From IMG/VR virus record IMGVR_UViG_3300042519_001676, positions 20,295 through 84,294 of that record: a stretch of DNA of 64,000 bases. One strand, given 5' to 3'. The notes below the pieces were generated by a model that was given only the letters and a program-made list of their open reading frames with translations, had not been told where the DNA came from and searched no databases. Below are positions 1-64,000 of the stretch, in pieces; positions within the stretch are counted from its first letter, which is position 1, and every line of letters begins with the position of its first letter. The position numbers and the translations under genes were made by a program. This stretch comes from a virus.

Positions 1-163
1 ATTGGAATCCATCGTTACTGAACAGCACACCACCACGTTTTCTTGTGTCTTGATGATCTCCATTGTGATGGCAACAGACTGCGTTGAAACCTATCCAGCC
101 ACTAGGAGTTGTCTTCCTTTTAGGAGGCAGAAAAGTTTGTACGGAAGCCTGTATGAGATTCAT
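1..163 (-). CDS. Partial N-terminal fragment, possible DNA primase (gp61-like)
   Basis: The reading frame starts at an ATG at 161-163, 9 bases after the stop of the upstream gene, and runs open for 54 codons off the left edge. The visible protein has a basic start (PPKRKTTPSGW) followed by a motif with two adjacent cysteines and two adjacent histidines (FNAVCCHHNG), then DTRKRGG. A short Cys/His cluster followed by a basic Gly-rich stretch is what I would expect of the zinc-binding N-terminus of a phage primase, and a primase would fit the neighbouring replication genes. The name is an inference from this small fragment. That the frame is coding is better supported by its tight spacing, strand and absence of stops. 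Confidence 0.5.
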   Translation of the reverse strand, partial: MNLIQASVQTFLPPKRKTTPSGWIGFNAVCCHHNGDHQDTRKRGGVLFSNDGFQ

Positions 164-172
164 ACATACAGT

Positions 173-1291
173 TTAGCTTCTTACAAGTACTTTGTCAATT
201 TTTCCGTTTGGATAATAAGCCGAACCAGGAGTAGGATTGCCTGGCATTTCAGGACTGTAGAAGTTTAACAGATTTGGTAAATTTGAATTATCAGGATACC
301 ATTTTACTCTAACATCACTCCAAATGCCTACTGCATTTGCATAATCTACACCGGTAAAATTTGTATAGGTTTTAGTTTCTAATGTTGCATAATTAGCAAA
401 GTTAGAAGGTGCATTGTCCAAGGTTGCTTGCACATCTACGGTGCCAGTGTAATTGGTAAAATACATAGCGATTGTAGTGGCCTGACTCATTTCAGGATTT
501 GCACGTAAGTTTCCAGAATAGAATTCATATCTATTAGGTTCGACGTCCCTATTTGCAAAATATTTAAAGGCAGCAGTTTCTAAACTGTCTTTCAATACTG
601 GTACAAGTTCGCTAGTTAATCTTGCAACTCCGGCAATATTATAATATGTGTTTGAATATGCAGGGATAGATGAACCATCATTGTCAGTCAATGTAACTGA
701 AAAATTATAGTAACCGTTATGTAGTTCTCGAGTGTCGTTTTCAGTCAACGATAATACCGCTAGTCCGCGAGTTGCAGTAGTAACACCGTTGTCAATAACT
801 TCAAGTGTTTTCTGCACAACCATTCTATTTTGTTCTGCATCAAACATAGAAAATACAAAATTATGATTGAAAGTAACCGCGGTGCCCGATGTTATAGTTT
901 CAGTAATGGGTGATAGGAATTGTCCTAGATCAGCATCGTATTGTGGATCTAAGTTATCAAGTGTTAGGGTATTTGAATTAATTGCAGAAATATAAGTGCC
1001 GTTAGTTACACTATCACTGTTCACTAGCATACCTACTTGGACATTGGTAGCATCGGCTACTGTGAGTAAATTAGAAGCAGATGTTGCAGCCCCAACAGTA
1101 CTAGATGCAGCTAAAATTCTAACTAATTTTTGATCAGAGTTTTTAAACTGTAGCTGTACCTTGTTTTTAAGTCCTCTTTGTAATTTTAACTCTCGTTGGT
1201 ACATAGTTTCATGTGTCCTTGTTATATCGTCGTCCAGATCTAATTGTACACTGAACAAATTGGAGTATAAATAGATTGGTAATTTCTGCAT
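173..1291 (-). CDS. Virion structural protein (372 aa), T4-like phage type
   Basis: A 372-residue protein starting MQKLPIYLYSN. I chose the ATG at 1289-1291 over an upstream in-frame ATG at 1342 because a late promoter box (ATAAATA on the minus strand) ends exactly 5 bases before it. The middle (YYNFSVTLTDNDG, then PAYSNTYYNIAG) resembles a beta-sandwich virion protein. Residues about 55-100 carry an inserted GM-V-xx-GTYI-type unit that recurs in looser form in the partial protein at the right edge. The late promoter and composition suggest a virion component. The exact role (baseplate, neck or fibre attachment) cannot be read from the sequence. No signal peptide or membrane segment is seen. 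Confidence 0.65.
   Translation of the reverse strand: MQKLPIYLYSNLFSVQLDLDDDITRTHETMYQRELKLQRGLKNKVQLQFKNSDQKLVRILAASSTVGAATSASNLLTVADATNVQVGMLVNSDSVTNGTYISAINSNTLTLDNLDPQYDADLGQFLSPITETITSGTAVTFNHNFVFSMFDAEQNRMVVQKTLEVIDNGVTTATRGLAVLSLTENDTRELHNGYYNFSVTLTDNDGSSIPAYSNTYYNIAGVARLTSELVPVLKDSLETAAFKYFANRDVEPNRYEFYSGNLRANPEMSQATTIAMYFTNYTGTVDVQATLDNAPSNFANYATLETKTYTNFTGVDYANAVGIWSDVRVKWYPDNSNLPNLLNFYSPEMPGNPTPGSAYYPNGKIDKVLVRS
1266..1273 (+). promoter_or_regulatory. Late promoter box, exact TATAAATA
   Basis: An exact match to the T4 late consensus TATAAATA on the plus strand, about 32 bases before the ATG at 1306. It lies inside the first codons of the divergent minus-strand gene, so the two transcription units would overlap at their 5' ends. 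Confidence 0.6.
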
Positions 1292-1296
1292 ACATA

Positions 1297-1303
1297 TATT
1301 TAT
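1297..1303 (-). promoter_or_regulatory. Late promoter box, 5 nt from ATG
   Basis: Minus-strand ATAAATA ends 5 bases before the ATG at 1291, the spacing expected between a T4-type late -10 box and its transcription start. There is no Shine-Dalgarno, so the mRNA would be leaderless. Confidence 0.6.
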
Positions 1304-1305
1304 TA

Positions 1306-1689
1306 ATGACCAACAAGGACGAGTTTCAACAAAAGTTTCCATTCATAACCTGCATCAAAACCTCAGATAATGAGTATATAGGTATCATTGTAAATCACGA
1401 TGATAACGTTACTAGCATATACAACTATGCTGATATACGCAACGAAGAACATAAACACTTGTTCTTAGAAATGGGAGAAGTTTGGTGGTGGGAAAGTAAT
1501 AGGAAAATCCCTATCAACATTTTTCTAAAACAAGAAATGGTGGCTTTCAGGCCTTTTATAAAAACATTCAACAGCAAAGATGTTGAAATTATTTTTGGGC
1601 CAATTGTTAATCTAGGTGAGATTGCTGAAAAGCGTGTCAAACGCAAGAGCATTCAACTGGTTAGAAGTGTTAAGAAAAAGGGTAGCTAA
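1306..1689 (+). CDS. Hypothetical protein (127 aa), late plus-strand gene
   Basis: A 127-residue protein beginning MTNKDEFQQKFPFITC. The start is the first ATG after the TATAAATA box at 1266-1273; an upstream TTG at 1276 is rejected because it would lie before the predicted transcript start. The protein is mixed alpha/beta with a WWW cluster (EVWWWESN) near residue 58 and a strongly basic C-terminus (KRVKRKSIQLVRSVKKKGS), suggesting nucleic-acid or membrane-surface contact. It is an isolated plus-strand gene among minus-strand genes. Its 3' end overlaps the convergent DnaE-like gene by 20 bases. I do not recognise a family. Confidence 0.6.
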   Translation: MTNKDEFQQKFPFITCIKTSDNEYIGIIVNHDDNVTSIYNYADIRNEEHKHLFLEMGEVWWWESNRKIPINIFLKQEMVAFRPFIKTFNSKDVEIIFGPIVNLGEIAEKRVKRKSIQLVRSVKKKGS

Positions 1690-2248
1690 CCCGTTCGCAA
1701 ATCAAGTTAAGTTGAACAACAATAACGTGAGCATAAGCAACAGCATGAGCCTTCTTAAAGAAATAAGCATCATCCGTTTTAGTCCATATCTCCTGTTGGA
1801 TACCTTGGAAACCTTCTTTCTCGCATACTGGGATGAGATGTTTTTTACCCGGGCGGAGAAGTGCAAGGAACATGGATAATTCTTCAATGCTCTTAGGCTT
1901 TAATTTTGCAATCAATTGATGATACCCATTGATATGAAACAGCTGGTCACATACCGCCGGATCTTCTAATAAGTCCCAAAGCGGCTCAGCTGCTAATAAT
2001 TCTTTAAGATGTTCTTCATTACGGACACCTTCATATGCACTAACATTTAAAAAATCAATTTTAAAGTAGCCTCGAGATTCTGCTTCTTTATAATTGATAT
2101 TGGCATTGCCGGTTAATGAGTTAACAGGAATTGCATGACAATACGCACCTGTGTTATGTTTCTTTCCGTCTTCAAGACAAGCAGGCACATGCTGAATTAT
2201 ATCCAACACATTTGAACGATTTAAGAAATCTATATCAATATCAGGCAA
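1670..2248 (-). CDS. Miniature DnaE-like protein (DNA polymerase III alpha core motifs)
   Basis: This 192-residue protein carries, in the correct order, the landmark motifs of bacterial replicative polymerase DnaE: PDIDIDF at residues 2-8 (DnaE PDFDVDF, with two catalytic aspartates), an HxTGxxxHAIP-like segment at 31-41, KIDFL at 63-67 (the third catalytic aspartate), LFHINGYHQLIAKLKPKS then LALLRPG at 128-134, and KKAHAVAYAHV at 165-175 (DnaE NKSHAAAYA). All three palm aspartates appear kept (D5, D7, D65). The PHP domain, most of the fingers, the beta-binding region and the OB/tau regions are absent, against about 1,100 residues in real DnaE. It overlaps the start of its minus-strand neighbour by 8 bases. 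Whether it polymerises, primes, or is a decoy/assembly factor is unknown. Confidence 0.7.
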   Translation of the reverse strand: MPDIDIDFLNRSNVLDIIQHVPACLEDGKKHNTGAYCHAIPVNSLTGNANINYKEAESRGYFKIDFLNVSAYEGVRNEEHLKELLAAEPLWDLLEDPAVCDQLFHINGYHQLIAKLKPKSIEELSMFLALLRPGKKHLIPVCEKEGFQGIQQEIWTKTDDAYFFKKAHAVAYAHVIVVQLNLICERVSYPFS

Positions 2249-2933
2249 TTCCAGTCTCCCTACAAATTTCTTTTACAAACGCCACATCCGCCGGGCAGTC
2301 TCTAAATTTCTTTGACCAAAAAGATAAATCTAATGTTTGATTAATCATATCCAATTGCTCGTCATTAAACATTCTCATTAGTTCAACTCCGCTCCCAGAA
2401 TTTAGAACTAACCAGGGACTGACTTTTCCATCTCTAATATGATGTACTGCACGATTTACATTTACGTATTTGAAGTAATGTGCAAAATTTGCATTTTGTT
2501 CTTCGCCCCATTCCATCATATATTGCAAGCTTCTTTCAATAGCACTTTCTACAGGCTCTATTTTGATCAGCTCACTTAGATATTTGTCATACAGATCATC
2601 TCTACACCAATGATCTAATTTAATTCCGCTCTTAACTACGTAGTCGATAAATCGTTCTGGATACAAAGGATTTACATTGTTAATAAAGCTACCAAATTTT
2701 ACAAAGGCATTATAGTATGCACTCTTACAAAAGTCACTATAGGGTTTTTGTTTTTTTGCAGCCTGAGTAAGTTGATAAAATCTGTTGTAGGCAAAGAATC
2801 CCATCTGGACTCTTTTTTCATCCTTTTGTAGCACTCGCCTTTTTCGTTCACACATATGAGCAACAAGAGTTTTCTCTTGCATAAAACTCTTGTTACAATG
2901 CACACATGTAAAAGGTTGGTCAACTAACTCCAT
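2241..2933 (-). CDS. Zinc-finger protein (230 aa), function unknown
   Basis: The N-terminus is a C2H2/C2HC-type zinc finger: C10 and C13, then H26 and C28, with the classical spacing and a basic tail (ERKRRVLQKDEKR). The remaining 200 residues are helical, rich in aromatic residues (GFFAYNRFYQL; FAHYFKYVNVNRAVHH), and have no motif I can name. The finger points to DNA, RNA or protein binding. The gene sits between the DnaE-like and clamp-loader-like genes, with an 8-base overlap at its 3' end and an abutting start (2933) at its 5' end. It is therefore probably co-expressed with replication functions. The assignment as a gene is strong; the function is open. Confidence 0.75.
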   Translation of the reverse strand: MELVDQPFTCVHCNKSFMQEKTLVAHMCERKRRVLQKDEKRVQMGFFAYNRFYQLTQAAKKQKPYSDFCKSAYYNAFVKFGSFINNVNPLYPERFIDYVVKSGIKLDHWCRDDLYDKYLSELIKIEPVESAIERSLQYMMEWGEEQNANFAHYFKYVNVNRAVHHIRDGKVSPWLVLNSGSGVELMRMFNDEQLDMINQTLDLSFWSKKFRDCPADVAFVKEICRETGIA

Positions 2934-3394
2934 TACTCGTATTCTTTCCGTTGTTTCTTATCAAATCCCATTTTATCAAACAATTCTTGTTTGTCTTTAT
3001 CGTCCATCAATGATGCTAACACTTTGATATCACTTAACTTCATTGCAGGATATAATTCTTCAAGAAGCTTCTCAATCTTGTTTGCTTTGCCTTTGGCACC
3101 TGACTTCAGGTATGTGTATTTGACAGGCACACCAACTCCGCAACTGGCAAATAATTGCCAAAGAAGTTGCTTATGACCTTTACTTAAAGTCCAGTGATTG
3201 ATATTGACAAGATCATTAACTCGTTCGAGAATGAACTGATATGTTTCGGGATCAACTTGAGGATTGCTTACATATCTCATTAAAATATACGGACTAAAAA
3301 CTTTCTTCTCTTCGTCAGTTAAGTTCTTATAAAAATCGTGGTCTCTACGATTTACCGCTGTTAATTCTCTGCCAATGTCTAGTTTTGCTGCCAT
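2933..3394 (-). CDS. Possible clamp-loader small subunit (gp62-like)
   Basis: A 153-residue alpha-helical protein. The segment LTDEEKKVFSPYILMRYVSN, followed by a VNDLVNINHWTLSKGHKQLLW-type helix, resembles the N-terminal part of phage clamp-loader small subunits (T4 gp62 family), where a short Pro-aromatic motif and Arg precede conserved helices. The C-terminus is Lys-rich (KDKQELFDKMGFDKKQRKEYE). T4 gp62 is 187 residues, so the length is somewhat short. The gene shares position 2933 with the start of the zinc-finger gene, an arrangement suited to translational coupling. The assignment is a weak family resemblance plus context; no catalytic motif is expected for this subunit. Confidence 0.45.
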   Translation of the reverse strand: MAAKLDIGRELTAVNRRDHDFYKNLTDEEKKVFSPYILMRYVSNPQVDPETYQFILERVNDLVNINHWTLSKGHKQLLWQLFASCGVGVPVKYTYLKSGAKGKANKIEKLLEELYPAMKLSDIKVLASLMDDKDKQELFDKMGFDKKQRKEYE

Positions 3395-3396
3395 GT

Positions 3397-3696
3397 TTAT
3401 ACCGGATGATGAGGAACTTTATATTCTTTGTCTTTGCTTAGATAGTACAATATTTTAACACGTTCTAAGGCGTTTTCCAATTCTTTATTGTCCAAGGCTG
3501 CTTGTCTAATATCATGCCATAACTGAGATTCGCTAGGCGTACTCATATAATTTCTGTGATCTAACGGATCCCTATGATAGTCGTATCCCACAACGGTCCT
3601 TTCAGTGCTACCTTGTTCGCGGGCATATACAGTGCCGCCTACTCGTTCGTAAATTAGCTTAACGTTCGGAGTCAGACTGCCCATACGTATATCCAT
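3397..3696 (-). CDS. Hypothetical protein (99 aa)
   Basis: A 99-residue protein, MDIRMGSLTPNVKLIYERVG at the start, with a conserved-looking core (YDYHRDPLDHRNYM) and a C-terminal helix (ALERVKILYYLSKDKEY). It overlaps the preceding small gene by 38 bases in another frame and stops 2 bases before the clamp-loader-like gene. The GYDYHRDP element is suggestive of a small binding fold but I cannot name it. An internal ATG at codon 5 is an alternative start. Confidence 0.6.
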   Translation of the reverse strand: MDIRMGSLTPNVKLIYERVGGTVYAREQGSTERTVVGYDYHRDPLDHRNYMSTPSESQLWHDIRQAALDNKELENALERVKILYYLSKDKEYKVPHHPV

Positions 3697-3817
3697 ATTG
3701 TGAATGTGCCCAGCGAGAAAATCGTTCTAATCCTTCTCGATCATTCGGATAACTCTCTGAATAGATTCTAATTAGTCTATTCAATGTTTCAAATATTTGC
3801 GGTTCAGTATACGGCAT
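3659..3817 (-). CDS. Small hypothetical protein (52 aa)
   Basis: A 52-residue frame filling a stretch that otherwise has no gene. The ATG at 3815-3817 follows the stop of the upstream gene by a single base (TAATATG), with AAGGTG about 8 bases before it as Shine-Dalgarno. The protein starts MPYTEPQIFETLNRLIRIYS and continues with an acidic/aromatic helix (GLERFSRWAHSQYGYTYGQ). Most of it is amphipathic helix. Its 3' end overlaps the 99-residue gene by 38 bases. The spacing, ribosome site and helical composition make coding likely. Confidence 0.6.
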   Translation of the reverse strand: MPYTEPQIFETLNRLIRIYSESYPNDREGLERFSRWAHSQYGYTYGQSDSER

Positions 3818-3818
3818 A

Positions 3819-4322
3819 TTACCAGCACCTTGAGTAATCTACTAGTTCACTTTGACGACTGACTTCTTTAACAAAGTATGCACACGGAGGTTTAGGATCG
3901 TTGTTTAACGGAGTACATAACAGTTGTCCTGGCTTCATTTTAGGAAAATACCAACGAACATCTTGATACACATCAACAATATCAATATCGTAAAACTCGG
4001 GTCTAAATGAGCTCAATGGATTAAAAATAAATGTTCTAAAGCCGCGATCATTCAAACTAGTCAGAGGTATAATTTCCATATCGGGACCCTCTGGGTCTCC
4101 TACAATAGTACACCAATCTAATGGCATGTTTACAGTATATGGCCCGACTTTAAGTACCGCAGCAGGTGCAGTGAACGACTCTAAGAATATTAGAGGAATA
4201 TAAAAATAGTCAGGATTTTGTGGATCGCTATTGTCCATAACACTGAATCTGAGATCTTCATCAACCTCATCTGGTAGGTCGTTTAGATGATAAATCTTAT
4301 TATCAAGTGTGAGAATTTGCAT
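3819..4322 (-). CDS. Hypothetical protein (167 aa) upstream of small genes, downstream of uvsW
   Basis: A 167-residue acidic protein starting MQILTLDNKIYHLNDLPDEV. It shares position 4322 with the end of uvsW, so the two are probably translationally coupled. It is rich in Pro, Asp and aromatics (DYFYIPLIFLESFTAP; FNPLSSFRPEFYDIDIVDVY) and looks like a compact beta fold. No enzyme motif, membrane segment or zinc site is apparent. The tight coupling suggests a role in replication/recombination or its regulation, but that is inference only. Confidence 0.6.
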   Translation of the reverse strand: MQILTLDNKIYHLNDLPDEVDEDLRFSVMDNSDPQNPDYFYIPLIFLESFTAPAAVLKVGPYTVNMPLDWCTIVGDPEGPDMEIIPLTSLNDRGFRTFIFNPLSSFRPEFYDIDIVDVYQDVRWYFPKMKPGQLLCTPLNNDPKPPCAYFVKEVSRQSELVDYSRCW

Positions 4323-5779
4323 TAATATTTTACCTTTTCAATTGTGAACGGATACTTGGCGTCTTTGTAGAACTTCTTTCGTTCAGTAAGGTGTCTCTTC
4401 GCATACTTCGTCGACGCTGTAATATCCCAGATTTGTACAAAGTCTTTGTCGTCTGCTTTTCTAATGCCTCGCCCAATGCTTTGTATAACCCTTGTAAAGC
4501 TCTTTCCGGACTCAACCATAACCAAATTAAAAATACGGGGGATATTAAGACCCACAGCGGCCACACCATAAGTCGCCACAATAATCTTTTTATCAGCAGT
4601 TCTAACTTCGTCATACTCAGTCTTCCGGTCTTTAGTTTTTACTTCTCCCGAGATAAAGACACTATCTGGGATGTTGTCTACTATTATACGTCCTGTTTCA
4701 ATCCTGTCAACCAGTACTAACGTATTTCCACTTTCTGCAATTCCTGCAACCAGTTTACTAATCCATGCAACTCGATCTTCATCGGTCACTAGATACTTTA
4801 GTTCTTCAGGATAACTGCCAAATTCTTTCCACTCAGCAGTTTGGATAACATTTACATGGCAGGTGCTTAGTACTCCTGCCTCTTGCAGAGTATGTGCCTT
4901 AACTGTGTGTACTACTTCGCCTAATGCACATTTAATATTTTGAAAATCTATATCTTCTTTAGGCACAGTTCCGGTTAGTCCCCAACGAATGGGTGCATTG
5001 GCAAGATTGTTGGTTAACAGTTTCTTCAACACTTCTGCCTTGGCCATATGCACCTCATCAACCATTACTGTTTGAACACCTTCAAGTAATTCTGCCAGTG
5101 TTAATAACTCTTCGTCGGTGGTATTTTTAGATCTCTTGTCAAGAATATTCAAACTTTGCCAAGTACAGATAGTATGTGTCTTATCAAGATTTTTTCTATC
5201 TCCGTAGTACACTCCGACGTCTAATCCGCAGTTAATGAAGTCTTCTTCAGTTTGTTCAACTAGACTTTTGTTAGGAACAATGGTCACAGTTCGACCATAT
5301 TTTTCACAGATTTTTGCCAACGTGGCTGTGGTAATTGTCTTACCAAAGCCCGTGGCAATTTCTTGAATGCACTGAGGATTTTCTAGAAACTTGTTAACAA
5401 CTTCAACTTGATCATCACGCAGTCTAATCTTTGATCCGGCAAACCGATGACCTTCAGGCCATGTTTGGTCACCCCAAAAATCTTCAGCAACTAGGTCAAA
5501 GCTCAAGGCCATAGGAACACGATGATCTTCTAGTACAGGATCGTAACCCTGATGTACTAATTCCTCAATAACATCAGGTAACATACTCATATAGGTAGTG
5601 CCACCAAGTCCAAAGAAGCTAGTGCAACCGTCCCAACGACCTAATTTATAAGCAGGCAAGTAGCGAGCTTTTTGATCAAAATATTTGAATTTTGTAACCA
5701 GTTTTTTTCTTGTGTCAAGGTCTAAGTTTTCAATTTTTACATTGACTTCATCCTTGATTATAATTTTACAATAGGCCAA
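4322..5779 (-). CDS. uvsW: UvsW, superfamily 2 DNA/RNA-DNA helicase
   Basis: A 485-residue SF2 helicase matching T4 UvsW in length and layout. An N-terminal domain (residues 1-115, with GRWDGCTSFFG) precedes the motor: RDDQ near 121 (Q motif), Walker A ATGFGKT at 142-148, DEVH at 241-244 (motif II), LTGT at 268-271 (motif III) and QSIGRGIR at 433-440 (motif VI). UvsW unwinds branched DNA and R-loops and regresses forks during recombination-dependent replication and repair. In T4 it is the late switch that removes RNA primers at R-loop origins. The gene overlaps its upstream HARP-like neighbour by 14 bases, and uvsX and SSB lie in the same minus-strand run. Confidence 0.93.
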   Translation of the reverse strand: MAYCKIIIKDEVNVKIENLDLDTRKKLVTKFKYFDQKARYLPAYKLGRWDGCTSFFGLGGTTYMSMLPDVIEELVHQGYDPVLEDHRVPMALSFDLVAEDFWGDQTWPEGHRFAGSKIRLRDDQVEVVNKFLENPQCIQEIATGFGKTITTATLAKICEKYGRTVTIVPNKSLVEQTEEDFINCGLDVGVYYGDRKNLDKTHTICTWQSLNILDKRSKNTTDEELLTLAELLEGVQTVMVDEVHMAKAEVLKKLLTNNLANAPIRWGLTGTVPKEDIDFQNIKCALGEVVHTVKAHTLQEAGVLSTCHVNVIQTAEWKEFGSYPEELKYLVTDEDRVAWISKLVAGIAESGNTLVLVDRIETGRIIVDNIPDSVFISGEVKTKDRKTEYDEVRTADKKIIVATYGVAAVGLNIPRIFNLVMVESGKSFTRVIQSIGRGIRKADDKDFVQIWDITASTKYAKRHLTERKKFYKDAKYPFTIEKVKY

Positions 5780-6968
5780 ACTGGTATCCTGATTTAGTTT
5801 TATCTGTATATCTAATTACGTCTGCCCTACCATCCAAGTATGTAGAAACACTATAGTGAACTCCGGACAGACTTCCTAGATTTACAATTAGTTTAAATTC
5901 TATGCCACTTTTAATCAATGGTTTAGGAATCTTTTGGCTGACAAATACAATTTTAGTGTTATCGTTAATAGGGTTGTTTAAGTTGTTCTGTTTTACTAGT
6001 TCGTTAAACATGCCACCGGTGTCACTGTCTAGTCTAAACAATACACTAATGTCTTTTTCTTTAAATCCTTGAGATTTTAACCAGGTAGTCCATGTTTTTA
6101 AAGTGAAGAATTCGCCGTAGCCGGGAATGATGATCAATGCGGGAACATTATGCTTGAACAGCTCAGTAAACTGATCAATACTATTTTCATTGACGTCAAA
6201 TTCTGGCTTATTCGATATCGATTCTTCTAAAAACGATGTCAGAACTGGTGAAAAATTTGCATTTTTTATCAGATTTTCAACAGTTTCGTCCCATGTACTA
6301 ATGCCGTAGTGCTTGGCCAGTAACAGAGTCTCAATTAGATCATTAGATTCAGGTTGAGGTACTGTTCGATATACATTCTTGAACAAGTACTGGTTATTTT
6401 CGTAAGCCACTGTGGGTACATAGTTTTCCATATTTTCAAGAATTTCGGAAATTTGACCAGAAAATTCAAGAAATTCAGGATCCACTATAAAACTATCATT
6501 TAGGATATGTTGAGTGATCCATAGTACATTATTTTCTTCTAAGGCAAACTTCCATGCCTTAGAGTCACCGTTCCACTCCACAGTTTTAACTTTTACTTCT
6601 GATTTGAATTTTCTAATTTTTTCAACAATTTCCTCAGAAAATGGAAATTTTATCAAAATTTCCTTCCCTTCTATTTTAATGGACTTTTCTTGAAGTGCAG
6701 GTTCTATTAAATTAAATTTAAACTCAGGAGCATCAAGGGCCACGGTAACTGCGGTGCCGAGGTCAGCGGTAAGCTGGCCTTGGTATTTTTTACAAAGACG
6801 TAAAACCAGTGATCGTTGCTTCTCTGTGAAGCCTCGGCCAGCTGATGGATTGGCCGCAAGGCTGTGTACTACTTTTTCATCCATTGCCCATAAAGAGATT
6901 GGATTAGAAAATAGATAGCTTCCGGTGTTACCGAGCCTACAGATGAGATCTTCAATGTAGAGTTTCAT
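5766..6968 (-). CDS. HARP-like protein (400 aa) coupled to UvsW
   Basis: A 400-residue protein with no complete helicase motor of its own. Residues about 105-155 (FPFSEEIVEKIRKF, then VKTVEWNGDSKAWKFALEEN) look like a HARP domain, the DNA-binding module that SMARCAL1-type annealing helicases carry next to an SF2 motor. The C-terminal half has alternating hydrophobic strands (ALIIIPGYG; TKIVFVSQ; FKLIVNLGS) like a degenerate RecA-type fold without a Walker A. The gene overlaps uvsW by 14 bases, which suggests a DNA-remodelling partner for UvsW. The HARP reading is mine by eye, so moderate for the domain and low for the role. Confidence 0.5.
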   Translation of the reverse strand: MKLYIEDLICRLGNTGSYLFSNPISLWAMDEKVVHSLAANPSAGRGFTEKQRSLVLRLCKKYQGQLTADLGTAVTVALDAPEFKFNLIEPALQEKSIKIEGKEILIKFPFSEEIVEKIRKFKSEVKVKTVEWNGDSKAWKFALEENNVLWITQHILNDSFIVDPEFLEFSGQISEILENMENYVPTVAYENNQYLFKNVYRTVPQPESNDLIETLLLAKHYGISTWDETVENLIKNANFSPVLTSFLEESISNKPEFDVNENSIDQFTELFKHNVPALIIIPGYGEFFTLKTWTTWLKSQGFKEKDISVLFRLDSDTGGMFNELVKQNNLNNPINDNTKIVFVSQKIPKPLIKSGIEFKLIVNLGSLSGVHYSVSTYLDGRADVIRYTDKTKSGYQFGLL

Positions 6969-6969
6969 T

Positions 6970-7425
6970 TTATATTGACACGTCTTCCATACCGGCGGTA
7001 CGGAGTTTAATGATGTTACTAACTTGCCACTGTTTTATGTCTAATCCCTTGATAATACCCAACCATTGATTACGCAAGAGTGCAAACTCATTAATGATCT
7101 TTTCCATATCAACTACGTCTGCTTCGCCGTCGACATATTTTTCAACATCTCTAGAACTAAGAGCCCTAGCATAGTTTTCTAAATATTTTTTAAAGGTCTT
7201 TGATCTGATTCTGCGAAGTTCAATGTTCAGGTATTCGAGGATACCTTCAATTTCTTGAAGTTGATTAAATCGATGTGCTACAATTCCTGGTAAGGCGGCA
7301 GAAGTTTTTTCTATGTTGCCATAGACTTTAACCTCGCCCCTTGCCTGTTCTAATTCGGAATAGTAATGATCGATACAGCCTGGTAAGTGAGCAATATCAT
7401 TGCTAACTTTGCTGTACCAGTTCAT
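6970..7425 (-). CDS. Possible UvsY-position recombination mediator (151 aa)
   Basis: A 151-residue helical protein starting MNWYSKVSNDIAHLPG. The central part (residues 55-110) is a predicted coiled coil (EIEGILEYLNIELRRIRSK) followed by a charged linker (VEKYVDGEADVVD) and a C-terminal helix ending near GLDIKQWQVSNIIKLR. T4 UvsY is a 137-residue helical oligomer that loads UvsX onto gp32-coated ssDNA. Size, coiled-coil nature and position between uvsW and uvsX/gp32 fit that role. I do not see a decisive UvsY signature, so the assignment rests mostly on context. The start overlaps the preceding stop (TAATG). Confidence 0.5.
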   Translation of the reverse strand: MNWYSKVSNDIAHLPGCIDHYYSELEQARGEVKVYGNIEKTSAALPGIVAHRFNQLQEIEGILEYLNIELRRIRSKTFKKYLENYARALSSRDVEKYVDGEADVVDMEKIINEFALLRNQWLGIIKGLDIKQWQVSNIIKLRTAGMEDVSI

Positions 7426-7673
7426 TAATAGTCCTCGTCTTCTTCGGAATAACCGTCGTCTTCTTCGTCTTCGAATTCTTTTTCTTCATCAACCACTGCC
7501 TTAACAGCAATGTCTAGATGAGGATCATATCCCATAAGAGCTTCAAGTGCGGCAATTTCGACATCCTTGCCTAACAAGAAATCAACGTACTGATGAGCAG
7601 CCAATTCTTTGTTTTTGTCTGGGATATATTCTCGGAAGGTATCCCATACCTCCATAATCAATGCTTCTTCCAT
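7425..7673 (-). CDS. Small acidic protein (82 aa) downstream of uvsX
   Basis: An 82-residue protein with an N-terminal helical domain (WDTFREYIPDKNKELAAHQYVDFLL) and a C-terminal tail almost entirely Asp/Glu (EEKEFEDEEDDGYSEEDEDY). Both ends overlap neighbours in the TAATG style (with uvsX at 7673 and the mediator-like gene at 7425), so the three are translationally coupled. A polyanionic tail can mimic DNA or dock on positively charged recombination proteins such as UvsX or SSB. That is inference; the family is not recognised. Confidence 0.7.
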   Translation of the reverse strand: MEEALIMEVWDTFREYIPDKNKELAAHQYVDFLLGKDVEIAALEALMGYDPHLDIAVKAVVDEEKEFEDEEDDGYSEEDEDY

Positions 7674-8731
7674 TATGCTTCCTCAGTATCTTCAGCAACT
7701 ACTGCCGCAATATCCATTGCAGCTTCGTCCCATTCATCCATAATAATTTTTAACTTGTCTTCAGTCCAACCTTTTCGGAAAAAAGAATGAACTTCGCCAG
7801 TTTCTTTACTTATATATTGTAGCTTATTTCCGCTCTTTGTCAAAACGTTTTTAGCTTCAAATAAGTCCACTAATCCGGACGTCGGTGCCATACCTGTTGC
7901 ATACGGGATCTCAACTTGTACTGACTCAAATGGTTTTGCATAACGAGTTTTCATAATCTTACAAGCAGAACGGATACCGTTAACTGTTGTAGTCTTATTA
8001 CCATCTGCGTCTGTTTTCAATTTCAATTTACGCATAGCAACTACAATAGAGCTAGCATAAATGAAGCCTTGGCCTCCACTGATCTTGTCATCAGGGTCAA
8101 ACATATCCTGGCTAGCATAGGTGTGGTTAGTACAAACTAACCCAACGTTATAGCTACCAAACATGTTGACACAATTACGAACAAGAGATGTAAGTGCTTT
8201 GGGTTTACGGCCCATGTCACCTTTCATTTCGCCTGCTTCAAACTGATTTACGTCAGTAGGAGTCAACAACATGCCTAAAGAATCAATTACAAACAAAATT
8301 TTTGGACGTTCTTCCAACGGCATTGTTTTATATTCTTTCATGAATTCACTAATGGTTTTTGCCACGTCGTCAATCATAGCCATGTTAAGTTTTAGAAGTT
8401 TTTTCTCTGAAGTATCAACACCAAGTGCGTGTAGCCATGCTTCGTCAAGTGCATTTTCGCTATCAACTAGGATAACATACATGTCTTGCTCTTGTGCATG
8501 TTTAATAATGTTGCCTGAACAAATATAACTCTTACCTGCACCGCTTTCGCCTGCGAAAACAGTAACTTTACCAAGGGGGACCCCTTTATTAAAGTCCCCC
8601 GAGATCAAGTAGTTAAGAGCAAAGTTGCCAGTTGAAATCCAGTCAGTAGGATCGTTGAAGCCAATACCTAAGCCTTCAATAGACTTAGTGATGGACTTGC
8701 GAAACTTAGAAATATCAAATGATTTTGCCAT
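7673..8731 (-). CDS. uvsX: UvsX, RecA-family recombinase
   Basis: A 352-residue RecA/RAD51-fold strand-exchange protein, close to the usual T4 UvsX size (about 390). Walker A is GESGAGKS at residues 61-68; Walker B is ILFVID ending at D150; the VCTNHTY segment and the following GGQGF region match the DNA-binding loops of phage recombinases. It polymerises on gp32-coated ssDNA, aided by a UvsY mediator, to drive homologous pairing for repair and recombination-dependent replication. It lies 14 bases downstream of the SSB gene, a compact SSB-recombinase operon. The C-terminus is acidic (AAVVAEDTEEA), as is common in RecA proteins. Confidence 0.95.
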   Translation of the reverse strand: MAKSFDISKFRKSITKSIEGLGIGFNDPTDWISTGNFALNYLISGDFNKGVPLGKVTVFAGESGAGKSYICSGNIIKHAQEQDMYVILVDSENALDEAWLHALGVDTSEKKLLKLNMAMIDDVAKTISEFMKEYKTMPLEERPKILFVIDSLGMLLTPTDVNQFEAGEMKGDMGRKPKALTSLVRNCVNMFGSYNVGLVCTNHTYASQDMFDPDDKISGGQGFIYASSIVVAMRKLKLKTDADGNKTTTVNGIRSACKIMKTRYAKPFESVQVEIPYATGMAPTSGLVDLFEAKNVLTKSGNKLQYISKETGEVHSFFRKGWTEDKLKIIMDEWDEAAMDIAAVVAEDTEEA

Positions 8732-8745
8732 TATGATCTCCTAAA

Positions 8746-9765
8746 TTAAGCGGTTGCGTTACGTGCTTTAATCTTAGCTAAGATATCTTGAGCTCGTGAA
8801 CTTGCTTCGCTTCCACCTGCTGGTGCAGTCGGTGCAGGAGTGAATGACTTTTCAGCTACTTGAACTTCTTCTTCCCACGGTGCCGCTTCTGCTACCGGAG
8901 TAGCAGCCATTGGAGCCGCCGGTGCTGGACGAGCAGCTGGGGCAGCAGATGCTGTACCCGAGGCGTTGTCACGACCACCATAACCTGCTGGCTTGAAGTA
9001 TTGACCCCAACGTTCCATGTCAAATGCTTCACCGTCTACTGACGCTTCAAACATTTCTTTCATGACTTTGAGTTCAACATCGCCGGGCTTTTTAGGCAAG
9101 AATGACTTTAAGTCAAACGCACCGTATTGTGTCAAAGCTGCCTGTTCAGCATCACCTAGAGCACGTTCACGACGAGCCCATTGTGATGTAGAGTAGTCTG
9201 CATATCCGCCCTTGCTAGTTTTAACAATGCGGAAGTCCACACCGCGAAGTGTGTCAGTTGGCAATTCTTCCATATCAGGATCTAGCAAAGCTGCCTTGAT
9301 AATGTTAAAGATTTGACTGCCGATAATGAATCGACGAATTGGATTTTCAGGAGTTTTGCCATCTTCTTTGTACTGGCTATCTACTACATAACCTTGGAAC
9401 AGGTATGACTTCTTTTTCCAGTACTTACGACCCATGTCTTCCAAAGACTTGTCTTTAAACCAAGGGCGAACCTCAGTAAGAATTGGACATGTCTCGCCCC
9501 ACATTTCCATACAAGGAACTTGCACAGTCACGGGCTTGGAATTTGCTTCACCTTTGACACCGGCGAAAGGCAATTTGATCATTGCACGTTCGATCCAGAA
9601 GAAGGTGTTGTTTGGATCAGCGTCAGGCAAGAAACGAACCGTTGCGGTTTGTCCTTCTGCGATGTTCCAATGGGGGTAAATTGCGTTGTCTCCACCGGAT
9701 GAGCCACCAGTGTTTTGTTGAGATGATGCTTGAAGTTTTGCTCTAATTTCTGCTAACGTTGCCAT
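8746..9765 (-). CDS. 32: Single-stranded DNA-binding protein, T4 gp32 type
   Basis: A 339-residue protein with the T4 gp32 layout: an N-terminal LAST-like cooperativity region (MATLAEIRAKLQASSQQN), an OB-fold core with a candidate zinc site (H32, C85, C93 in VPCMEMWGETCP), then a Pro/Ala-rich linker (about residues 275-300) and a C-terminal segment with an acidic patch (PWEEEVQVAE). The C-terminal tip is basic rather than acidic, unlike T4. It coats ssDNA and coordinates polymerase, primase and recombinase. It is the first gene of a unit after a strong hairpin; Shine-Dalgarno AAGGA precedes the ATG. Only two zinc-type cysteines are seen near the histidine, one fewer than T4. Confidence 0.88.
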   Translation of the reverse strand: MATLAEIRAKLQASSQQNTGGSSGGDNAIYPHWNIAEGQTATVRFLPDADPNNTFFWIERAMIKLPFAGVKGEANSKPVTVQVPCMEMWGETCPILTEVRPWFKDKSLEDMGRKYWKKKSYLFQGYVVDSQYKEDGKTPENPIRRFIIGSQIFNIIKAALLDPDMEELPTDTLRGVDFRIVKTSKGGYADYSTSQWARRERALGDAEQAALTQYGAFDLKSFLPKKPGDVELKVMKEMFEASVDGEAFDMERWGQYFKPAGYGGRDNASGTASAAPAARPAPAAPMAATPVAEAAPWEEEVQVAEKSFTPAPTAPAGGSEASSRAQDILAKIKARNATA

Positions 9766-9819
9766 AATGTTTTTCCTTAATGTTGATTTATTATGCCTCT
9801 TCTTTAAAGCCCACTGACT

Positions 9820-9856
9820 AAAAAGAAAAACTGTGCATACGGTTAAGTATACACAG
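9820..9856 (-). terminator. Terminator after FkbM gene / possible gp32 leader hairpin
   Basis: On the minus strand, CTGTGTATAC and GTATGCACAG pair over 10 bp (one G-U) around a 6-base loop and are followed by TTTTTCTTTT. This is a canonical intrinsic terminator for the upstream FkbM gene. It also lies about 65 bases before the gp32 start, where T4 gp32 mRNA has its autoregulatory pseudoknot. Confidence 0.8.
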
Positions 9857-9859
9857 CTT

Positions 9860-9866
9860 TATTTAT
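9860..9866 (-). promoter_or_regulatory. Late-type box before the hairpin
   Basis: Minus-strand ATAAATA lies directly before the hairpin. A transcript from it would start at about 9854, with the hairpin at its extreme 5' end, ahead of gp32. Confidence 0.4.
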
Positions 9867-9889
9867 CACTGCAACCTATTTGGTTGAAA

Positions 9890-10552
9890 TTATTGAGCGA
9901 GTTCTGCCAACATGTGATAATGTAGATCGTACATTTCTAGGCCGTTGTGCTTGCCGTCAAAAATTCTATAGGGCTCGCCGCGGTACCCTGAAAACTTGTG
10001 TTCAGTTACTACATAGCCTTGTTCATTTAAGAAATTTACCACTTCTTCATATTTGACTTCATCAAAATACATGTGAAAATGGAACTCAATTGCTAGTGTA
10101 GGTTTAAACTTTTGAATAAATTCTTTGCCGCCTAGTATGACATCTAAGTCACTGCCTTCGGTGTCAATTTTTACAAGAATATTGTCACCAACTTTTGCTT
10201 CGTCAGATAGACTATCAAGAGTTATTGTCCTGATTCCTTCTTCTGTGCGGTCAATATTTTCGTATAAGTCTTTACCAAATACCGTAAATTGTCCCGAATC
10301 TGCAGAAGGGGTAGAAATTGATTTTACCTGATCTAACTCATTTGAACAGATATTTTTTAAGAATTTTACCTTGTTCTGTTGATCATTTATTTTGATTTTT
10401 GCAGCATCCAGTGCTTCAGTTGATGGCTCAACAAAGATAATTTTAGAATAGTCGTTGTATAACTGCGACGACCACATACCTACGTTCCCACCAATATCGA
10501 TGAATAAATCACCTTGGAAATCGTATTCAAATGATTCAATTTTTTTTAACAT
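9890..10552 (-). CDS. FkbM-family SAM-dependent methyltransferase
   Basis: A 220-residue class I methyltransferase of the FkbM type. The SAM-binding glycine loop is DIGGNVG at residues 19-25, the acidic end of beta-2 is in FVEPSTEAL (E42), and the family-typical VKIDTEGSDLDVILGG lies at about 128-143. FkbM enzymes O-methylate sugars or small glycosides. In phages they are usually taken to modify glycans on virion or host surfaces. It stands alone between the SSB and head genes, with its own terminator downstream and a stem that covers its ribosome site, so it looks like an independently controlled insertion. The substrate is unknown. Confidence 0.85.
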   Translation of the reverse strand: MLKKIESFEYDFQGDLFIDIGGNVGMWSSQLYNDYSKIIFVEPSTEALDAAKIKINDQQNKVKFLKNICSNELDQVKSISTPSADSGQFTVFGKDLYENIDRTEEGIRTITLDSLSDEAKVGDNILVKIDTEGSDLDVILGGKEFIQKFKPTLAIEFHFHMYFDEVKYEEVVNFLNEQGYVVTEHKFSGYRGEPYRIFDGKHNGLEMYDLHYHMLAELAQ

Positions 10553-10553
10553 T

Positions 10554-10595
10554 GCAACCTCATTAGCTAATCAATTAATTATCTATTAAGGTTGC
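10554..10595 (-). promoter_or_regulatory. Stem that sequesters the FkbM ribosome site
   Basis: GCAACCT (10589-10595 on the minus strand) can pair with AGGTTGC (10554-10560), 7 perfect bp around a 28-base AT-rich loop. The Shine-Dalgarno GAGG overlaps the 3' arm, 1-5 bases before the ATG, so the stem would block initiation. Confidence 0.45.
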
Positions 10596-10601
10596 TGTGA
10601 C

Positions 10602-12542
10602 TTAAATTCTTGAAAGACCTGCTAGTTTTTTAATAGCTTCGAACTGCATTGTGGCTTCTTGTTGACTACGCATTGCTTCAGTTTTGGCCTGCATTTCTTC
10701 AACATACTTCTCTACAAGTTTGCCAACATGATCGCCAAATTGCTTGCCAGCCATAATGCCTAACTCAGTAGGACCTTTACGCCACTCGCCTAAACCCTGT
10801 TCTTGGGCGTGTTTATTATAGAAAGGTTTGATAAATTCTACAATTTCTTTCATTGACGGGCTACGACCTTCTGGCTTGCTTTCTTGATTTTCCATGTCTT
10901 CACCTTCTTCAGGCGTGTTATCCATGTTTCTCAATTCTGATAATGTATCACCTACAAAGTCTTCGTCATAGCTGATCATGTGACGTGCATGTTTTGGACT
11001 CATGTCAAGATGTTTAACTAATATCATGCCAATAGCACTGATCAATTCGTTTTCTTTTGCAGAATCGTATTTGATACCTTTATCAAAAAGAATTTTAGCA
11101 ACCTGATAGCTTGTGCGATCTTCTGGGGCTTCCGCAACAGGTTGATCGACTGGCATTTCTGCAGGAGGTGCGGCTGGAGGCATTTCTGCAGGTGCAGGTG
11201 CAGGTTCAGCCGGCTGCTCTCCGCTTAGTTCTTGTGCAGCTTCTGGATCATCTTTCATCAGCCAAGATAAAATTGTGCCTTTAGGATCACCCTCTGGGTT
11301 TAATTGTGCGGCTGCTGTTAGTGCATTCTCTAGTGCATCATTAAACACTCCAATACCTTGCAGTGCTTCAATAGCACCGGTTGCATCTGGGCCGCCAAAT
11401 GTTAAACCGTTGTCTAATAGATCTTTCAATGCCATAATAGTGTCAGGCTCTAGTGTACCTTCAGATACAGAGGTTGCCCAAGACTCAAATGCAGCAAAGT
11501 CATCAACTGGCATTGTTTCTTCACTAATATCTTCTTCAACTTCACCAAAACTTTCAAGATCAATTTCACTTGTTTCTTGCATAATTTTGTGGATCAGTGG
11601 AAAGTATTGTGCCAAGTCTTCTTTGAAATTCTTAACTGTAAACTTACTCTTGTAGTCTTCCATAGTGGCTTGATCTAACACAAAGCCGTCATCTTCATTA
11701 GATGGTTGAAGAGATTCTACCCATGATTCATAAAATTTCTGTCCGCCAAGTCCTTCGATTACTTTACGAATTTGTTCAAGTTTTACTTGACTGCGTTCAA
11801 GAATTTCATTTACTTCTTGATTCATGCCGTCGTGGTGTCCTACATGTCTTTTAAATGCAACTAGCTGACTTACTTTTTCGCTTAGAGAAATAATTTCTTT
11901 GCCTGCATCGTCGTACGGTCTGCCACCATTTGATACATGACGTTGCATTGCTTTAGCACCAGCCAAGTGGATGAAAGGATACTTAAAACGTTCACCGTCG
12001 GAGTTTTCAATATATAAGGAATTAATATTTCTACTTCTTGCACCCTTCTGTGTTTCGTCAACTACTTTAGAGTGACGTACAATCAGTCTAGTGTTTTCTA
12101 GTTTTCTCATGCTGGTCTTTGGACCTCTACCAATCATTGCAGACTCGTTCATATTGTTTTCCTTCGTTCCTGTTTGTGCAAGATATTGAAAATCATTCTT
12201 GTTTAAATTGCTTTTTGTAATGTCTCTAGTGTCAAATCGTAGCATTCTACGTTTGGCAAAATAACGCATTTCTCTTAAAAATTCATACCACTCATTAAGA
12301 GTAATAGTGTCTACGTCCTCAGTAATACCTTGACTATAGAAAACTTTTAAGCTGCCTAAATCGTTAATTGAAACACTAACACGACCTAAATTGTTGCCTT
12401 CAATGACAAAATCAAAGTCAAAAAATCGTGCATCTTTCGGTGCGGTGGTTATTGTGCCCTCGGCGTCACCCATCTCAACATTAGTGAAACGGCCGCGTAC
12501 TTTGTCAAAGACGTCTTGTGCAATAAATTCGATGATATTCAT
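10602..12542 (-). CDS. Large virion-associated protein (646 aa)
   Basis: A 646-residue protein. I take the ATG at 12540-12542 (MNIIEFIAQDVFDKVRGRF) because a late box ends 7 bases upstream; an in-frame ATG at 12593 would lie inside the terminase gene. The N-terminal 130 residues look like a folded domain (FFDFDFVIEGNNLGRVSVSI; WYEFLREMRYFAKRRMLRFD). The middle is helical. A Pro/Ala/Glu linker (about residues 460-490, repeats of PAPAEMPPAAP) joins a C-terminal helical part. Position immediately after terL and a late promoter point to a head-assembly or internal virion protein. I do not recognise a T4 counterpart. Confidence 0.7.
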   Translation of the reverse strand: MNIIEFIAQDVFDKVRGRFTNVEMGDAEGTITTAPKDARFFDFDFVIEGNNLGRVSVSINDLGSLKVFYSQGITEDVDTITLNEWYEFLREMRYFAKRRMLRFDTRDITKSNLNKNDFQYLAQTGTKENNMNESAMIGRGPKTSMRKLENTRLIVRHSKVVDETQKGARSRNINSLYIENSDGERFKYPFIHLAGAKAMQRHVSNGGRPYDDAGKEIISLSEKVSQLVAFKRHVGHHDGMNQEVNEILERSQVKLEQIRKVIEGLGGQKFYESWVESLQPSNEDDGFVLDQATMEDYKSKFTVKNFKEDLAQYFPLIHKIMQETSEIDLESFGEVEEDISEETMPVDDFAAFESWATSVSEGTLEPDTIMALKDLLDNGLTFGGPDATGAIEALQGIGVFNDALENALTAAAQLNPEGDPKGTILSWLMKDDPEAAQELSGEQPAEPAPAPAEMPPAAPPAEMPVDQPVAEAPEDRTSYQVAKILFDKGIKYDSAKENELISAIGMILVKHLDMSPKHARHMISYDEDFVGDTLSELRNMDNTPEEGEDMENQESKPEGRSPSMKEIVEFIKPFYNKHAQEQGLGEWRKGPTELGIMAGKQFGDHVGKLVEKYVEEMQAKTEAMRSQQEATMQFEAIKKLAGLSRI

Positions 12543-12549
12543 ATTAGCG

Positions 12550-12556
12550 TATTTAT
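12550..12556 (-). promoter_or_regulatory. Late promoter box, 7 nt from ATG
   Basis: Minus-strand ATAAATA, 7 bases from the ATG at 12542 and touching the terL stop codon. There is no room for a Shine-Dalgarno after the predicted start. Confidence 0.55.
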
Positions 12557-14142
12557 TAATAATGTGATACAAATATCGGCATGGGCAGATCAATATCGTC
12601 CATTGCCCTATCTTCTACCATTCGATCGTACACTGTAGGATCCCAATCACCTAACTGGCTGATCATCCGTACTGCTAGTAGCGTAGAAGATACTAGATCG
12701 TCGTGTTCATTGGTTTTTGCTTCAAAACTAATGCCTTTTGCAATATAAGTTTTAAGCTCACTGATTAGGGCTTTACTTTTAATTTTTAAACGTTTTTGTT
12801 CAATTAACTGCTTGAGCTTTGCACACGCGGATATTTTGCTTACATTTGTAGTGTTAAAACCTCTGCGGAATCGTCTCACGTGCCCTTTCTTAATGGGCTC
12901 GCTCATAAACATTCCGGGTATAGTTTCTTCGCCCATTTCGTTAATTGCAACTAGAGCAGCTTCTCCAACAGTATTGTTTTCTACTGAGTAATAGATCTGG
13001 CCTCTATTTTCGCTCTTTGAGCATTCATTATCGATGTGCTTGCAAATATCTCGCATGATTCTAACCTGCTGTTGAACTGGAGTAGTATTGTGATTCCACT
13101 CGCCTACTTGTTCAAAGCTAGGTACTTCAAATATCTGAAGTGCTGCATAATCCCCGCCCGTGCCCAGGCTTGGATCAAGAGACACAACATATATACTGTT
13201 AGGATCTATCTTCTTGTACCACCTTACCTGACCCATTTTCATGATCGGGTCAACACCTTCTAGATCAGATAATGTAATACTATTAATCAGAGTTTCGTCA
13301 AAAATCAAGAATTCGCAATCGTGTTCTCGACGGAATCTCTCCTCACCAATACGGGATTTTTCAGTGTCAGCCCACTCTTGGTCTCTGTCTGGATGCTCTC
13401 TCCAAAATGCTCTAAAGGGGAAGAATCCGTTACGACCAACTTCTTGTTCGTTCCCGTATTCGTCAAATTTCTTGTTTGCTTCTTTCCAGATCTGTGCAAA
13501 CTGATCTTCGTCACTGTTTGGCGTAGAAGTAATAATCGCCTTACCACCAGTAGCTAGTGTAGGGCTAATAGACGTCCAGAATTCTGTAGCAATGTTAGGT
13601 TCAACGAATGCAAACTCATCAGCGTATAGTAAGGACAAAGATAAACCTCGACCAGTAGTCGGAGTAGTTGTCTGTGCAATAATACGTGAACCGTTGTCAA
13701 ATTCAATGCTCTGTTTATTGTAACTCTTTACACCGCAACGAATATGATCGGGACATAATTCGTATGCATAACGAATACGCGACATAATTTCCTGGGCACC
13801 TGTATACTTGTGAGCTGCAACTAAGATAGTTGAATCAGGAATAAACATAGCGTACCATAACAGGTAGCCCGCCGCGGTAGTAGTTTTACCTGTTTGACGT
13901 GGTAGTAAATTTACATTAAATCGATGATCGTGATAACTGTCGATTAATCTTATCTGATATTCGAACGGTACATACTTCATCTTACCCTTAACTGGATGTT
14001 GGATGTAGAAGAAATTATCAAGAAAATAATGAGGGCCAATTACTGAATCAGTACATTTCATTAAATCTTCGATGTCCTGTTCTGTCCATTTCTGTGTAGA
14101 ATAGGGCTTCTTGATTAAGTTATCGTATTTGTTAGCTGACAT
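12556..14142 (-). CDS. 17: Terminase large subunit, T4 gp17 type
   Basis: A 528-residue DNA-packaging motor. The ATPase domain has Walker A LPRQTGKT at residues about 80-87, Walker B LLYADE at 171-176 with the catalytic Glu, and a coupling motif-like TSTP near 206. The nuclease domain has the RNase H-like SLDPSLGTGGDYA with D323, a second acidic site in YSVENNTVGEA, and a DD pair near residue 498. It translocates genomic DNA into the prohead through the portal and cuts headful ends, together with the TerS subunit encoded about 1.6 kb upstream. Its own late box sits 5 bases from the ATG, directly after a strong terminator. Confidence 0.95.
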   Translation of the reverse strand: MSANKYDNLIKKPYSTQKWTEQDIEDLMKCTDSVIGPHYFLDNFFYIQHPVKGKMKYVPFEYQIRLIDSYHDHRFNVNLLPRQTGKTTTAAGYLLWYAMFIPDSTILVAAHKYTGAQEIMSRIRYAYELCPDHIRCGVKSYNKQSIEFDNGSRIIAQTTTPTTGRGLSLSLLYADEFAFVEPNIATEFWTSISPTLATGGKAIITSTPNSDEDQFAQIWKEANKKFDEYGNEQEVGRNGFFPFRAFWREHPDRDQEWADTEKSRIGEERFRREHDCEFLIFDETLINSITLSDLEGVDPIMKMGQVRWYKKIDPNSIYVVSLDPSLGTGGDYAALQIFEVPSFEQVGEWNHNTTPVQQQVRIMRDICKHIDNECSKSENRGQIYYSVENNTVGEAALVAINEMGEETIPGMFMSEPIKKGHVRRFRRGFNTTNVSKISACAKLKQLIEQKRLKIKSKALISELKTYIAKGISFEAKTNEHDDLVSSTLLAVRMISQLGDWDPTVYDRMVEDRAMDDIDLPMPIFVSHY

Positions 14143-14147
14143 GTGAA

Positions 14148-14154
14148 TATTTAC
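14148..14154 (-). promoter_or_regulatory. Late promoter box of terL, 5 nt from ATG
   Basis: Minus-strand GTAAATA, then TTCAC, then the ATG of terL. No Shine-Dalgarno is present; a leaderless transcript is predicted. Confidence 0.6.
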
Positions 14155-14156
14155 CG

Positions 14157-14184
14157 AAAAAAATAGCCTCCTAAGAGGCTATTT
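14157..14184 (-). terminator. Intrinsic terminator between the 329-aa gene and terL
   Basis: A perfect 10-bp stem (AAATAGCCTC / GAGGCTATTT) with a 4-base loop, running into a seven-T tract on the minus strand. It ends the upstream unit just before the terL promoter box. Confidence 0.9.
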
Positions 14185-14200
14185 GGTTAATCCAAATGGA

Positions 14201-15190
14201 TTACTTTCTTGGGCTAGAGAAAACTTTAGCACCAACCCTTTCGTTTCGTTTGTCGTTAGCTTCTTTATTAGCGGCCTTGCCGGGCTCTTTTGACTTACGG
14301 ATAAACGCAGGAACGTCTTCAGGTTTCGGACCTTCTGCAACAAACTTTCTATAATCATCCATTAGCTTAGATTCAAATGCAGCCACCGGGCTAGCAGTCT
14401 CTTCCTTCTTTTTTGCGTTCGGATCGGGCATTGGATTAGAACCACTGTTCGGCGGAGTATAATCAAAATCACGAACTTTGTTTACTACATGTGCAAAGTC
14501 GTTAGGGTTATAATCGCGTGTCTTTGGATCAGGTGTATTATCATACCCTTCGTCTTCTGGCTTTCCGTTATCACGTGCATTTAACTTGTCAGTTGTGCTG
14601 CCTTTAATAGGTTCGTCGCTAGTAACCTTAACTGGCATATCTGTGGAGATTTTTACTGGTTGCCCTGTGCGAATCTTTTTAATAATGTCAGCTAATTCGT
14701 CTGCACCGCTATCGTCTATGTTTGCAGGAGGCTCAGCAGTTAATGGGCCATCATCTGGTTGCTCAAGATCGTGATCCGTCATATCATGATCACCATCCAT
14801 GTCAACATCGCCCAATGCTTTCATCATAGGATCCATTCCTGGCATACCCATTGTAGCACTAGGAGTATCAGTTTTAGCCAGATCCATAATGCCACGCATC
14901 ATAGAAACAATTTCTTGTGCATTGCCAGCACTCATGTTAATACTAGCTGGCATCTGAGGTGCCATATTCATTGGAGACCCCATGCCCATCATACCGCATT
15001 CTGCAAGTGCAGACTCATTAAGTTGTTTCTTAAAACCGCTTAATGCTCTTAGCTCGGACATATCTGGCTCAGGTAGATTCAATTCTACTTCTTTGCTTTC
15101 TGTTAAGACTGCTGGCTTTTCAACTAGTGCAGGCTGTGCGTTGCTGCCGTTTAGGCTAGACAATTTTTTAAGTATGTTTAACATTTCCAT
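14201..15190 (-). CDS. Disordered protein with one EF-hand-like loop (329 aa)
   Basis: A 329-residue, mostly low-complexity protein. The start at 15190 (MEMLNILKKLSSLNG) has AGGAAA upstream; an earlier in-frame ATG at 15265 overlaps the previous gene and lacks a ribosome site. A Met/Pro/Gly-rich stretch (residues 65-120) is followed by a single Asp-rich loop, DVDMDGDHDMTD at 128-139, which has the D-x-D-x-DG spacing of an EF-hand or dockerin calcium loop. The rest is Asp/Pro/Lys-rich and likely unfolded, with a basic C-terminus (RVGAKVFSSPRK). It sits among packaging genes; a role as internal head or scaffold-like protein is possible but not shown. Confidence 0.65.
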   Translation of the reverse strand: MEMLNILKKLSSLNGSNAQPALVEKPAVLTESKEVELNLPEPDMSELRALSGFKKQLNESALAECGMMGMGSPMNMAPQMPASINMSAGNAQEIVSMMRGIMDLAKTDTPSATMGMPGMDPMMKALGDVDMDGDHDMTDHDLEQPDDGPLTAEPPANIDDSGADELADIIKKIRTGQPVKISTDMPVKVTSDEPIKGSTTDKLNARDNGKPEDEGYDNTPDPKTRDYNPNDFAHVVNKVRDFDYTPPNSGSNPMPDPNAKKKEETASPVAAFESKLMDDYRKFVAEGPKPEDVPAFIRKSKEPGKAANKEANDKRNERVGAKVFSSPRK

Positions 15191-15203
15191 ATTCGTATTT
15201 CCT

Positions 15204-15722
15204 TTATTGACCCGAAGTAGGGATCTGTTCCCCACGCTCTTTGCGTCTAGCTGCGGCATCTGCATTTAACTGTTTCAAAAATGATGTATTATATTTTTCA
15301 CCGTAGTAATCATCAAACTTTGCATTAGGCAATTCTTTGTACTCACTATCTGTTAGTAACGCACCTTCTCTCTTTTCTACGGGTTCTTGATATTCTTCCG
15401 ACGGCTCTAATGGGCTACGTACTACCATGTAGTTTTCGTTAATGCCTAATTCTGCTGTCAGATATTTGTGTAATTCATTTGCAGTAGTTGGGTAATTAAG
15501 AGAGATTTCGTAGATACTAACTTCTGCATTTTTAATTTTTGGAAAGTCTAGTGGTAATTGCTGGATAGGAGTTTTGCCTTTTTTGCTAAACTCAGCTACG
15601 CTGAAACGTTCTAATAAACCCTTCATCTTTGCTTCTGATTCAGAGGTGCATTCTTGTGCGACTTTAATTTTAAAATCGTATTTTTTTACAGACTCTGTAA
15701 GATATTCTTTAAATGATCTCAT
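15204..15722 (-). CDS. Hypothetical protein with capsid-targeting-like N-terminus (172 aa)
   Basis: A 172-residue protein starting MRSFKEYLTESVKKYDFK. The first ten residues follow the pattern of the T4 capsid-targeting sequence on internal proteins (MKTYQEFIAEA), which sends proteins into the prohead core before gp21 cleavage. The middle is alpha/beta (VSIYEISLNYPTTANELHKYL, reminiscent of a ferredoxin-like fold), and the C-terminal third is charged (AAARRKERGEQIP). It follows a late box and AGGAAA ribosome site, 13 bases before the next gene region, between TerS and the disordered protein. I do not recognise the family. Confidence 0.65.
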   Translation of the reverse strand: MRSFKEYLTESVKKYDFKIKVAQECTSESEAKMKGLLERFSVAEFSKKGKTPIQQLPLDFPKIKNAEVSIYEISLNYPTTANELHKYLTAELGINENYMVVRSPLEPSEEYQEPVEKREGALLTDSEYKELPNAKFDDYYGEKYNTSFLKQLNADAAARRKERGEQIPTSGQ

Positions 15723-15738
15723 GGTGATTTCCTATGCT

Positions 15739-16206
15739 TTATTTATCCAGATTTTTAAGTTTTGCAATGAGGCTGTTACGGTCTGTAATCAGCACTCCTT
15801 CAGCTTGTACTGACTCAGGATTTGCATTACCTTCTTTTTTATCTACAGCATATTTTTTTAGCTGTAATTCTACCATTTTTAACTTTTTATCAATTTTTGC
15901 ACTTTTGGCAGTGATTGCGGCATTTAGCATATTGCCTGCAACTTCAAACATGCGGGCACCGTAACGTGCTTCGACGTTCATACCTAGATCCATTAGATCG
16001 TCGTAGGCTTTTTCAGCTTTGTTTGCTAGTGCATCTAATTCACTATCGCTAATGTCGCCAAGTCCTTTAACACGAGGTAAGGCTGCTGAAATTTTGTCAA
16101 ATTCTTCTAGTTTTTCTTGTAAGGAAATTGTTATAGGTTCGGCAGGAATAACTACTTCCTCGTTATCTTGCGGCAAATTAAAAAGTTCTTCAAGTTTCTT
16201 TGTCAT
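15739..16206 (-). CDS. 16: Terminase small subunit, T4 gp16 type
   Basis: A 155-residue helical protein. Residues about 55-120 form the conserved gp16 core: an acidic helix pair (LANKAEKAYDDLMDLGMNVE), then RYGARMFEVAGNMLNAAITAKSAKIDKKLKM as the long oligomerisation helices. T4 gp16 (164 residues) forms rings that recognise DNA, initiate packaging and stimulate gp17. The N-terminal 40 residues are acidic and Pro-rich, as in other T4-like TerS. It lies in the same minus-strand run as terL but is separated from it by two unrelated genes, unlike the adjacent 16-17 order in T4. Confidence 0.85.
   Translation of the reverse strand: MTKKLEELFNLPQDNEEVVIPAEPITISLQEKLEEFDKISAALPRVKGLGDISDSELDALANKAEKAYDDLMDLGMNVEARYGARMFEVAGNMLNAAITAKSAKIDKKLKMVELQLKKYAVDKKEGNANPESVQAEGVLITDRNSLIAKLKNLDK
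15740..15746 (-). promoter_or_regulatory. Late promoter box with short leader
   Basis: Minus-strand ATAAATA, 17 bases before the ATG at 15722, overlapping the TerS stop. The leader of about 12 bases holds AGGAAA. Confidence 0.6.
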
Positions 16207-16214
16207 AATATTAC

Positions 16215-16655
16215 TTATCGCTTTTTACTGCCATTATGGAAAATATCACGCTCGCTTACTACTCTAAACTGTATTCCACGGGCTTTACACCATGCACTGG
16301 CTGCTTCCCATTTTGCCATATTTTTTACATAAGCTGCTTGATTATGGGGGTTCTTGCCCACAGATTCTTTTACTGCTTGATTGTTGGGTTTAATTTCTAT
16401 CATTTCCGCATGACGTTTTTGATTCTTATCCGAATAGACGATTAAAAAATCCGGAACGTATACTGTATTCTTTCCGGTGAGCGGATCTCTATAAGGAATC
16501 TTAACAGCTTCACTAGCCCACTGCTCTATTGCAGGGTTGTTGTCGCAGAACAGCATAAACGTATGTTCCCAACTTGATCTATAAACAGGATCATGTTGCC
16601 CCACAAATTTTTCAGGATTTTTGGGAATGTATCGACCTTTAGCTGTGTTTCTCAT
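16215..16655 (-). CDS. 4: Head completion protein, T4 gp4 type
   Basis: A 146-residue protein with the T4 gp4 (head completion, 150 residues) sequence pattern: GRYIPKNPEKFVG at the start, YRSSWEHTFMLFCDNNPAIEQWASE, then IPYRDPLTGKNTVYVPDFL. The PDF ... EIKP pair (residues about 67-90) is the catalytic signature of a PD-(D/E)xK nuclease fold, as in TnsA-like endonucleases. It acts on packaged heads before neck attachment, possibly trimming or sealing DNA at the portal. Its start overlaps the stop of the upstream gene (TAATG). Confidence 0.85.
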   Translation of the reverse strand: MRNTAKGRYIPKNPEKFVGQHDPVYRSSWEHTFMLFCDNNPAIEQWASEAVKIPYRDPLTGKNTVYVPDFLIVYSDKNQKRHAEMIEIKPNNQAVKESVGKNPHNQAAYVKNMAKWEAASAWCKARGIQFRVVSERDIFHNGSKKR

Positions 16656-17026
16656 TAGGGTAAAATGTTACGTTTAACCACTTCAACGGGTGTAATGTTT
16701 TGTGTTGTGCCCAATACACTGGTCTTAAATCTATTGAAATTTAATATTTCCGATACTAACTGGCTCAGCTCAACATTTCCTAAATTTTTCATAGAATCGA
16801 GAACGTTCATCGGATTAAAGCTGTCACGCTTGGCCTGCATCATAATTGTTATGGCAATATTTTCTGCAGATTCGTCGCTGAATCCTTTGTTAGACAATAG
16901 CCCTTTCATTGCGGTCAACGTGTCGTTATGTAATTGAACAGGTAAATCATTATATTGATTTAAGTTCTTGTTTGATAAATCACTTGCAGACCTTGCTGCT
17001 TGTTTAGGTGGTATATTGGTATACAT
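16655..17026 (-). CDS. Probable virion assembly protein (123 aa)
   Basis: A 123-residue helical protein. The region LTAMKGLLSNKGFSDESAENIAITIMMQAKRDSFNPM reads as a small helical domain, followed by a second helix pair ending with LNFNRFKTSVLG. It overlaps both neighbours by TAATG junctions, forming a coupled trio with the tube-initiator-like gene and gp4. It has no T4 counterpart I can name. Position between tail-tube-like and head-completion genes suggests a role in tail or head-tail assembly. Confidence 0.65.
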   Translation of the reverse strand: MYTNIPPKQAARSASDLSNKNLNQYNDLPVQLHNDTLTAMKGLLSNKGFSDESAENIAITIMMQAKRDSFNPMNVLDSMKNLGNVELSQLVSEILNFNRFKTSVLGTTQNITPVEVVKRNILP

Positions 17027-18642
17027 TATGCAAAATATGTAGTTGTTGAATCGTCGTCATCTTCTTGGACTTCGTATACTTCTGCTTCTGAAACATCTAT
17101 GTCTTCTGTGTCTGAGAATCGAGTTTCGGCATTTAGCCTTTCAGTTTCGAACGGATCGTCGGCACCTATTGTTTCATCTGAATTTTCAGAAGCTTCTGCC
17201 TCTGCTAGTAATGTTTCTAATTCTGCATCTTCTAAAGCAATAGTGTTTAAACTTGATGTTAATTTATCAGGATCTGTGTAGCCAAGCTCATCAAATTCTG
17301 CATAGATTGCTTCTACTGCTTCAGGGTCCCCGTCTGCTGCTGCAATCCTTGCATCTAGTTCGCCTTTTAAACTGCGACTTTGTGCAATCTGTGCGGAAAT
17401 ATCTGAGGCCAATGCTGCTTTTTCTGCACGAGCAGTTGCAATTGCGGCAGATGTGCCGGCAGCACTAGACGGCAACAATCCTTTGATTGCGTTTCCGATC
17501 TTATCAGTTAATCCGCCAACTGCTCCGCCGATGCCTGCCGCTAATCCGCCTAAATTAAAGCCACCGCCACCGGCCTGCTGCGACCTAGGTACTGCGGTAG
17601 TAGGCATCTCTCCTGGTAATGTTGCTAGAGAAAGTCCAGCAGGACTTTTTCCAGTTAACACATCAGGTAACTTTCCAGTTCTTGCAACTTTGTCTAAAAT
17701 TCCGTAACCTTCTGATAAGATACTTGCCTTGGAGATATTCTTAGCATTGTTAAAAATTGCAGCGGCACCTCTTGCAGTTTTGAATAATCCTAACGGACTT
17801 GCATCACCTGCACCGCCAAATATTTCTCCAATTCCGGGGATAATGCCGCCTGGCCCTAATATACTATTGTTGCCGCCGCCAAAAATACTCAATGGGCCGG
17901 GAGTTGTATCGTAATGTATAGTAGCAAACCCAGTAGGGCTATCTCTTTTAATTTGCCCAGTTCCGTACAGTACTGTTTCAAATTGCACAGTCATATTATT
18001 TTCTAACAATTTACTCTGTGTTTGATCTAGTTTATCGTGACTGAAATCTGTAATAATAGGATTGACTAGTACAAACGCTGTAAACTGTTTTCTATTGAGC
18101 TGATAAATTTCAATAGATCTAAAGAAAGGATCTGTTTGCCCATTGTTTAGACCAAACGCTGTGCTTTCGTTAACATTGGTTCCTATCTTTTTATATTTTG
18201 TATCTGCAAATCCTGGGGCAATGGTCAATGCAGAAGTGTTCTTTCCGTCAACAAAATAATAGTTGTAATAGGCTTTCCACATACCAGTAGTGGTGTTATT
18301 GTGATCATCATGAAACGCCATAGCCACTGGTTGATATTCAATTTTACTCTGTACAATAGCTTTTCTATTGTACTGATTAATTGTTTCTGTAGCAATTCTG
18401 TATTTAGGTAGGTCGATATTTTTTACCAGCAAACCTAACTCAGCACCGTTCTTTGTTAAAAACTGTTCAGTGATAGGATTGTTATTTCTGTTGATGTTAA
18501 ACACAACATAATACATGAACCCAGACTTGGGTGCTAGTCTAAAATAGTCATCAACATACAATCTACTCGCATGTTGGTAGTCTTTAACCTGCGTAGTGGT
18601 CGTAAGTGCTTGACCTAGAAAATTAGTGAATGCATTTGCCAT
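17026..18642 (-). CDS. Tail-tube-like protein, possible baseplate tube initiator (gp54-like)
   Basis: A 538-residue protein. Residues 1-260 resemble the tail-tube fold (LYVDDYFRLAPKSGFMYYVVFNINR; QFTAFVLVNPIITDFSHDKLD; NNMTVQFETVLYGTGQIK), the fold T4 gp19 shares with initiator gp54. A Gly-rich hydrophobic stretch (residues 265-400: repeated GGLAAGIGGAVGGL type) follows, then an acidic C-terminus. The length exceeds gp54 (320), with the Gly-rich part extra. Expressed from a late box with 5-base spacing, just after gp19 and gp18 in transcription order. A second tube-like protein next to the true tube gene fits the initiator role. The Gly-rich segment could be membrane-active; that is speculative. 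Confidence 0.6.
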   Translation of the reverse strand: MANAFTNFLGQALTTTTQVKDYQHASRLYVDDYFRLAPKSGFMYYVVFNINRNNNPITEQFLTKNGAELGLLVKNIDLPKYRIATETINQYNRKAIVQSKIEYQPVAMAFHDDHNNTTTGMWKAYYNYYFVDGKNTSALTIAPGFADTKYKKIGTNVNESTAFGLNNGQTDPFFRSIEIYQLNRKQFTAFVLVNPIITDFSHDKLDQTQSKLLENNMTVQFETVLYGTGQIKRDSPTGFATIHYDTTPGPLSIFGGGNNSILGPGGIIPGIGEIFGGAGDASPLGLFKTARGAAAIFNNAKNISKASILSEGYGILDKVARTGKLPDVLTGKSPAGLSLATLPGEMPTTAVPRSQQAGGGGFNLGGLAAGIGGAVGGLTDKIGNAIKGLLPSSAAGTSAAIATARAEKAALASDISAQIAQSRSLKGELDARIAAADGDPEAVEAIYAEFDELGYTDPDKLTSSLNTIALEDAELETLLAEAEASENSDETIGADDPFETERLNAETRFSDTEDIDVSEAEVYEVQEDDDDSTTTYFA

Positions 18643-18647
18643 AGTAA

Positions 18648-18654
18648 TATTTAG
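18648..18654 (-). promoter_or_regulatory. Late promoter box, 5 nt from ATG
   Basis: Minus-strand CTAAATA, TTACT, then ATG at 18642. No Shine-Dalgarno. Confidence 0.6.
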
Positions 18655-18658
18655 CCGT

Positions 18659-18681
18659 AAAAAAAGGCCCCCTAAAGGGCC
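18659..18681 (-). terminator. Intrinsic terminator downstream of gp19
   Basis: GGCCC and GGGCC pair over 5 bp around a 6-base loop and run into seven Ts on the minus strand, just before the promoter of the next gene. Confidence 0.85.
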
Positions 18682-18689
18682 AATCTTTG

Positions 18690-18709
18690 AACAGGTTAAT
18701 TAACCTGTT
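18690..18709. repeat. Perfect 20-bp palindrome across the gp19 stop codon
   Basis: AACAGGTTAATTAACCTGTT is fully self-complementary and spans the last codons and the TAA of the tube gene, 8 bases from the terminator stem. Confidence 0.8.
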
Positions 18710-19338
18710 GCTAAGGAAGATAATGTTCTTCCTACAGTAGCTCCTAAGCCAACTGGTTGACCTGAAGGTCCGATCTGTAGTGCGTTATCGTATTGGATTG
18801 TAAGTGCAATCTCCATCGGAGCACTCTCAGCATATGCCAATTCGTTATAGTTTACTGACTGCAAATAGCAACCATAAACTTCCCATGTTTCTAATACGTT
18901 AGCTGCCCAATTTGCATTGTCGCCATTGCCGCCGTCAAGCATCTCAATACGAGTTAAGAACTTGTATTCAGCACCTGCTGCTGCACTTGCTTGTTCAAAG
19001 AAATCAAACTGCTTCTGTAGTTGTTCGCCAACTAACTTAGTAACGTTGCCTTGAGCATCGTCGCGAAGAGTCAAGTTCATTGGTTGCCATGTGTGCTTAC
19101 CGGCATAGTTAATCTGGCTGTTATACACGTGAATTGTTTGATTTTCAAACTGAACTTGCGGTCTAGCTGCCGTTACAACTTGCTTGGTTAGCTCAGTGGT
19201 AGGTTTTGTAACACCAAAATTTTCTAGTGATACACGGAAGCGATACTTCAACTTCGGCATCAATAGACCTTGAACGGTACTACTTTGTCCACCACCTGCT
19301 AGTGGAACTGTGAATCTGCTTAAACTTGCGATTGCCAT
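18700..19338 (-). CDS. 19: Tail tube protein, T4 gp19 type
   Basis: A 212-residue tail tube subunit, longer than T4 gp19 (163). Family features: LMPKLKYRFRVSLENFG near the start, QVQFENQTIHVYNSQINYAGKHTWQPMNLTLRDD in the middle, then LETWEVYGCYLQSVNYNELAYA and a final strand MEIALTIQYDNALQ. It stacks in hexameric rings inside the sheath and is the channel for DNA ejection. It lies 32 bases after gp18 and is preceded by a late box and a strong ribosome site (AAGGAC-AAGGAGC). A terminator follows it. Confidence 0.93.
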   Translation of the reverse strand: MAIASLSRFTVPLAGGGQSSTVQGLLMPKLKYRFRVSLENFGVTKPTTELTKQVVTAARPQVQFENQTIHVYNSQINYAGKHTWQPMNLTLRDDAQGNVTKLVGEQLQKQFDFFEQASAAAGAEYKFLTRIEMLDGGNGDNANWAANVLETWEVYGCYLQSVNYNELAYAESAPMEIALTIQYDNALQIGPSGQPVGLGATVGRTLSSLATG

Positions 19339-19360
19339 CTTATGTGCTCCTTGTCCTTAA

Positions 19361-19367
19361 TATTTAC
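19361..19367 (-). promoter_or_regulatory. Late promoter box of gp19
   Basis: Minus-strand GTAAATA, 22 bases before the ATG, with a Shine-Dalgarno in the short leader. It gives the tube gene its own transcript beyond read-through from gp18. Confidence 0.6.
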
Positions 19368-19370
19368 CAA

Positions 19371-22300
19371 TTATAGTCCAGCTTGAATATCGCCAGTGTT
19401 TTTCAAGCGTAGTGGAATATAGATAAATTCAACTGCTTTTACTGGTTCAATAGCAATGTCTAACCATAGTTCTGAACGGTCTACTCTTGTAGGTGTGTTG
19501 TTTGTTTCATCACACACTACTAAGAAGTCGTACAGTGCTCGCTGTCCTACTAACTCTAGTAAGAAGCTTTCTGTTGCTTGTTTGATCTCGTTACGAGTAA
19601 TTCTATCGTTAGGTTCAAACAAGAACGGCTTAACTAATAGACTTAACTGTCTACGTAAGTATGCAACTAAACGTGCAACGTTAATTCTGTCTAATGCACT
19701 GGCGTTTCTTGCACGAGTGTATTGACCAAAGTTAACAATGCCAGCACCTGGAATTGTAGCGATTGGGTTAACTTTAACTCCTGCTAGTACATCACGTAAG
19801 CTCTGTGGCAAGCTAGTTGTTTTAAACTCGCCTTCACTAGTAATGTAACCAACACTGGTAGCATTGTCAACACCGCCGCGACGTGTGCCAGCCGGAGCAA
19901 ACCACTGGAAGCTCTTAGCATCGCTGTTAACGATAGTACGTAGCATCATGTGGCTTGGTGGAACAACAATAGCATTTCCTAAGTTGTCATTTGTATAACC
20001 GCTTGGATAGAACATAGCCATATATTCGTCATAGCTAACTGCACCTTCTTCACTGTTGTCAAATGCCAACGCTGTGTTGAAGCCCCAGTTGTTTAGTTCT
20101 GTTCCGTTAGGTTGTAATCTAAACGGTGTATCACCAACAACAAATGCTGTTAATCCGCGATCTGTGTTGAATGCAATCATATTTTGAATTGCTTCTGGAT
20201 ATCCAGGAGCTGCAATCAAATTAAAGATTACAGTGTCAGTGTCACGAATACTTTGGTTAGTGTCAATTAGGGCTTTGAATGCTTCTACAACAAAACCTCG
20301 TTGAGCCCAACGACCAAAGCTGCCCTGGCCGGTTGGTTGGTTAGGACTTACTGTGATCCAACGGTTAGCAACATAAGGAGTAGAGCTGTTAGATCCGTCC
20401 ATTTGCTCGTCGTTGTAACGTGGGTTCTTACCGTCGTTTGCATCAATGTTGATGTGTGTTGTAACATACTTCTTAACGTTGAATCCTGAACGGCGTAGGT
20501 TCCACAAATGCATACCACGTGGGTATAATGCTGGATCTGGTGCGTCTGGGTCTAAGTAGTCACTGGCTAGTAGATCAACAATGTCTGCCATCTCTTCGCT
20601 TGTTCCTGCTGTGCTCCAACGTGCATCTGCAAACAACCATCCGTCTGGAGTTGTTTGATCTGTAGTGTCTTGTAAAATCCATTTTCCGCCTGTACGGATA
20701 TAAACTACTCTGCCATAGTTACTGACGTCAGCTGTGCTGATCCAAATGTCGTTATCAACTAATGGATCACCGTTGCTCTGTGTAGTAGGTGCTACACTGG
20801 CAACAATTGGACCTGCAGGATCAGTTAAAGGATATACATTCTTATAACCTTTCCATGTTGTTCCGTTGTGAACCATAATATCTACTTCGTCAACAACACT
20901 GCTATACCATAATTGACCATCAATTGGGTCTGTAAATGGTGTTTGTGCTGCTGCTTCGTATACTAAAGGCTTCCAGTTACTTGCATAGAACGTGATGTCT
21001 CTGCTGTCGTATGTAGCTTTTGCGTATAAATTCTTTGTTCCAGTTTCAATACCGGTAGTGCTGTTTCTGCTCCAACCGGAGAATCCTAACACACTAGTCA
21101 ATGGTGAACCTGTACCATTCTTAAGATTGATCTGGCCGCCTATTGCGTGTTGAATTGTTAAACTTGTAGCTGCTCCGCTAGCGTTTGAACTAGCAACACT
21201 AGCAGTTACATGCGTCATATTCAGTGCGTTAATCTTGCTGATAATATCATCAACATCGTCGCCTGCTACTAAGTTAACAGTGTATGCAGTGCTATAATTA
21301 GCAACGCCAGCAGTGGATGTGTCTAAACCTTCGTAAATTACAAAGTTAGATGTTGTAGAAACTGTTCCAGTTGTAGCAACGCTGGTAATCTTTGTTGCAC
21401 CGCTGGCGTTTCTTCTGTAGGCTTTGAATGCAGCAACCTGCGGACTAGATGTAGAAGTTGTTGCACTTCCTGCACCCATTGTAAAGTTCTGCTGAATATA
21501 GACTCTGCCAACTGGAATATCACCAGTAGCATCGATAGTATTAATAGCTGTTTGATGCTCATCAAAAATACTAGCAGATTGCAAGCTAAATGCACCTTGT
21601 GCTTCGCTGTACAACTTAACATACCAATCTGCACCGCTGTTAGGCACAGTTGTTTTAACATATACAGAACCTGTTGGCTTATCGCCAAAATCTGGATACT
21701 TAGTGTGAGGTGCTTGATATAGAGTTACTGCATCATAAGTAGCTGCTGGTAAACCAATAGCAGTTAACATTAATGCTAATCCAGTACCTTCTACAATTCT
21801 AATCTTTCCGTCAGATACAGAACCGTCACTCTTTGCACGAGCATCTGCATATAGCTCTAAGAACCCGCCGGCATTTACTCTAGAACCAACTCCATGCACT
21901 CTCATAGCAGTGTTAATGCTAGTTGCTAGTGCAGTTAGTGTAGTTCCGCTTAGGGTAACAGTTTGACCGTTGATGATCAATGTGTTGCCATTATAAGCAG
22001 TTAATGCAGGGTTAGATGCAGTAGATACCACAACAGGGTGGCTTGTCTGCCAGCATGTGCTAGAGAATGTTGCAGCAGAAGCAAAACCTGCTTCAAAGTT
22101 TGTACCGACTACTACCCAATTTCCGCTGCTGTTTTTGTACCATACAGTGTTGGCATTATCGCTAGTTACTACTATTGCATACTGACCGTTAGAGCCAAAA
22201 CTTGCTTTTGGAGTAACGCCAGTACCGCCATCAGTTACTGTGGCATAGTTATCGTTATCAATTACTAGAGGAACTTTGTTAGTAAAGCTGTCTGTAGAAG

Positions 22301-22751
22301 TGTTCCACTCAAAAATACCCCAACGTGTGTTAGATGTATCAAGCCAGTATGTTCCGTCTACTGGTTCGCCCACTGGCATAGAACTTGCTGCACTAATTTG
22401 ACTTAGATCTAAATCTGCACGAACAACATATGCACGTGAACTTACACCTAATACAGAATATGCTGCTTGTAAGCCGTATTCGTTTTGTTCACCACCGTGT
22501 ACTGGATTTCCGCTTGCATCTTGATAGAATTGCGGAGTTCCGAATGTATCAGTTAGATCACGTTGGCTAGTAATTAAATAAACTCGACCAGCATTTGCTG
22601 ATAGTGTTCCGGGTGCCGTACCTGTACCGCTAGCATTCTGCTTGTTGGATGCGGTTGCCACAAAAATCAAAGGTACAGTCGACGGTGCTGCCGGTAAGTA
22701 AAAACTCTCGTCAATTACGCTAACTTGTACGCCTGGTGAATTTAAAGCCAT
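19371..22751 (-). CDS. 18: Tail sheath protein, T4 gp18 type, with a very large insertion
   Basis: A 1,126-residue tail sheath protein, against 659 in T4. The N-terminus (SPGVQVSVIDESFYLP; NEYGLQAAYSVLGVSSRAYVVRADLDL, residues about 85-120) and the last 430 residues (RGMHLWNLRRSGFNVKKY; QRGFVVEAFKALIDTNQ; ARLVAYLRRQLSLLVKPFLFEPND) are canonical sheath. Between them, about residues 125-695, sits an insertion of roughly 570 residues containing several DGxxWxx modules (DGTYWLDTSNTRWGIFEWN; DGQLWYSS; DNDIWIST; GKWILQD), likely surface-exposed beta domains. Sheath contraction drives the tube through the envelope. It has its own late box, leader and GGGAG ribosome site. Confidence 0.93.
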   Translation of the reverse strand: MALNSPGVQVSVIDESFYLPAAPSTVPLIFVATASNKQNASGTGTAPGTLSANAGRVYLITSQRDLTDTFGTPQFYQDASGNPVHGGEQNEYGLQAAYSVLGVSSRAYVVRADLDLSQISAASSMPVGEPVDGTYWLDTSNTRWGIFEWNTSTDSFTNKVPLVIDNDNYATVTDGGTGVTPKASFGSNGQYAIVVTSDNANTVWYKNSSGNWVVVGTNFEAGFASAATFSSTCWQTSHPVVVSTASNPALTAYNGNTLIINGQTVTLSGTTLTALATSINTAMRVHGVGSRVNAGGFLELYADARAKSDGSVSDGKIRIVEGTGLALMLTAIGLPAATYDAVTLYQAPHTKYPDFGDKPTGSVYVKTTVPNSGADWYVKLYSEAQGAFSLQSASIFDEHQTAINTIDATGDIPVGRVYIQQNFTMGAGSATTSTSSPQVAAFKAYRRNASGATKITSVATTGTVSTTSNFVIYEGLDTSTAGVANYSTAYTVNLVAGDDVDDIISKINALNMTHVTASVASSNASGAATSLTIQHAIGGQINLKNGTGSPLTSVLGFSGWSRNSTTGIETGTKNLYAKATYDSRDITFYASNWKPLVYEAAAQTPFTDPIDGQLWYSSVVDEVDIMVHNGTTWKGYKNVYPLTDPAGPIVASVAPTTQSNGDPLVDNDIWISTADVSNYGRVVYIRTGGKWILQDTTDQTTPDGWLFADARWSTAGTSEEMADIVDLLASDYLDPDAPDPALYPRGMHLWNLRRSGFNVKKYVTTHINIDANDGKNPRYNDEQMDGSNSSTPYVANRWITVSPNQPTGQGSFGRWAQRGFVVEAFKALIDTNQSIRDTDTVIFNLIAAPGYPEAIQNMIAFNTDRGLTAFVVGDTPFRLQPNGTELNNWGFNTALAFDNSEEGAVSYDEYMAMFYPSGYTNDNLGNAIVVPPSHMMLRTIVNSDAKSFQWFAPAGTRRGGVDNATSVGYITSEGEFKTTSLPQSLRDVLAGVKVNPIATIPGAGIVNFGQYTRARNASALDRINVARLVAYLRRQLSLLVKPFLFEPNDRITRNEIKQATESFLLELVGQRALYDFLVVCDETNNTPTRVDRSELWLDIAIEPVKAVEFIYIPLRLKNTGDIQAGL

Positions 22752-22784
22752 TTGTTATCTCCCATATAATGGTTTTCTTTTGTA

Positions 22785-22791
22785 TATTTAG
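22785..22791 (-). promoter_or_regulatory. Late promoter box of gp18
   Basis: Minus-strand CTAAATA, 33 bases before the gp18 ATG, with GGGAG in the leader. It faces away from the HNH gene promoter. Confidence 0.65.
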
Positions 22792-22814
22792 TACCAATGG
22801 CTAAAAACTACCGG

Positions 22815-22822
22815 GTTAAATA
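22815..22822 (+). promoter_or_regulatory. Late-type box before the HNH gene
   Basis: GTTAAATA on the plus strand, 31 bases before the ATG at 22854, with AAGGGCGG as ribosome site. It deviates from TATAAATA at two positions. Confidence 0.35.
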
Positions 22823-22853
22823 CTGAACAAAAGGGAACTAAAAGGGCGGTCGT

Positions 22854-23189
22854 ATGCGTGATCTATGTAAAAAATGTCAAAGAAGGCCTGTTGCTATCAA
22901 TTATCTTAAAGAAGGCAGGATATACTATAGGTCAATGTGCGATCATTGTTCTAAGAGTTACAAGACAGCTCGCCCTACCTGGTCAAGTAGTGGGTACAAA
23001 AAGAAAGCCGCATGTGATAGATGCGGCTTTAAAGGTGAAGACTCGGAGCAGTTCGATGTGTATCACATAGACGGTGACATCAGTAATTGCAAGTATTCAA
23101 ATTTAAAAACAGTCTGTGCTAACTGTCAACGAATATTACACAAGCTCAAACAACCTTGGAGGCGTGGGGATCTAACACCAGATTTTTAA
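22854..23189 (+). CDS. HNH-type zinc-ribbon endonuclease-like protein (111 aa)
   Basis: A 111-residue protein with four CxxC zinc-ligand pairs (C5/C8, C29/C32, C54/C57, C88/C91) and an HNH core in which H71 (YHIDGDISNCKYSNLKTV) and N83 are kept, with a final H96. The paired CxxC ribbons wrap the HNH hairpin, as in other phage HNH proteins. Such proteins nick or cut DNA as homing endonucleases or help packaging. It sits alone on the plus strand beside gp18 with its own promoter-like box, and its 3' end overlaps the convergent dNMP kinase gene by 44 bases. A packaging or homing role cannot be told apart here. Confidence 0.8.
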   Translation: MRDLCKKCQRRPVAINYLKEGRIYYRSMCDHCSKSYKTARPTWSSSGYKKKAACDRCGFKGEDSEQFDVYHIDGDISNCKYSNLKTVCANCQRILHKLKQPWRRGDLTPDF

Positions 23190-23802
23190 TCTGTTCGAAT
23201 AGTGCATCGATGGTAGTATCATTGTAGACTGTGTGGTCAATATCTCTACCAACCCAAGCAGTTTCACTAGCGTGTATCTTAAGTTTGTCTAAATGACTCT
23301 TGCTTAGACTCCAAGTAGAGTTACCATCGGGGCCTCTATTGTAGCTAACTGCGGCGTCATACCATTCAGGATCATCTCCCCGCTTAATACGAACCACAAT
23401 ACCTCCAGCATTGTGAATAGCTTTAATTTCGTTAGGAAAACGTACATCTGAGATAACAATATTATCACCAGTTTTTCGCATTTTATTTTCTAATGAAGCA
23501 ATCCAGATATCGTCGTGGAAGCCAGTGCGGCAAACTTCTGTACCCCATAACTGTAGCATAAGTCTAGGAGTAAGATTAGGCATTTTTAAGCGTTCTGCCC
23601 ACCAAGTATCTACTTGTTCACGCCATTCGCGGGCTTCTTTTGTGCGGCCTTCTAACAGAGTGCGATCCCATCCAAATACGCAGGCCACTGCATCTTTAAG
23701 AGTATTTGCAAATGAGTCTCGTCGATAACCGTGAAAATTTACCAAATAATCTGCGGCAGTGTCTTTGCCTGAGCCAATAAAACCAACGAAACCTACTATC
23801 AT
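23146..23802 (-). CDS. 1: Deoxynucleoside monophosphate kinase, T4 gp1 type
   Basis: A 218-residue P-loop kinase similar to T4 gp1 (241 residues). Walker A is GFIGSGKDT at residues 7-15; the family stretch FANTLKDAVACVFGWDRTLLEG follows at 32-53; LTPRLMLQLWGTEVCR and DNIVISDVRFPNE (residues about 83-125) fit the NMP-binding and Walker B-like parts. It phosphorylates dTMP, dGMP and, in T4, hydroxymethyl-dCMP to diphosphates for phage DNA synthesis. The start codon sits in a perfect hairpin, so translation looks controlled. It lies between HNH and gp13, away from other nucleotide genes. Confidence 0.9.
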   Translation of the reverse strand: MIVGFVGFIGSGKDTAADYLVNFHGYRRDSFANTLKDAVACVFGWDRTLLEGRTKEAREWREQVDTWWAERLKMPNLTPRLMLQLWGTEVCRTGFHDDIWIASLENKMRKTGDNIVISDVRFPNEIKAIHNAGGIVVRIKRGDDPEWYDAAVSYNRGPDGNSTWSLSKSHLDKLKIHASETAWVGRDIDHTVYNDTTIDALFEQIKNLVLDPHASKVV

Positions 23803-23822
23803 AGTATCTCCTGCGATACTAT
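23801..23822 (-). promoter_or_regulatory. Hairpin around the dNMP kinase ribosome site
   Basis: On the minus strand ATAGTATC and GATACTAT form a perfect 8-bp stem; the 6-base loop GCAGGA presents the Shine-Dalgarno AGGA, and the stem closes over the first two bases of the ATG. Confidence 0.6.
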
Positions 23823-23830
23823 AATTTACA

Positions 23831-24589
23831 TTATCCTATGACAAATGTCAACGGTGTTTGGTTATCTTTGTAGTTGATTAGATCCATTTCTAAGGCTTCC
23901 ATTTCGGCTTTGCCTTCTGATTTTAATGCAGTACCGTTTAGGTTGGTGCCGCCTTGCGGACTTGCAATAGTTGCAAACTTTTCACGTGCTTCACCTAGCA
24001 TGACTTTACAGTTTGCCAGTGCATAGTCCTTGATCCATATGCCAGAGTAAGGGTCTTGAATGATGGTAAAATCAGGCTTCTGATTATACATCCACAATAG
24101 AACGTTTTCTTCTCCGCGAGGGCGTTGAGTAATTCTCAAACGCTTTGCAGTAGGATTCCAATCAAAGTTAATGTAGCTACCAAACATTTTACCAACTTCT
24201 TTCTGGTAGCTAGCAAACATATAATAGGTAGCAATCCCACCCATCTGTGTGCTGGCCATTAGATAAGTGTTAGTATAGGCCAAGTTAAACGGTTCAAATA
24301 GCGTACCGCCATCGCCACCGCCTGTTCTACTGCCTACGCTTCTACGAAATACTTGACGAACTTGCATAACTTCTGGTGCAAGTATGTAATCATTAACATC
24401 TGTTTGCAAGGTTAAGAAGCCAAAACTTTCTTCAACAGCATTGCTGCTACGTTGACGATATTTTGCTAGGGCACGATCAATAGCAGTATTGTAGTGTTTA
24501 GGGTCTAATTCAACATCGACCATCCCGTCACCTAGCATGGTACGGATATATTCAACTACGTTTTGTCTTTGGGTGTCAAGTTCGTTCAT
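23831..24589 (-). CDS. 13: Neck protein, T4 gp13 type
   Basis: A 252-residue neck protein. The ATG at 24587-24589 (MNELDTQRQNVVEYIRTMLG) is chosen because a late box ends 5 bases before it. The N-terminal helix pair (VDVELDPKHYNTAIDRALAKYRQRS) aligns with T4 gp13 ([20 protein letters not shown]), and the C-terminus IWIKDYALANCKVMLGEAR ... NLNGTALKSEGKAEMEALE ... LTFVIG aligns with gp13 RWVKDYATALAKELNG ... TIDGQRLIEEA ... FGILVG. It joins the portal to the tail with gp14. In T4 13-14-15 are one operon; here gp13 is divergent from gp14. Confidence 0.85.
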   Translation of the reverse strand: MNELDTQRQNVVEYIRTMLGDGMVDVELDPKHYNTAIDRALAKYRQRSSNAVEESFGFLTLQTDVNDYILAPEVMQVRQVFRRSVGSRTGGGDGGTLFEPFNLAYTNTYLMASTQMGGIATYYMFASYQKEVGKMFGSYINFDWNPTAKRLRITQRPRGEENVLLWMYNQKPDFTIIQDPYSGIWIKDYALANCKVMLGEAREKFATIASPQGGTNLNGTALKSEGKAEMEALEMDLINYKDNQTPLTFVIG

Positions 24590-24594
24590 ACCAA

Positions 24595-24601
24595 TATTTA
24601 G
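24595..24601 (-). promoter_or_regulatory. Late promoter box of gp13, 5 nt from ATG
   Basis: Minus-strand CTAAATA, TTGGT, then ATG at 24589. No Shine-Dalgarno. Confidence 0.6.
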
Positions 24602-24602
24602 C

Positions 24603-24610
24603 AATAAATA
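24603..24610 (+). promoter_or_regulatory. Late promoter box of gp14
   Basis: Plus-strand AATAAATA, 7 bases from the ATG at 24618 and 2 bases from the opposing gp13 box. Predicted mRNA start is at or next to the start codon. Confidence 0.6.
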
Positions 24611-24617
24611 TATGACT

Positions 24618-25823
24618 ATGCCAAGACTATCACTTTACCGCCCTGAAAAAGGCAATGATTTCCGTATGATTGACCGTGTCATTTATGAACAGTTTCAAGT
24701 CGGCGGTACTGATATCATTATTCACAAATACCTAGGTCCTGCTGACCCTTTAGAGGGCGAGGCAACTCCTACCACTCCTGTAAACACTAACCCTATTCCT
24801 GAACTAGGAATACAAGATGTGTTGTTTATGGAAAATAGAGACAGAAAATATGAACCCGATGTGTATGTTTCTCGAGGAATCTACACAATGCAGGATATTG
24901 ATTTTAATCTTCAGCAGTTTGGTTTCTTCTTATCTAACGATAACATTATGATTACTTTCCACCTACGTGGTATTGTAGAACTGTTAGGTAGAAAATTAAT
25001 GGCAGGAGATGTGTTAGAACTGCCGCACTTAAAAGACGAATATGCACTAGGCGACGATATGGTTGCACTAAAACGATTTTATGTAGTGTCGGATGTTGCT
25101 CGTCCTGCATCAGGTTATAGCCAAACATGGTATCCACATTTGCTCCGTGCAAAATGTGAGCCACTAGTTGACAGTCAAGAATACAAACAGATATTGGATC
25201 AAGACAGCGGTGATGGACAGAACAGCCTTCGAGACATCCTTTCAACATACAATCAAAACATTGCCATTAACAATCAAATTATTGCACAGGCAGAATCAGA
25301 TGCTGGGTTAAGTGGATACGACACTGATCAATATTATATTTTGCCTTTACAAGAAGATGGCAAATTAGATATTCGAGACACTACTGATACAGATGTTGAT
25401 GCTAGCTATGACGGTAATGCAGCAGATGCAAGTTCTGTATTTGTAACTCCTGAAAAAGACGTTTACATTAGCTATCTTCAAGGAGACGGCAAACCACCAA
25501 ATGGAGCACCTTACAGTTTCGGCATTGAATACCCAGCTAACCCCGGTATAGGTGCATATCATTTACGCACAGATTACATGCCAAATAGATTGTTTAGATT
25601 TAGCGGCAACGGTTGGGTTTATGTAGAAAGCAATGTTAGAATGACTATGACTAACAAGCCAGTTGACGGAATTCCTGCACCAGATGCATTAACTAGACAT
25701 ACTCAACTTGGCAGTTTTATTAACAATAACAACACTGCAACTATTGCAGGCCGAGTTATTGAAGAGAGACAGAGTCTAAGTAAGGCTTTAAAGAAACGAC
25801 AGGGGCCTGAAGCAGATTTATGA
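24618..25823 (+). CDS. 14: Neck protein, T4 gp14 type (401 aa)
   Basis: A 401-residue neck protein, T4 gp14 being 256. I take the ATG at 24618 (MPRLSLYRPEKGNDFRM) by its 7-base distance from the late box; an ATG at 24612 would start within the predicted melted region. RDRKYEPDVYVSRGIYTMQDIDFNLQQFGFFLSNDNIMITF matches gp14's region (ECYYVPREYVSPDLIFGED ... SFFSNFGMQ), and VELLGRKLMAGDVLELPH matches its GDLIYFP element. Residues about 265-380 carry an extra domain (YISYLQGDGKPPNGAPYSFG) absent in T4. It starts the plus-strand operon gp14 / Cys-rich / gp15 / Nudix. Confidence 0.85.
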   Translation: MPRLSLYRPEKGNDFRMIDRVIYEQFQVGGTDIIIHKYLGPADPLEGEATPTTPVNTNPIPELGIQDVLFMENRDRKYEPDVYVSRGIYTMQDIDFNLQQFGFFLSNDNIMITFHLRGIVELLGRKLMAGDVLELPHLKDEYALGDDMVALKRFYVVSDVARPASGYSQTWYPHLLRAKCEPLVDSQEYKQILDQDSGDGQNSLRDILSTYNQNIAINNQIIAQAESDAGLSGYDTDQYYILPLQEDGKLDIRDTTDTDVDASYDGNAADASSVFVTPEKDVYISYLQGDGKPPNGAPYSFGIEYPANPGIGAYHLRTDYMPNRLFRFSGNGWVYVESNVRMTMTNKPVDGIPAPDALTRHTQLGSFINNNNTATIAGRVIEERQSLSKALKKRQGPEADL

Positions 25824-25834
25824 TAGAGGTATAT

Positions 25835-25981
25835 ATGGACGATTATCAAAATTACAAAAGATTTACATCTAAATGCAAATGCGGATGTCCTGCACACTGT
25901 GATCATAGTTGTACTGAGTGCGAATACTGTCCGGACTGCGAATGCCCTGAATGCAAAGAGCTTGACAAATCTAGAGGATAA
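25835..25981 (+). CDS. Cysteine-rich miniprotein (48 aa) between gp14 and gp15
   Basis: A 48-residue protein with ten cysteines and two histidines packed into about 28 residues (KCKCGCPAHCDHSC, then TECEYCPDCECPEC). The ATG at 25835 has AGAGG 6 bases before it; an ATG at 25820 overlapping the gp14 stop in ATGA style is an alternative that would add five residues. Cysteine spacing (C-x-C, C-x-x-C) is that of a metallothionein-like or multi-zinc cluster. Acidic ends flank it. Its place inside a neck/tail-completion operon suggests a structural zinc or metal-binding virion part, or a redox-sensitive assembly factor. No named family. Confidence 0.75.
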   Translation: MDDYQNYKRFTSKCKCGCPAHCDHSCTECEYCPDCECPECKELDKSRG

Positions 25982-25986
25982 AATTA

Positions 25987-27417
25987 ATGGAACATTTTTA
26001 CGACGGCCAAATACGCCGTTACTTGACACAATTTATGCGACTAATGAGTAATTTTACTTACAAAGATGGTCGTGGAAATGTGATTCAAATACCAGTTAGA
26101 TATGGAGATATGTCTAGGCAAGTAGCCAGCACATTGAAAAAGAACAGTGAGAACGTGCTTAACTCTGCACCTTTCATTGCCTGCTATATTAAAAGTCTAG
26201 ACATAGCCCGCGATAGGTTACAAGATCCTAGCTTTGTGGGCAAAATGCACATTAGAGAAAGGCAGTTTGGTTACGTTGATGAAAACCCAGATAGCCCTAC
26301 ATTTGGACAAACTATTCAAGACTACGCAAATGTGCAAGGTGAAAATTATACAGTTGAACGATTAATGCCAACACCGTTTAATTTACAATTTGTTGCAGAC
26401 GTGTGGAGTACCAACACTGAACAGAAACTACAAATTCTAGAACAAATTTTAGTATTGTTTCGTCCTGCAATGGAAATACAGACTACTAGTAACTATATTG
26501 ATTGGACCAGTCTCAGCTATGTAGAGCTTACCGGAATGAATTGGTCTAGCAGAACTATTCCGCAAGGTACTGAAAACGACATTGACATTGCCACCATGAA
26601 TTTCTTAACTCCTATATGGTTAAGTCCTCCTGCTAAAGTTAAAAAGTTAGGTATCATTACTAAAATTATTGCTAACATTTTTGCAGAGGAACAAGGTACA
26701 AGTGCAATGGGTCCTGAATTTAGTTTCTCTAATCCAGTATCTAGAGTCACGGTAACTCCGGGCAACTTTTCGATCTTGTTAACAAATAACACAGCTAAAC
26801 TAATGGCAGCATCTGAAAACTTGTTAGTAAATGACTTAGAACAGATTCCAATTAAAGCTGGCACTAAAATTAACTGGAAGGCATTATTAGATCTATATCC
26901 TGGCAAGTTTAGAACAGGACTGAGCCACATCGAACTTACAAAACTTGATGGTGGGAAAATTGTAGGCTACCTAAGTATTAATCCATTTGACGAAGCAGAC
27001 ATGGATGTTTTAAACATTCAGTTTGACGGAGAAACTTTGCTGAACACTGCAATTTCTGATCTTACAAATACTGTAAGTAGGGGCACAGTCAATGCTATTG
27101 TAAATCCAAAAACATTTAATCCAGGTACACCTAGTGTTGATGCACGTTATTTGATACTAGAAGATATTGTTACAACAGAAGAGGATGGACCTAATGCATG
27201 GGCCAACAGTAATAGCACCAACTTTACTGCATCTGCAAATGATATTATTCAATGGGACGGAGTGCAGTGGAATATAATTCTCAGTTCTGCAGATACAACT
27301 GAAACAACATATATAACTAATTCATATACAGGAATACAATACAAGTGGGATGGCACCCAGTGGTCTAAGAGTGTAGACGGTATGTATTATCCTAGTGAAT
27401 GGCGTTTAGTTTTATGA
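25987..27417 (+). CDS. 15: Tail completion / sheath terminator, T4 gp15 type
   Basis: A 476-residue protein; T4 gp15 is 272. The start FYDGQIRRYLTQFMRLMSNFTYK aligns with gp15 YFYNSSFRRYATLMGDLFSNI, and RLMPTPFNLQFVADVWSTNTEQKLQILEQILVLFRP aligns with NPSPIKMIYELSIFTRYEDDMFQIVEQILPYFQP. gp15 caps the tube and sheath and docks the tail to gp13/gp14. The C-terminal 100 residues are an extra segment with WDGVQWNIIL and WDGTQWSKS units like those of the sheath insertion here. AGAGGA precedes the ATG; the stop overlaps the Nudix start. Confidence 0.88.
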   Translation: MEHFYDGQIRRYLTQFMRLMSNFTYKDGRGNVIQIPVRYGDMSRQVASTLKKNSENVLNSAPFIACYIKSLDIARDRLQDPSFVGKMHIRERQFGYVDENPDSPTFGQTIQDYANVQGENYTVERLMPTPFNLQFVADVWSTNTEQKLQILEQILVLFRPAMEIQTTSNYIDWTSLSYVELTGMNWSSRTIPQGTENDIDIATMNFLTPIWLSPPAKVKKLGIITKIIANIFAEEQGTSAMGPEFSFSNPVSRVTVTPGNFSILLTNNTAKLMAASENLLVNDLEQIPIKAGTKINWKALLDLYPGKFRTGLSHIELTKLDGGKIVGYLSINPFDEADMDVLNIQFDGETLLNTAISDLTNTVSRGTVNAIVNPKTFNPGTPSVDARYLILEDIVTTEEDGPNAWANSNSTNFTASANDIIQWDGVQWNIILSSADTTETTYITNSYTGIQYKWDGTQWSKSVDGMYYPSEWRLVL

Positions 27418-27848
27418 TACGTGAAGACATTGTATGCAGTGGAGGTTTATTCTTTGCTAAAGATACAAAAAGATTTTTATTTTTGTTAAGAAATCAAGGC
27501 AAAACTGCGGGCACATGGGGCATTGTTGGCGGCAAGAAAGAGCCTGCTGATGCTACTCCGTATGCCGCATTAGAAAGAGAAATCACAGAAGAAGTTGGAT
27601 CTCTGCCTAAAATAAAGAAAGTAATTCCGCTAGAGCTGTTTACTAGTGAAGATCAACGATTTTATTTTAACACATACATGTTAATTGTTGACAAAGAGTT
27701 TATTCCTGTGCTTAATGACGAACACGTGGGATACGCATGGTGCAGTTTAAATCAGTGGCCAAAGCCTCTGCATCAAGGTGTTAAGAGAAGCCTATCTAAT
27801 CGAACTAACAAAACTAAAATAGAATTGCTAATTGAAATAGTCAGCTGA
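27414..27848 (+). CDS. Nudix hydrolase
   Basis: A 144-residue Nudix-fold enzyme starting MIREDIVCSGGLFF at an ATGA overlap with gp15. The Nudix box is GGKKEPADATPYAALEREITEEVG at residues about 39-62: the REITEEVG metal-binding half is intact, while the middle has one extra residue and D in place of the usual GE. Nudix enzymes hydrolyse nucleoside diphosphates linked to another group (dNTPs, ADP-ribose, capped RNA, NAD-like compounds); the substrate cannot be read here. It ends the plus-strand operon, with its stop codon directly abutting that of the opposing gene. Confidence 0.85.
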   Translation: MIREDIVCSGGLFFAKDTKRFLFLLRNQGKTAGTWGIVGGKKEPADATPYAALEREITEEVGSLPKIKKVIPLELFTSEDQRFYFNTYMLIVDKEFIPVLNDEHVGYAWCSLNQWPKPLHQGVKRSLSNRTNKTKIELLIEIVS

Positions 27849-28172
27849 TTACCAAGGCTTGTTTAGAGTAACAACAGCAGGTGCCTTTTGTTGCTCAATT
27901 TGATTTTCTAAATTTAGTTTATAATCTGCAAGGACTTCTTCACCCATTGCAGTTTCAACCCAGGCCTGCACAGCATCTTGAGTCAATAGATTAAATGGCT
28001 TATATGTTTCTGGATCAGGTTCCGAAAGGCCAACTGAACCAAAAATTTGAGATCCGTGCCCTTCACCGTCTGTTGCAGATAAGATAAACTCTACATTATA
28101 CACGACATTTGTCAAGCCGTTTAATGTAGGGTGTGCAGCAAATCTAGGAAATTCCCAAGTATATGTAATCAT
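27849..28172 (-). CDS. YTW-domain virion accessory protein A (107 aa)
   Basis: A 107-residue protein, start MITYTWEFPRF, chosen by its 5-base distance from a late box rather than the upstream ATG at 28208 inside the oxygenase gene. Pattern: YTW at the start, a hydrophobic strand (VVYNVEFILSATDGEGHG), a short Pro-containing loop, then an LTQDAVQAWVETAM helix and a charged helix. The same order occurs in the proteins at 28741-29124 and 29396-29788, so they are paralogues. The family is known to me only as small uncharacterised proteins near marine phage fibre genes. A role in fibre assembly or attachment is inferred. Confidence 0.7.
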   Translation of the reverse strand: MITYTWEFPRFAAHPTLNGLTNVVYNVEFILSATDGEGHGSQIFGSVGLSEPDPETYKPFNLLTQDAVQAWVETAMGEEVLADYKLNLENQIEQQKAPAVVTLNKPW

Positions 28173-28177
28173 AATAA

Positions 28178-28184
28178 TATTTAT
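28178..28184 (-). promoter_or_regulatory. Late promoter box, 5 nt from ATG
   Basis: Minus-strand ATAAATA, TTATT, then ATG at 28172. It overlaps the oxygenase stop codon. No Shine-Dalgarno. Confidence 0.6.
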
Positions 28185-28744
28185 CTCCAATGCGGTCCTT
28201 CGTACCATCCTGCTAAACTATGTCGTACACCGCTAATTAACGGTGTAACTTCATGAAAAATGATACTAGGAAATACACAAACTGTTCCTCTAGCACGAAG
28301 ATTTTCCGAGTTAGGATAATGCCCAACATCTAAAAACTTTAAATCACCGCCTTCGTATGCGTCAGGATCACTAAGTTGTACAGTTACACTCAGCTTTCTT
28401 TGCGTAGGTAACGGTGCTAAAAATACATCCTGATGCCGTTTGTAAAAACTCTGTTCTTCACCAGTGTAGGTAGCAAACTGTATTGCAGGTAAAAATTTAT
28501 AATCTACCTGAAACCATTCTTTATTAATTTGATCAACTACCTTGTCTAATTCATTAAACAAGTATGACCATGTGGAGTTTCTTACTATACCGCGAATTGA
28601 GCTTCTACGCCATTCGTTGTTAACCCTATCACTAGAAGGCCCTAATTTTGCTTCTTGTTCTGGCAAAATTAGGGCCTCTTGAATTATTCTATCACATTGT
28701 TCGGGCGTAAAATAACTTTTAATATAAGCCCACTCACCTATCAT
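28181..28744 (-). CDS. 2-oxoglutarate/Fe(II)-dependent oxygenase (prolyl 4-hydroxylase-like)
   Basis: A 187-residue double-stranded beta-helix dioxygenase. The iron triad is H104-x-D106 (YKRHQDVF) and H164 (IIFHEVTPLISGVRHSLAGW), with R174 ten residues on, where 2-oxoglutarate is bound. KLSVTVQLSDPDAYEGGDLKF between them is the family's core strand pair. Prolyl-hydroxylase-like enzymes of this size hydroxylate protein side chains or small molecules. The start overlaps the upstream gene's stop (ATGA), so it is co-translated with YTW protein B. The nearby collagen-like fibre gives it an obvious candidate substrate. Confidence 0.88.
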   Translation of the reverse strand: MIGEWAYIKSYFTPEQCDRIIQEALILPEQEAKLGPSSDRVNNEWRRSSIRGIVRNSTWSYLFNELDKVVDQINKEWFQVDYKFLPAIQFATYTGEEQSFYKRHQDVFLAPLPTQRKLSVTVQLSDPDAYEGGDLKFLDVGHYPNSENLRARGTVCVFPSIIFHEVTPLISGVRHSLAGWYEGPHWR

Positions 28745-29124
28745 GTATTATTTGGGTCAGGAGTTGCTGTTCGTTTTGCAATAGTGCTAGCCATTGCTTC
28801 GGCTACTGTAGTGGCTGTTGTGGTATCTGTTCCTGAAAAAGTAATAGTAGTAACATTAGGCAGTAAGTCTCTTTCAATTACAGAAACTGCTACAGTATTT
28901 TTAACCCAGCCAATAATATCTTGTTTAGTTACGTTGTCAATTGACACAAATACTTCAGAATTCACATTAGGGTTAAGTTCTACAATTCCTACCTGATACT
29001 TAGAATTTCCTTCACCGTCGTCTGCTGTGCATTTCCATGTGACACGAAATACTACGTTTTCATTTCCGTTGTGAGAACTTATTAAATCTACGTTCTCAAT
29101 ATCCCAGGTATAAGTTGTTGCCAT
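28741..29124 (-). CDS. YTW-domain virion accessory protein B (127 aa)
   Basis: A 127-residue paralogue of the 27849 and 29396 proteins: TYTWDIENVDL, NVVFRVTWKCTADDGEGNS, GIVELNP, then VTKQDIIGWVKNTVA. The C-terminus is Thr/Ala-rich (DTTTATTVAEAMASTIAKR) and probably disordered. It is preceded by a late box and CGGAG, and its stop overlaps the oxygenase start. Function unknown. Confidence 0.7.
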   Translation of the reverse strand: MATTYTWDIENVDLISSHNGNENVVFRVTWKCTADDGEGNSKYQVGIVELNPNVNSEVFVSIDNVTKQDIIGWVKNTVAVSVIERDLLPNVTTITFSGTDTTTATTVAEAMASTIAKRTATPDPNNT

Positions 29125-29149
29125 TGTTTTCTCCGCTGTACTAAACTAG

Positions 29150-29156
29150 TATTTAT
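29150..29156 (-). promoter_or_regulatory. Late promoter box before YTW protein B
   Basis: Minus-strand ATAAATA, 25 bases before the ATG at 29124 and overlapping the stop of the 60-residue gene; CGGAG in the leader. Confidence 0.6.
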
Positions 29157-29335
29157 TCTTTACCAGGTCCCATTGCACCTTGGCCGCCTGCGGCCTGTTG
29201 TTCTTGAAGTTGCGGTGCGACTTGCTGACGGATTGAGTCAACAACAGCAAAGCATTGTTCGTAAGGTAGTTTGCCTAAACCCGCCATGATGGTGTTTAGT
29301 TCGTTCATATCTAAAGTTAAATTAATCTTGTTCAT
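29153..29335 (-). CDS. Small hypothetical protein (60 aa)
   Basis: A 60-residue protein: MNKINLTLDMNELNTIMAGL forms a beta-alpha start, then LPYEQCFAVVDSIRQQVAPQL a helix, and a Gln/Gly-rich tail. ACGGAG precedes the ATG and an exact TATAAATA lies 21 bases upstream. Size and form suggest a small virion accessory or chaperone-like protein; unrecognised. Confidence 0.65.
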   Translation of the reverse strand: MNKINLTLDMNELNTIMAGLGKLPYEQCFAVVDSIRQQVAPQLQEQQAAGGQGAMGPGKE

Positions 29336-29356
29336 AAAAGCTCCGTTAAGGTATAT

Positions 29357-29364
29357 TATTTATA
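29357..29364 (-). promoter_or_regulatory. Late promoter, exact TATAAATA
   Basis: An exact T4 late consensus on the minus strand, giving a leader of about 15 bases with ACGGAG before the 60-residue gene. Confidence 0.75.
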
Positions 29365-29386
29365 TACCAATATAATCTATTGGTAT
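29364..29386 (-). repeat. 8-bp hairpin abutting the late promoter
   Basis: ATACCAAT and ATTGGTAT form a perfect stem with a 7-base loop, ending in the first base of TATAAATA. No T tract follows, so it is not a standard terminator. Confidence 0.6.
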
Positions 29387-29395
29387 TTTCTGAGT

Positions 29396-29788
29396 TTAAG
29401 GTTGTAAAGACGGGTCGGCAACAGATGCTGCTCCCGGTTCAGCAATAGACGCTGTTCCTTTACCTGGTGCCCACGGCAATTCTGGTTGAGAAATTGCGGC
29501 ACTGTTTATTTTATCTTGTATTCTTGCATTAACATGCTGTTCGTAATCGCCCACTACTACTGCTTTAATCCAATTTAACACAGTTTCTTCAGTCAGTTGT
29601 TCAAAAGCAATAAACTCTCCTGCTGGCACACTGGCTGCAGAAAAAGGTGTTGCACCTTCAAACGTTCCAGAATTACCGTTCTCGTCAGTGCCGGTCTTTT
29701 TCCAATAAGTTTGCACTACTGCATTAAGATTTTCGCCTTCAGTTCTAGTTCTAAGAGAAGTAATTTGCCATGTGTAAGTAACTGCCAT
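29396..29788 (-). CDS. YTW-domain virion accessory protein C (130 aa)
   Basis: A 130-residue paralogue of the 27849 and 28741 proteins: TYTWQITSLRTR, NLNAVVQTYWKKTGTDENGNSG, then EQLTEETVLNWIKAVVVGDYE. The true start is the ATG at 29786-29788, with GAGGA 7 bases before it. The tail is Ala/Pro/Ser-rich (SIAEPGAASVADPSLQP). It lies 2 bases after the preceding gene's stop. Confidence 0.7.
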   Translation of the reverse strand: MAVTYTWQITSLRTRTEGENLNAVVQTYWKKTGTDENGNSGTFEGATPFSAASVPAGEFIAFEQLTEETVLNWIKAVVVGDYEQHVNARIQDKINSAAISQPELPWAPGKGTASIAEPGAASVADPSLQP

Positions 29789-29790
29789 AA

Positions 29791-30189
29791 TCAATCCTCT
29801 ACTGCATCGCTATAGTAATTTAGAGTTTTTAAGAAATCATATGCTTGTTCTACCACTGTTTTTGTAGATGCCATGTCAATAGACATCCAGAAATTAGTTT
29901 CTGATTTGGTTTCAACTCGCATGTCTGCAGGTACATCTGTAGGATAAACTCCAATATGTGCAATTGGTAATTTGCCTGCATCTCTTGCAGCTTTATTATA
30001 AAATACCTGTACGCATACTCTACCGTAGTATCCTTTTTTCCACTGCCAATCAGGACAGTTAGCCGGTCTAACACCTCCCGGATCCGGAATATCTGTTGGA
30101 ATCTTATGTGTTATAACTTGACTTATTACATGGTACGCAGAGTCGGCGTCAATACCATTAGCAAGTTCATACCTTTTAATTAGTGCCAT
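29791..30189 (-). CDS. Fibre-linked hypothetical protein (132 aa)
   Basis: A 132-residue protein, [20 protein letters not shown] at the start, with [24 protein letters not shown] and [24 protein letters not shown] as beta and helical parts. Its start overlaps the end of the collagen-like fibre gene by 14 bases, so it is made with that fibre. A fibre-assembly chaperone or tip-associated role is plausible from position alone. No family recognised. Confidence 0.65.
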
Positions 30190-33100
30190 TTTTTATTATT
30201 TCCTTGAGTTCATCAATTTCAGCTTTTAGATCTTTAATCGCCTGGATTAAGAACGGCGTAATCTTGTCGTATTTAACAGTTAGGTAACTCTCGATGTTAG
30301 AATCTTTGCCAGCACATCTACCTGCTTTGTTTTCAGCTACGGCAATTGGTAAAATTTCTTGTACTTCTTGTGCAATCAGTGCAGTTTCGACCTGCCCTTC
30401 GTAGAAACCGTCATTGACTTTGGTTGCTAATTCGTTCCATTCGAAGCTAGACGGTACTAGACGATCAACTAATGCTAAACCGGATCCTTTTTCTAGAGGT
30501 TTGATGTTCTGCTTTAATCTACGATCGGACCAGTAGGCGGTAACTTCACCACGTGCGTACAGGTTATTTCCGCTGTGATAAATTCTCCAACCGTTGCCCG
30601 AACGATGAATACCTCCGTCACCGTCGTTCATCATCAGTGTAGAACCAGATGCAAAATAGATACCATACCAGCCGTTACGAGTTCCGTCCATACGCCAAGA
30701 ACCGTAGTCACCGTTGTTTGGATATATGTGAGCACCGTTTGTATCGGAATAAATTCCTTGATGTCCGGAAACGTTTATCCAGCGATCTATAAAGATGTAA
30801 TTGCTGCTACCGTTGACCTGCATAACACGACCACTCATATCGTAGTCTGTGTAGAAACGCATACCTTCGTAGCTAAGGTTTGCACCAAACTTTAGACCAG
30901 TATGGAATGCAATTCTTAAGTCAGGGTATGGGAATCCCCAGCCGCCGCCTTCTTGGAATATCGAGTAAGCACGAGTTCCGTTACCGCTATCCCCGCCTTC
31001 GCCTTTAAAGCTCAACCAACGAACTGTGGTACCTTCTGTGTTAAGTACGTTTACGTTACTGGTACTTGCAGGGTCAGTATAGTAACCAGTATTGTTTCTA
31101 TCATAATAGATATAGGCTCTTGCATCGTCTAAGTATGTAATACGATACAGTTCCATGTTGGCATTGCCAGCTTCCATACGCAACTGCCAGTTACCTGAAC
31201 TGTTTAATAAACCAAATTCATTACCAGTAGTACCATATAGGTAACCCATAACGGTGCCTTGATAACCGTTACGTAATCTAATACCACCAGTGCCTTGCTG
31301 GCCTGCATCCCAATAGTTTCCGTTGATACTGTACCAATGGTTAGCCGTTGCTTGATTATATAGACCCTGGCCGGCATTATTATTACGGAACCAGCCGTTG
31401 TTATAGATATCACTAAATGTAACACTGCCTTGGCCGTTGACCACATAACCAGGTCCGTTACTCAACTGACTTAGGTTGGATAAGTTTCCTGCATGCCATA
31501 CTAAATGTTGGCTGTCAGTTGCATAGAAATTACCATCTGCATATACGTTAACTTGGCCGCCAGTTGATGAGAATCCCCAATTAACTGTACCACCACTGTA
31601 TTGATAACCAAATGCCGCACTTGGCCATACACTAGGTCCTATAAAGTTAGCACCGTTTTGTATGCTGCTTACTGCACCGCCTGAGGTAATAAATCCAGGT
31701 CCGTTGGTTAACTGACTTAGGTTAGTTAAATTACCACTATCCCATACAGTATATTGTGTACCAGCACCGTAAGTTGAACGGTTAACGTAAATTGTTCCCT
31801 GATCCCATCTCCACTGCCATCCGTAACTGTTGTTATGGAATCCAGTAGTATTTGAGTTTATCATTAACGATACGTTACCGCTAATATATCCTGTAAATTC
31901 AATACCACCCCAACCGTTTTTACGTCCTTCAGAATACCATGAACCGTAGCTGTTAGGGTTTGGATAAAAATGTGGTGCATTATTAAAGCCGCCAATTGGT
32001 GCGTACAGACCATGATTGCCTGTTAACTGCAACCAAGTGTCTACTTGATAATATGCATTACCAAACTTGCCTAAGAATCCAGGTCCGTTAGTCAACTGAC
32101 TCAGATTTGTTAAGTTGAAGTTGTTCCAAATTCTACGCCATGTACCGTAACTGCCGTTTTCAATACGTCTGTTGTAAATTTCACCGTCGTCATAGAAACT
32201 AGCAGCCCACTGATTACCAAAGTTATTACCGGTGTTGGTATGACGAGTATGTAATGCGGTATACCAAGTACCGGTCGGTGTGCCGTTGTTATAGGCGTTA
32301 TAGAATCCGGATGGTAACGCTGCTGTTAATCCTGTTTCTCTAGTCTTAGTTGAGTTATCACCGTAGACAAACCTGTCGTAATAAATTCCACCTAGGTTAT
32401 CAACACTACCGCTGCTGGTAATAAATCCGGGTCCGTTAGTTAACTGACTTAGGTTAGTTAAGTTGCCGCTATCCCAGTTGGTAAATGCACTACCTCTAGT
32501 ATAGATAGGTCGACCACTGTAATAGTTTAAGTATAGATCGTAACCGTTGGCTGCATCAATGTGCAGGTTGCCGTTAGTTGCTGCCACAGTAGCACGAGTC
32601 GCATCAGTGCGGCCGTTACCGCCAATAATTAAATCGGCACCCCAGGAACTGTTTGGTCCAAAATATGATCTACTATCGCCTTGGTGTCTAGTATCTCCGT
32701 TAATATGTAATCTTGTTGTAGGATCAGTAACGTTAATACCCACAAATCCATCAACTGGATCGATGGTCATGCGTTCGATAGGAAGATCAGTTCCGCCACC
32801 AGTTGTACCTGTACCTGGCTTAGTTGCAAATACCAAGAAGCTACGCTCGCTACCCGGAGTATCGTGCAGTCTTAAACCTACCCAGGCATGTGGTGAAATA
32901 TTATAGCTGGTATTGTCTGCATTCAGTGTTCCGCCTGAGTAGTTTAGCAAGTGGTTAAATGCAATGCCGCCGTAGTAACTGTTTGCAGTTGTTACACGAC
33001 TAGTTGCAGGGCCAACTTGCAGTGCATAAGAATCACTGTTAATAGTGCTTGCCCCAGTTCCGCTTGAATGGAACATGTGCTTACCGCCGCGGAAATCTAG

Positions 33101-36100
33101 CGGGCTAGTGTAGTACGCAGTAATGTATCCCGGACCGTTGCTTAACTGACTTAGGTTAGTTAAACTGTAATTAGTGTGTGCTCGTGCCGCAGTAACTGGG
33201 CCGGTTTCCACAGTGTCAAATGCTGTTGGGAAAGTAATTGCCCAATCATCATTCCAGTCTGTATTACCGTAGGCATTATATCCAGCTTGGAATTCAGTAA
33301 TGAATACCTGAGGATACGTCCATGCTGTGCTAGTTTCACCAATCCAAATTGCATTTCTTGTGCCGTCGTGGCCCCAACGGACATTTAAGTCTCCGCCGCC
33401 ATGTGTGATCTGATGTGCAAAAACGTTGTACCAACCACCTGGTCCGTAGTTGTAACCACCTAGTTCAATTGTTCTACTTGTGCCTGCATTGCCGCCTGCG
33501 TATTCGTAGATCTTGACAGTCATTCGCATCATTGTAGATGATCTAAACTGCGGTAATCTAATCTTAATTGCACCTGTTACTGTGCTTGTGCCAGTAACAT
33601 ATGATCCACCACCCGGTGCGTAAACTTTTAAACCATTATTATTGTCAGTTAAACCACCGTTGGTAGTTAACACATATTGGAATGTGGCTGCACCGCCACC
33701 TGTGACAAATCCCGGGCCGTTGCTTAACTGGTTAACGTTGGTCAGGTTACCGGCATGCCAGATAACGTTAGTACCCACATACGGATTATAACCAAATGTT
33801 GTTCTACCAGTGGACGCACTTATATCAAACGCTGCATCGGCCCTTGCTGCAATACCTCCAGTAAATCCGTTCTTCATAATGACAAAGCCATCATTATAAA
33901 CAGAAGTCGCCATCTTACCAACAAACCATGCAGTTGTACTACCTGCAACTAGTGGGAATAAAATAGCTGAGTATGTATTTGCATTAGGATTAACTCTAAT
34001 ACCTTCTGACCAGTTTCCGGCACCTGTTGTATTAATTGTTAGGGCAGGGACTCCAACTCCGCTGCCGTTTAATGTACTACCTGTAGGAGCCCATGTAGCA
34101 AAATCAGTAATAGTGCCGCCAGTAGTTGTCCAACTGTTTCCGTTACCAAAAGTTAAAGTACCGTTGGCTGCACGGATCACGCTAGGGTTGTTAGCACCCG
34201 AGCTGTCCTGATTACCCATCAACAGACTTTGTACTCCTGATGTTGCAGTAATTCTTACATATCCCTGGAATGCTGCTTCACCAGCAACATCTAATTCAAA
34301 AACAGGTGCCGCAGTACTACCAATTCGCATCTTGCCGCCACCACCGGCAGCATAGACATCAGCATTTACATAGTGATTTAAATATACGCCTTTGCCCGTA
34401 GTAGAGCCGTCAATAATAACTTGACCTTCTCCGTAACCTTTGATGTTAGCTGCACCGGATGCACGATCTAAGTAAAGAATGTCAGTTCGTTGATCAGTTG
34501 CATCATATATTGCTGCGGAGCAGATGTACCATGTTAAAGGAGCACCTGCTGTAGGTGTTGGACTACCAGTAACGTAGAAGAAGTGCGTTGAACTGAATGT
34601 TCCTGAATCACCGCAGATTACTACATATGCGTATTCTTCCCACTTGCCTGTGCCTACATTGTTTGTTGCCCAATAGCTTTGGCCGTTTGTTCCGATAGAA
34701 TTACTTGCCCAGGTTAACGTGTAGCCAGCCGGCAGTCTAGCTTTAAATCTTGCTACTAAAATTGCATTGGCTCTAGTGCCTACAGCAAAGTAGAATCCGC
34801 CGAATCCGGGACTTTGACTGCTGCCTGTATGCTGTACCTGCAACACAAATCCAGAAGTAGTAGGAGTACCCGACGGTGCTGCAATTCGAGTGATAGCAGT
34901 TTGTCCAGAACTTGCGTTATCGTAAACTGCAATACTGTTAGTTCCGTTAAAGAAATTCTCATCAAGATAGTTTGCGTGTTTCTTTCCCGGTGCACCTAGT
35001 GCATTAAATGATAAAGTTGGGCCGCCACTCAGTGTTGTTTCAACATGATCCCACGATGTCTTACCGTCAAATCTTAGGCCACCACCAATGTTTAAATTAG
35101 TACCGTCAAACGTTAAGTTTGCACTGCCTGCAAATAAGTTACCACTGTCTTTATAAACAACCTGATTAGCACTGCCTGCACCAATACCTGCACCTGCTTG
35201 ACCTGTTGCACCAATTTCTCCCATTGCACCAAATGCCACATTAGTAATTGCCACCGCAGTAGTTTGTAAACTAGAGTCAAAATGTAGCGGAGAACTAGAA
35301 ACAGCTCTTGCTGTTGTTTTTAACAGTGTTGCATTTTGCCAGTATCTAACATTGCCACCGTCGTATGTGATTGTAAATTTGTCAGCAGTAGTATATGCAC
35401 CACCAGTTAATACTGATGCACCTGCTTCATAAATTGCCACGGTGCCGGCATTAAAATAGATTGCATAATCAAGTGTGTCAAAGCTGGCGTTGTTTGCTGG
35501 GTCAGAGTTAAGACCAAACATTGCACGACCAGTGGTGTTGTTAACACTGGCACTTGCATATGCACCGCGGACGAATCCTTCCGCTGAATAAACTTGTACA
35601 TCCCAGTTTCCGTTAGTTCCACCAGTTTTAGTGAATAGAGAATAGTTAGTAGATGTAATGCCTGCACTGATAATTGGAGTCCAATATCCTGCACCAGTAA
35701 TACCTGTTGATCCTGTTAGGCCGGTAGCACCTGTTGCACCTGTACTGCCTCCAGTACCTGTTGGGCCAGTAGCACCTGTTGAACCTGTTAGGCCAGTTGC
35801 ACCTGTGGCACCGGTTGCACCTGTAAATCCAGTAGCACCTGTTGATCCTATTGCACCTGTTCCACCGTTTGCACCAGCACCGCCTGTAGGTCCTGTGGCA
35901 CCAGTTGTACCTTGATTTCCTTGTATACCAGTTGCACCTGTAGCACCTGTACCGCCTCCGGTACCTTGTGCTCCGGTAGTTCCTGTTAAACCAGTAGAAC
36001 CTACCGGTCCTGTTGCACCGGTTGAACCAAACATACCAGTAACATCGATAGTCCAGTTTGCATATGGTCCAGCACCGTTAGTCCCACCAACATAGTCTAC

Positions 36101-37186
36101 GTTCACAGTGATTGCTAAACCTACAATGCCTGTAATAGTACCTTCCATGTAGTTAACTGGAATAGCTGGATACACAATGCGAACACGCATACCCACACTG
36201 AACGCACTGGCTTTGTTTACTGTCCAAGTCTTGCTGCCGGTTGCATTAGTGTTTGATGTTGAACTGGTAATATCATATCCTAGTCCAGTAGCACCTGTTC
36301 CACCTATACTACCATTAGAGCCAGCTGCACCAGTTGCACCTTGCAAACCAGTGGCACCAGTTGCACCTTGCAAACCAGTGGCACCAGTTGCACCTGTAAA
36401 GCCAGTAGCACCTGTAGCACCTGTAGAGCCTGCATTACCAACGTTACCCGCAGCACCTGTTGCACCCTGGACACCCGTTGATCCACGCTGTCCTGTTGCA
36501 CCTGTTGCACCAATACCACCTGTAGCACCAGCTTGACCAGTTGCACCTGTAGCACCAAGTTGTCCTGTTGCACCCGTAGCACCTGCATTACCAACACCGC
36601 CCGCACCACCTGTGGCACCAATTGGGCCAGTGGCACCTGTTGCACCCGGATAACCAGTTGCACCCTGAGGACCTGTTGATCCTGTGCTGCCTCGTAGACC
36701 AGTAGCACCTGTACTTCCCGGCAATCCAGTAGCACCTGTTGCACCAGTAGCACCTGTTGGACCAGTAGCACCTGTGCCGCCGCCTACACCTGCTCCACCT
36801 GCAGTACCTGTGGCACCTTGTGGACCTGTGGCACCAGTTGTACCTTGTGGGCCTGTGGCACCAGTTGTACCTCGTAGACCTGTTGCACCGGTTGAACCAG
36901 TAGCACCTGTTGGGCCAGTAGCACCTGTTGCTCCCTGCAGACCAGTAGCACCTGTTGCACCAGTTGCACCTGTAGAACCAACTGGTCCTGTAGCACCTGT
37001 GGCTCCAGAAACGCCGCTTGCACCGGTTCCTGGGGCAATAAATGCCAAAGTTCCCTGTGTATCGACAAGACCAATAAGCCAACCGCTGGTGTTAGCACTC
37101 TGTGGTAAGGTTAAGGTCACTGTACCTGTAGTCGGAGACTTCAGTGTTACATTACCTTGTGGACTGGTATCAAAATTAATTGCCAT
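30176..37186 (-). CDS. Collagen-like tail fibre with S74 intramolecular chaperone (2,336 aa)
   Basis: A 2,336-residue fibre. An N-terminal 60 residues (attachment domain) lead to two Gly-X-Y collagen-like blocks at about residues 60-303 and 387-500, mostly GAT, GPT, GPQ and GLQ triplets, split by a beta-domain ([19 protein letters not shown]). Globular beta domains follow, then a spaced repeat N[LV][SN]QLxNGPG[FY], six copies between about residues 1150 and 1930. The last about 119 residues ([12 protein letters not shown] ... [15 protein letters not shown]) are a Peptidase_S74/endosialidase-type chaperone that trimerises the fibre and then cuts itself off before the Ser of SDRRLK. It should be the main host-recognition fibre. 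Confidence 0.85.
35690..36030 (-). repeat. Collagen-like triplet repeat block 2
   Basis: About 37 Gly-X-Y triplets encoded by a 9-base unit close to ggtgcaact/ggtgctact. The plus strand reads as long Pro-Val-Ala-Pro frames; those are shadows. Confidence 0.8.
36280..37020 (-). repeat. Collagen-like triplet repeat block 1
   Basis: About 80 Gly-X-Y triplets ([10 protein letters not shown] type) with highly repetitive DNA. Slippage between copies could change fibre length. Confidence 0.85.
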
Positions 37187-37207
37187 AGTTACTCAATTGT
37201 TATTCAG

Positions 37208-37214
37208 TATTTAT
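37208..37214 (-). promoter_or_regulatory. Late promoter box of the collagen-like fibre
   Basis: Minus-strand ATAAATA, 21 bases before the ATG at 37186; only a weak ribosome site (GAGT) follows. Confidence 0.6.
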
Positions 37215-37227
37215 TAGTTCAAAACTA

Positions 37228-40200
37228 TCAGGTCGTAACCTCAACAGTTTCCACTTTTGCCACAAATCGTACACTGCCGCTTGCGACGCCTATTGCTTGA
37301 ACACTTAAACCTCCGTTTACTGCATCAGCTACAACATTCACATCGTATGCCTGACTTGCCCAAATTTTTGTTTTGTTAACTGTGCGTACCACAGTTGTGT
37401 TTGCACCTGCATATCTAGAAATAGATCCGCTAAACTCCCATGCACCTTCATCGTTACTGGTAGTAGACTTTGCAGTGGCAAATACTTTAAACATATAACT
37501 AGAATTATCAGGAAGAATAACTTGATTGTTTGTAGTTGCAGTAGTGTTATTCACAGTCAAAGTAAATGTAGAAGTTGAAGTTGCTAATCCTCGTAAAATG
37601 TATGACCCGGATTGTGCATCTCCTGCTGCTGCAAATGTTCCATTTGAAACTATATTTGCATCTAAAATTCCTCGAGTAGTTGCACCGTCGCCGAGAACAA
37701 TGTTATCGCCAACTGCTAGGCCGCCTGTAATAACTACCGCAGCACTTTGAGTATTAATTGCAGTTTGTGTACTTCTAAAATTAGTCAGTGTACTGCCAAC
37801 AGTTAATACACCCAACGCACCTGTTATGGTAGAACCAATATTAATGTTGGCAATAGATGTAGCAACACCAGCAGTACCAATGTTAACTGTTTTTAGTGTT
37901 GCAGCTAAAGTTGCTGCTGATGCAATGTTTGCAGTCAGTGCCGCAGTATTGTTAGAAATATTAGCAGTTGTACCGCTGTGTGTTAACGTTCCAGCTACTG
38001 TTAAATCTTCAAAAGAGGTAACATCAGGATCGTCAATTGTTGCTGTAGCACCTAAACTTGTAACGCTTGCTGCCCAAGAGCTGTTTACAATCATAGCAGG
38101 TGTAACTGTTTGATATGCTGTGTTTGCTGGAATTTCTTCAGTAATCAGTGTCCAAATACGGCCACCAGCAACAGTTGAACGTCTCCAGTATTCAAAATCA
38201 CCAGATATAGGATCGTATGTTACTGTATGGTTAGTAGTGCCGACACTCAGTGCAGCCTCTCCGCTTTCTGATATCCAATATACTGTACCCAACACAGTTG
38301 ATACTGCATCTTTTACATAGCTAACCCATAGAACATCGTTGTCCATGTTATCACTATAAACTACACTAGCAGTGGCTTTAACTGCACTCTTTATTTTAAA
38401 GGTAGTGCTGTCGCCTACATTAGGCAGTGACCATGTCAAGCATTTAATCCACTGGTTTGTTCCCGGACTTGCACCAGCATATTCGCTGTGTTCAATGTAG
38501 CCAGGTGCACCAAATATGCTGCCTTCGACGTATAAATTCTTTTTAATACTTACACCGCCAGCAACTTGTACTGAGCCAGTTGCAGTGTTTGTGGCCTGAG
38601 ATGTATTATTAAAATATATAATTTGATTAGTTGACGAAGTTCTGCTGGTAATAGAATCTAATGTAGCAGTGCTCCAGATTGTGATTGCACCAAAGTTAGA
38701 CGATACTGCGGTGTCAGTTCCTGCAAAGATTTGACTTACACCAATACCGCCAGAACCTAAACTAGAAGTGGTTAATACTTCTAACCCTGCTGCATAAATT
38801 CTGTTGCCAACATATAAGTCACCGCCAATACCAGCACCGCCGGCAACAGTCAACGCACCAGATACTGTATTAGTTGCACTGGTAGTATTAACTAAATTCA
38901 AGCTGCCAAACTGTGCAGCACCCCAAGTTCCTGTATTAGAAAATAGTGCTGGAAATTCTTGGAAGCCGCCTGGCCAAATATCTGTCTTATAAACCAGCTT
39001 CTTGCTGGCATTGTCCATGCCAAGGAAAGAATGGTTATCGTATGTAGATGAAGATGAAGCCGTCGTACTGTAATGCAATAGTACGCCTCGATCAAAACCG
39101 TCATTGACATTTAAGTTAGTATTGTCAATGCCTGCACCAAGACTCAGAACCGGGTCAATTACGACTGTTTGAGTTGAATTTACATAGGTTTGTGTGCCAA
39201 AAACTTGTAAATTACCGTAAATTGCAGCGTTTCCGCCTACAATTAAATTACGGCCTATACCAACACCACCGGCAACAGTTAATGCACCTGCTGTAGAAGT
39301 ATTTGAATCTGTATTATTACTAATACTGATAGCATTGGTAGTAGTTGCACCTCTATTTGTAACAGATTGCAGGGTGGAAGTATTCCAAACAACTACCGTT
39401 CCAGTAGTTCTACTCACGCTAGTGTCTGTTCCTGCTGTTAGAGTCTGAACACCTAAATTAGTGAACGTCACAATACCAGTGGCCGAACTGACTCCAATGT
39501 AAGTTGATCCGACTGCGGCAATAACACCAGTGTTATTGATAGTAAAGCTGGTTGCGGTTCCGACGCTGATTTCATCAGTTATAGTAATACCAGAACCGGC
39601 AGTTGGATTTACATTGGTAACAACACGATTTCCGCTATCATATAACTCGGCTGCACGTACCTGTTTACCGACTCCCAACCCTCCGTAGATAACCACAGCA
39701 CCATCAGTAGTGGTTGTACTTGCAGTTGTATTTTCAAAGACCGCAGTAGCAGCAGGAGTTCCTTTTAAAGATACTGTAATTAATGCAGTTTCAATTGTTG
39801 CTTGTCCGCCAATACCAACACCACCAGAAACAACCAGTGCACCTGTTGATGTGCTGTTTGATACAGTATTATTGTTAATAATAATTGCGTTAGTTGTAGA
39901 ATTTCCTCTTTCGGTGACTAACTGTAATGTGTCAATAGACTCAATAATCACAGCACCGGTGCTGGTATTAACTGCAATACCAGAACCAGTAGTTAAACTG
40001 GTCACGCCATATGTGCCCAACGAAGCATTGGTGATTACTAAGCTGCCATTTGAATAAATGTTTGCAGCTTTGATATCCCCGCCTACTTCTAGTTGAGCAG
40101 TAGCAGTGGCAGTATTAATTCCAACAAAATTAGAACCTGATGAGCCGCCAGCAATTTTTACAACATCGTTTGCACCCAATGCCAGCGTTTGACTTCCTGC

Positions 40201-43200
40201 AGGTAATAGTTGGAAGTATCCTGTAAGGCCTGTACCAGTCCATAGTAAATCTACAATCCCGCCGACTGGGTCGTACCATGATTGTAGCTGATTTGTTCCG
40301 TTTACAGTTAACGCACTTCTGCTGTCAATTGCTCCCACAATAGGGCTTGACATGAATGTGACAAATTCGTTAACGTAGAGTTTTTTGCCTACATATAAGC
40401 CACCACTAATACCTACTGCTTTAGTACTTCCAGAAATTGTTGCCTGCGAAGTATTTGAGAATGTAACAGCATAAGGAGTAATGGCTCCACGCATTGTTAC
40501 ACTTTCTAAAGTGTCTGTTTCAGTAGTTAATACTTGAATACCATTTGAATAGATATTAGCAGCATATACATCGCCAGTAATACCTACTCCGCCGCGGACT
40601 GTTAACGCACCGCTGGTTGTGGAAGTACTAGATGCAGTGTTTAAAATAGTGATTGCCGCAGTGGTTGTTGATCCTCTGTTGGCAACAGTGTCTAGTGTAG
40701 ATGTGTTCCAAACAACTATAACACCAGTAGAAGAAGAAACTGCTGTGTCAGTACCTGCTGTTAGTGCAGTTACACCCAAATCTCCAATACTTGATTCAGT
40801 TACAACTGGACTTCCATTGGAGTATAAGTTGCTAGCATATAAGTTTCCGCCAACTCCTACTCCGCCAGTTACTACTAATGCACCAGTTGTGGTACCGGTT
40901 GAGTTAGTTACATTGGCAAAAGTCAATGCAACAGTGGTTGTTGATCCTCGTTGTGTAACAGTTTGAAGTGTAGATGTATTACTGATTGTAATAACGCCAC
41001 GGCCTGGATATGTAATGCCACTTTCAATATTAATGTCAGCACCGGCCAATGCCTGTGTTACAACATATTGGCCGATTGTTGCAGTTGAAACAATTAATCC
41101 GGTTGAATCAAAATATCTATTAGCGTATAAATCTCCGGCAAAGCTGCCGCCGCCTGCTACTTTTAATGCACCGCTGTTTAGCAACCCGCCGGCGTCGGTC
41201 CTCATTAATTCTAATGTGCCGAACTTTGCTGCACCCCAAGTACCAGAACTTGCAAAGCTAGGAGTATATGCTCCTGCAGGACCTGTTATAACTCCAGTTT
41301 TATAGATTAGAGTTTCACTATTATTATCCATACCCAAGAATGTTCTTGTGTATGTACTAGTTCCTGAGCCTGTGTTGTAATGTAATAATAAACCGCGATC
41401 AAAACCATCGTCAACTGTTAAATCTGTTCCGTCGGGGTTAATACCTAAATCTAGTATAGGGTCAACAATGCTGGTCTGTGTACTGTTAACAATTGTAGTT
41501 GTTCCTCGAACAACTAGATCCCCGACTATAGTTGCCTTACCGCCAACCCATAGGTCTTTAGCAATGCCAACACCGCCCCTAACTACTAATGCACCGGTCG
41601 TTGTGGACACTGCATTTTCAACACTTGTGGCTAAAATTTGTCCAGTAAAGTTTAATGCACCGTTAACTTGCAAATCACTTTCAATTGTGGTTAAACTACC
41701 TGCAGGATTTAAAGTTAAGTTACCGCTAATTGTCTGTATTGTGCTTCCAGAAAGCAACAACTGCCCTACTTGAATACTTGTAGGTTGTAAAACTGATGTG
41801 TTAACACCGTCACTGATTGTTAAGCTAGACAACGGCCCTAATCTAAAGTTAGCTGTACCAAAGTCAACGTTACCTGTACGTTGATTAATACGGAATTCAG
41901 GACCTACTCTAAAGTCACCTAAGTGGTCAACTGTTTGGAAGTATACTTTTGCACCATTTAATCTAACAATTTCATTTGCTTGAATTGCAAGGCTTGGGTC
42001 GTTGGTAAAGTCTTTTCCGCTACCAATGTGACTCATGTTAAAGGCAATTGCTTTAAAGTCAATACCTTCGCCATCTGCATATATACCGTAATTACCGTAG
42101 ACTACAGCAGATCCAATACTACGCAACTCTCCGCCAAACTGTCTGTAATCTGCAAGACTGATTTGTTGAGCACTGGCTACTACTGCCGCAGTATAAGTTC
42201 CAGTAGTGGAGTAAACGTTTTGACTGCCTAATCCGTCATCTGTAAAACTTGTACTTAAATTTGCACCGTCGCAGTGTAATAATACAGTTGTGCTATTGTC
42301 ACTTGCGTAAGCACTAGTTGGAGGTGTAAAAGATCCGGTGTATCTAGGAGTAGTGCTTATTCTAAGTTCGTCTAGATAACCTCGTAAACTTAACGTTGGT
42401 ACACCTGTATAGCCGCCAATTGTCAAACTATCTGCATTGGTTATATTTGCAGACGAAGTAGTAGTTGCTTCAAGGTTACCATTGATAAACAATCTATTAG
42501 TATTGCTTAAATCACGGCTCATCATTACATGATACCATGTGCCAGTGCTTAAGGTATTTGTAGAAGTAAATGCAATAGCACCGTGTTGTCCTGCAAGTTT
42601 GTTGTCTGCACCTACCCAAAGACCAAATGTTGTTGAAGGAGTAAGTCCTTTATTGACAACGTATTGCTTTCTGTTATTCTGTGTTAGGTGAATCCAAGCT
42701 TCAACGGTATAAGAACTAAACCCGTACTGTAAATCAGCATCGCTTACAATGTCTAATAAGTCGCCGTCGGTGGTAAAGTATGCTGCACCTGTTCCGAACT
42801 TGCGTTCAAAACTGCTGATTACTGTGGCATTGTAAACGTTAATTGTTTTACCAGTTCTGTCTGCTGCTTCAACAAACCCAGATGCCTTGCCGTCTAGGTA
42901 AACGTATTCGCTAGTGACTTCGTCAATTAATCCCGAAGCTAATAATGTACCAGTTGAACCAACATAATGTAGATTATGACCAACAGTGAATGTTCCTGTA
43001 CTGTTTGCTAGACGTAGTCTTGTACGGCCTTGACCACCCCAACCAACAGATCCGCTGGTACCAACAATACCCTTATCTGCAAAATAACTAAAACCGTTTA
43101 ATAATTCAACTCTTGTTCCGTTAGTAATATGTACCGCTTCACTGCTAGGAACAATAAAAGTTGCTTCGTTGAATAAAAAGGCTGCTTCGAGACTGGTAGG

Positions 43201-43941
43201 GTCAACATTTGCACCATCTAAGTATGCACCGCCGCCTGCATCATTGCTGTCAAAACCGTAAGGGTCACCTACCGTAGGGTTTGATCCTTTTGTCAGTACT
43301 GAAAATCGTTCTACATACGGGCTACGTGTTGTGATTTTTGCACCCGGTGCAAACTTAAATGCATATCCCGGTTTGTAAAATCCGCCAACAGTAAAGTCGC
43401 TGATTGTGGTTTCACCGTTTAATAAAAATGCACTCTGTGTATTGGTTGCAGTAGTAGGAGAAACGTATACCTGTCTAAGTCCTGCACCTTTAACTGATAC
43501 TCCAGCTGGTACAGTTAGCGGGAATTCTTCAACGTATGTTCCTGCTAAAATGTTAACCGCAGCATTTGCTCCAACGGCATCTGCAAGTTCTAAACCTCGC
43601 TTTACAGTTCTAACAGCAGATTGCGGCAATTTGCCGCTTGCATTATTGTCACCGTCTTCAGAAACATAGAAATGATGATAATCACTTTTTAATAAATTAA
43701 CACCCTGAACAATTAAATCACCTTGAATGCCCACTCCGCCTGCGACCACTAATGCACCTGTTAGTGAACTAGTAGATGTGGTGGTGTTTATTATGAATAG
43801 TGGACCGCCAAACGTGGATCGGCCCGATGTTGCGATGCCCCCGTGTACAACGAGTGCTCCTGTTGTGGTGCTGGTTGATGTGGCTGTTAAACCATTAAGA
43901 ACTACAGCACCGTTTTTAACGATGAAATCAGCTTGTGCCAC
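37228..43941 (-). CDS. Giant repeat fibre with beta-helix start and LamG domain (2,237 aa)
   Basis: A 2,237-residue fibre with a GTG start (AAGGGA upstream). It begins with GALVVHGGIATSG-type repeats, then a right-handed beta-helix start (YVSEDGDNNASG ... ILAGTYVEEFPLTVPAGVSVKGAG). A laminin-G/concanavalin-like domain lies at about residues 380-550 (YTVEAWIHLTQNNRKQYVVN; GTWYHVMMSRDLSNTNRLFING), likely sugar-binding. The rest is many units of S[T]TTGALVVxGGVGIGG plus two copies of a roughly 105-residue module (STQT-IVDPIL-LG, DGFDRGLLLHY, GMDN). No S74 chaperone is seen. Likely a long tail fibre or whisker-like adhesin. Confidence 0.8.
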   Translation of the reverse strand: MAQADFIVKNGAVVLNGLTATSTSTTTGALVVHGGIATSGRSTFGGPLFIINTTTSTSSLTGALVVAGGVGIQGDLIVQGVNLLKSDYHHFYVSEDGDNNASGKLPQSAVRTVKRGLELADAVGANAAVNILAGTYVEEFPLTVPAGVSVKGAGLRQVYVSPTTATNTQSAFLLNGETTISDFTVGGFYKPGYAFKFAPGAKITTRSPYVERFSVLTKGSNPTVGDPYGFDSNDAGGGAYLDGANVDPTSLEAAFLFNEATFIVPSSEAVHITNGTRVELLNGFSYFADKGIVGTSGSVGWGGQGRTRLRLANSTGTFTVGHNLHYVGSTGTLLASGLIDEVTSEYVYLDGKASGFVEAADRTGKTINVYNATVISSFERKFGTGAAYFTTDGDLLDIVSDADLQYGFSSYTVEAWIHLTQNNRKQYVVNKGLTPSTTFGLWVGADNKLAGQHGAIAFTSTNTLSTGTWYHVMMSRDLSNTNRLFINGNLEATTTSSANITNADSLTIGGYTGVPTLSLRGYLDELRISTTPRYTGSFTPPTSAYASDNSTTVLLHCDGANLSTSFTDDGLGSQNVYSTTGTYTAAVVASAQQISLADYRQFGGELRSIGSAVVYGNYGIYADGEGIDFKAIAFNMSHIGSGKDFTNDPSLAIQANEIVRLNGAKVYFQTVDHLGDFRVGPEFRINQRTGNVDFGTANFRLGPLSSLTISDGVNTSVLQPTSIQVGQLLLSGSTIQTISGNLTLNPAGSLTTIESDLQVNGALNFTGQILATSVENAVSTTTGALVVRGGVGIAKDLWVGGKATIVGDLVVRGTTTIVNSTQTSIVDPILDLGINPDGTDLTVDDGFDRGLLLHYNTGSGTSTYTRTFLGMDNNSETLIYKTGVITGPAGAYTPSFASSGTWGAAKFGTLELMRTDAGGLLNSGALKVAGGGSFAGDLYANRYFDSTGLIVSTATIGQYVVTQALAGADINIESGITYPGRGVITISNTSTLQTVTQRGSTTTVALTFANVTNSTGTTTGALVVTGGVGVGGNLYASNLYSNGSPVVTESSIGDLGVTALTAGTDTAVSSSTGVIVVWNTSTLDTVANRGSTTTAAITILNTASSTSTTSGALTVRGGVGITGDVYAANIYSNGIQVLTTETDTLESVTMRGAITPYAVTFSNTSQATISGSTKAVGISGGLYVGKKLYVNEFVTFMSSPIVGAIDSRSALTVNGTNQLQSWYDPVGGIVDLLWTGTGLTGYFQLLPAGSQTLALGANDVVKIAGGSSGSNFVGINTATATAQLEVGGDIKAANIYSNGSLVITNASLGTYGVTSLTTGSGIAVNTSTGAVIIESIDTLQLVTERGNSTTNAIIINNNTVSNSTSTGALVVSGGVGIGGQATIETALITVSLKGTPAATAVFENTTASTTTTDGAVVIYGGLGVGKQVRAAELYDSGNRVVTNVNPTAGSGITITDEISVGTATSFTINNTGVIAAVGSTYIGVSSATGIVTFTNLGVQTLTAGTDTSVSRTTGTVVVWNTSTLQSVTNRGATTTNAISISNNTDSNTSTAGALTVAGGVGIGRNLIVGGNAAIYGNLQVFGTQTYVNSTQTVVIDPVLSLGAGIDNTNLNVNDGFDRGVLLHYSTTASSSSTYDNHSFLGMDNASKKLVYKTDIWPGGFQEFPALFSNTGTWGAAQFGSLNLVNTTSATNTVSGALTVAGGAGIGGDLYVGNRIYAAGLEVLTTSSLGSGGIGVSQIFAGTDTAVSSNFGAITIWSTATLDSITSRTSSTNQIIYFNNTSQATNTATGSVQVAGGVSIKKNLYVEGSIFGAPGYIEHSEYAGASPGTNQWIKCLTWSLPNVGDSTTFKIKSAVKATASVVYSDNMDNDVLWVSYVKDAVSTVLGTVYWISESGEAALSVGTTNHTVTYDPISGDFEYWRRSTVAGGRIWTLITEEIPANTAYQTVTPAMIVNSSWAASVTSLGATATIDDPDVTSFEDLTVAGTLTHSGTTANISNNTAALTANIASAATLAATLKTVNIGTAGVATSIANINIGSTITGALGVLTVGSTLTNFRSTQTAINTQSAAVVITGGLAVGDNIVLGDGATTRGILDANIVSNGTFAAAGDAQSGSYILRGLATSTSTFTLTVNNTTATTNNQVILPDNSSYMFKVFATAKSTTSNDEGAWEFSGSISRYAGANTTVVRTVNKTKIWASQAYDVNVVADAVNGGLSVQAIGVASGSVRFVAKVETVEVTT

Positions 43942-43979
43942 TCAGTTTCCCTTTCCACTTGACGGCTTTAAATTTTTAG

Positions 43980-43986
43980 TATTTAT
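43980..43986 (-). promoter_or_regulatory. Late promoter box of the 2,237-residue fibre
   Basis: Minus-strand ATAAATA overlapping the stop codon of the preceding fibre gene, 38 bases before the GTG start. Confidence 0.6.
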
Positions 43987-46900
43987 TAAGTCACTATTGC
44001 CATACGCAAAGCTCTAAGATTCATACTTACCGGAGTATAGTTTGGTGTAAAGATAACATTAATATTGCCTGTATTATAAGTAACATCAAAGGTACCTAAT
44101 TCACCCGTGTTTGTAATAATACCATATTGACTGATGTAGACTCCGCTAGTGGCGTTGGACCCGTCGTATGTTACCATTAATTCAACCACATGGAATTTAT
44201 TAGGAGTTCCCAAGTCAACTATCTGTACAAGATACTTAGCTGTAGTAAATTCATTACCTACATATGTGTCAATTGTCACAGCAGAATCATTGCTCTTACC
44301 AATAACGGTTGCAGAACTAATCTGGTTATCAACAACTTTAAAAGTCTGTGCTCTAACTTCGCCGCCTGAAGTAATATTTCCGCCAACTCCAACTCCACCA
44401 ACTACCTGCAATGCCCCTGAAGTAGTTGTGCCTACGTTAGAGTTTGTACCGCCTAGCTTAACTTTGCCGTTGTTAACCTGCAATGCCCACTTGTTAGTAG
44501 CATCAGAACCACCTGTAAATAGTGGTTCGTTATCAATGAATACTGTAGCAGCATTAGTCCATACTGGATTCAATACACCTTGAATAGTTGGACGACCAAT
44601 ACTGTGAATAGCTAACGAATTAGGAGTACCAGATGTTAAAGAATCAACGTAGGTTGATGAACTTAGTATTAAGCCTGCACCTAATGCATTGATTACATCT
44701 TGTGTTACCTGTCCAGATCGAATTAGCTTTCCGCCGATGAATACATCTTTAGCAACGCCAACTCCGCCCTTGACTACTATTGCCCCTGTTGAAGTGTTAA
44801 TTGCAGTGTCAGTGCTTAATACCTGTAGTTCTTTACCTACAAATACTGCACCACCAATGCCAACTCCGCCAACAACTGTTAAGTCACCTGTAGTAGTTGA
44901 TGTAGAACTTGTTCCGCTATTAATACTTGCAGTTTGAATATTAATTCTATTTGCATTAATAGTTTTGCCAACACCTAAGCCACCTGCAATTACCACAGCA
45001 CCGTTATTTGTTGCAGTGCTGTCTATTTCACTAGTAACAACTAGAGTTTCAACAGTTAATGTGTTTACAACAGTTACAAGACCACCAACAGTTAAGTCAC
45101 CTGCAATACCTGCACCGCCACCTACCACTAATGCACCGGTGTCAGTACTGGTACTCTGTGTAGTGTCATATATTTTTGTTTGGCCGCCAATATTGACATT
45201 TTTGCCAATACCAACTCCACCAACAACAGTTAACGCACCCGTGTCAGTGCTGTCAGATTGGGTATCATTTAAGATTCGTAGCGTGCCGCCTAGTGTTTGA
45301 TTGCCACCAACATTAAGATTGCCACCAATGCCCACACCGCCAGATACTGTAACTGCACCAGTGTCAGTACCGTCCGATTGTGTTAAATTAATAAATGCAA
45401 AACTTAATGTAAAGATACCGCCAATATTGTCGTTAACTGTACCAGTTGTAAGGATTCTAGCATTACCAATATAGCCTTCTTCTTCAACATAAAGATATCT
45501 AGTTCCAAGTCCACCTGTAGGAATTTGAACTGCATTGTTAACAATGTTAGTTAACGAGAATGCACCGCTGGTAAATGTTACTGTTGAGCTGGCAAAAGTA
45601 CTGTTACCACTAACAGCAATACCACCTTCAACAATCAATGCACCAGTATCTGCATCAACAGATTCAGTAGCATCGCGTAAAATTAAGCTACCAGCTTCTA
45701 ATGTGCTCCATGTTCCACTATTGTAATAGTTGCCAAATGGGTCGCTACCGGAAACACCAGGAAGAATTTCTTGTTTAAAGATGAATCTTTCTGTGGTATT
45801 TTCTAAGCCAATAAATGCACGATAATCAGTAGCTGTGCTTACAGAATTTTGATAGTGAATCAATAATCCCTTGTCATACACATCTGGAATTGTCAGCATT
45901 GAGCCGTCAATTCCGCCACCAATTTCAATAACAGGATCAACAATATATGTGTTTGTTGAATTAATAGTTACCTGAGTACCTGTGCCCAATAAGAACAAGT
46001 CTCCTTTGATCACAGTTGATCCGTCAACTGTTAATGATCCGCCAAAATATCCGCCGCCCCCAACTATTAATGCATTAGTTGCAGTTGTTCCTGTAGAACT
46101 TCCAACAGCACCAATAATTAAATTCTTTCCAATGCCAACACCGCCGACTACAGTAAATGCCGCAGTGTCAGTGGAGCTTGCTGCTGTGTTATCTAATATT
46201 TCGGCAGTGTTTGCAGACAAGTTACGTTCAACTGTTGCACCGCCTTGAACAATCAATGCACCTGTTCCAAAACCTGTGCTGTCAGTTAAACTAGCTAGCC
46301 ATACTTGATTGTCAAATCTTGCAACACCGGTTACGCCTAATCCGCCGCCGTTTGTTACTTGTAAACTGTTGCCGCCAACTGTGGCAGTGTTAGAGTTGCC
46401 GCTGACAAAGAAACCGTTTTGTGCATAAATGTCTTTGCCTACACCTAAACCGCCCTTGACAGTCAATGCCCCCGTTGATGTAGATAATGAATTAATAGTA
46501 CTTAGGAAAGTTCCTGTAGTTTCACCTACAAAATAACCACCTAAGTATAAGTTTCCGCCAATACCAGCACCGCCATTATTGTCAACTACTAACGCACCCG
46601 TTACTGTGCTGTAGGACTGTGTAGAAGTAGTAATACGAATTCCGTCTGGGAATTCAACAAGTCCTACGTTTTGTGTTGCACGAGTTAAAATTTCGCTGCT
46701 ATTTAATGCCCACGGTCCAAATAAACTACCGCCGCCATAACCGACCATACCGTTATTAAAGCTAATTCCGCCAGCAACCTGCAGGGCTTGACTAGAAGTA
46801 GTTGAAGTATTGCCGCTTGTTTCTCCCAAGAACATTGTTCCAGAAGTAATATACAATGACCATGCTTTTTCAATTGTTAAATTAGTACCAGCTGCTGGTG

Positions 46901-47240
46901 CACCTTTAACGTATATACTGGCAGCATTTGTATATGTTGCATTTTCACTGATTGTATCAAGTACTGAACTACCAAAATAGTTTACAATACCCCAAGTAGT
47001 TCTACCGGTGATTAATTCATCGGTGAATGTAGCATCTCTTAAAGAAAGTTGAGCACCTATACTGTGTTCACGCCCTTGTGCGACATTGCCGTGTCGTTTA
47101 ATAGATCCGCCGACGTTGATGTTTCCGCCTACGCCCGCACCGCCGGCGACAATTAAAGCACCGGAAGAAGTTGCTAGTGACTGTGCAATTCCTTCTGCTA
47201 CTATGCCTTGCTTGACGACGAAATCTTTTATTTGTGCCAT
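43986..47240 (-). CDS. Repeat fibre (1,084 aa), GALVV-GGVGIG type
   Basis: A 1,084-residue fibre starting MAQIKDFVVKQGIVAEGIAQ, like the start of its 2,237-residue neighbour (MAQADFIVKNGAVVLNGLTA). It consists of TDTGALTVVGGVGIGKNVNIGG-type units and one copy of the 105-residue module (NTYIVDPVIEIGGGIDG ... YDKGLLIHY). The C-terminal 100 residues (VGNEFTTAKYLVQIVDLG ... NKFHVVELMVTYDGSNA ... YGIITNTGELGTFDVTYN) match the C-terminus of the 581-residue gene, so both share an end domain, probably the tip. AAGGAA precedes the ATG. Confidence 0.78.
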   Translation of the reverse strand: MAQIKDFVVKQGIVAEGIAQSLATSSGALIVAGGAGVGGNINVGGSIKRHGNVAQGREHSIGAQLSLRDATFTDELITGRTTWGIVNYFGSSVLDTISENATYTNAASIYVKGAPAAGTNLTIEKAWSLYITSGTMFLGETSGNTSTTSSQALQVAGGISFNNGMVGYGGGSLFGPWALNSSEILTRATQNVGLVEFPDGIRITTSTQSYSTVTGALVVDNNGGAGIGGNLYLGGYFVGETTGTFLSTINSLSTSTGALTVKGGLGVGKDIYAQNGFFVSGNSNTATVGGNSLQVTNGGGLGVTGVARFDNQVWLASLTDSTGFGTGALIVQGGATVERNLSANTAEILDNTAASSTDTAAFTVVGGVGIGKNLIIGAVGSSTGTTATNALIVGGGGYFGGSLTVDGSTVIKGDLFLLGTGTQVTINSTNTYIVDPVIEIGGGIDGSMLTIPDVYDKGLLIHYQNSVSTATDYRAFIGLENTTERFIFKQEILPGVSGSDPFGNYYNSGTWSTLEAGSLILRDATESVDADTGALIVEGGIAVSGNSTFASSTVTFTSGAFSLTNIVNNAVQIPTGGLGTRYLYVEEEGYIGNARILTTGTVNDNIGGIFTLSFAFINLTQSDGTDTGAVTVSGGVGIGGNLNVGGNQTLGGTLRILNDTQSDSTDTGALTVVGGVGIGKNVNIGGQTKIYDTTQSTSTDTGALVVGGGAGIAGDLTVGGLVTVVNTLTVETLVVTSEIDSTATNNGAVVIAGGLGVGKTINANRINIQTASINSGTSSTSTTTGDLTVVGGVGIGGAVFVGKELQVLSTDTAINTSTGAIVVKGGVGVAKDVFIGGKLIRSGQVTQDVINALGAGLILSSSTYVDSLTSGTPNSLAIHSIGRPTIQGVLNPVWTNAATVFIDNEPLFTGGSDATNKWALQVNNGKVKLGGTNSNVGTTTSGALQVVGGVGVGGNITSGGEVRAQTFKVVDNQISSATVIGKSNDSAVTIDTYVGNEFTTAKYLVQIVDLGTPNKFHVVELMVTYDGSNATSGVYISQYGIITNTGELGTFDVTYNTGNINVIFTPNYTPVSMNLRALRMAIVT

Positions 47241-47254
47241 CTGTTGTTCCTTTG

Positions 47255-49000
47255 TTACCTACTGATGCTAGTTCTTACTGTTTTAACTTGCTTAGCCGAT
47301 GTAGCGTCTGCTGTGAATAACAATCGTACTAGACCATTGCCTCCTATATTATAATCCACATCAAACTCTCCCACTGTGCCTCCTGTAGTAATAATACCGT
47401 ATTCTGATTTGTAAACGTTTCCATTATTATCCACTAATACAACTATTTCTACCACATGAAACTTTGCACTTGTTCCTACTCCGTCAGCTATCTGAATTAA
47501 AAGCTTCGCAGTCCTATAATTTGCAGCAGGAAAACTGTCTATTACCGTAGTACTTGTGTTATTTATGCTGGTACTGCGTGTAAACAGTTGACCGTCTCCA
47601 AAACGGACACTTCCTGCTACTTGTAATTTGTCTACGCCGTTGTCGGTTTGGGCTCCTACAAGCAAATTTCCTGTGCTTTTTGTAATAGCCAATCGATAAA
47701 CGTTTTGTGTGTCATTATATAAAGTTAGGCCACCTTCGTTTAAGTTAGCACCTGCCTGACCTTCAAAGTTATTTCCGCCTACTCTCCATGTGTAGCTCTG
47801 GCCGTTAGTGGCCGTGTTACGCATTCTAAAATAAACGCTATCCGTCTGTACTCGAGATTCTAAAGTAATGCTCTCGCCAACATATAAGTCGCCGCCAATA
47901 CCTGCACCGCCCCACACTTGTAACGCACCGGAATAGGTGTTTGTGGCTTCTGCTGGATTTCTAATTCTCAACGGTGCTGATATTTCGCCGCCGTTCCAAT
48001 ACAGATTATCAAGCGGTTCGCCTTCGGCAAAGTATCTTTGTGCATAGATATCACCATTAAATCCTGCACCGCCCTGAACAATCAATGCACCAGTGAACGT
48101 ACTAGTTGCGGAAGTTAGATCGTATATTCTTACAGGGCCGCCAATGTTCATATTGTCGCCAATACCAACACCGCCTGCAACTACAAGAGCACCGCTGTCT
48201 GTAGTTGTAGAAGTTTCTGTGCTAGTTAATCTTAATTTGTTTGCAACAAACGATCCAGTGCTTTCAATTTCTGTAAAAACGCCTTTACCCGGAATACGAG
48301 TACCAATATCAGTTGCATCAATTAACTTATTTGTGATATCTTGATTTTTAGTATCAGCAATAATCTGATACCAATTTACCGGAGCAGTACCTAATGTACT
48401 AGTGGCTTTAAAATCGTTATAAAAATAACGACCAGATAACGTATCACCGTTAATAACGCTAACGATGGCTGCTGCCATTTCTTCAGCAGTATTGGTATCT
48501 GCTGATCTTGCCCATGTGCCATTACTGCCTGATCCTAAGAAACTGACCACATATATACCGTTAGTTGCAGTATTAGTCTGTGCTCTGACCAAAACACGAT
48601 CATTTAATTCTAAAGCGTAGCCATCAGCCTCAATTGGTGCACCTCCAATTAAATCAATGTTAGCTGTAGTTGCTGCCTGCACTGGTCCTTTAAATGCAGT
48701 TTGTGCATCTAAGCTAGGAATAACCACTTCGCCGTATAGATATAATGTGCCAGTTCCGTTGGGTCTGTAGATTACATCGCCATCGGGTATTGTACTTGAA
48801 ATAAAGTTTGCTGTATTAGTAAATGTAAACTCAATTCGACCTAGACTAGAAGAATATGTTGTTTGACTGTTTGCAGTTATTAGCGTGTAACCAGTTGAAG
48901 TTGTAGGAGTATTACCCAACGCGGCCTGGGCTTGACCTAATGTGATATAGCCCGACGGGGAGGTCGGGTTTCTAACTGCTCCGCTTAATAATGATGCCAC
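47255..49000 (-). CDS. Repeat fibre (581 aa) with shared tip domain
   Basis: A 581-residue fibre with a GTG start and AGGAG upstream. After a first part with SPSGYITLGQAQAALGNTP and a beta domain (EADGYALELNDRVLVRAQTNTATNGIYVVSFLG), it has three GALVV-GGVGIG-type units and ends in the same tip-like domain as the 1,084-residue gene (KLLIQIADGVGTSAKFHVVEIVVLVD). It lies 1 base from the stop of the next gene up (49002), so it is coupled to the giant KC-RD fibre. Confidence 0.75.
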   Translation of the reverse strand: MASLLSGAVRNPTSPSGYITLGQAQAALGNTPTTSTGYTLITANSQTTYSSSLGRIEFTFTNTANFISSTIPDGDVIYRPNGTGTLYLYGEVVIPSLDAQTAFKGPVQAATTANIDLIGGAPIEADGYALELNDRVLVRAQTNTATNGIYVVSFLGSGSNGTWARSADTNTAEEMAAAIVSVINGDTLSGRYFYNDFKATSTLGTAPVNWYQIIADTKNQDITNKLIDATDIGTRIPGKGVFTEIESTGSFVANKLRLTSTETSTTTDSGALVVAGGVGIGDNMNIGGPVRIYDLTSATSTFTGALIVQGGAGFNGDIYAQRYFAEGEPLDNLYWNGGEISAPLRIRNPAEATNTYSGALQVWGGAGIGGDLYVGESITLESRVQTDSVYFRMRNTATNGQSYTWRVGGNNFEGQAGANLNEGGLTLYNDTQNVYRLAITKSTGNLLVGAQTDNGVDKLQVAGSVRFGDGQLFTRSTSINNTSTTVIDSFPAANYRTAKLLIQIADGVGTSAKFHVVEIVVLVDNNGNVYKSEYGIITTGGTVGEFDVDYNIGGNGLVRLLFTADATSAKQVKTVRTSISR

Positions 49001-49001
49001 G

Positions 49002-52000
49002 TTATGCTCCTACAACCAAGATAAACGGTGTCATTTCAGCATACAAACTCTTTTGGAAAGTTCGTCCGCTTAGAACGCCTGTACTCTGGCTAATAACCAG
49101 TGTAGGTCCGATTCGGAAGTCGCCATTTTGATCTGTTGAAGTAAAGAACACCTTACCATTATTTAACTGAACTACTTCTTTGCTCTGTTGAGGGTCAGCA
49201 GTACCAACTTGAGGCAATGCCCCGTACTGTGTACCTGCACCAACATATTCAAACAAATAGCCAGAAGCAGAAATATAACTCTGTTGATAGAATCTAACAC
49301 TTGCACCATCAATAAACAATGTTGGGTCAGTTACGTTCTGTTCTAGTCTCACTAAATGATACTGCCCTTTACGCAAGAAGTATCCATTACCAGTGTTTAC
49401 AGAATTATAGTTTCCGCCATAGATTAGATCGTATCCCACTGCGTCTACAATTGCACCAGTGTCTCTAAAACATTTTGCTCTATCATAATTTGTTGCATCA
49501 GTAAACACTGCATCAATATATGCCACAACTTCTGCTTGAACAAAAGCTCTGTTTGCTAACAAGATACTAAACGAGTTTACAACCGCAGTGCTAGTGCTTG
49601 CTACTGCACTGATCGGCTCTTGTGTAGGTGCAACGCCTGGACCATTTTCAATGATGTTTGTGATATTATCAATTTTTGCCTGCACTAAACTTACTTCAGC
49701 AGGAGTACCTACTGCTGAAGACAATACTTGTGGAACTTTCTTTTGATAAGTTACTGGAATTGCAGTACCTTGAATTATTTTATCAACCAGTTCTCTAATG
49801 TAATTGTATGCCGCAGTTGTCTGAGGAATCTGATCGTCAATAGCAGTGTCAGCTGCATTAAATCCGTAGTAGTAAACTCCGGAAGTAACACTTTGTCTGT
49901 TACCTCCGTGTTGTAAATCAAAACCAATGCTGTCAACAATATAGCCTATATCTCTTCTGCATTTTGTTCTGTCGTATTCAAATTCAGTATTGTCTAAATC
50001 AATTCTTGCAATAACTTCATCTTTAATAAAATTTGCATTTGCTTCTAATAAATCAATCGCTGTTACAATATCGGTACTAGTTTGAACCACACCGTTAGGC
50101 ACAATTATGTCAGTTACTCCGCCTGTCCCATTTGATAAGATGTTGAGAATAACATCTACATTGCCAGTTAACACGCCCGCAATGCCTTCAGTGCTGGATG
50201 GAAGATTTGTTACTTGTACAGTATTATTTCCAGTAGTTGCAACAACAGTGTTATTCAACACAATATCTCCAACTACTTGTTTTAGGTATCTAATAGCGTT
50301 AGTTGTAGTGGTAATTTCACCTCGAATGGTTCCTACGTATGTATCTTGATTCCAATATTGCAGACCTGCAAATGTGCTTTCAGTAGTACCTTCATATAAT
50401 AGGTCAAAAGCAATACTGTCAACAATCAATCCTGTGTCTCTTCGACACTTAGTTTTATCGTATAAGAATCCAGTGTTATATTCGTTGTTGATAAATGCGA
50501 TTGTTTCTGCACGAATAAAATCTCTGTTAGCATTTAATAAATTTGCCGCATTAATTACAGAAGTGCTAGTGCTTCTTGTGAGTGCAATTGGTTCTTTTGC
50601 TAATACTTCGTCTGGACCGTATTCAATTATATTGTTAATTAAATTAACATTACTCTTTATTAGGTCTGCTTCAACGGTAGTACCTGTTAGTGTTGATACT
50701 ACCTGTACTACTGTACTTTGTTGGGGCTCAGCAATTAAGGTACCTGTAACGATATCAGAGACAATTTGTTCAATAAAATTGTAAGCACTGGTTGTCTGAG
50801 GAATTTCATTTGGAATAGCTGTGCTATCTTCTAGGTAGCCGTAGTAATAAACTCCGCTTTGAACCGATTGTTTATTGCCGCCATATAGAACGTCAAAGCT
50901 GACGCTATCAATCATATAACCAACATCTCTAAAACACTTGTCTTTGTCGTATACGAACCCTGTGAATGTGCTATCAATATAAGCAATGATTTCGTCTTTG
51001 ATAAATTCTCTGTTAGCTACTAACAAATCGTATGCACGATCTGCATTTGTATCAGTGCTTGGAGTTAGACTAATAGGAAATAGTTCGCTTGCTGCTGCTG
51101 GACCGTTGTTAATAATGTTTGTAATTTTATCAACTTTAGCTTGTGCCGCAGTAATCTGTGCAGTACTTGAAGGCAGCATATAGGTAACTTGGATAGTGCT
51201 GTTACCTAAACTTGGAGTAATAGTAACTCCAGTTAAAATACTTGGTAATATTTCTTTTATTCTATTATATGCTGCGGTAGTCTGCGGAATTTCATTTGGT
51301 ACCGCAGTAGAGGTGCTATCATAACCGTAGTAAAGAACTCCGCTTTGAACAGCTTGTTTATTACCGCCGTGCAACAAGTCAAATGCAACACTGTCAACCA
51401 TGTAGCCTACATCTCTTGCACACTTAGTTTGATCGTATTCAAACTCAGCAGTTTTTGTATCTTCAACATATGCAATTGCTTCTGCTACTAGATACGGTTT
51501 ATTTGCTATCAATAAATTATAAGCATTAACGGTAGCAGTAGTAATGCTTCTTCTGCCATTAGGAACAATTATATCAGTAACGCCAGCAGTACCAGTTGAA
51601 AGGATATTTAAAATAACTCCAAAATCAGTGCCTACTGCTACTGCATCTAAAATTCCGCCCGATGCTGTAGAAGTAGTTTGTGTCACAGTGCTTTGATATC
51701 TAGTACCCGATAGGTCACCAACTACAACTTTTTGTGCTATTGAACTGACATGTATAATTGCATTAGTGGTAGTGGTAATTTCTTCAGCAATTGACCCAAC
51801 ATAATTGCTTTGATTCCAATATTGCAGTCCAGCAAAATTGCTTTGGCTATCAGTGGCTGTTGGATATAATAAATCTAATGCAATACTGTCAACAATAAGA
51901 CCTGTGTCTCTTGCACACTTAACAGAATCGTAAACAAAGTTTGCATTGGCTTCAACCCATGCTACCGTTTCGTGCTGTAGATAATTTCTATTTTGTTGCA

Positions 52001-55000
52001 ATAAATTATATGCAGCTAATCTAGCAGATGCCGTTGATGCAGATAATGCGTTAGGAACAATCTTATCAGTAATTCCATCTGTACCGTTATCTAAAATATC
52101 AACAATTACATTAAAGTTAGTTCCTACCACAGCAGAAATCAAACTTGTAGAACTTGTAATAGTACTTACTACTTGAGTTACTGTGCTTTGATAGTTATAT
52201 GTTGAAGTAGTATTTGTTACTACTTTCTGTGCAAGTGATTTTAAGTACTTAACTGCATTAGTAGTAGTTGTCTGCTCGCCCGGTATAACAGTTAGACCTT
52301 GATTCCAGTATTGAATTCCGGCAAAAGTACTTTGACTTGTTCCGTTGAATAATAAATCTTGTGCTAAACTGTCAACAATTAATCCAGTGTCTCTACTACA
52401 CTTCACTGGGTCGTAACTAAATTTACTTGGCCAGATACTGTCCACAAATGCCACTGTTTCGTTTTGAATAAACAGTCTATTCTTATCAAGTAACTTCTTA
52501 GCGTTTAAAATATTTTGATTTGTGTCAACATATTGTCTCGGACGTTGGATAGCCGGACTAGAGTCAGCACCATTTATAATGATGTCAGCAATTATATCAA
52601 ATTTTTCGCCTAGACTAGGCACAGCGTCGATGCCACCTGTTAAGGATGCGTCAAATATCTGTTGATATTCTGATTGGTATGTTCCAGAGTCGTAAGTTTC
52701 GTTAATGTATGCAATTACTTCTTCCTGAATAAATGCTCTATTAGCGTTTAGTAATCGATAAGCATTGTACACATTAGGATCGACTGACTCAGTTAAACTA
52801 ATTGGAACTTTAATTTCGGCAACTGATGGTCCACTGTTGATAATATTAGTAATATGGTCAATTAAAGTCTCAACCACAAGAACTTCGGTATCGGTAGCTG
52901 CATCTAAATTAGTAACTTGATCAAGGTACGTTTGGTATGTTGAAGTGGTAACACCTTTAAGAACAAACGGCATTAACTGCTTGATATAATTATAAGCCGC
53001 AGTAGTCTGAGGAATTTCTCCTTCAATGGCTGTGCTAGATGCATTGTATCCGTAATAATAAACACCGCTTTGAATTGCCTGCCTATTGCTTGCCTGATTT
53101 CCATTAGGATGTATTAAATCAAATGCAACACTGTCAACCATATAGCCAACATCTCTGTAGCATTTTACAGAATCATATGTAAATCCCGGAGCTTTTGTAT
53201 ATTCTACAAACGCAACTGCTTCTGTTTGAATATATGATCTGTTTGCAACTAACAGTGAGTACGCATTAACTATGTTTGTTGCAGTAGATTGATCTCCGTT
53301 TGGCACAATTCTATCACTTACTCCTGCAATTCCATCTATAATAATATCAATAATAACTTCAAAATCGTCAGATACAATACCAGCTTCAACTGCGGTTGCA
53401 AAATCTCCTACAACATTTTGAGAAACAGTACTTTGGTATCTTGTTCCTGTTGTAATTCCTTGTACAATTTCTCGTGTAAGTTCCTGCACGTATCGAATTG
53501 CATTTGTGGTTGTGGTAATTTCGTCTGTAATTTCGTTAATGTAGTTTTCTTGATTCCAATATTGTAATCCTGCAAAATTACTTTGACTTAATTCAGGTGT
53601 TGGGTATAACAAGTCAAGTGCTAGTGCATCTACAATTAGTCCAGTATCTCGTTTACATTTGGCCTGATTATAAACTAGACCAGTAATTTCTTCGTTTTGT
53701 ATTATTTTCAATGCTAGTTTTTTAGCATAGCTGATTGCTAAACTAGTAGTAGTTTCTTGTCCAGGAACCAACGTCACTTCTGTAGTAACAGTTGACGACA
53801 GACTAGTATCAATAGAACTAGACAGTACTGTATAATAGGCATTGCCGCAGAAATACAAATTAAAATAGTTAGCATTAGCTAAGTCAGTATAACCTGTTAA
53901 GATAGGTGTGTCTAATGTTATAGAACGATAATTAACGTCAACTACCTGTGTTCCGGTAGTAATGTACGGCTGTCCAGTAACTGGATGTGTTTCCATTCCT
54001 AGTACATCTCGAACATACAAAGTATGACCAACTGCAATACTAGTAACATCGATGTCGTTAATAGTATAACTACCAGTTGTGATAGTAGAGGTGTTGGAAG
54101 TAACCGCTAGATATCCCGGATATCCTGCTTCGTTAACATACGGAACACGATTACCTTCATAATTTATATATGTGTCAGGTGGAACAACTTCCATAACCTG
54201 ACCAATGTGAGGACGATCGCGGTCATTAGGAATGAATACTTCCATTATCTGTTTTTGAGGCCAGTAACCTAAAGGATAGTATTCACCGTTTGGTACGTTG
54301 GTAGGGTATGCAGGGTTTCTAATAAATCCCTGGAAGGCCAGTTTTCCTAATCCCTTTGCAGTTAAACAAGTGTCGCCGAAGTTGGCGTTAGAGTTAGTAA
54401 TAGAAGCAATGCCTCCGTTCTCAACAATAACAGCCTGACTACACATAATCGTAAACACAGATACAAGCTGTGCGTATCCGTTGTTAATAATATGAATGCC
54501 GATGCCGCCTTGATTCAACTGTGTAAACGCATCAAAAACAAACGACTGAATAGGCGAACGTAAGCTAGGAGCATTACCGTCAACAAGGGCACCGCCTCCA
54601 GATCCTTCTGGGTTTAATCGACGGTCAACATATTTGTCGCCGTCGTCAGCGGTCCATATTGCAGGAATGTCTGCATCTAAGTAAGGATAGGTTGTGGTAT
54701 ATCCAAAATATACAGTTGCATTATCGCTTGGACTTACTGTAGAAGTACTAAGAGTGATAACATAGGTGTTGGTAGTCAACTGTGTTATTTCAGTAACAGT
54801 ACTTGCAACGTTTACGTTATTTGGACTTAGCCCGGTTGGATAAATCAATCCTAGTAAATCTGCTGTAGGTGTGTCTGGTGCTGCTGCTTCTCCATCTACA
54901 ATAATATTTTTAATCAAATCATAACTTGATGCAGCTCTAGTATAGACTACTTGTCCTTTATCAAGGTTTAAATTAATAACTTGATTTGATAATGTACTGT

Positions 55001-56315
55001 AAATATTTGTTACTGTGGTATTAGTAATAACTTCTAGAGAAATTTCTTTCAAATAGTTAATTGCGTCAACTGTTTGAGTAACTTCGTTTGCTATTAACGA
55101 ACTATTTCCACTCCAGTATGCAAGTCCGGCCTCAATACTACGTTTATTACCACCTAATCTTGCATCTCCTGCTACAGCATCAACAATGTAACCCACATCA
55201 CGATAGCATTTTGCTTGGTCGTATACTAAGTCTGGAAAAGTAGCTTCTACATATGCAACAGTTTGACTTTGTAAGAAAGTTCTATTTTGTTTTAAAAGTA
55301 CCTGTGCATTTCTATAACCTTCGTTTGCTGCATCATTTAATGCCATGCCTACAGCAATAGTTCCTGTATATAAAGTAACTGTAATTTGATTTTGATCAGC
55401 AATCCATGTACTAGTTCCTGCCGCTAATGGAATTTGAACTGTTTGGTTTGGCACCATCATTGTGCCATCTTTTAACCAAGGACCTGATTGATTAGTACAG
55501 TTCTGAATGTACGGAGAATAATAAATGTCAATCGGATTTTCTAAGTTAGGAGGAAATGCACAGCAATATGCACCAGTGGTATATGTGCCAGCACCGCCCG
55601 GTGCATATCTTTCGACTGCACCTCTACGTAGGTTACGCATCTGCATCTGTGCAATATAAACACCAGAGTTAACATGGAATAAGTCTAAGTCTTTGTTTAA
55701 AGGTTCAACGAATGTTGTACGTAAGTCGTTTCCAACCACGGATGTATACGGCTTCAACGGAATAGGATTATCTTCAAAGTATGTACCTGCCATAACTTTA
55801 ATAGCAGTACCCGATTGATAGAACGGGCTTCTTACAACTCCACTAATAGTACGGCAAGCACGGGTTGAGTCCATTGATGTCCCGTCGTTTTCGTCGTTAC
55901 CGTCAGGAGTTACATACAATGTATTACTGACCAGCGGTGCAGTTCCTTGGGGGATTCCTCTAACTGTAAAGTCACCATCTATAATTGCGTCTTGTTCAAC
56001 ACTAAAATTTCCGGCAACTCTAGCAGATTGATACGGAGTTAGAACAATGTCGCCATTATTGACCGATCCGTTGATTTCGATGTCAACCCCTGCCTGTGTG
56101 CCGGATATTACTTGTTCATCAAATTCTAATTTGCCAAGTGTATTGGTAAAAGTTACTCTGCCACTTTCATCTGTTTGTAAAGTAAAACCAGTATTTGCTT
56201 CAGGTGCGAGACCCAAAGCAGGTTGTGCTTGCTGAAGATTTAAATATTCGAATCTATTTTCTTTTAAATCTTCCGGACGCGATACGGGTTTTCGATTACT
56301 TAATAAACGTGGCAT
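49002..56315 (-). CDS. Giant KC-RD repeat fibre A (2,437 aa)
   Basis: A 2,437-residue fibre. Residues 1-330 hold an attachment part (YLNLQQAQPALGLAPEANTG, echoed at the start of the 581-residue gene) and a beta-helix start (YVTPDGNDENDGTSMD ... VMAGTYFEDNPIPLKPY). Ten copies of a roughly 110-160-residue module follow, marked by YDxxKCxRDxG[YL]xVDS, interrupted near residues 550-870 by a conserved beta domain (SFVFDAFTQLNQGGIGIHI ... GYAQLVSVFTIMC). The end (NNGKVFFTSTDQNGDFRIGP ... SGRTFQKSLYAEMTPF) is nearly the same as in fibre B. No chaperone is seen at the end. Confidence 0.8.
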   Translation of the reverse strand: MPRLLSNRKPVSRPEDLKENRFEYLNLQQAQPALGLAPEANTGFTLQTDESGRVTFTNTLGKLEFDEQVISGTQAGVDIEINGSVNNGDIVLTPYQSARVAGNFSVEQDAIIDGDFTVRGIPQGTAPLVSNTLYVTPDGNDENDGTSMDSTRACRTISGVVRSPFYQSGTAIKVMAGTYFEDNPIPLKPYTSVVGNDLRTTFVEPLNKDLDLFHVNSGVYIAQMQMRNLRRGAVERYAPGGAGTYTTGAYCCAFPPNLENPIDIYYSPYIQNCTNQSGPWLKDGTMMVPNQTVQIPLAAGTSTWIADQNQITVTLYTGTIAVGMALNDAANEGYRNAQVLLKQNRTFLQSQTVAYVEATFPDLVYDQAKCYRDVGYIVDAVAGDARLGGNKRSIEAGLAYWSGNSSLIANEVTQTVDAINYLKEISLEVITNTTVTNIYSTLSNQVINLNLDKGQVVYTRAASSYDLIKNIIVDGEAAAPDTPTADLLGLIYPTGLSPNNVNVASTVTEITQLTTNTYVITLSTSTVSPSDNATVYFGYTTTYPYLDADIPAIWTADDGDKYVDRRLNPEGSGGGALVDGNAPSLRSPIQSFVFDAFTQLNQGGIGIHIINNGYAQLVSVFTIMCSQAVIVENGGIASITNSNANFGDTCLTAKGLGKLAFQGFIRNPAYPTNVPNGEYYPLGYWPQKQIMEVFIPNDRDRPHIGQVMEVVPPDTYINYEGNRVPYVNEAGYPGYLAVTSNTSTITTGSYTINDIDVTSIAVGHTLYVRDVLGMETHPVTGQPYITTGTQVVDVNYRSITLDTPILTGYTDLANANYFNLYFCGNAYYTVLSSSIDTSLSSTVTTEVTLVPGQETTTSLAISYAKKLALKIIQNEEITGLVYNQAKCKRDTGLIVDALALDLLYPTPELSQSNFAGLQYWNQENYINEITDEITTTTNAIRYVQELTREIVQGITTGTRYQSTVSQNVVGDFATAVEAGIVSDDFEVIIDIIIDGIAGVSDRIVPNGDQSTATNIVNAYSLLVANRSYIQTEAVAFVEYTKAPGFTYDSVKCYRDVGYMVDSVAFDLIHPNGNQASNRQAIQSGVYYYGYNASSTAIEGEIPQTTAAYNYIKQLMPFVLKGVTTSTYQTYLDQVTNLDAATDTEVLVVETLIDHITNIINSGPSVAEIKVPISLTESVDPNVYNAYRLLNANRAFIQEEVIAYINETYDSGTYQSEYQQIFDASLTGGIDAVPSLGEKFDIIADIIINGADSSPAIQRPRQYVDTNQNILNAKKLLDKNRLFIQNETVAFVDSIWPSKFSYDPVKCSRDTGLIVDSLAQDLLFNGTSQSTFAGIQYWNQGLTVIPGEQTTTTNAVKYLKSLAQKVVTNTTSTYNYQSTVTQVVSTITSSTSLISAVVGTNFNVIVDILDNGTDGITDKIVPNALSASTASARLAAYNLLQQNRNYLQHETVAWVEANANFVYDSVKCARDTGLIVDSIALDLLYPTATDSQSNFAGLQYWNQSNYVGSIAEEITTTTNAIIHVSSIAQKVVVGDLSGTRYQSTVTQTTSTASGGILDAVAVGTDFGVILNILSTGTAGVTDIIVPNGRRSITTATVNAYNLLIANKPYLVAEAIAYVEDTKTAEFEYDQTKCARDVGYMVDSVAFDLLHGGNKQAVQSGVLYYGYDSTSTAVPNEIPQTTAAYNRIKEILPSILTGVTITPSLGNSTIQVTYMLPSSTAQITAAQAKVDKITNIINNGPAAASELFPISLTPSTDTNADRAYDLLVANREFIKDEIIAYIDSTFTGFVYDKDKCFRDVGYMIDSVSFDVLYGGNKQSVQSGVYYYGYLEDSTAIPNEIPQTTSAYNFIEQIVSDIVTGTLIAEPQQSTVVQVVSTLTGTTVEADLIKSNVNLINNIIEYGPDEVLAKEPIALTRSTSTSVINAANLLNANRDFIRAETIAFINNEYNTGFLYDKTKCRRDTGLIVDSIAFDLLYEGTTESTFAGLQYWNQDTYVGTIRGEITTTTNAIRYLKQVVGDIVLNNTVVATTGNNTVQVTNLPSSTEGIAGVLTGNVDVILNILSNGTGGVTDIIVPNGVVQTSTDIVTAIDLLEANANFIKDEVIARIDLDNTEFEYDRTKCRRDIGYIVDSIGFDLQHGGNRQSVTSGVYYYGFNAADTAIDDQIPQTTAAYNYIRELVDKIIQGTAIPVTYQKKVPQVLSSAVGTPAEVSLVQAKIDNITNIIENGPGVAPTQEPISAVASTSTAVVNSFSILLANRAFVQAEVVAYIDAVFTDATNYDRAKCFRDTGAIVDAVGYDLIYGGNYNSVNTGNGYFLRKGQYHLVRLEQNVTDPTLFIDGASVRFYQQSYISASGYLFEYVGAGTQYGALPQVGTADPQQSKEVVQLNNGKVFFTSTDQNGDFRIGPTLVISQSTGVLSGRTFQKSLYAEMTPFILVVGA
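49430..55240 (-). repeat. Ten KC-RD modules of fibre A, two alternating subtypes
   Basis: Each module has an invariant K-C-x-R-D. Subtype 1 reads RDVGYMVDSVAFDLLHGGN then YYYGYN and EIPQTTAAYN. Subtype 2 reads RDTGLIVDSIALDLLY then STFAGLQYWNQ and TTTNAI. They are interleaved along the protein. Confidence 0.8.
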
Positions 56316-56335
56316 TGCTTTCTCTTTAAAATATT

Positions 56336-56722
56336 TTAGTTGTTAGCTGTTTCGAGAATACTCAATACTAACTTCATAGTGCCGTTAGCATCTGTGAACG
56401 CTCGAATACTATCTTGTGCTTCTAAAATCATTTTACCAGTGATCAAACTTGCTGAATCGTTTGGCGGTACTTCAAAGTTCTGAACTAGTTCTGTAGTAAT
56501 GTTAGGTTCTTGTGAGTTGTTGCCCTGTGCATCTGGCAGCACTCTAAAACGTCTGTGATGACTGAATGTAATAGTGTGCGATGCAGTAGGGTCAACGTTT
56601 GCAACCTGAGCCATTAGTACAATTGAAGTAACACCAATAGGTGCAACATATACTGTCGCTGTTGAATTTGTATCTAATACTTTTGTTTTTGTTTTAAACG
56701 TGTTTAATGGAATTAATGCCAT
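56336..56722 (-). CDS. Small virion protein between the two giant fibres (128 aa)
   Basis: A 128-residue beta-rich protein, MALIPLNTFKTKTKVLDTNS at the start, with VYVAPIGVTSIVLMAQVANVD, SHTITFSHHRRFRVL and a closing MKLVLSILETANN. It reads like a compact beta-sandwich collar or decoration protein. AGGAG lies 6 bases before the ATG. The gaps of 20 and 11 bases to the giant fibres imply co-transcription. Family not recognised. Confidence 0.65.
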   Translation of the reverse strand: MALIPLNTFKTKTKVLDTNSTATVYVAPIGVTSIVLMAQVANVDPTASHTITFSHHRRFRVLPDAQGNNSQEPNITTELVQNFEVPPNDSASLITGKMILEAQDSIRAFTDANGTMKLVLSILETANN

Positions 56723-56733
56723 ATATTTCTCCT

Positions 56734-59700
56734 TTATTCTCCGCCCGTCTCAACTGCTAAGATGAAGGGCGTCATCTGAGCGAATAAACTCTTTTCAAAT
56801 GTTCTTCCTGATAATACACCAGTTGCCTGACTAATTACCAACGTTGGTCCAATTCGGAAATCTCCGTTCTGATCCGTTGAAGTAAAGAACACCTTACCAT
56901 TATTTAACTGAACTACTTCTTTGCTCTGTACAGGATCAACACGACCTACTTGAGGTAATGCACCGTACTGTGTGCCGGCACCGCAGTATTCAAACAAATA
57001 ACCAGATGCACTTTGATAACTTCTTTGATAGAAATTAACAGTACTACCGTCAATATATAACAACGGGTTCCTCACGTTGTCTTCAATTGTAACTATATGA
57101 TAAGTTCCGTCTCTTGTGTAATATGTTTTAGCTGCTTCAACTGCACGGAAGTTTCCGCCAGTTGCTAAATCAGCAACTATTGCATCAATCATCAAACCAA
57201 CGTCTCTTCGACATTTTTGTCTGTTGTATTCAAAGCCACCAAACTCATTTGCAATGTATGCAATGACTTCTGCTTTGATAAAATCTTTGTTTGCATTTAA
57301 TAATGCAAATGCTCGTGCTACCGCCTGACTAGTATCCATTACTAAACCAATTGCTTTTCTTTCTTCTGCAACAGACGGACCATTAGATAAAATATTAGTA
57401 ATAACATCAATCTTAGATTGTAATGTAACGGCCTCTGCATCAGTTGCAGGCAATAGATTAGTAATCTGTGCTATTGCATTTTGATACTTAGGACTAATCG
57501 GAGTTCCGGTTATAATATCTCCTACTAGTCCTTTGATAAAGTTATATGCCGCAGTAGTCTGAGGAATCTCTCCTACAATAGTAGAACTAGTTGCATCAAA
57601 GTTATAGTAATATACCCCAGCCATTATACTCTGTCTGTTACCACCGTGTACTAGGTCAATAGAAACGCTGTCAATAATGTAGCCAACATCACGAGAGCAT
57701 TTGGCTTGATCGTATGTAAATCCAGGATGGTTAGCAGTGATCCAACTAATTACCTGAGCCTGTATAGTTGACTTGCTAGCCTGTAGAGAATCAAATGATG
57801 CTAACGCACCGGCGTCTGTTGTTTTGTATCCGTTAGCTACAATAATATCTGATACGCCAACTGTTCCATTCTCTAAAATTTCTAGTATTTCGTCAAATCG
57901 TTGTCCAACTACTACTCCACCACTACCTGCTGCCGACACTGCTAGACCTTTTGCATATTCAATCGCAGCAGTAGTTGTGGTAATTTGGCCGCCAATGCCG
58001 TCAACGTAATTAGTTTGACTCCAGTATTGTAAGCCTGCAAATGTACTCTGTGAAGTATCGTCATACAACATGTCCATAGCAATACTGTCAATAATTAATC
58101 CAGTATCTCTCCTACACTTATTCTCATCGTATGTGAATCCGCCAAATATATCATCAGTGTATCCAACTACTTCGTTCTGAATAAAAATTTTATTTAATTT
58201 TAGTAATTCAATTGCACTTTCATAATAATCTGCTCTAGTGCCAGTTGATTGTACAGCCGGTGCAACTTGTGGGCCAGATAAAATTACATTGGTGATAATA
58301 TTAAGACGATCTCTAATGAAAGAAATAGTATTTTCACCACCTTGATAACTTGTATTAATATTTTGACTAACCGTAGTAGTATATGTTCCAGTGAATGCTA
58401 CATTGGAAACTACTGCACTTGCTAATTTCTTTAAGTGATTAATAGCATCAATAGTTTCTGTTTCTTGTCCAAGAATTTTACTTTGTCCTGTTGGGTACGG
58501 GCTTTCTGCTACTACACTGGTCAACACATTATAATATGCATTTCCACAGCAATAGATATTGAAGTAGAAACCGTTTCCGTATTCTCCGCCGCCCGTTTCA
58601 ATGGGATTACTTAAAGTAATAGATTGATAGTTTACTTCTACAATTGTTGTACCAGTAGAAAGATATCTAGTACCTTCTCCGTTGTCAGGTGCTTCGTAAC
58701 CAAATTGATCTTTAATAAAAACTTCTTGCCCTACGCTTGCACCAGTGACGTCAATTCCAGAAATAGTGTAGCTGCCAGTTGTTATCGAGCTAGTGTTAAT
58801 AATTGCTGTTAAGAATCCAGGATAGCCTTGTTCATTTCTGTATGGCACTACCTCGCCGTCATAGTTTACATACTGATCCGGGGGCTCTACCTCCATTACT
58901 AAACTAATGTGTGGCCTGTTGAGTGGGTCTGGAACAAATACACCAACTTGCTGTCGGTATGGGAAGAACCCCTGCGGATAATATTCGTTTGGTTCAAATT
59001 CGTTCGTCAGCTCATTGTAAGCAATGTTTGCTGGGTTATAGATTGTACCGCCAAACTTTCTTTTGCCGTAACCTGTTGATAATAAACATAAATCGCCAAA
59101 GTTATTGTTAGAGTTAGTAATAGAAGCAATGCCTCCACTAGCAGTTTCGACAGCAACATTACAGAAAATTGTAAACACAGAAACTAACTGTGCATAACCT
59201 TCGTTAATAATGTGAATGCCGCGGCCGCCTTGTGTAATTTGCGTAAACGCATCAAACACAAACGACTGAATCGGACTTCTACGGCTTGGAGCATTTCCGT
59301 CAACTAGAGCTCCGCCACCCGAACCGTTTGGATCAATACGACGATCTGCATAACCGTTTTCACTCCACTCGCCTGGCATATTTTTATCTTCAACTGGGTA
59401 TACTGATGTATATCCAATATAGATAGTGTCGTTTACGGCTGCACTAACTGTAGAAGTGCTTAGATTAATAATGAATTGTGTTAGGGTACTATTTGTACTA
59501 AACGGAGCATAAGCCGGGCCGTTGTTAATAATAGTAGTAATAGCATTAAAATTACTGTCAACTAGATCTCTTGCAACATCGCCGCTTGGTAACTGACTAT
59601 TGATAATCTGAGAAACTACCGCTGTCATTGTGGTAGAACTTGTTCCAGGAATAATTGTTTCCATCGATTCTTGATAGAAAGATGTAACTGGATTGTTAGC

Positions 59701-62700
59701 AATAACGTCAAGTGCAATGCTCTTGATATATTGAATTGCACCGGCAGTTTCTTTTAATTGTCCTTCAATTACACTAACAGCACCGTCCCAATACGATAGT
59801 CCTGCTTCAAGAGAGTTCACATTTGACCTACGAATAATATCATTTGCAATTGCATCAACAATTAATCCAACATCTCTAAAACATTTTTCTTCGTTGTAAT
59901 TAAATTCGTAGGGTTGGATAAATGTCTTGTTTACAAACTCAACAGTTTCAGCAACGATAAAAGCTCTGTTGTCTTTTAATATCTGGTATGCACGAGCAAT
60001 ATTAGTTGAAGTACTAGCTGCCAATGTGATAGGCACTTGGACCGGAGCTTCGCTTGGTCCTTTCTTAATTATTCTTTTAATTAAGTTTATATTTTCAGTA
60101 ATTGCTTTGGCTTCATTAATACTTGCACCCAAGTAGTCAAAATTTTGTTCAACTTCAGTTTGATAAACTTTTGTAGCTGGAATACGTTGAACTACCTTCT
60201 CAATCAATGTGCCCATAAATTTATATGCTGCCATTGTTTGTGGAACTTCGTTAACTAATACGGTACTAGTACTATTATATCCGTAGTAATATACACCAGC
60301 CTGAACGCTTTGTCTATTGCCACCACGTAACAAGTCCATAGCCACACTGTCAATTACATAAGTAACATCTCTTCGACATTTTGTTTGATCGTATGTAAAA
60401 CCTGGATTGTTTGTGTTTATCCATGCAATAACTTCGTCTGCAATAAAATCTTTATTTCCTATTAAATTATTAATTGCATTAGTTATGGAAGTACCTGTGT
60501 TAATATCACCGTTAGGCACTATTATGTCAGTTACTCCAATAGTCCCGTCAGTGATAATATCAATTACCGTATCAAATTTTAACCCTAAAATATCTGCGGT
60601 GGTAATATCAGTTCCTGTACTAATATATTGTGTTAACGTGCCCTGCGGAGAAATTGCAATTCCTTGAACAATATCTTTAGAAATGTCTCTTGCAAAAGTG
60701 AAGGCGTTAGTTGTAGTAGTTTCTTCACCTGGAATAACTGTATTAGTTTGATTCCAGTATTGTAGTCCTGCAAAAGTACTTTGACTAGATCCGCCATGTA
60801 CTAAATCTAAGACCAAGCCGTCCAAAATTAGTCCAGTATCTCGTCCACACTTTTCTTCATTATATTCAAAATCTAAGTTAGTAAAGGTAACATCGATATA
60901 GTTAACTACTTCGTGCTGTAAAAATGCTTTGTTAGCAACTAATAGATTGTAAGCAGCAACAATTCCAGGAATGGAACTGATACTTCCGTTGTTTACAATT
61001 GTTGGGACTAATAGTCCATCATTAATCAGTGCGTTAATTAACTCTATATTTCTAGTAGTAAGTTCTACAGCAGCGTTTGTACCTGTAACTAAGTTAGTCA
61101 CTTGAGTTACCGTAGTTTGATAGCCGTCGTTTATCTCTTGTTGGAGAATAACATCTCTTACTATCATGCCTAAATAATTAAATGCTGCAATTGTTTCATC
61201 TACTTCGTCAGCTATAGCAATACCGCCAAGGTAAGCACTTCCGGCAGCAACTGATTGTTCATTGCCACCGTACAACAAATCTGTAGCAATGGCATCAATA
61301 ATGTAGCCAGTATCTCTAAAACATTTTGCTCTGTCGTATTCAAAACTAGGAATTGGTTGTCCAACGTATGTGTTATTAACAAACGCTACTGTTTCAGCTT
61401 GTAAGAATCCTCTATTTGCATTTAACAATGCTGCGGCATTTTCATAACCGGTATTGTTTCTTATAATGTCAATTAATAAATCCATCAACATGACAATATT
61501 GTCTTCGGCAATATCACCGTCAACTAATTCTATGTCTACTACTTGATTAGCAATATTTCCTGCACTCTGTATAGTTGACAGATCTGCATTATTAACAATC
61601 CCTACCGCAAATGTTTTAATTCTTTCAAATGCTGCAATAGTTGGAATTGTTTCTTCGCCGAGAATTTGTACATTGCCAAGATAGTAAGAACGACCCGTGT
61701 CAACAATTTTTTCATTACCGCCAAGTACTGCATCGTTTATCAATGCATCTATAACATATCCTGCATCTCTTCGACATTTTGTTTGATCGTAAACCAGTTC
61801 TGGATAAGCAACATTAATATATGCAAGTACTTCTTCTTGCATATAAGATTTATTCAAAGTCAATAATTGTTTTGCGTTCCTAAAGCCGGGATCTGGGTTT
61901 TCAACTGACTCAATCGTAGCAATCGGTGCATCGTCTTCAATTAGAATGCCTGAGCCGTTCACTGCCATACCAATCTTAGGCATCTGTGCAGTTACTTCAG
62001 GTTGAATATTAATTGTAATTGTAGTAGTACTGGACGCATAGGTTGCAGTTGCTACTACTAACGGAATTTGAACAATCTGATTTGGCACAAACATTGTGCC
62101 ATCATATAGCCACGGACCTGACTGGTTAGTACAGTTTTGAATATACGGACTATGGAATAGATCAATAGGATTATCTAGTCGAGGAGGAAATGCAACACAA
62201 TATGCACCAGTGGTATATGTGCCAGCACCGCCTGGTTGATAGCGAGTAACTTCACCACGTCGCAGATTTAACATGGTCATACCTGTGATATAAACACCAG
62301 AGTTTACATGGAACAAGTCAACTGTTTTATTCAACGGCTCTACAAACACACCTCGCAAGCTATCGCCGTATACTGACGTATACGGTAATAATGGAATAGG
62401 ATTATCTTCTGCATAATAACCCGGTGCTATTTTAATAACTGTGCCTTGTTTAAAATAAGGACTGCGTGTAGCTCCAGTAATTGTGCGGCAAGCACGAGTT
62501 GCATCCATTGCACGGCCATCGTTGTCGTCGCTTCCGTTTTCGTTTACATACAAAATATTATTAACAACAGGTGCAGTACCCAAAGGACTGCCACCATACA
62601 CACGGATGTCTCCGTTAATCTGTACGCTCTTGTTTAAAGTTCTTTCTAACAACGGAATATCAGGAAAGAACTGTATGCTAGTAGCAGTTCCAGCAGTGTC

Positions 62701-63297
62701 AATCTGTTTTGTGTAGATATTTTCTAAGTATGCACTTTGCCAATAGCTAGCAGTGTTACCTAAACTGTATTCAGAAACAATTTCTGTACTGGTGTAAAAA
62801 TCAGTTACTGTTAAGCCAGTAGTTGTACTGATGTATGTTGAGAAAGTTCCACTACTAATATAAGGAAGTATATCGCTTTCTACTTCACCAAACAATTGAA
62901 TAGTGTCTGTAGATGTAGTATCACCTAATTTGATATTTCCTTGTGCAAAGAAATTACCTGTGGCAAAAACATCGCCGTCTACTCTTAGATCAGATTCAAC
63001 AAATGTATCGTCGTCGCCGCCTGGAGCAATTGTGAACGGTCCAAAGATTGTGGAAAGTGTGCTACTTGAAGTAGAGCTTTCAATAGTAACTAGTCCGATA
63101 GTTGCAGTATCTGCTATCAGAACTTTTGTTGTGAGTGTGCCGTTTACTTCTAATTCAGTACGAGGAGCATCGGTTCGAATACCTATGCGGCCATTAACAA
63201 CATCAATGTATAGCAGATCGGTTTCGACTGCAATGTTGACTCCATCCCTAAGCAGATTTTGTGCTAAGAGTGGGCCCGTTATACGACCTACGGCCAT
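56734..63297 (-). CDS. Giant KC-RD repeat fibre B (2,187 aa)
   Basis: A 2,187-residue paralogue of fibre A. The start differs (GRITGPLLAQNLLRDGVNIA, then DVVNGRIGIRTDAPRTELEVNG), but the beta-helix part (YVNENGSDDNDGRAMDATRA ... IAPGYYAEDNPIPLLPYTS), the FVFDAFTQITQGGRGIHI domain and the end (STDQNGDFRIGPTLVISQ) match. It has eight KC-RD modules. A long leader with hairpins and a late box precede it; the ribosome site is GGGAG. With fibre A it would make two long rigid fibres or one hetero-fibre. Confidence 0.8.
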   Translation of the reverse strand: MAVGRITGPLLAQNLLRDGVNIAVETDLLYIDVVNGRIGIRTDAPRTELEVNGTLTTKVLIADTATIGLVTIESSTSSSTLSTIFGPFTIAPGGDDDTFVESDLRVDGDVFATGNFFAQGNIKLGDTTSTDTIQLFGEVESDILPYISSGTFSTYISTTTGLTVTDFYTSTEIVSEYSLGNTASYWQSAYLENIYTKQIDTAGTATSIQFFPDIPLLERTLNKSVQINGDIRVYGGSPLGTAPVVNNILYVNENGSDDNDGRAMDATRACRTITGATRSPYFKQGTVIKIAPGYYAEDNPIPLLPYTSVYGDSLRGVFVEPLNKTVDLFHVNSGVYITGMTMLNLRRGEVTRYQPGGAGTYTTGAYCVAFPPRLDNPIDLFHSPYIQNCTNQSGPWLYDGTMFVPNQIVQIPLVVATATYASSTTTITINIQPEVTAQMPKIGMAVNGSGILIEDDAPIATIESVENPDPGFRNAKQLLTLNKSYMQEEVLAYINVAYPELVYDQTKCRRDAGYVIDALINDAVLGGNEKIVDTGRSYYLGNVQILGEETIPTIAAFERIKTFAVGIVNNADLSTIQSAGNIANQVVDIELVDGDIAEDNIVMLMDLLIDIIRNNTGYENAAALLNANRGFLQAETVAFVNNTYVGQPIPSFEYDRAKCFRDTGYIIDAIATDLLYGGNEQSVAAGSAYLGGIAIADEVDETIAAFNYLGMIVRDVILQQEINDGYQTTVTQVTNLVTGTNAAVELTTRNIELINALINDGLLVPTIVNNGSISSIPGIVAAYNLLVANKAFLQHEVVNYIDVTFTNLDFEYNEEKCGRDTGLILDGLVLDLVHGGSSQSTFAGLQYWNQTNTVIPGEETTTTNAFTFARDISKDIVQGIAISPQGTLTQYISTGTDITTADILGLKFDTVIDIITDGTIGVTDIIVPNGDINTGTSITNAINNLIGNKDFIADEVIAWINTNNPGFTYDQTKCRRDVTYVIDSVAMDLLRGGNRQSVQAGVYYYGYNSTSTVLVNEVPQTMAAYKFMGTLIEKVVQRIPATKVYQTEVEQNFDYLGASINEAKAITENINLIKRIIKKGPSEAPVQVPITLAASTSTNIARAYQILKDNRAFIVAETVEFVNKTFIQPYEFNYNEEKCFRDVGLIVDAIANDIIRRSNVNSLEAGLSYWDGAVSVIEGQLKETAGAIQYIKSIALDVIANNPVTSFYQESMETIIPGTSSTTMTAVVSQIINSQLPSGDVARDLVDSNFNAITTIINNGPAYAPFSTNSTLTQFIINLSTSTVSAAVNDTIYIGYTSVYPVEDKNMPGEWSENGYADRRIDPNGSGGGALVDGNAPSRRSPIQSFVFDAFTQITQGGRGIHIINEGYAQLVSVFTIFCNVAVETASGGIASITNSNNNFGDLCLLSTGYGKRKFGGTIYNPANIAYNELTNEFEPNEYYPQGFFPYRQQVGVFVPDPLNRPHISLVMEVEPPDQYVNYDGEVVPYRNEQGYPGFLTAIINTSSITTGSYTISGIDVTGASVGQEVFIKDQFGYEAPDNGEGTRYLSTGTTIVEVNYQSITLSNPIETGGGEYGNGFYFNIYCCGNAYYNVLTSVVAESPYPTGQSKILGQETETIDAINHLKKLASAVVSNVAFTGTYTTTVSQNINTSYQGGENTISFIRDRLNIITNVILSGPQVAPAVQSTGTRADYYESAIELLKLNKIFIQNEVVGYTDDIFGGFTYDENKCRRDTGLIIDSIAMDMLYDDTSQSTFAGLQYWSQTNYVDGIGGQITTTTAAIEYAKGLAVSAAGSGGVVVGQRFDEILEILENGTVGVSDIIVANGYKTTDAGALASFDSLQASKSTIQAQVISWITANHPGFTYDQAKCSRDVGYIIDSVSIDLVHGGNRQSIMAGVYYYNFDATSSTIVGEIPQTTAAYNFIKGLVGDIITGTPISPKYQNAIAQITNLLPATDAEAVTLQSKIDVITNILSNGPSVAEERKAIGLVMDTSQAVARAFALLNANKDFIKAEVIAYIANEFGGFEYNRQKCRRDVGLMIDAIVADLATGGNFRAVEAAKTYYTRDGTYHIVTIEDNVRNPLLYIDGSTVNFYQRSYQSASGYLFEYCGAGTQYGALPQVGRVDPVQSKEVVQLNNGKVFFTSTDQNGDFRIGPTLVISQATGVLSGRTFEKSLFAQMTPFILAVETGGE
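57160..61800 (-). repeat. Eight KC-RD modules of fibre B
   Basis: Same invariant K-C-x-R-D as in fibre A. Two copies have diverged (RDVTYVIDS; RDVGLIVDAIANDIIRRSN). Confidence 0.8.
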
Positions 63298-63313
63298 GCT
63301 TGCTCCCTATACC

Positions 63314-63381
63314 CCGTGTTTCACGGTTAACCACCTTTCATTGCGGGTTTACCACAGTATAATCTGCCGAAACATCCGGCA
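63314..63381 (-). promoter_or_regulatory. Structured leader of fibre B
   Basis: Two small stems on the minus strand: TGCCG/CGGCA (63365-63381) near the mRNA start and CCGTG-AAA-CACGG (63314-63326) just before the ribosome site GGGAG. They may set message stability or initiation rate. Confidence 0.45.
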
Positions 63382-63387
63382 TCGTTA

Positions 63388-63394
63388 TATTTAT
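63388..63394 (-). promoter_or_regulatory. Late promoter box of fibre B
   Basis: Minus-strand ATAAATA giving a leader of about 85 bases before the ATG at 63297, the longest in the window. Confidence 0.65.
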
Positions 63395-63424
63395 CGGGAA
63401 AGAGATTTTTGGGTTACTTAGGTG

Positions 63425-64000
63425 TTAACCTGGAGGATAAAATCCATCAAGCCCTAGCATTACCACAACAGGTTTAGCTGGCACCGCACCTGTAAATTGT
63501 ACATAGGTACCAGTATTAAAATTAAAAGTAAGAGTCGTGCCTATTGATACAGGTGCAGTAACTGGTTCACTTAGTTCAACATTTGTTGTGCCAGTAATTG
63601 TTCCAACTACGGTGGTTGATGAACTAATTCCAGCAGCACCAGTTATTGTCTGGCCTGGTTGTACATTTTGTACAGTATTAAGATACAGTATAAAAGAAGA
63701 TGCACTAGTAGTTGCAGTTGTAGTTGATGTTACTGCACTAGGATCAACTGTTAAATCGTAGTTAGTAAACGGAATTTGAAAAACGTTATCAACGTATACT
63801 TGAATATTAGCAGCACCGCCTAGTGTAGATGCTGAATAAGAAGGCGAATAAGTTGAGTTTAGTGGTCCAAAGATATTGCTATAATAGTTTCCGCTGCCTA
63901 AATTTTGTACTGTAATTCTTGCAGGGCGAACTGTTCTGACTCTTTCCCAACCAGTTCTAACTCTAGTTTCTAAATCAAATAATTGAGTGTTATGTCGTAT
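63425..64000 (-). CDS. Partial virion protein running off the right edge
   Basis: An open frame of 191 codons plus TAA, entering from the right edge. The visible C-terminal part reads TQLFDLETRVRTGWERVRTV, then PLNSTYSPSYSASTLGGAAN, a VYVDNVFQIPFTNYDL strand pair, a VQPGQTITGAAGISSSTTVV unit like the insert of the 173-1291 protein, and the end VMLGLDGFYPPG. Beta-rich, Thr/Ser-rich composition and its place beside the fibres mark it as a virion structural protein. The start lies outside the window. Confidence 0.75.
   Translation of the reverse strand: MRHNTQLFDLETRVRTGWERVRTVRPARITVQNLGSGNYYSNIFGPLNSTYSPSYSASTLGGAANIQVYVDNVFQIPFTNYDLTVDPSAVTSTTTATTSASSFILYLNTVQNVQPGQTITGAAGISSSTTVVGTITGTTNVELSEPVTAPVSIGTTLTFNFNTGTYVQFTGAVPAKPVVVMLGLDGFYPPG

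Follow-up and report, generated by a model that had tools for sequence, protein, structure and literature searches.

A small phage gene encodes one half of a predicted split, minimal family C DNA polymerase

Genes at the locus

The window, by which we mean the whole 64,000-nucleotide stretch of viral DNA analysed here (positions 20,295 to 84,294 of IMG/VR record IMGVR_UViG_3300042519_001676), carries the following genes and signals near its start.

1306–1689, plus strand: conserved neighbour phrog_11637 (searched as 1312–1686), convergent with the next gene and overlapping its 3′ end
1670–2248, minus strand: the C-half of a predicted split, minimal Pol III alpha; 192 aa with a TTG start by direct reading of the window; catalytic Asp3, Asp5 and Asp65, finger residues Arg132, Lys135, Lys165 and His168
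2241–2933, minus strand: C2HC zinc-finger protein (phrog_11058), a probable partner, adjoining the C-half gene upstream
2256–2261, minus strand: Shine-Dalgarno-like AGGGAG, read directly, 7 nt ahead of the TTG start
2933–3394, minus strand: small protein, probably a gp62-type clamp-loader small subunit, from gene order and a weak Pfam match
3819–4322, minus strand: conserved neighbour phrog_11279, from locus conservation
4322–5779, minus strand: UvsW-type helicase, context of the replication-recombination cluster
6970–7425, minus strand: UvsY-type recombination mediator, context

The start codon of the C-half gene sits inside the end of the zinc-finger gene. A preliminary description, made from the sequence alone, had proposed a 192-residue DnaE-like protein with three aspartates and motifs in DnaE order at this place, and it was borne out: the open reading frame was exact, its motifs (PDIDIDF at residues 2–8, KIDFL at 63–67, LALLRPG at 128–134 and KKAHAVAYA at 165–173) follow one another as in DnaE, and matches to PHROG families, to PDB sequences by profile and to solved structures by model all point the same way.

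Other parts of the window also deserve mention. Between the UvsW- and UvsY-type genes lies a 400-aa ORF (5766–6968, minus strand) that matched neither PHROG nor Pfam families at E ≤ 0.01. Four giant ORFs of 2187–2437 aa stand close together at 30176–63297 (minus strand), and two ORFs lying between them match structural and tail-fibre families; a tail sheath homologue at 19371–22751 (minus strand) is unusually long, at 1126 aa versus a family profile of 915 positions; and two adjoining tail-tube homologues of 538 and 212 aa occupy 17026–18642 and 18700–19338 (minus strand).

Homology, conservation and distribution of the C-half

In profile searches the C-half matched PHROG 11778, named ‘DNA polymerase’ (E = 1.1e-61), and the phage DnaE family phrog_405 (E = 3.7e-8). 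As a single sequence it fell under the cut-off of the Pfam finger domain (E = 0.0014) and far under that of NCBIfam TIGR00594 (E = 0.0013), and phmmer gave no match among PDB sequences up to E = 10. A family profile built from 20 members and run against all PDB sequences matched DnaE alpha chains only (9/9 at E ≤ 1, best 0.0016), and each of the three printed alignments showed the motif pieces in their proper sequence. We hold the homology to family C polymerases with high confidence.

Of 154 unique C-halves, one is cut by a contig end, and the other 153 all kept the three catalytic aspartates; Arg132, Pro133, Lys135, His168 and Tyr172 were kept in 154/154, and the GRGS segment, which the C-half lacks, was found as GxGRGS in the N-half of relatives in 87/87 unique sequences; most of these loci were fetched by peptide patterns, some spanning the aspartates or GRGS, so that the counts are biased upward. 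All three aspartates were likewise kept in ten C-half phage records found by tblastn, and GxGRGS in 14 N-halves found by profile. The metal ligands, which the preliminary description had taken to be intact, were thus lost in no homologue covering their positions. Of 35 printed pairs, 23 had a finite dS and gave dN/dS ratios between 0.05 and 0.12; dS was saturated in the other 12. The C-half gene is genuine, well conserved and under purifying selection; a lone decaying remnant is ruled out by dN/dS together with the invariant active site.

By tblastn, the C-half was found in 63 of 50,697 phage records and in none of 72,556 plasmids, while a more distant member used as query returned 64 phage records, among them two further ones from Alishewanella phages of 141 kb. 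At least 549 stretches in IMG/VR and 13 MAG contigs encode a relative. The phages infect hosts from many genera, and the named hosts among the rows seen belong to what we take to be Gamma- and Alphaproteobacteria. The pair of halves is easily missed, since the C-half is often annotated in public records as hypothetical or as a membrane protein.

Predicted structures and the partner gene

Structurally, the AlphaFold model of the C-half (pLDDT 87.7, pTM 0.67, from 55 sequences) matched DnaE or PolC at all of ranks 1–14 (Z 6.5–9.7, rmsd 4.5–5.7 over 160–187 residues), the next entry having a Z of 3.1. Foldseek gave weaker matches (best E = 9e-4, query TM 0.33–0.45 in the first seven rows) and, against viral models, ranked polymerases of the phage DnaE type first (best E = 6.8e-4). 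In model superpositions, residues 1–189 mapped to residues 401–781 of E. coli DnaE, which comprise palm and fingers, and also to Taq 461–838, PolC 971–1296 and M. smegmatis 419 onward. The predicted fold is therefore that of the family C palm, as the preliminary description had proposed, and not an unrelated one. The model carries its three aspartates on a Pol beta-type palm that would be completed only by the partner half.

That partner, the N-half, was sought with Pfam PF07733 in 15 related C-half-bearing records (nine phage records, five virus contigs and one MAG bin) and was present as a small ORF in 14 of them, the sole exception being a 199-kb contig that also lacks a family B polymerase. 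The MAG bin gave a full-size, host-type DnaE as its best PF07733 match and contained the small ORF too. N-half proteins are 161–183 aa long, counted from ATG starts that we chose, have GxGRGSS close to the C-terminus and finish with, or a little beyond, an EFL, EFF or EFM motif. Their profile matched Pol III alpha only among PDB sequences (9/9 at E ≤ 0.1, best 9.4e-6). Across the phage collection, 59 of the 60 C-half records listed (of 63) were also among the 60 N-half records listed (of 234), many other records from the N-half search being larger DnaE proteins of other phages, weakly matched. One record, PP728206 (109.5 kb, marked unverified), holds a C-half, a zinc finger and a family B polymerase, and no N-half was found in it. 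That a partner gene exists in relatives is supported with high confidence, and what had been described as a lone palm remnant is better read as one half of a split enzyme, since the GRGS half of the palm is a separate gene in those relatives.

The N-half model (pLDDT 88.0, pTM 0.63, from 50 sequences) matched DnaE or PolC in 12 of the 14 entries listed (Z 7.7–12.2; the other two, 2.5 and 2.2). Residues 67–169 mapped to E. coli DnaE 276–393; 67–169 or 73–169 mapped to Taq 296–455 and PolC 825–965, and 71–169 to M. smegmatis 306–413. No structural match was listed for the first 66 residues, from which a new fold should not be concluded. In these superpositions the halves are adjacent, non-overlapping parts of one DnaE palm: the C-half begins at E. 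coli DnaE 400–401, and the gap between the halves is 5–7 residues on the E. coli, mycobacterial, Taq and PolC structures. On phrog_405 (1190 positions), the N-half likewise falls within 322–437 and the C-half within 442–809. The mapped ends place the split just before the PDFDVDF motif.

Beyond these two pieces, no PHP, HhH, OB or C-terminal part was found in any of 13 related genomes searched with phrog_405 at E ≤ 1, all matches starting at position 322 or later and ending by 809, apart from one stray match of 27 positions in an unrelated frame (W01, E = 0.01). The C-half protein itself starts at the palm, without PHP, and the earlier statement that PHP and the clamp-binding parts are absent agrees with the 13 genomes.

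Two technical explanations of the split were rejected. A split intein would find no room, as the N-half stops 1–5 residues past its EFL-type end (79/79 with the motif, of 87 unique) and no more than about ten residues of the C-half precede PDIDIDF. Misassembly is rejected because complete phage genomes, and not metagenome contigs alone, show the halves as separate ORFs.

Divided polymerase genes were also seen in other phages. In Mycobacterium phage Fowlmouth (L284, 3903–7093), the DNA polymerase is annotated as two adjacent, slightly overlapping genes of 600 and 463 aa, and some 190 residues of the first follow its GRGS part, which puts this split later than in the jumbo phages. Judging from profile lengths and match positions, phrog_13169, phrog_7513 and phrog_12219 may be further phage DnaE halves with a split point close to that described here.

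Gene neighbourhood

Primase and helicase genes accompany the C-half in a replication-recombination cluster. Neighbours were counted over 182 loci with a C-half, some contigs being present in overlapping copies. Among loci long enough to tell, the zinc-finger gene lies upstream on the same strand in 168/170; the corresponding counts are 156/158 for the gp62-like gene and 131/136 for phrog_11279, and the convergent gene lies downstream of the C-half in 158/165. The approximate distance from the zinc-finger stop to the C-half start, in 140 unique pairs, amounts to an overlap in 23, up to 100 nt in 8, 101–600 nt in 66 and more in 43, which makes the direct adjacency seen in the window a minority case. 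The zinc-finger protein was found in 61 phage records, of which the 60 listed all had a C-half as well. Its finger is of the C2HC type, with the cysteines and the histidine aligned in 10/10 members, and all significant PDB matches of the family are to the finger.

The distance between the halves themselves varies. XacN1, CM1 and RAS14 carry the zinc-finger gene between the halves, 3.3 kb from the N-half, and the three genes share a strand. The XacN1 series begins with a helicase and a phrog_11279 relative, continues with N-half, gp44, gp62-like gene and zinc finger, and reaches the C-half 11 kb further on; the genes from N-half to C-half named here lie on the same strand. In Slicko01 (141 kb), which also has a family B polymerase, gp44 is followed by the gp62-like gene, a 206-aa protein with a zinc-finger-type Cys/His pattern, a small gene and the C-half, with the N-half about 11 kb away. 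Most of the genomes looked at that are not of the XacN1 type have their halves about 30 kb to more than 100 kb apart (about 30 kb in Vibrio phage 2.275.O, PBECO4 and RaK2; more than 100 kb in SCTP-2, Atu_ph07, Phosso and G001). The N-half lies 1.1–3.5 kb from gp44 in all four large contigs with a gp44 match, of six searched, and 1.1 kb from it in RaK2. Thus, both halves are linked to clamp-loader genes in one phage or another, and the preliminary suggestion of a subunit acting with zinc-finger and clamp-loader-like neighbours fits this gene order.

The gp62-like protein is encoded beside gp44 in Slicko01 and one gene from it in XacN1. One member of eight matched Pfam Phage_clamp_A, weakly (E = 0.0031), and the family gave no clamp-loader match against PDB; for a relative, CBB, the published account reports that BLASTP found no gp62 (PMC5259590). 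From gene order and the one weak Pfam match, the product of 2933–3394 is probably a gp62-type clamp-loader small subunit. A few kilobases from the C-half in three relatives, genes are annotated as a polymerase exonuclease subunit or Pol III epsilon (L084, 6721–7542; L088, 3802–4620; L090, 11859–12452), possibly a proofreader for the split polymerase.

Completeness of the contig

T4-type phages require gp44 and a polymerase. Neither the N-half, gp44 nor a family B polymerase was found in the window’s own 84-kb contig, and the 151-kb contig of the relative closest to it, with 99% identity between the C-halves, was also without all three. Because all three are absent, the 84-kb contig is probably incomplete, and the pairing with an N-half in this particular phage is argued by analogy; the closest relative seen with all three (L094, a 221-kb contig) is 72% identical. 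The expectation in the preliminary description of a family B polymerase in such T4-type phages thus holds for the relatives, in 14 of the 15 related records, and not for the window’s own contig, where none was found. In a separate set of 14 C-half records, 13 were without an N-half; these contigs, of 42–199 kb, are probably fragments, though this is not proven for all, and the two of the 13 checked for a family B polymerase were both without one.

Proposed function and alternatives

Functionally, we consider it probable, judging from sequences and models, that the two halves assemble into one active miniature family C polymerase that works beside the family B enzyme. The C-half would be the Mg2+- and template-binding half of this two-protein enzyme, and the N-half, encoded elsewhere in the genome, would supply the GRGS nucleotide-binding motif, the two joining non-covalently to form one Pol beta-fold active site. 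Such an enzyme would do without PHP, the large thumb and the clamp-binding, OB and tau-binding parts. We place fair confidence in assembly and catalysis and low confidence in the exact task, which would most likely be short DNA synthesis next to the family B replicase, either primer extension beside the primase-helicase or gap filling in recombination-dependent replication. The C2HC zinc-finger protein is probably a third subunit with a DNA-binding or scaffolding role, and the gp44/gp62 clamp loader probably helps the split polymerase onto DNA.

In its fullest form, which we put forward tentatively and as less than an even bet, this amounts to a three-protein miniature family C polymerase (N-half, C-half and zinc finger) with its active site formed in trans, loaded by gp44/gp62 and extending primers or filling gaps for the family B replicase; it would possibly be the smallest family C enzyme and would give T4-type phages a two-polymerase replisome. 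DnaE serves PolC in such a way in Bacillus, and we propose this as a parallel to the split polymerase and the family B replicase.

Against the reading as one polymerase stands the absence of the thumb and of most of the fingers. Many small enzymes with a Pol beta fold are transferases, and the halves might accordingly form an active nucleotidyltransferase that is not template-directed and adds nucleotides to, for example, primers, RNA ends or proteins. The invariant triphosphate- and metal-binding residues would suit such an enzyme, and the phrog_405 searches found no OB, HhH/clamp-binding or C-terminal part; however, the DnaE RPG and KxH finger residues are also invariant or nearly so, and the genes lie in a replication-recombination cluster with primase and helicase and near clamp-loader genes, so we regard a transferase as unlikely.

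Two further readings would dispense with catalysis. The very reduced size, and the presence of a family B polymerase in relatives, would suit a catalytically silent, structural replisome factor whose fold is retained for partner binding, yet the metal ligands and GRGS are invariant in two separate genes and binding alone would not need them, which leaves this reading quite improbable. The preliminary description had also raised a decoy for host replisome partners. Descent from a host-type replicase family would be in keeping with a protein that binds host Pol III partners, but no clamp- or tau-binding region was found with phrog_405, the catalytic residues are conserved, and the protein occurs in phages of many host genera together with the phage’s own partner genes; we give the decoy very little credence. 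We thus favor a split polymerase. Should the halves prove to work together as an enzyme, family C catalysis would need no more than about 360 residues on two chains, and T4-type phages would operate polymerases of two unrelated families. A concrete candidate for a third protein is the product of the zinc-finger gene, whose 60 listed records in the phage collection all include the split polymerase.

Comparison with known systems

The split was already predicted in print in 2021. Iyer et al. (Viruses 13:63, PMC7824862) describe a phage-specific, split minimal Pol III alpha in group 2.2 jumbo phages, encoded by two distantly located genes for N-terminal NTP-binding and C-terminal Mg2+-/template-binding subdomains, beside a family B polymerase. 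The C-half of the window fits this description as the separate C-terminal Mg2+-/template-binding protein and is a new metagenomic member. That text contains neither ‘zinc finger’ nor ‘gp62’, and its section 3.4.1 gives no split residue and no clamp-loader linkage; added here are the exact split point, the C2HC zinc-finger partner gene, the clamp-loader linkage of both halves and the 141-kb case. Related pieces appear in other accounts: a 172-aa piece noted as truncated in CBB (PMC5259590), alpha and epsilon subunits listed for Atu_ph07 (PMC6102473), two Pol III subunits listed for AP-J-162 (PMC11242549), and PF07733 in 51.9% of one jumbo-phage cluster (PMC9123017). Among titles and abstracts of the open-licence PMC literature, we found no report of an activity test of the split polymerase, of follow-up or of zinc-finger work.

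The PHP domain is called universal in family C in one article (PMC12926913). Compared with bacterial DnaE and PolC, the phage C-half shares the palm and finger motifs in order, the three catalytic aspartates and a matching predicted fold, with GRGS in the partner protein of relatives. The bacterial enzymes, however, are single chains of 900–1200 residues in the matched structures, whereas the phage pair totals about 360 in two genes, and their PHP, large thumb, HhH/clamp-binding, OB and C-terminal domains have no counterpart found in the pair. Cyanobacterial DnaE is also split between two genes, its products being joined by a split intein; there, as in the phages, one alpha subunit derives from two genes, but the phage split leaves no room for an intein. 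To our knowledge, T4 has no family C component, in which it differs from the C-half phages, and the gene cluster around the C-half is of the T4 type, with its replisome of gp43, gp44/62, gp41/61 and UvsX/Y/W.
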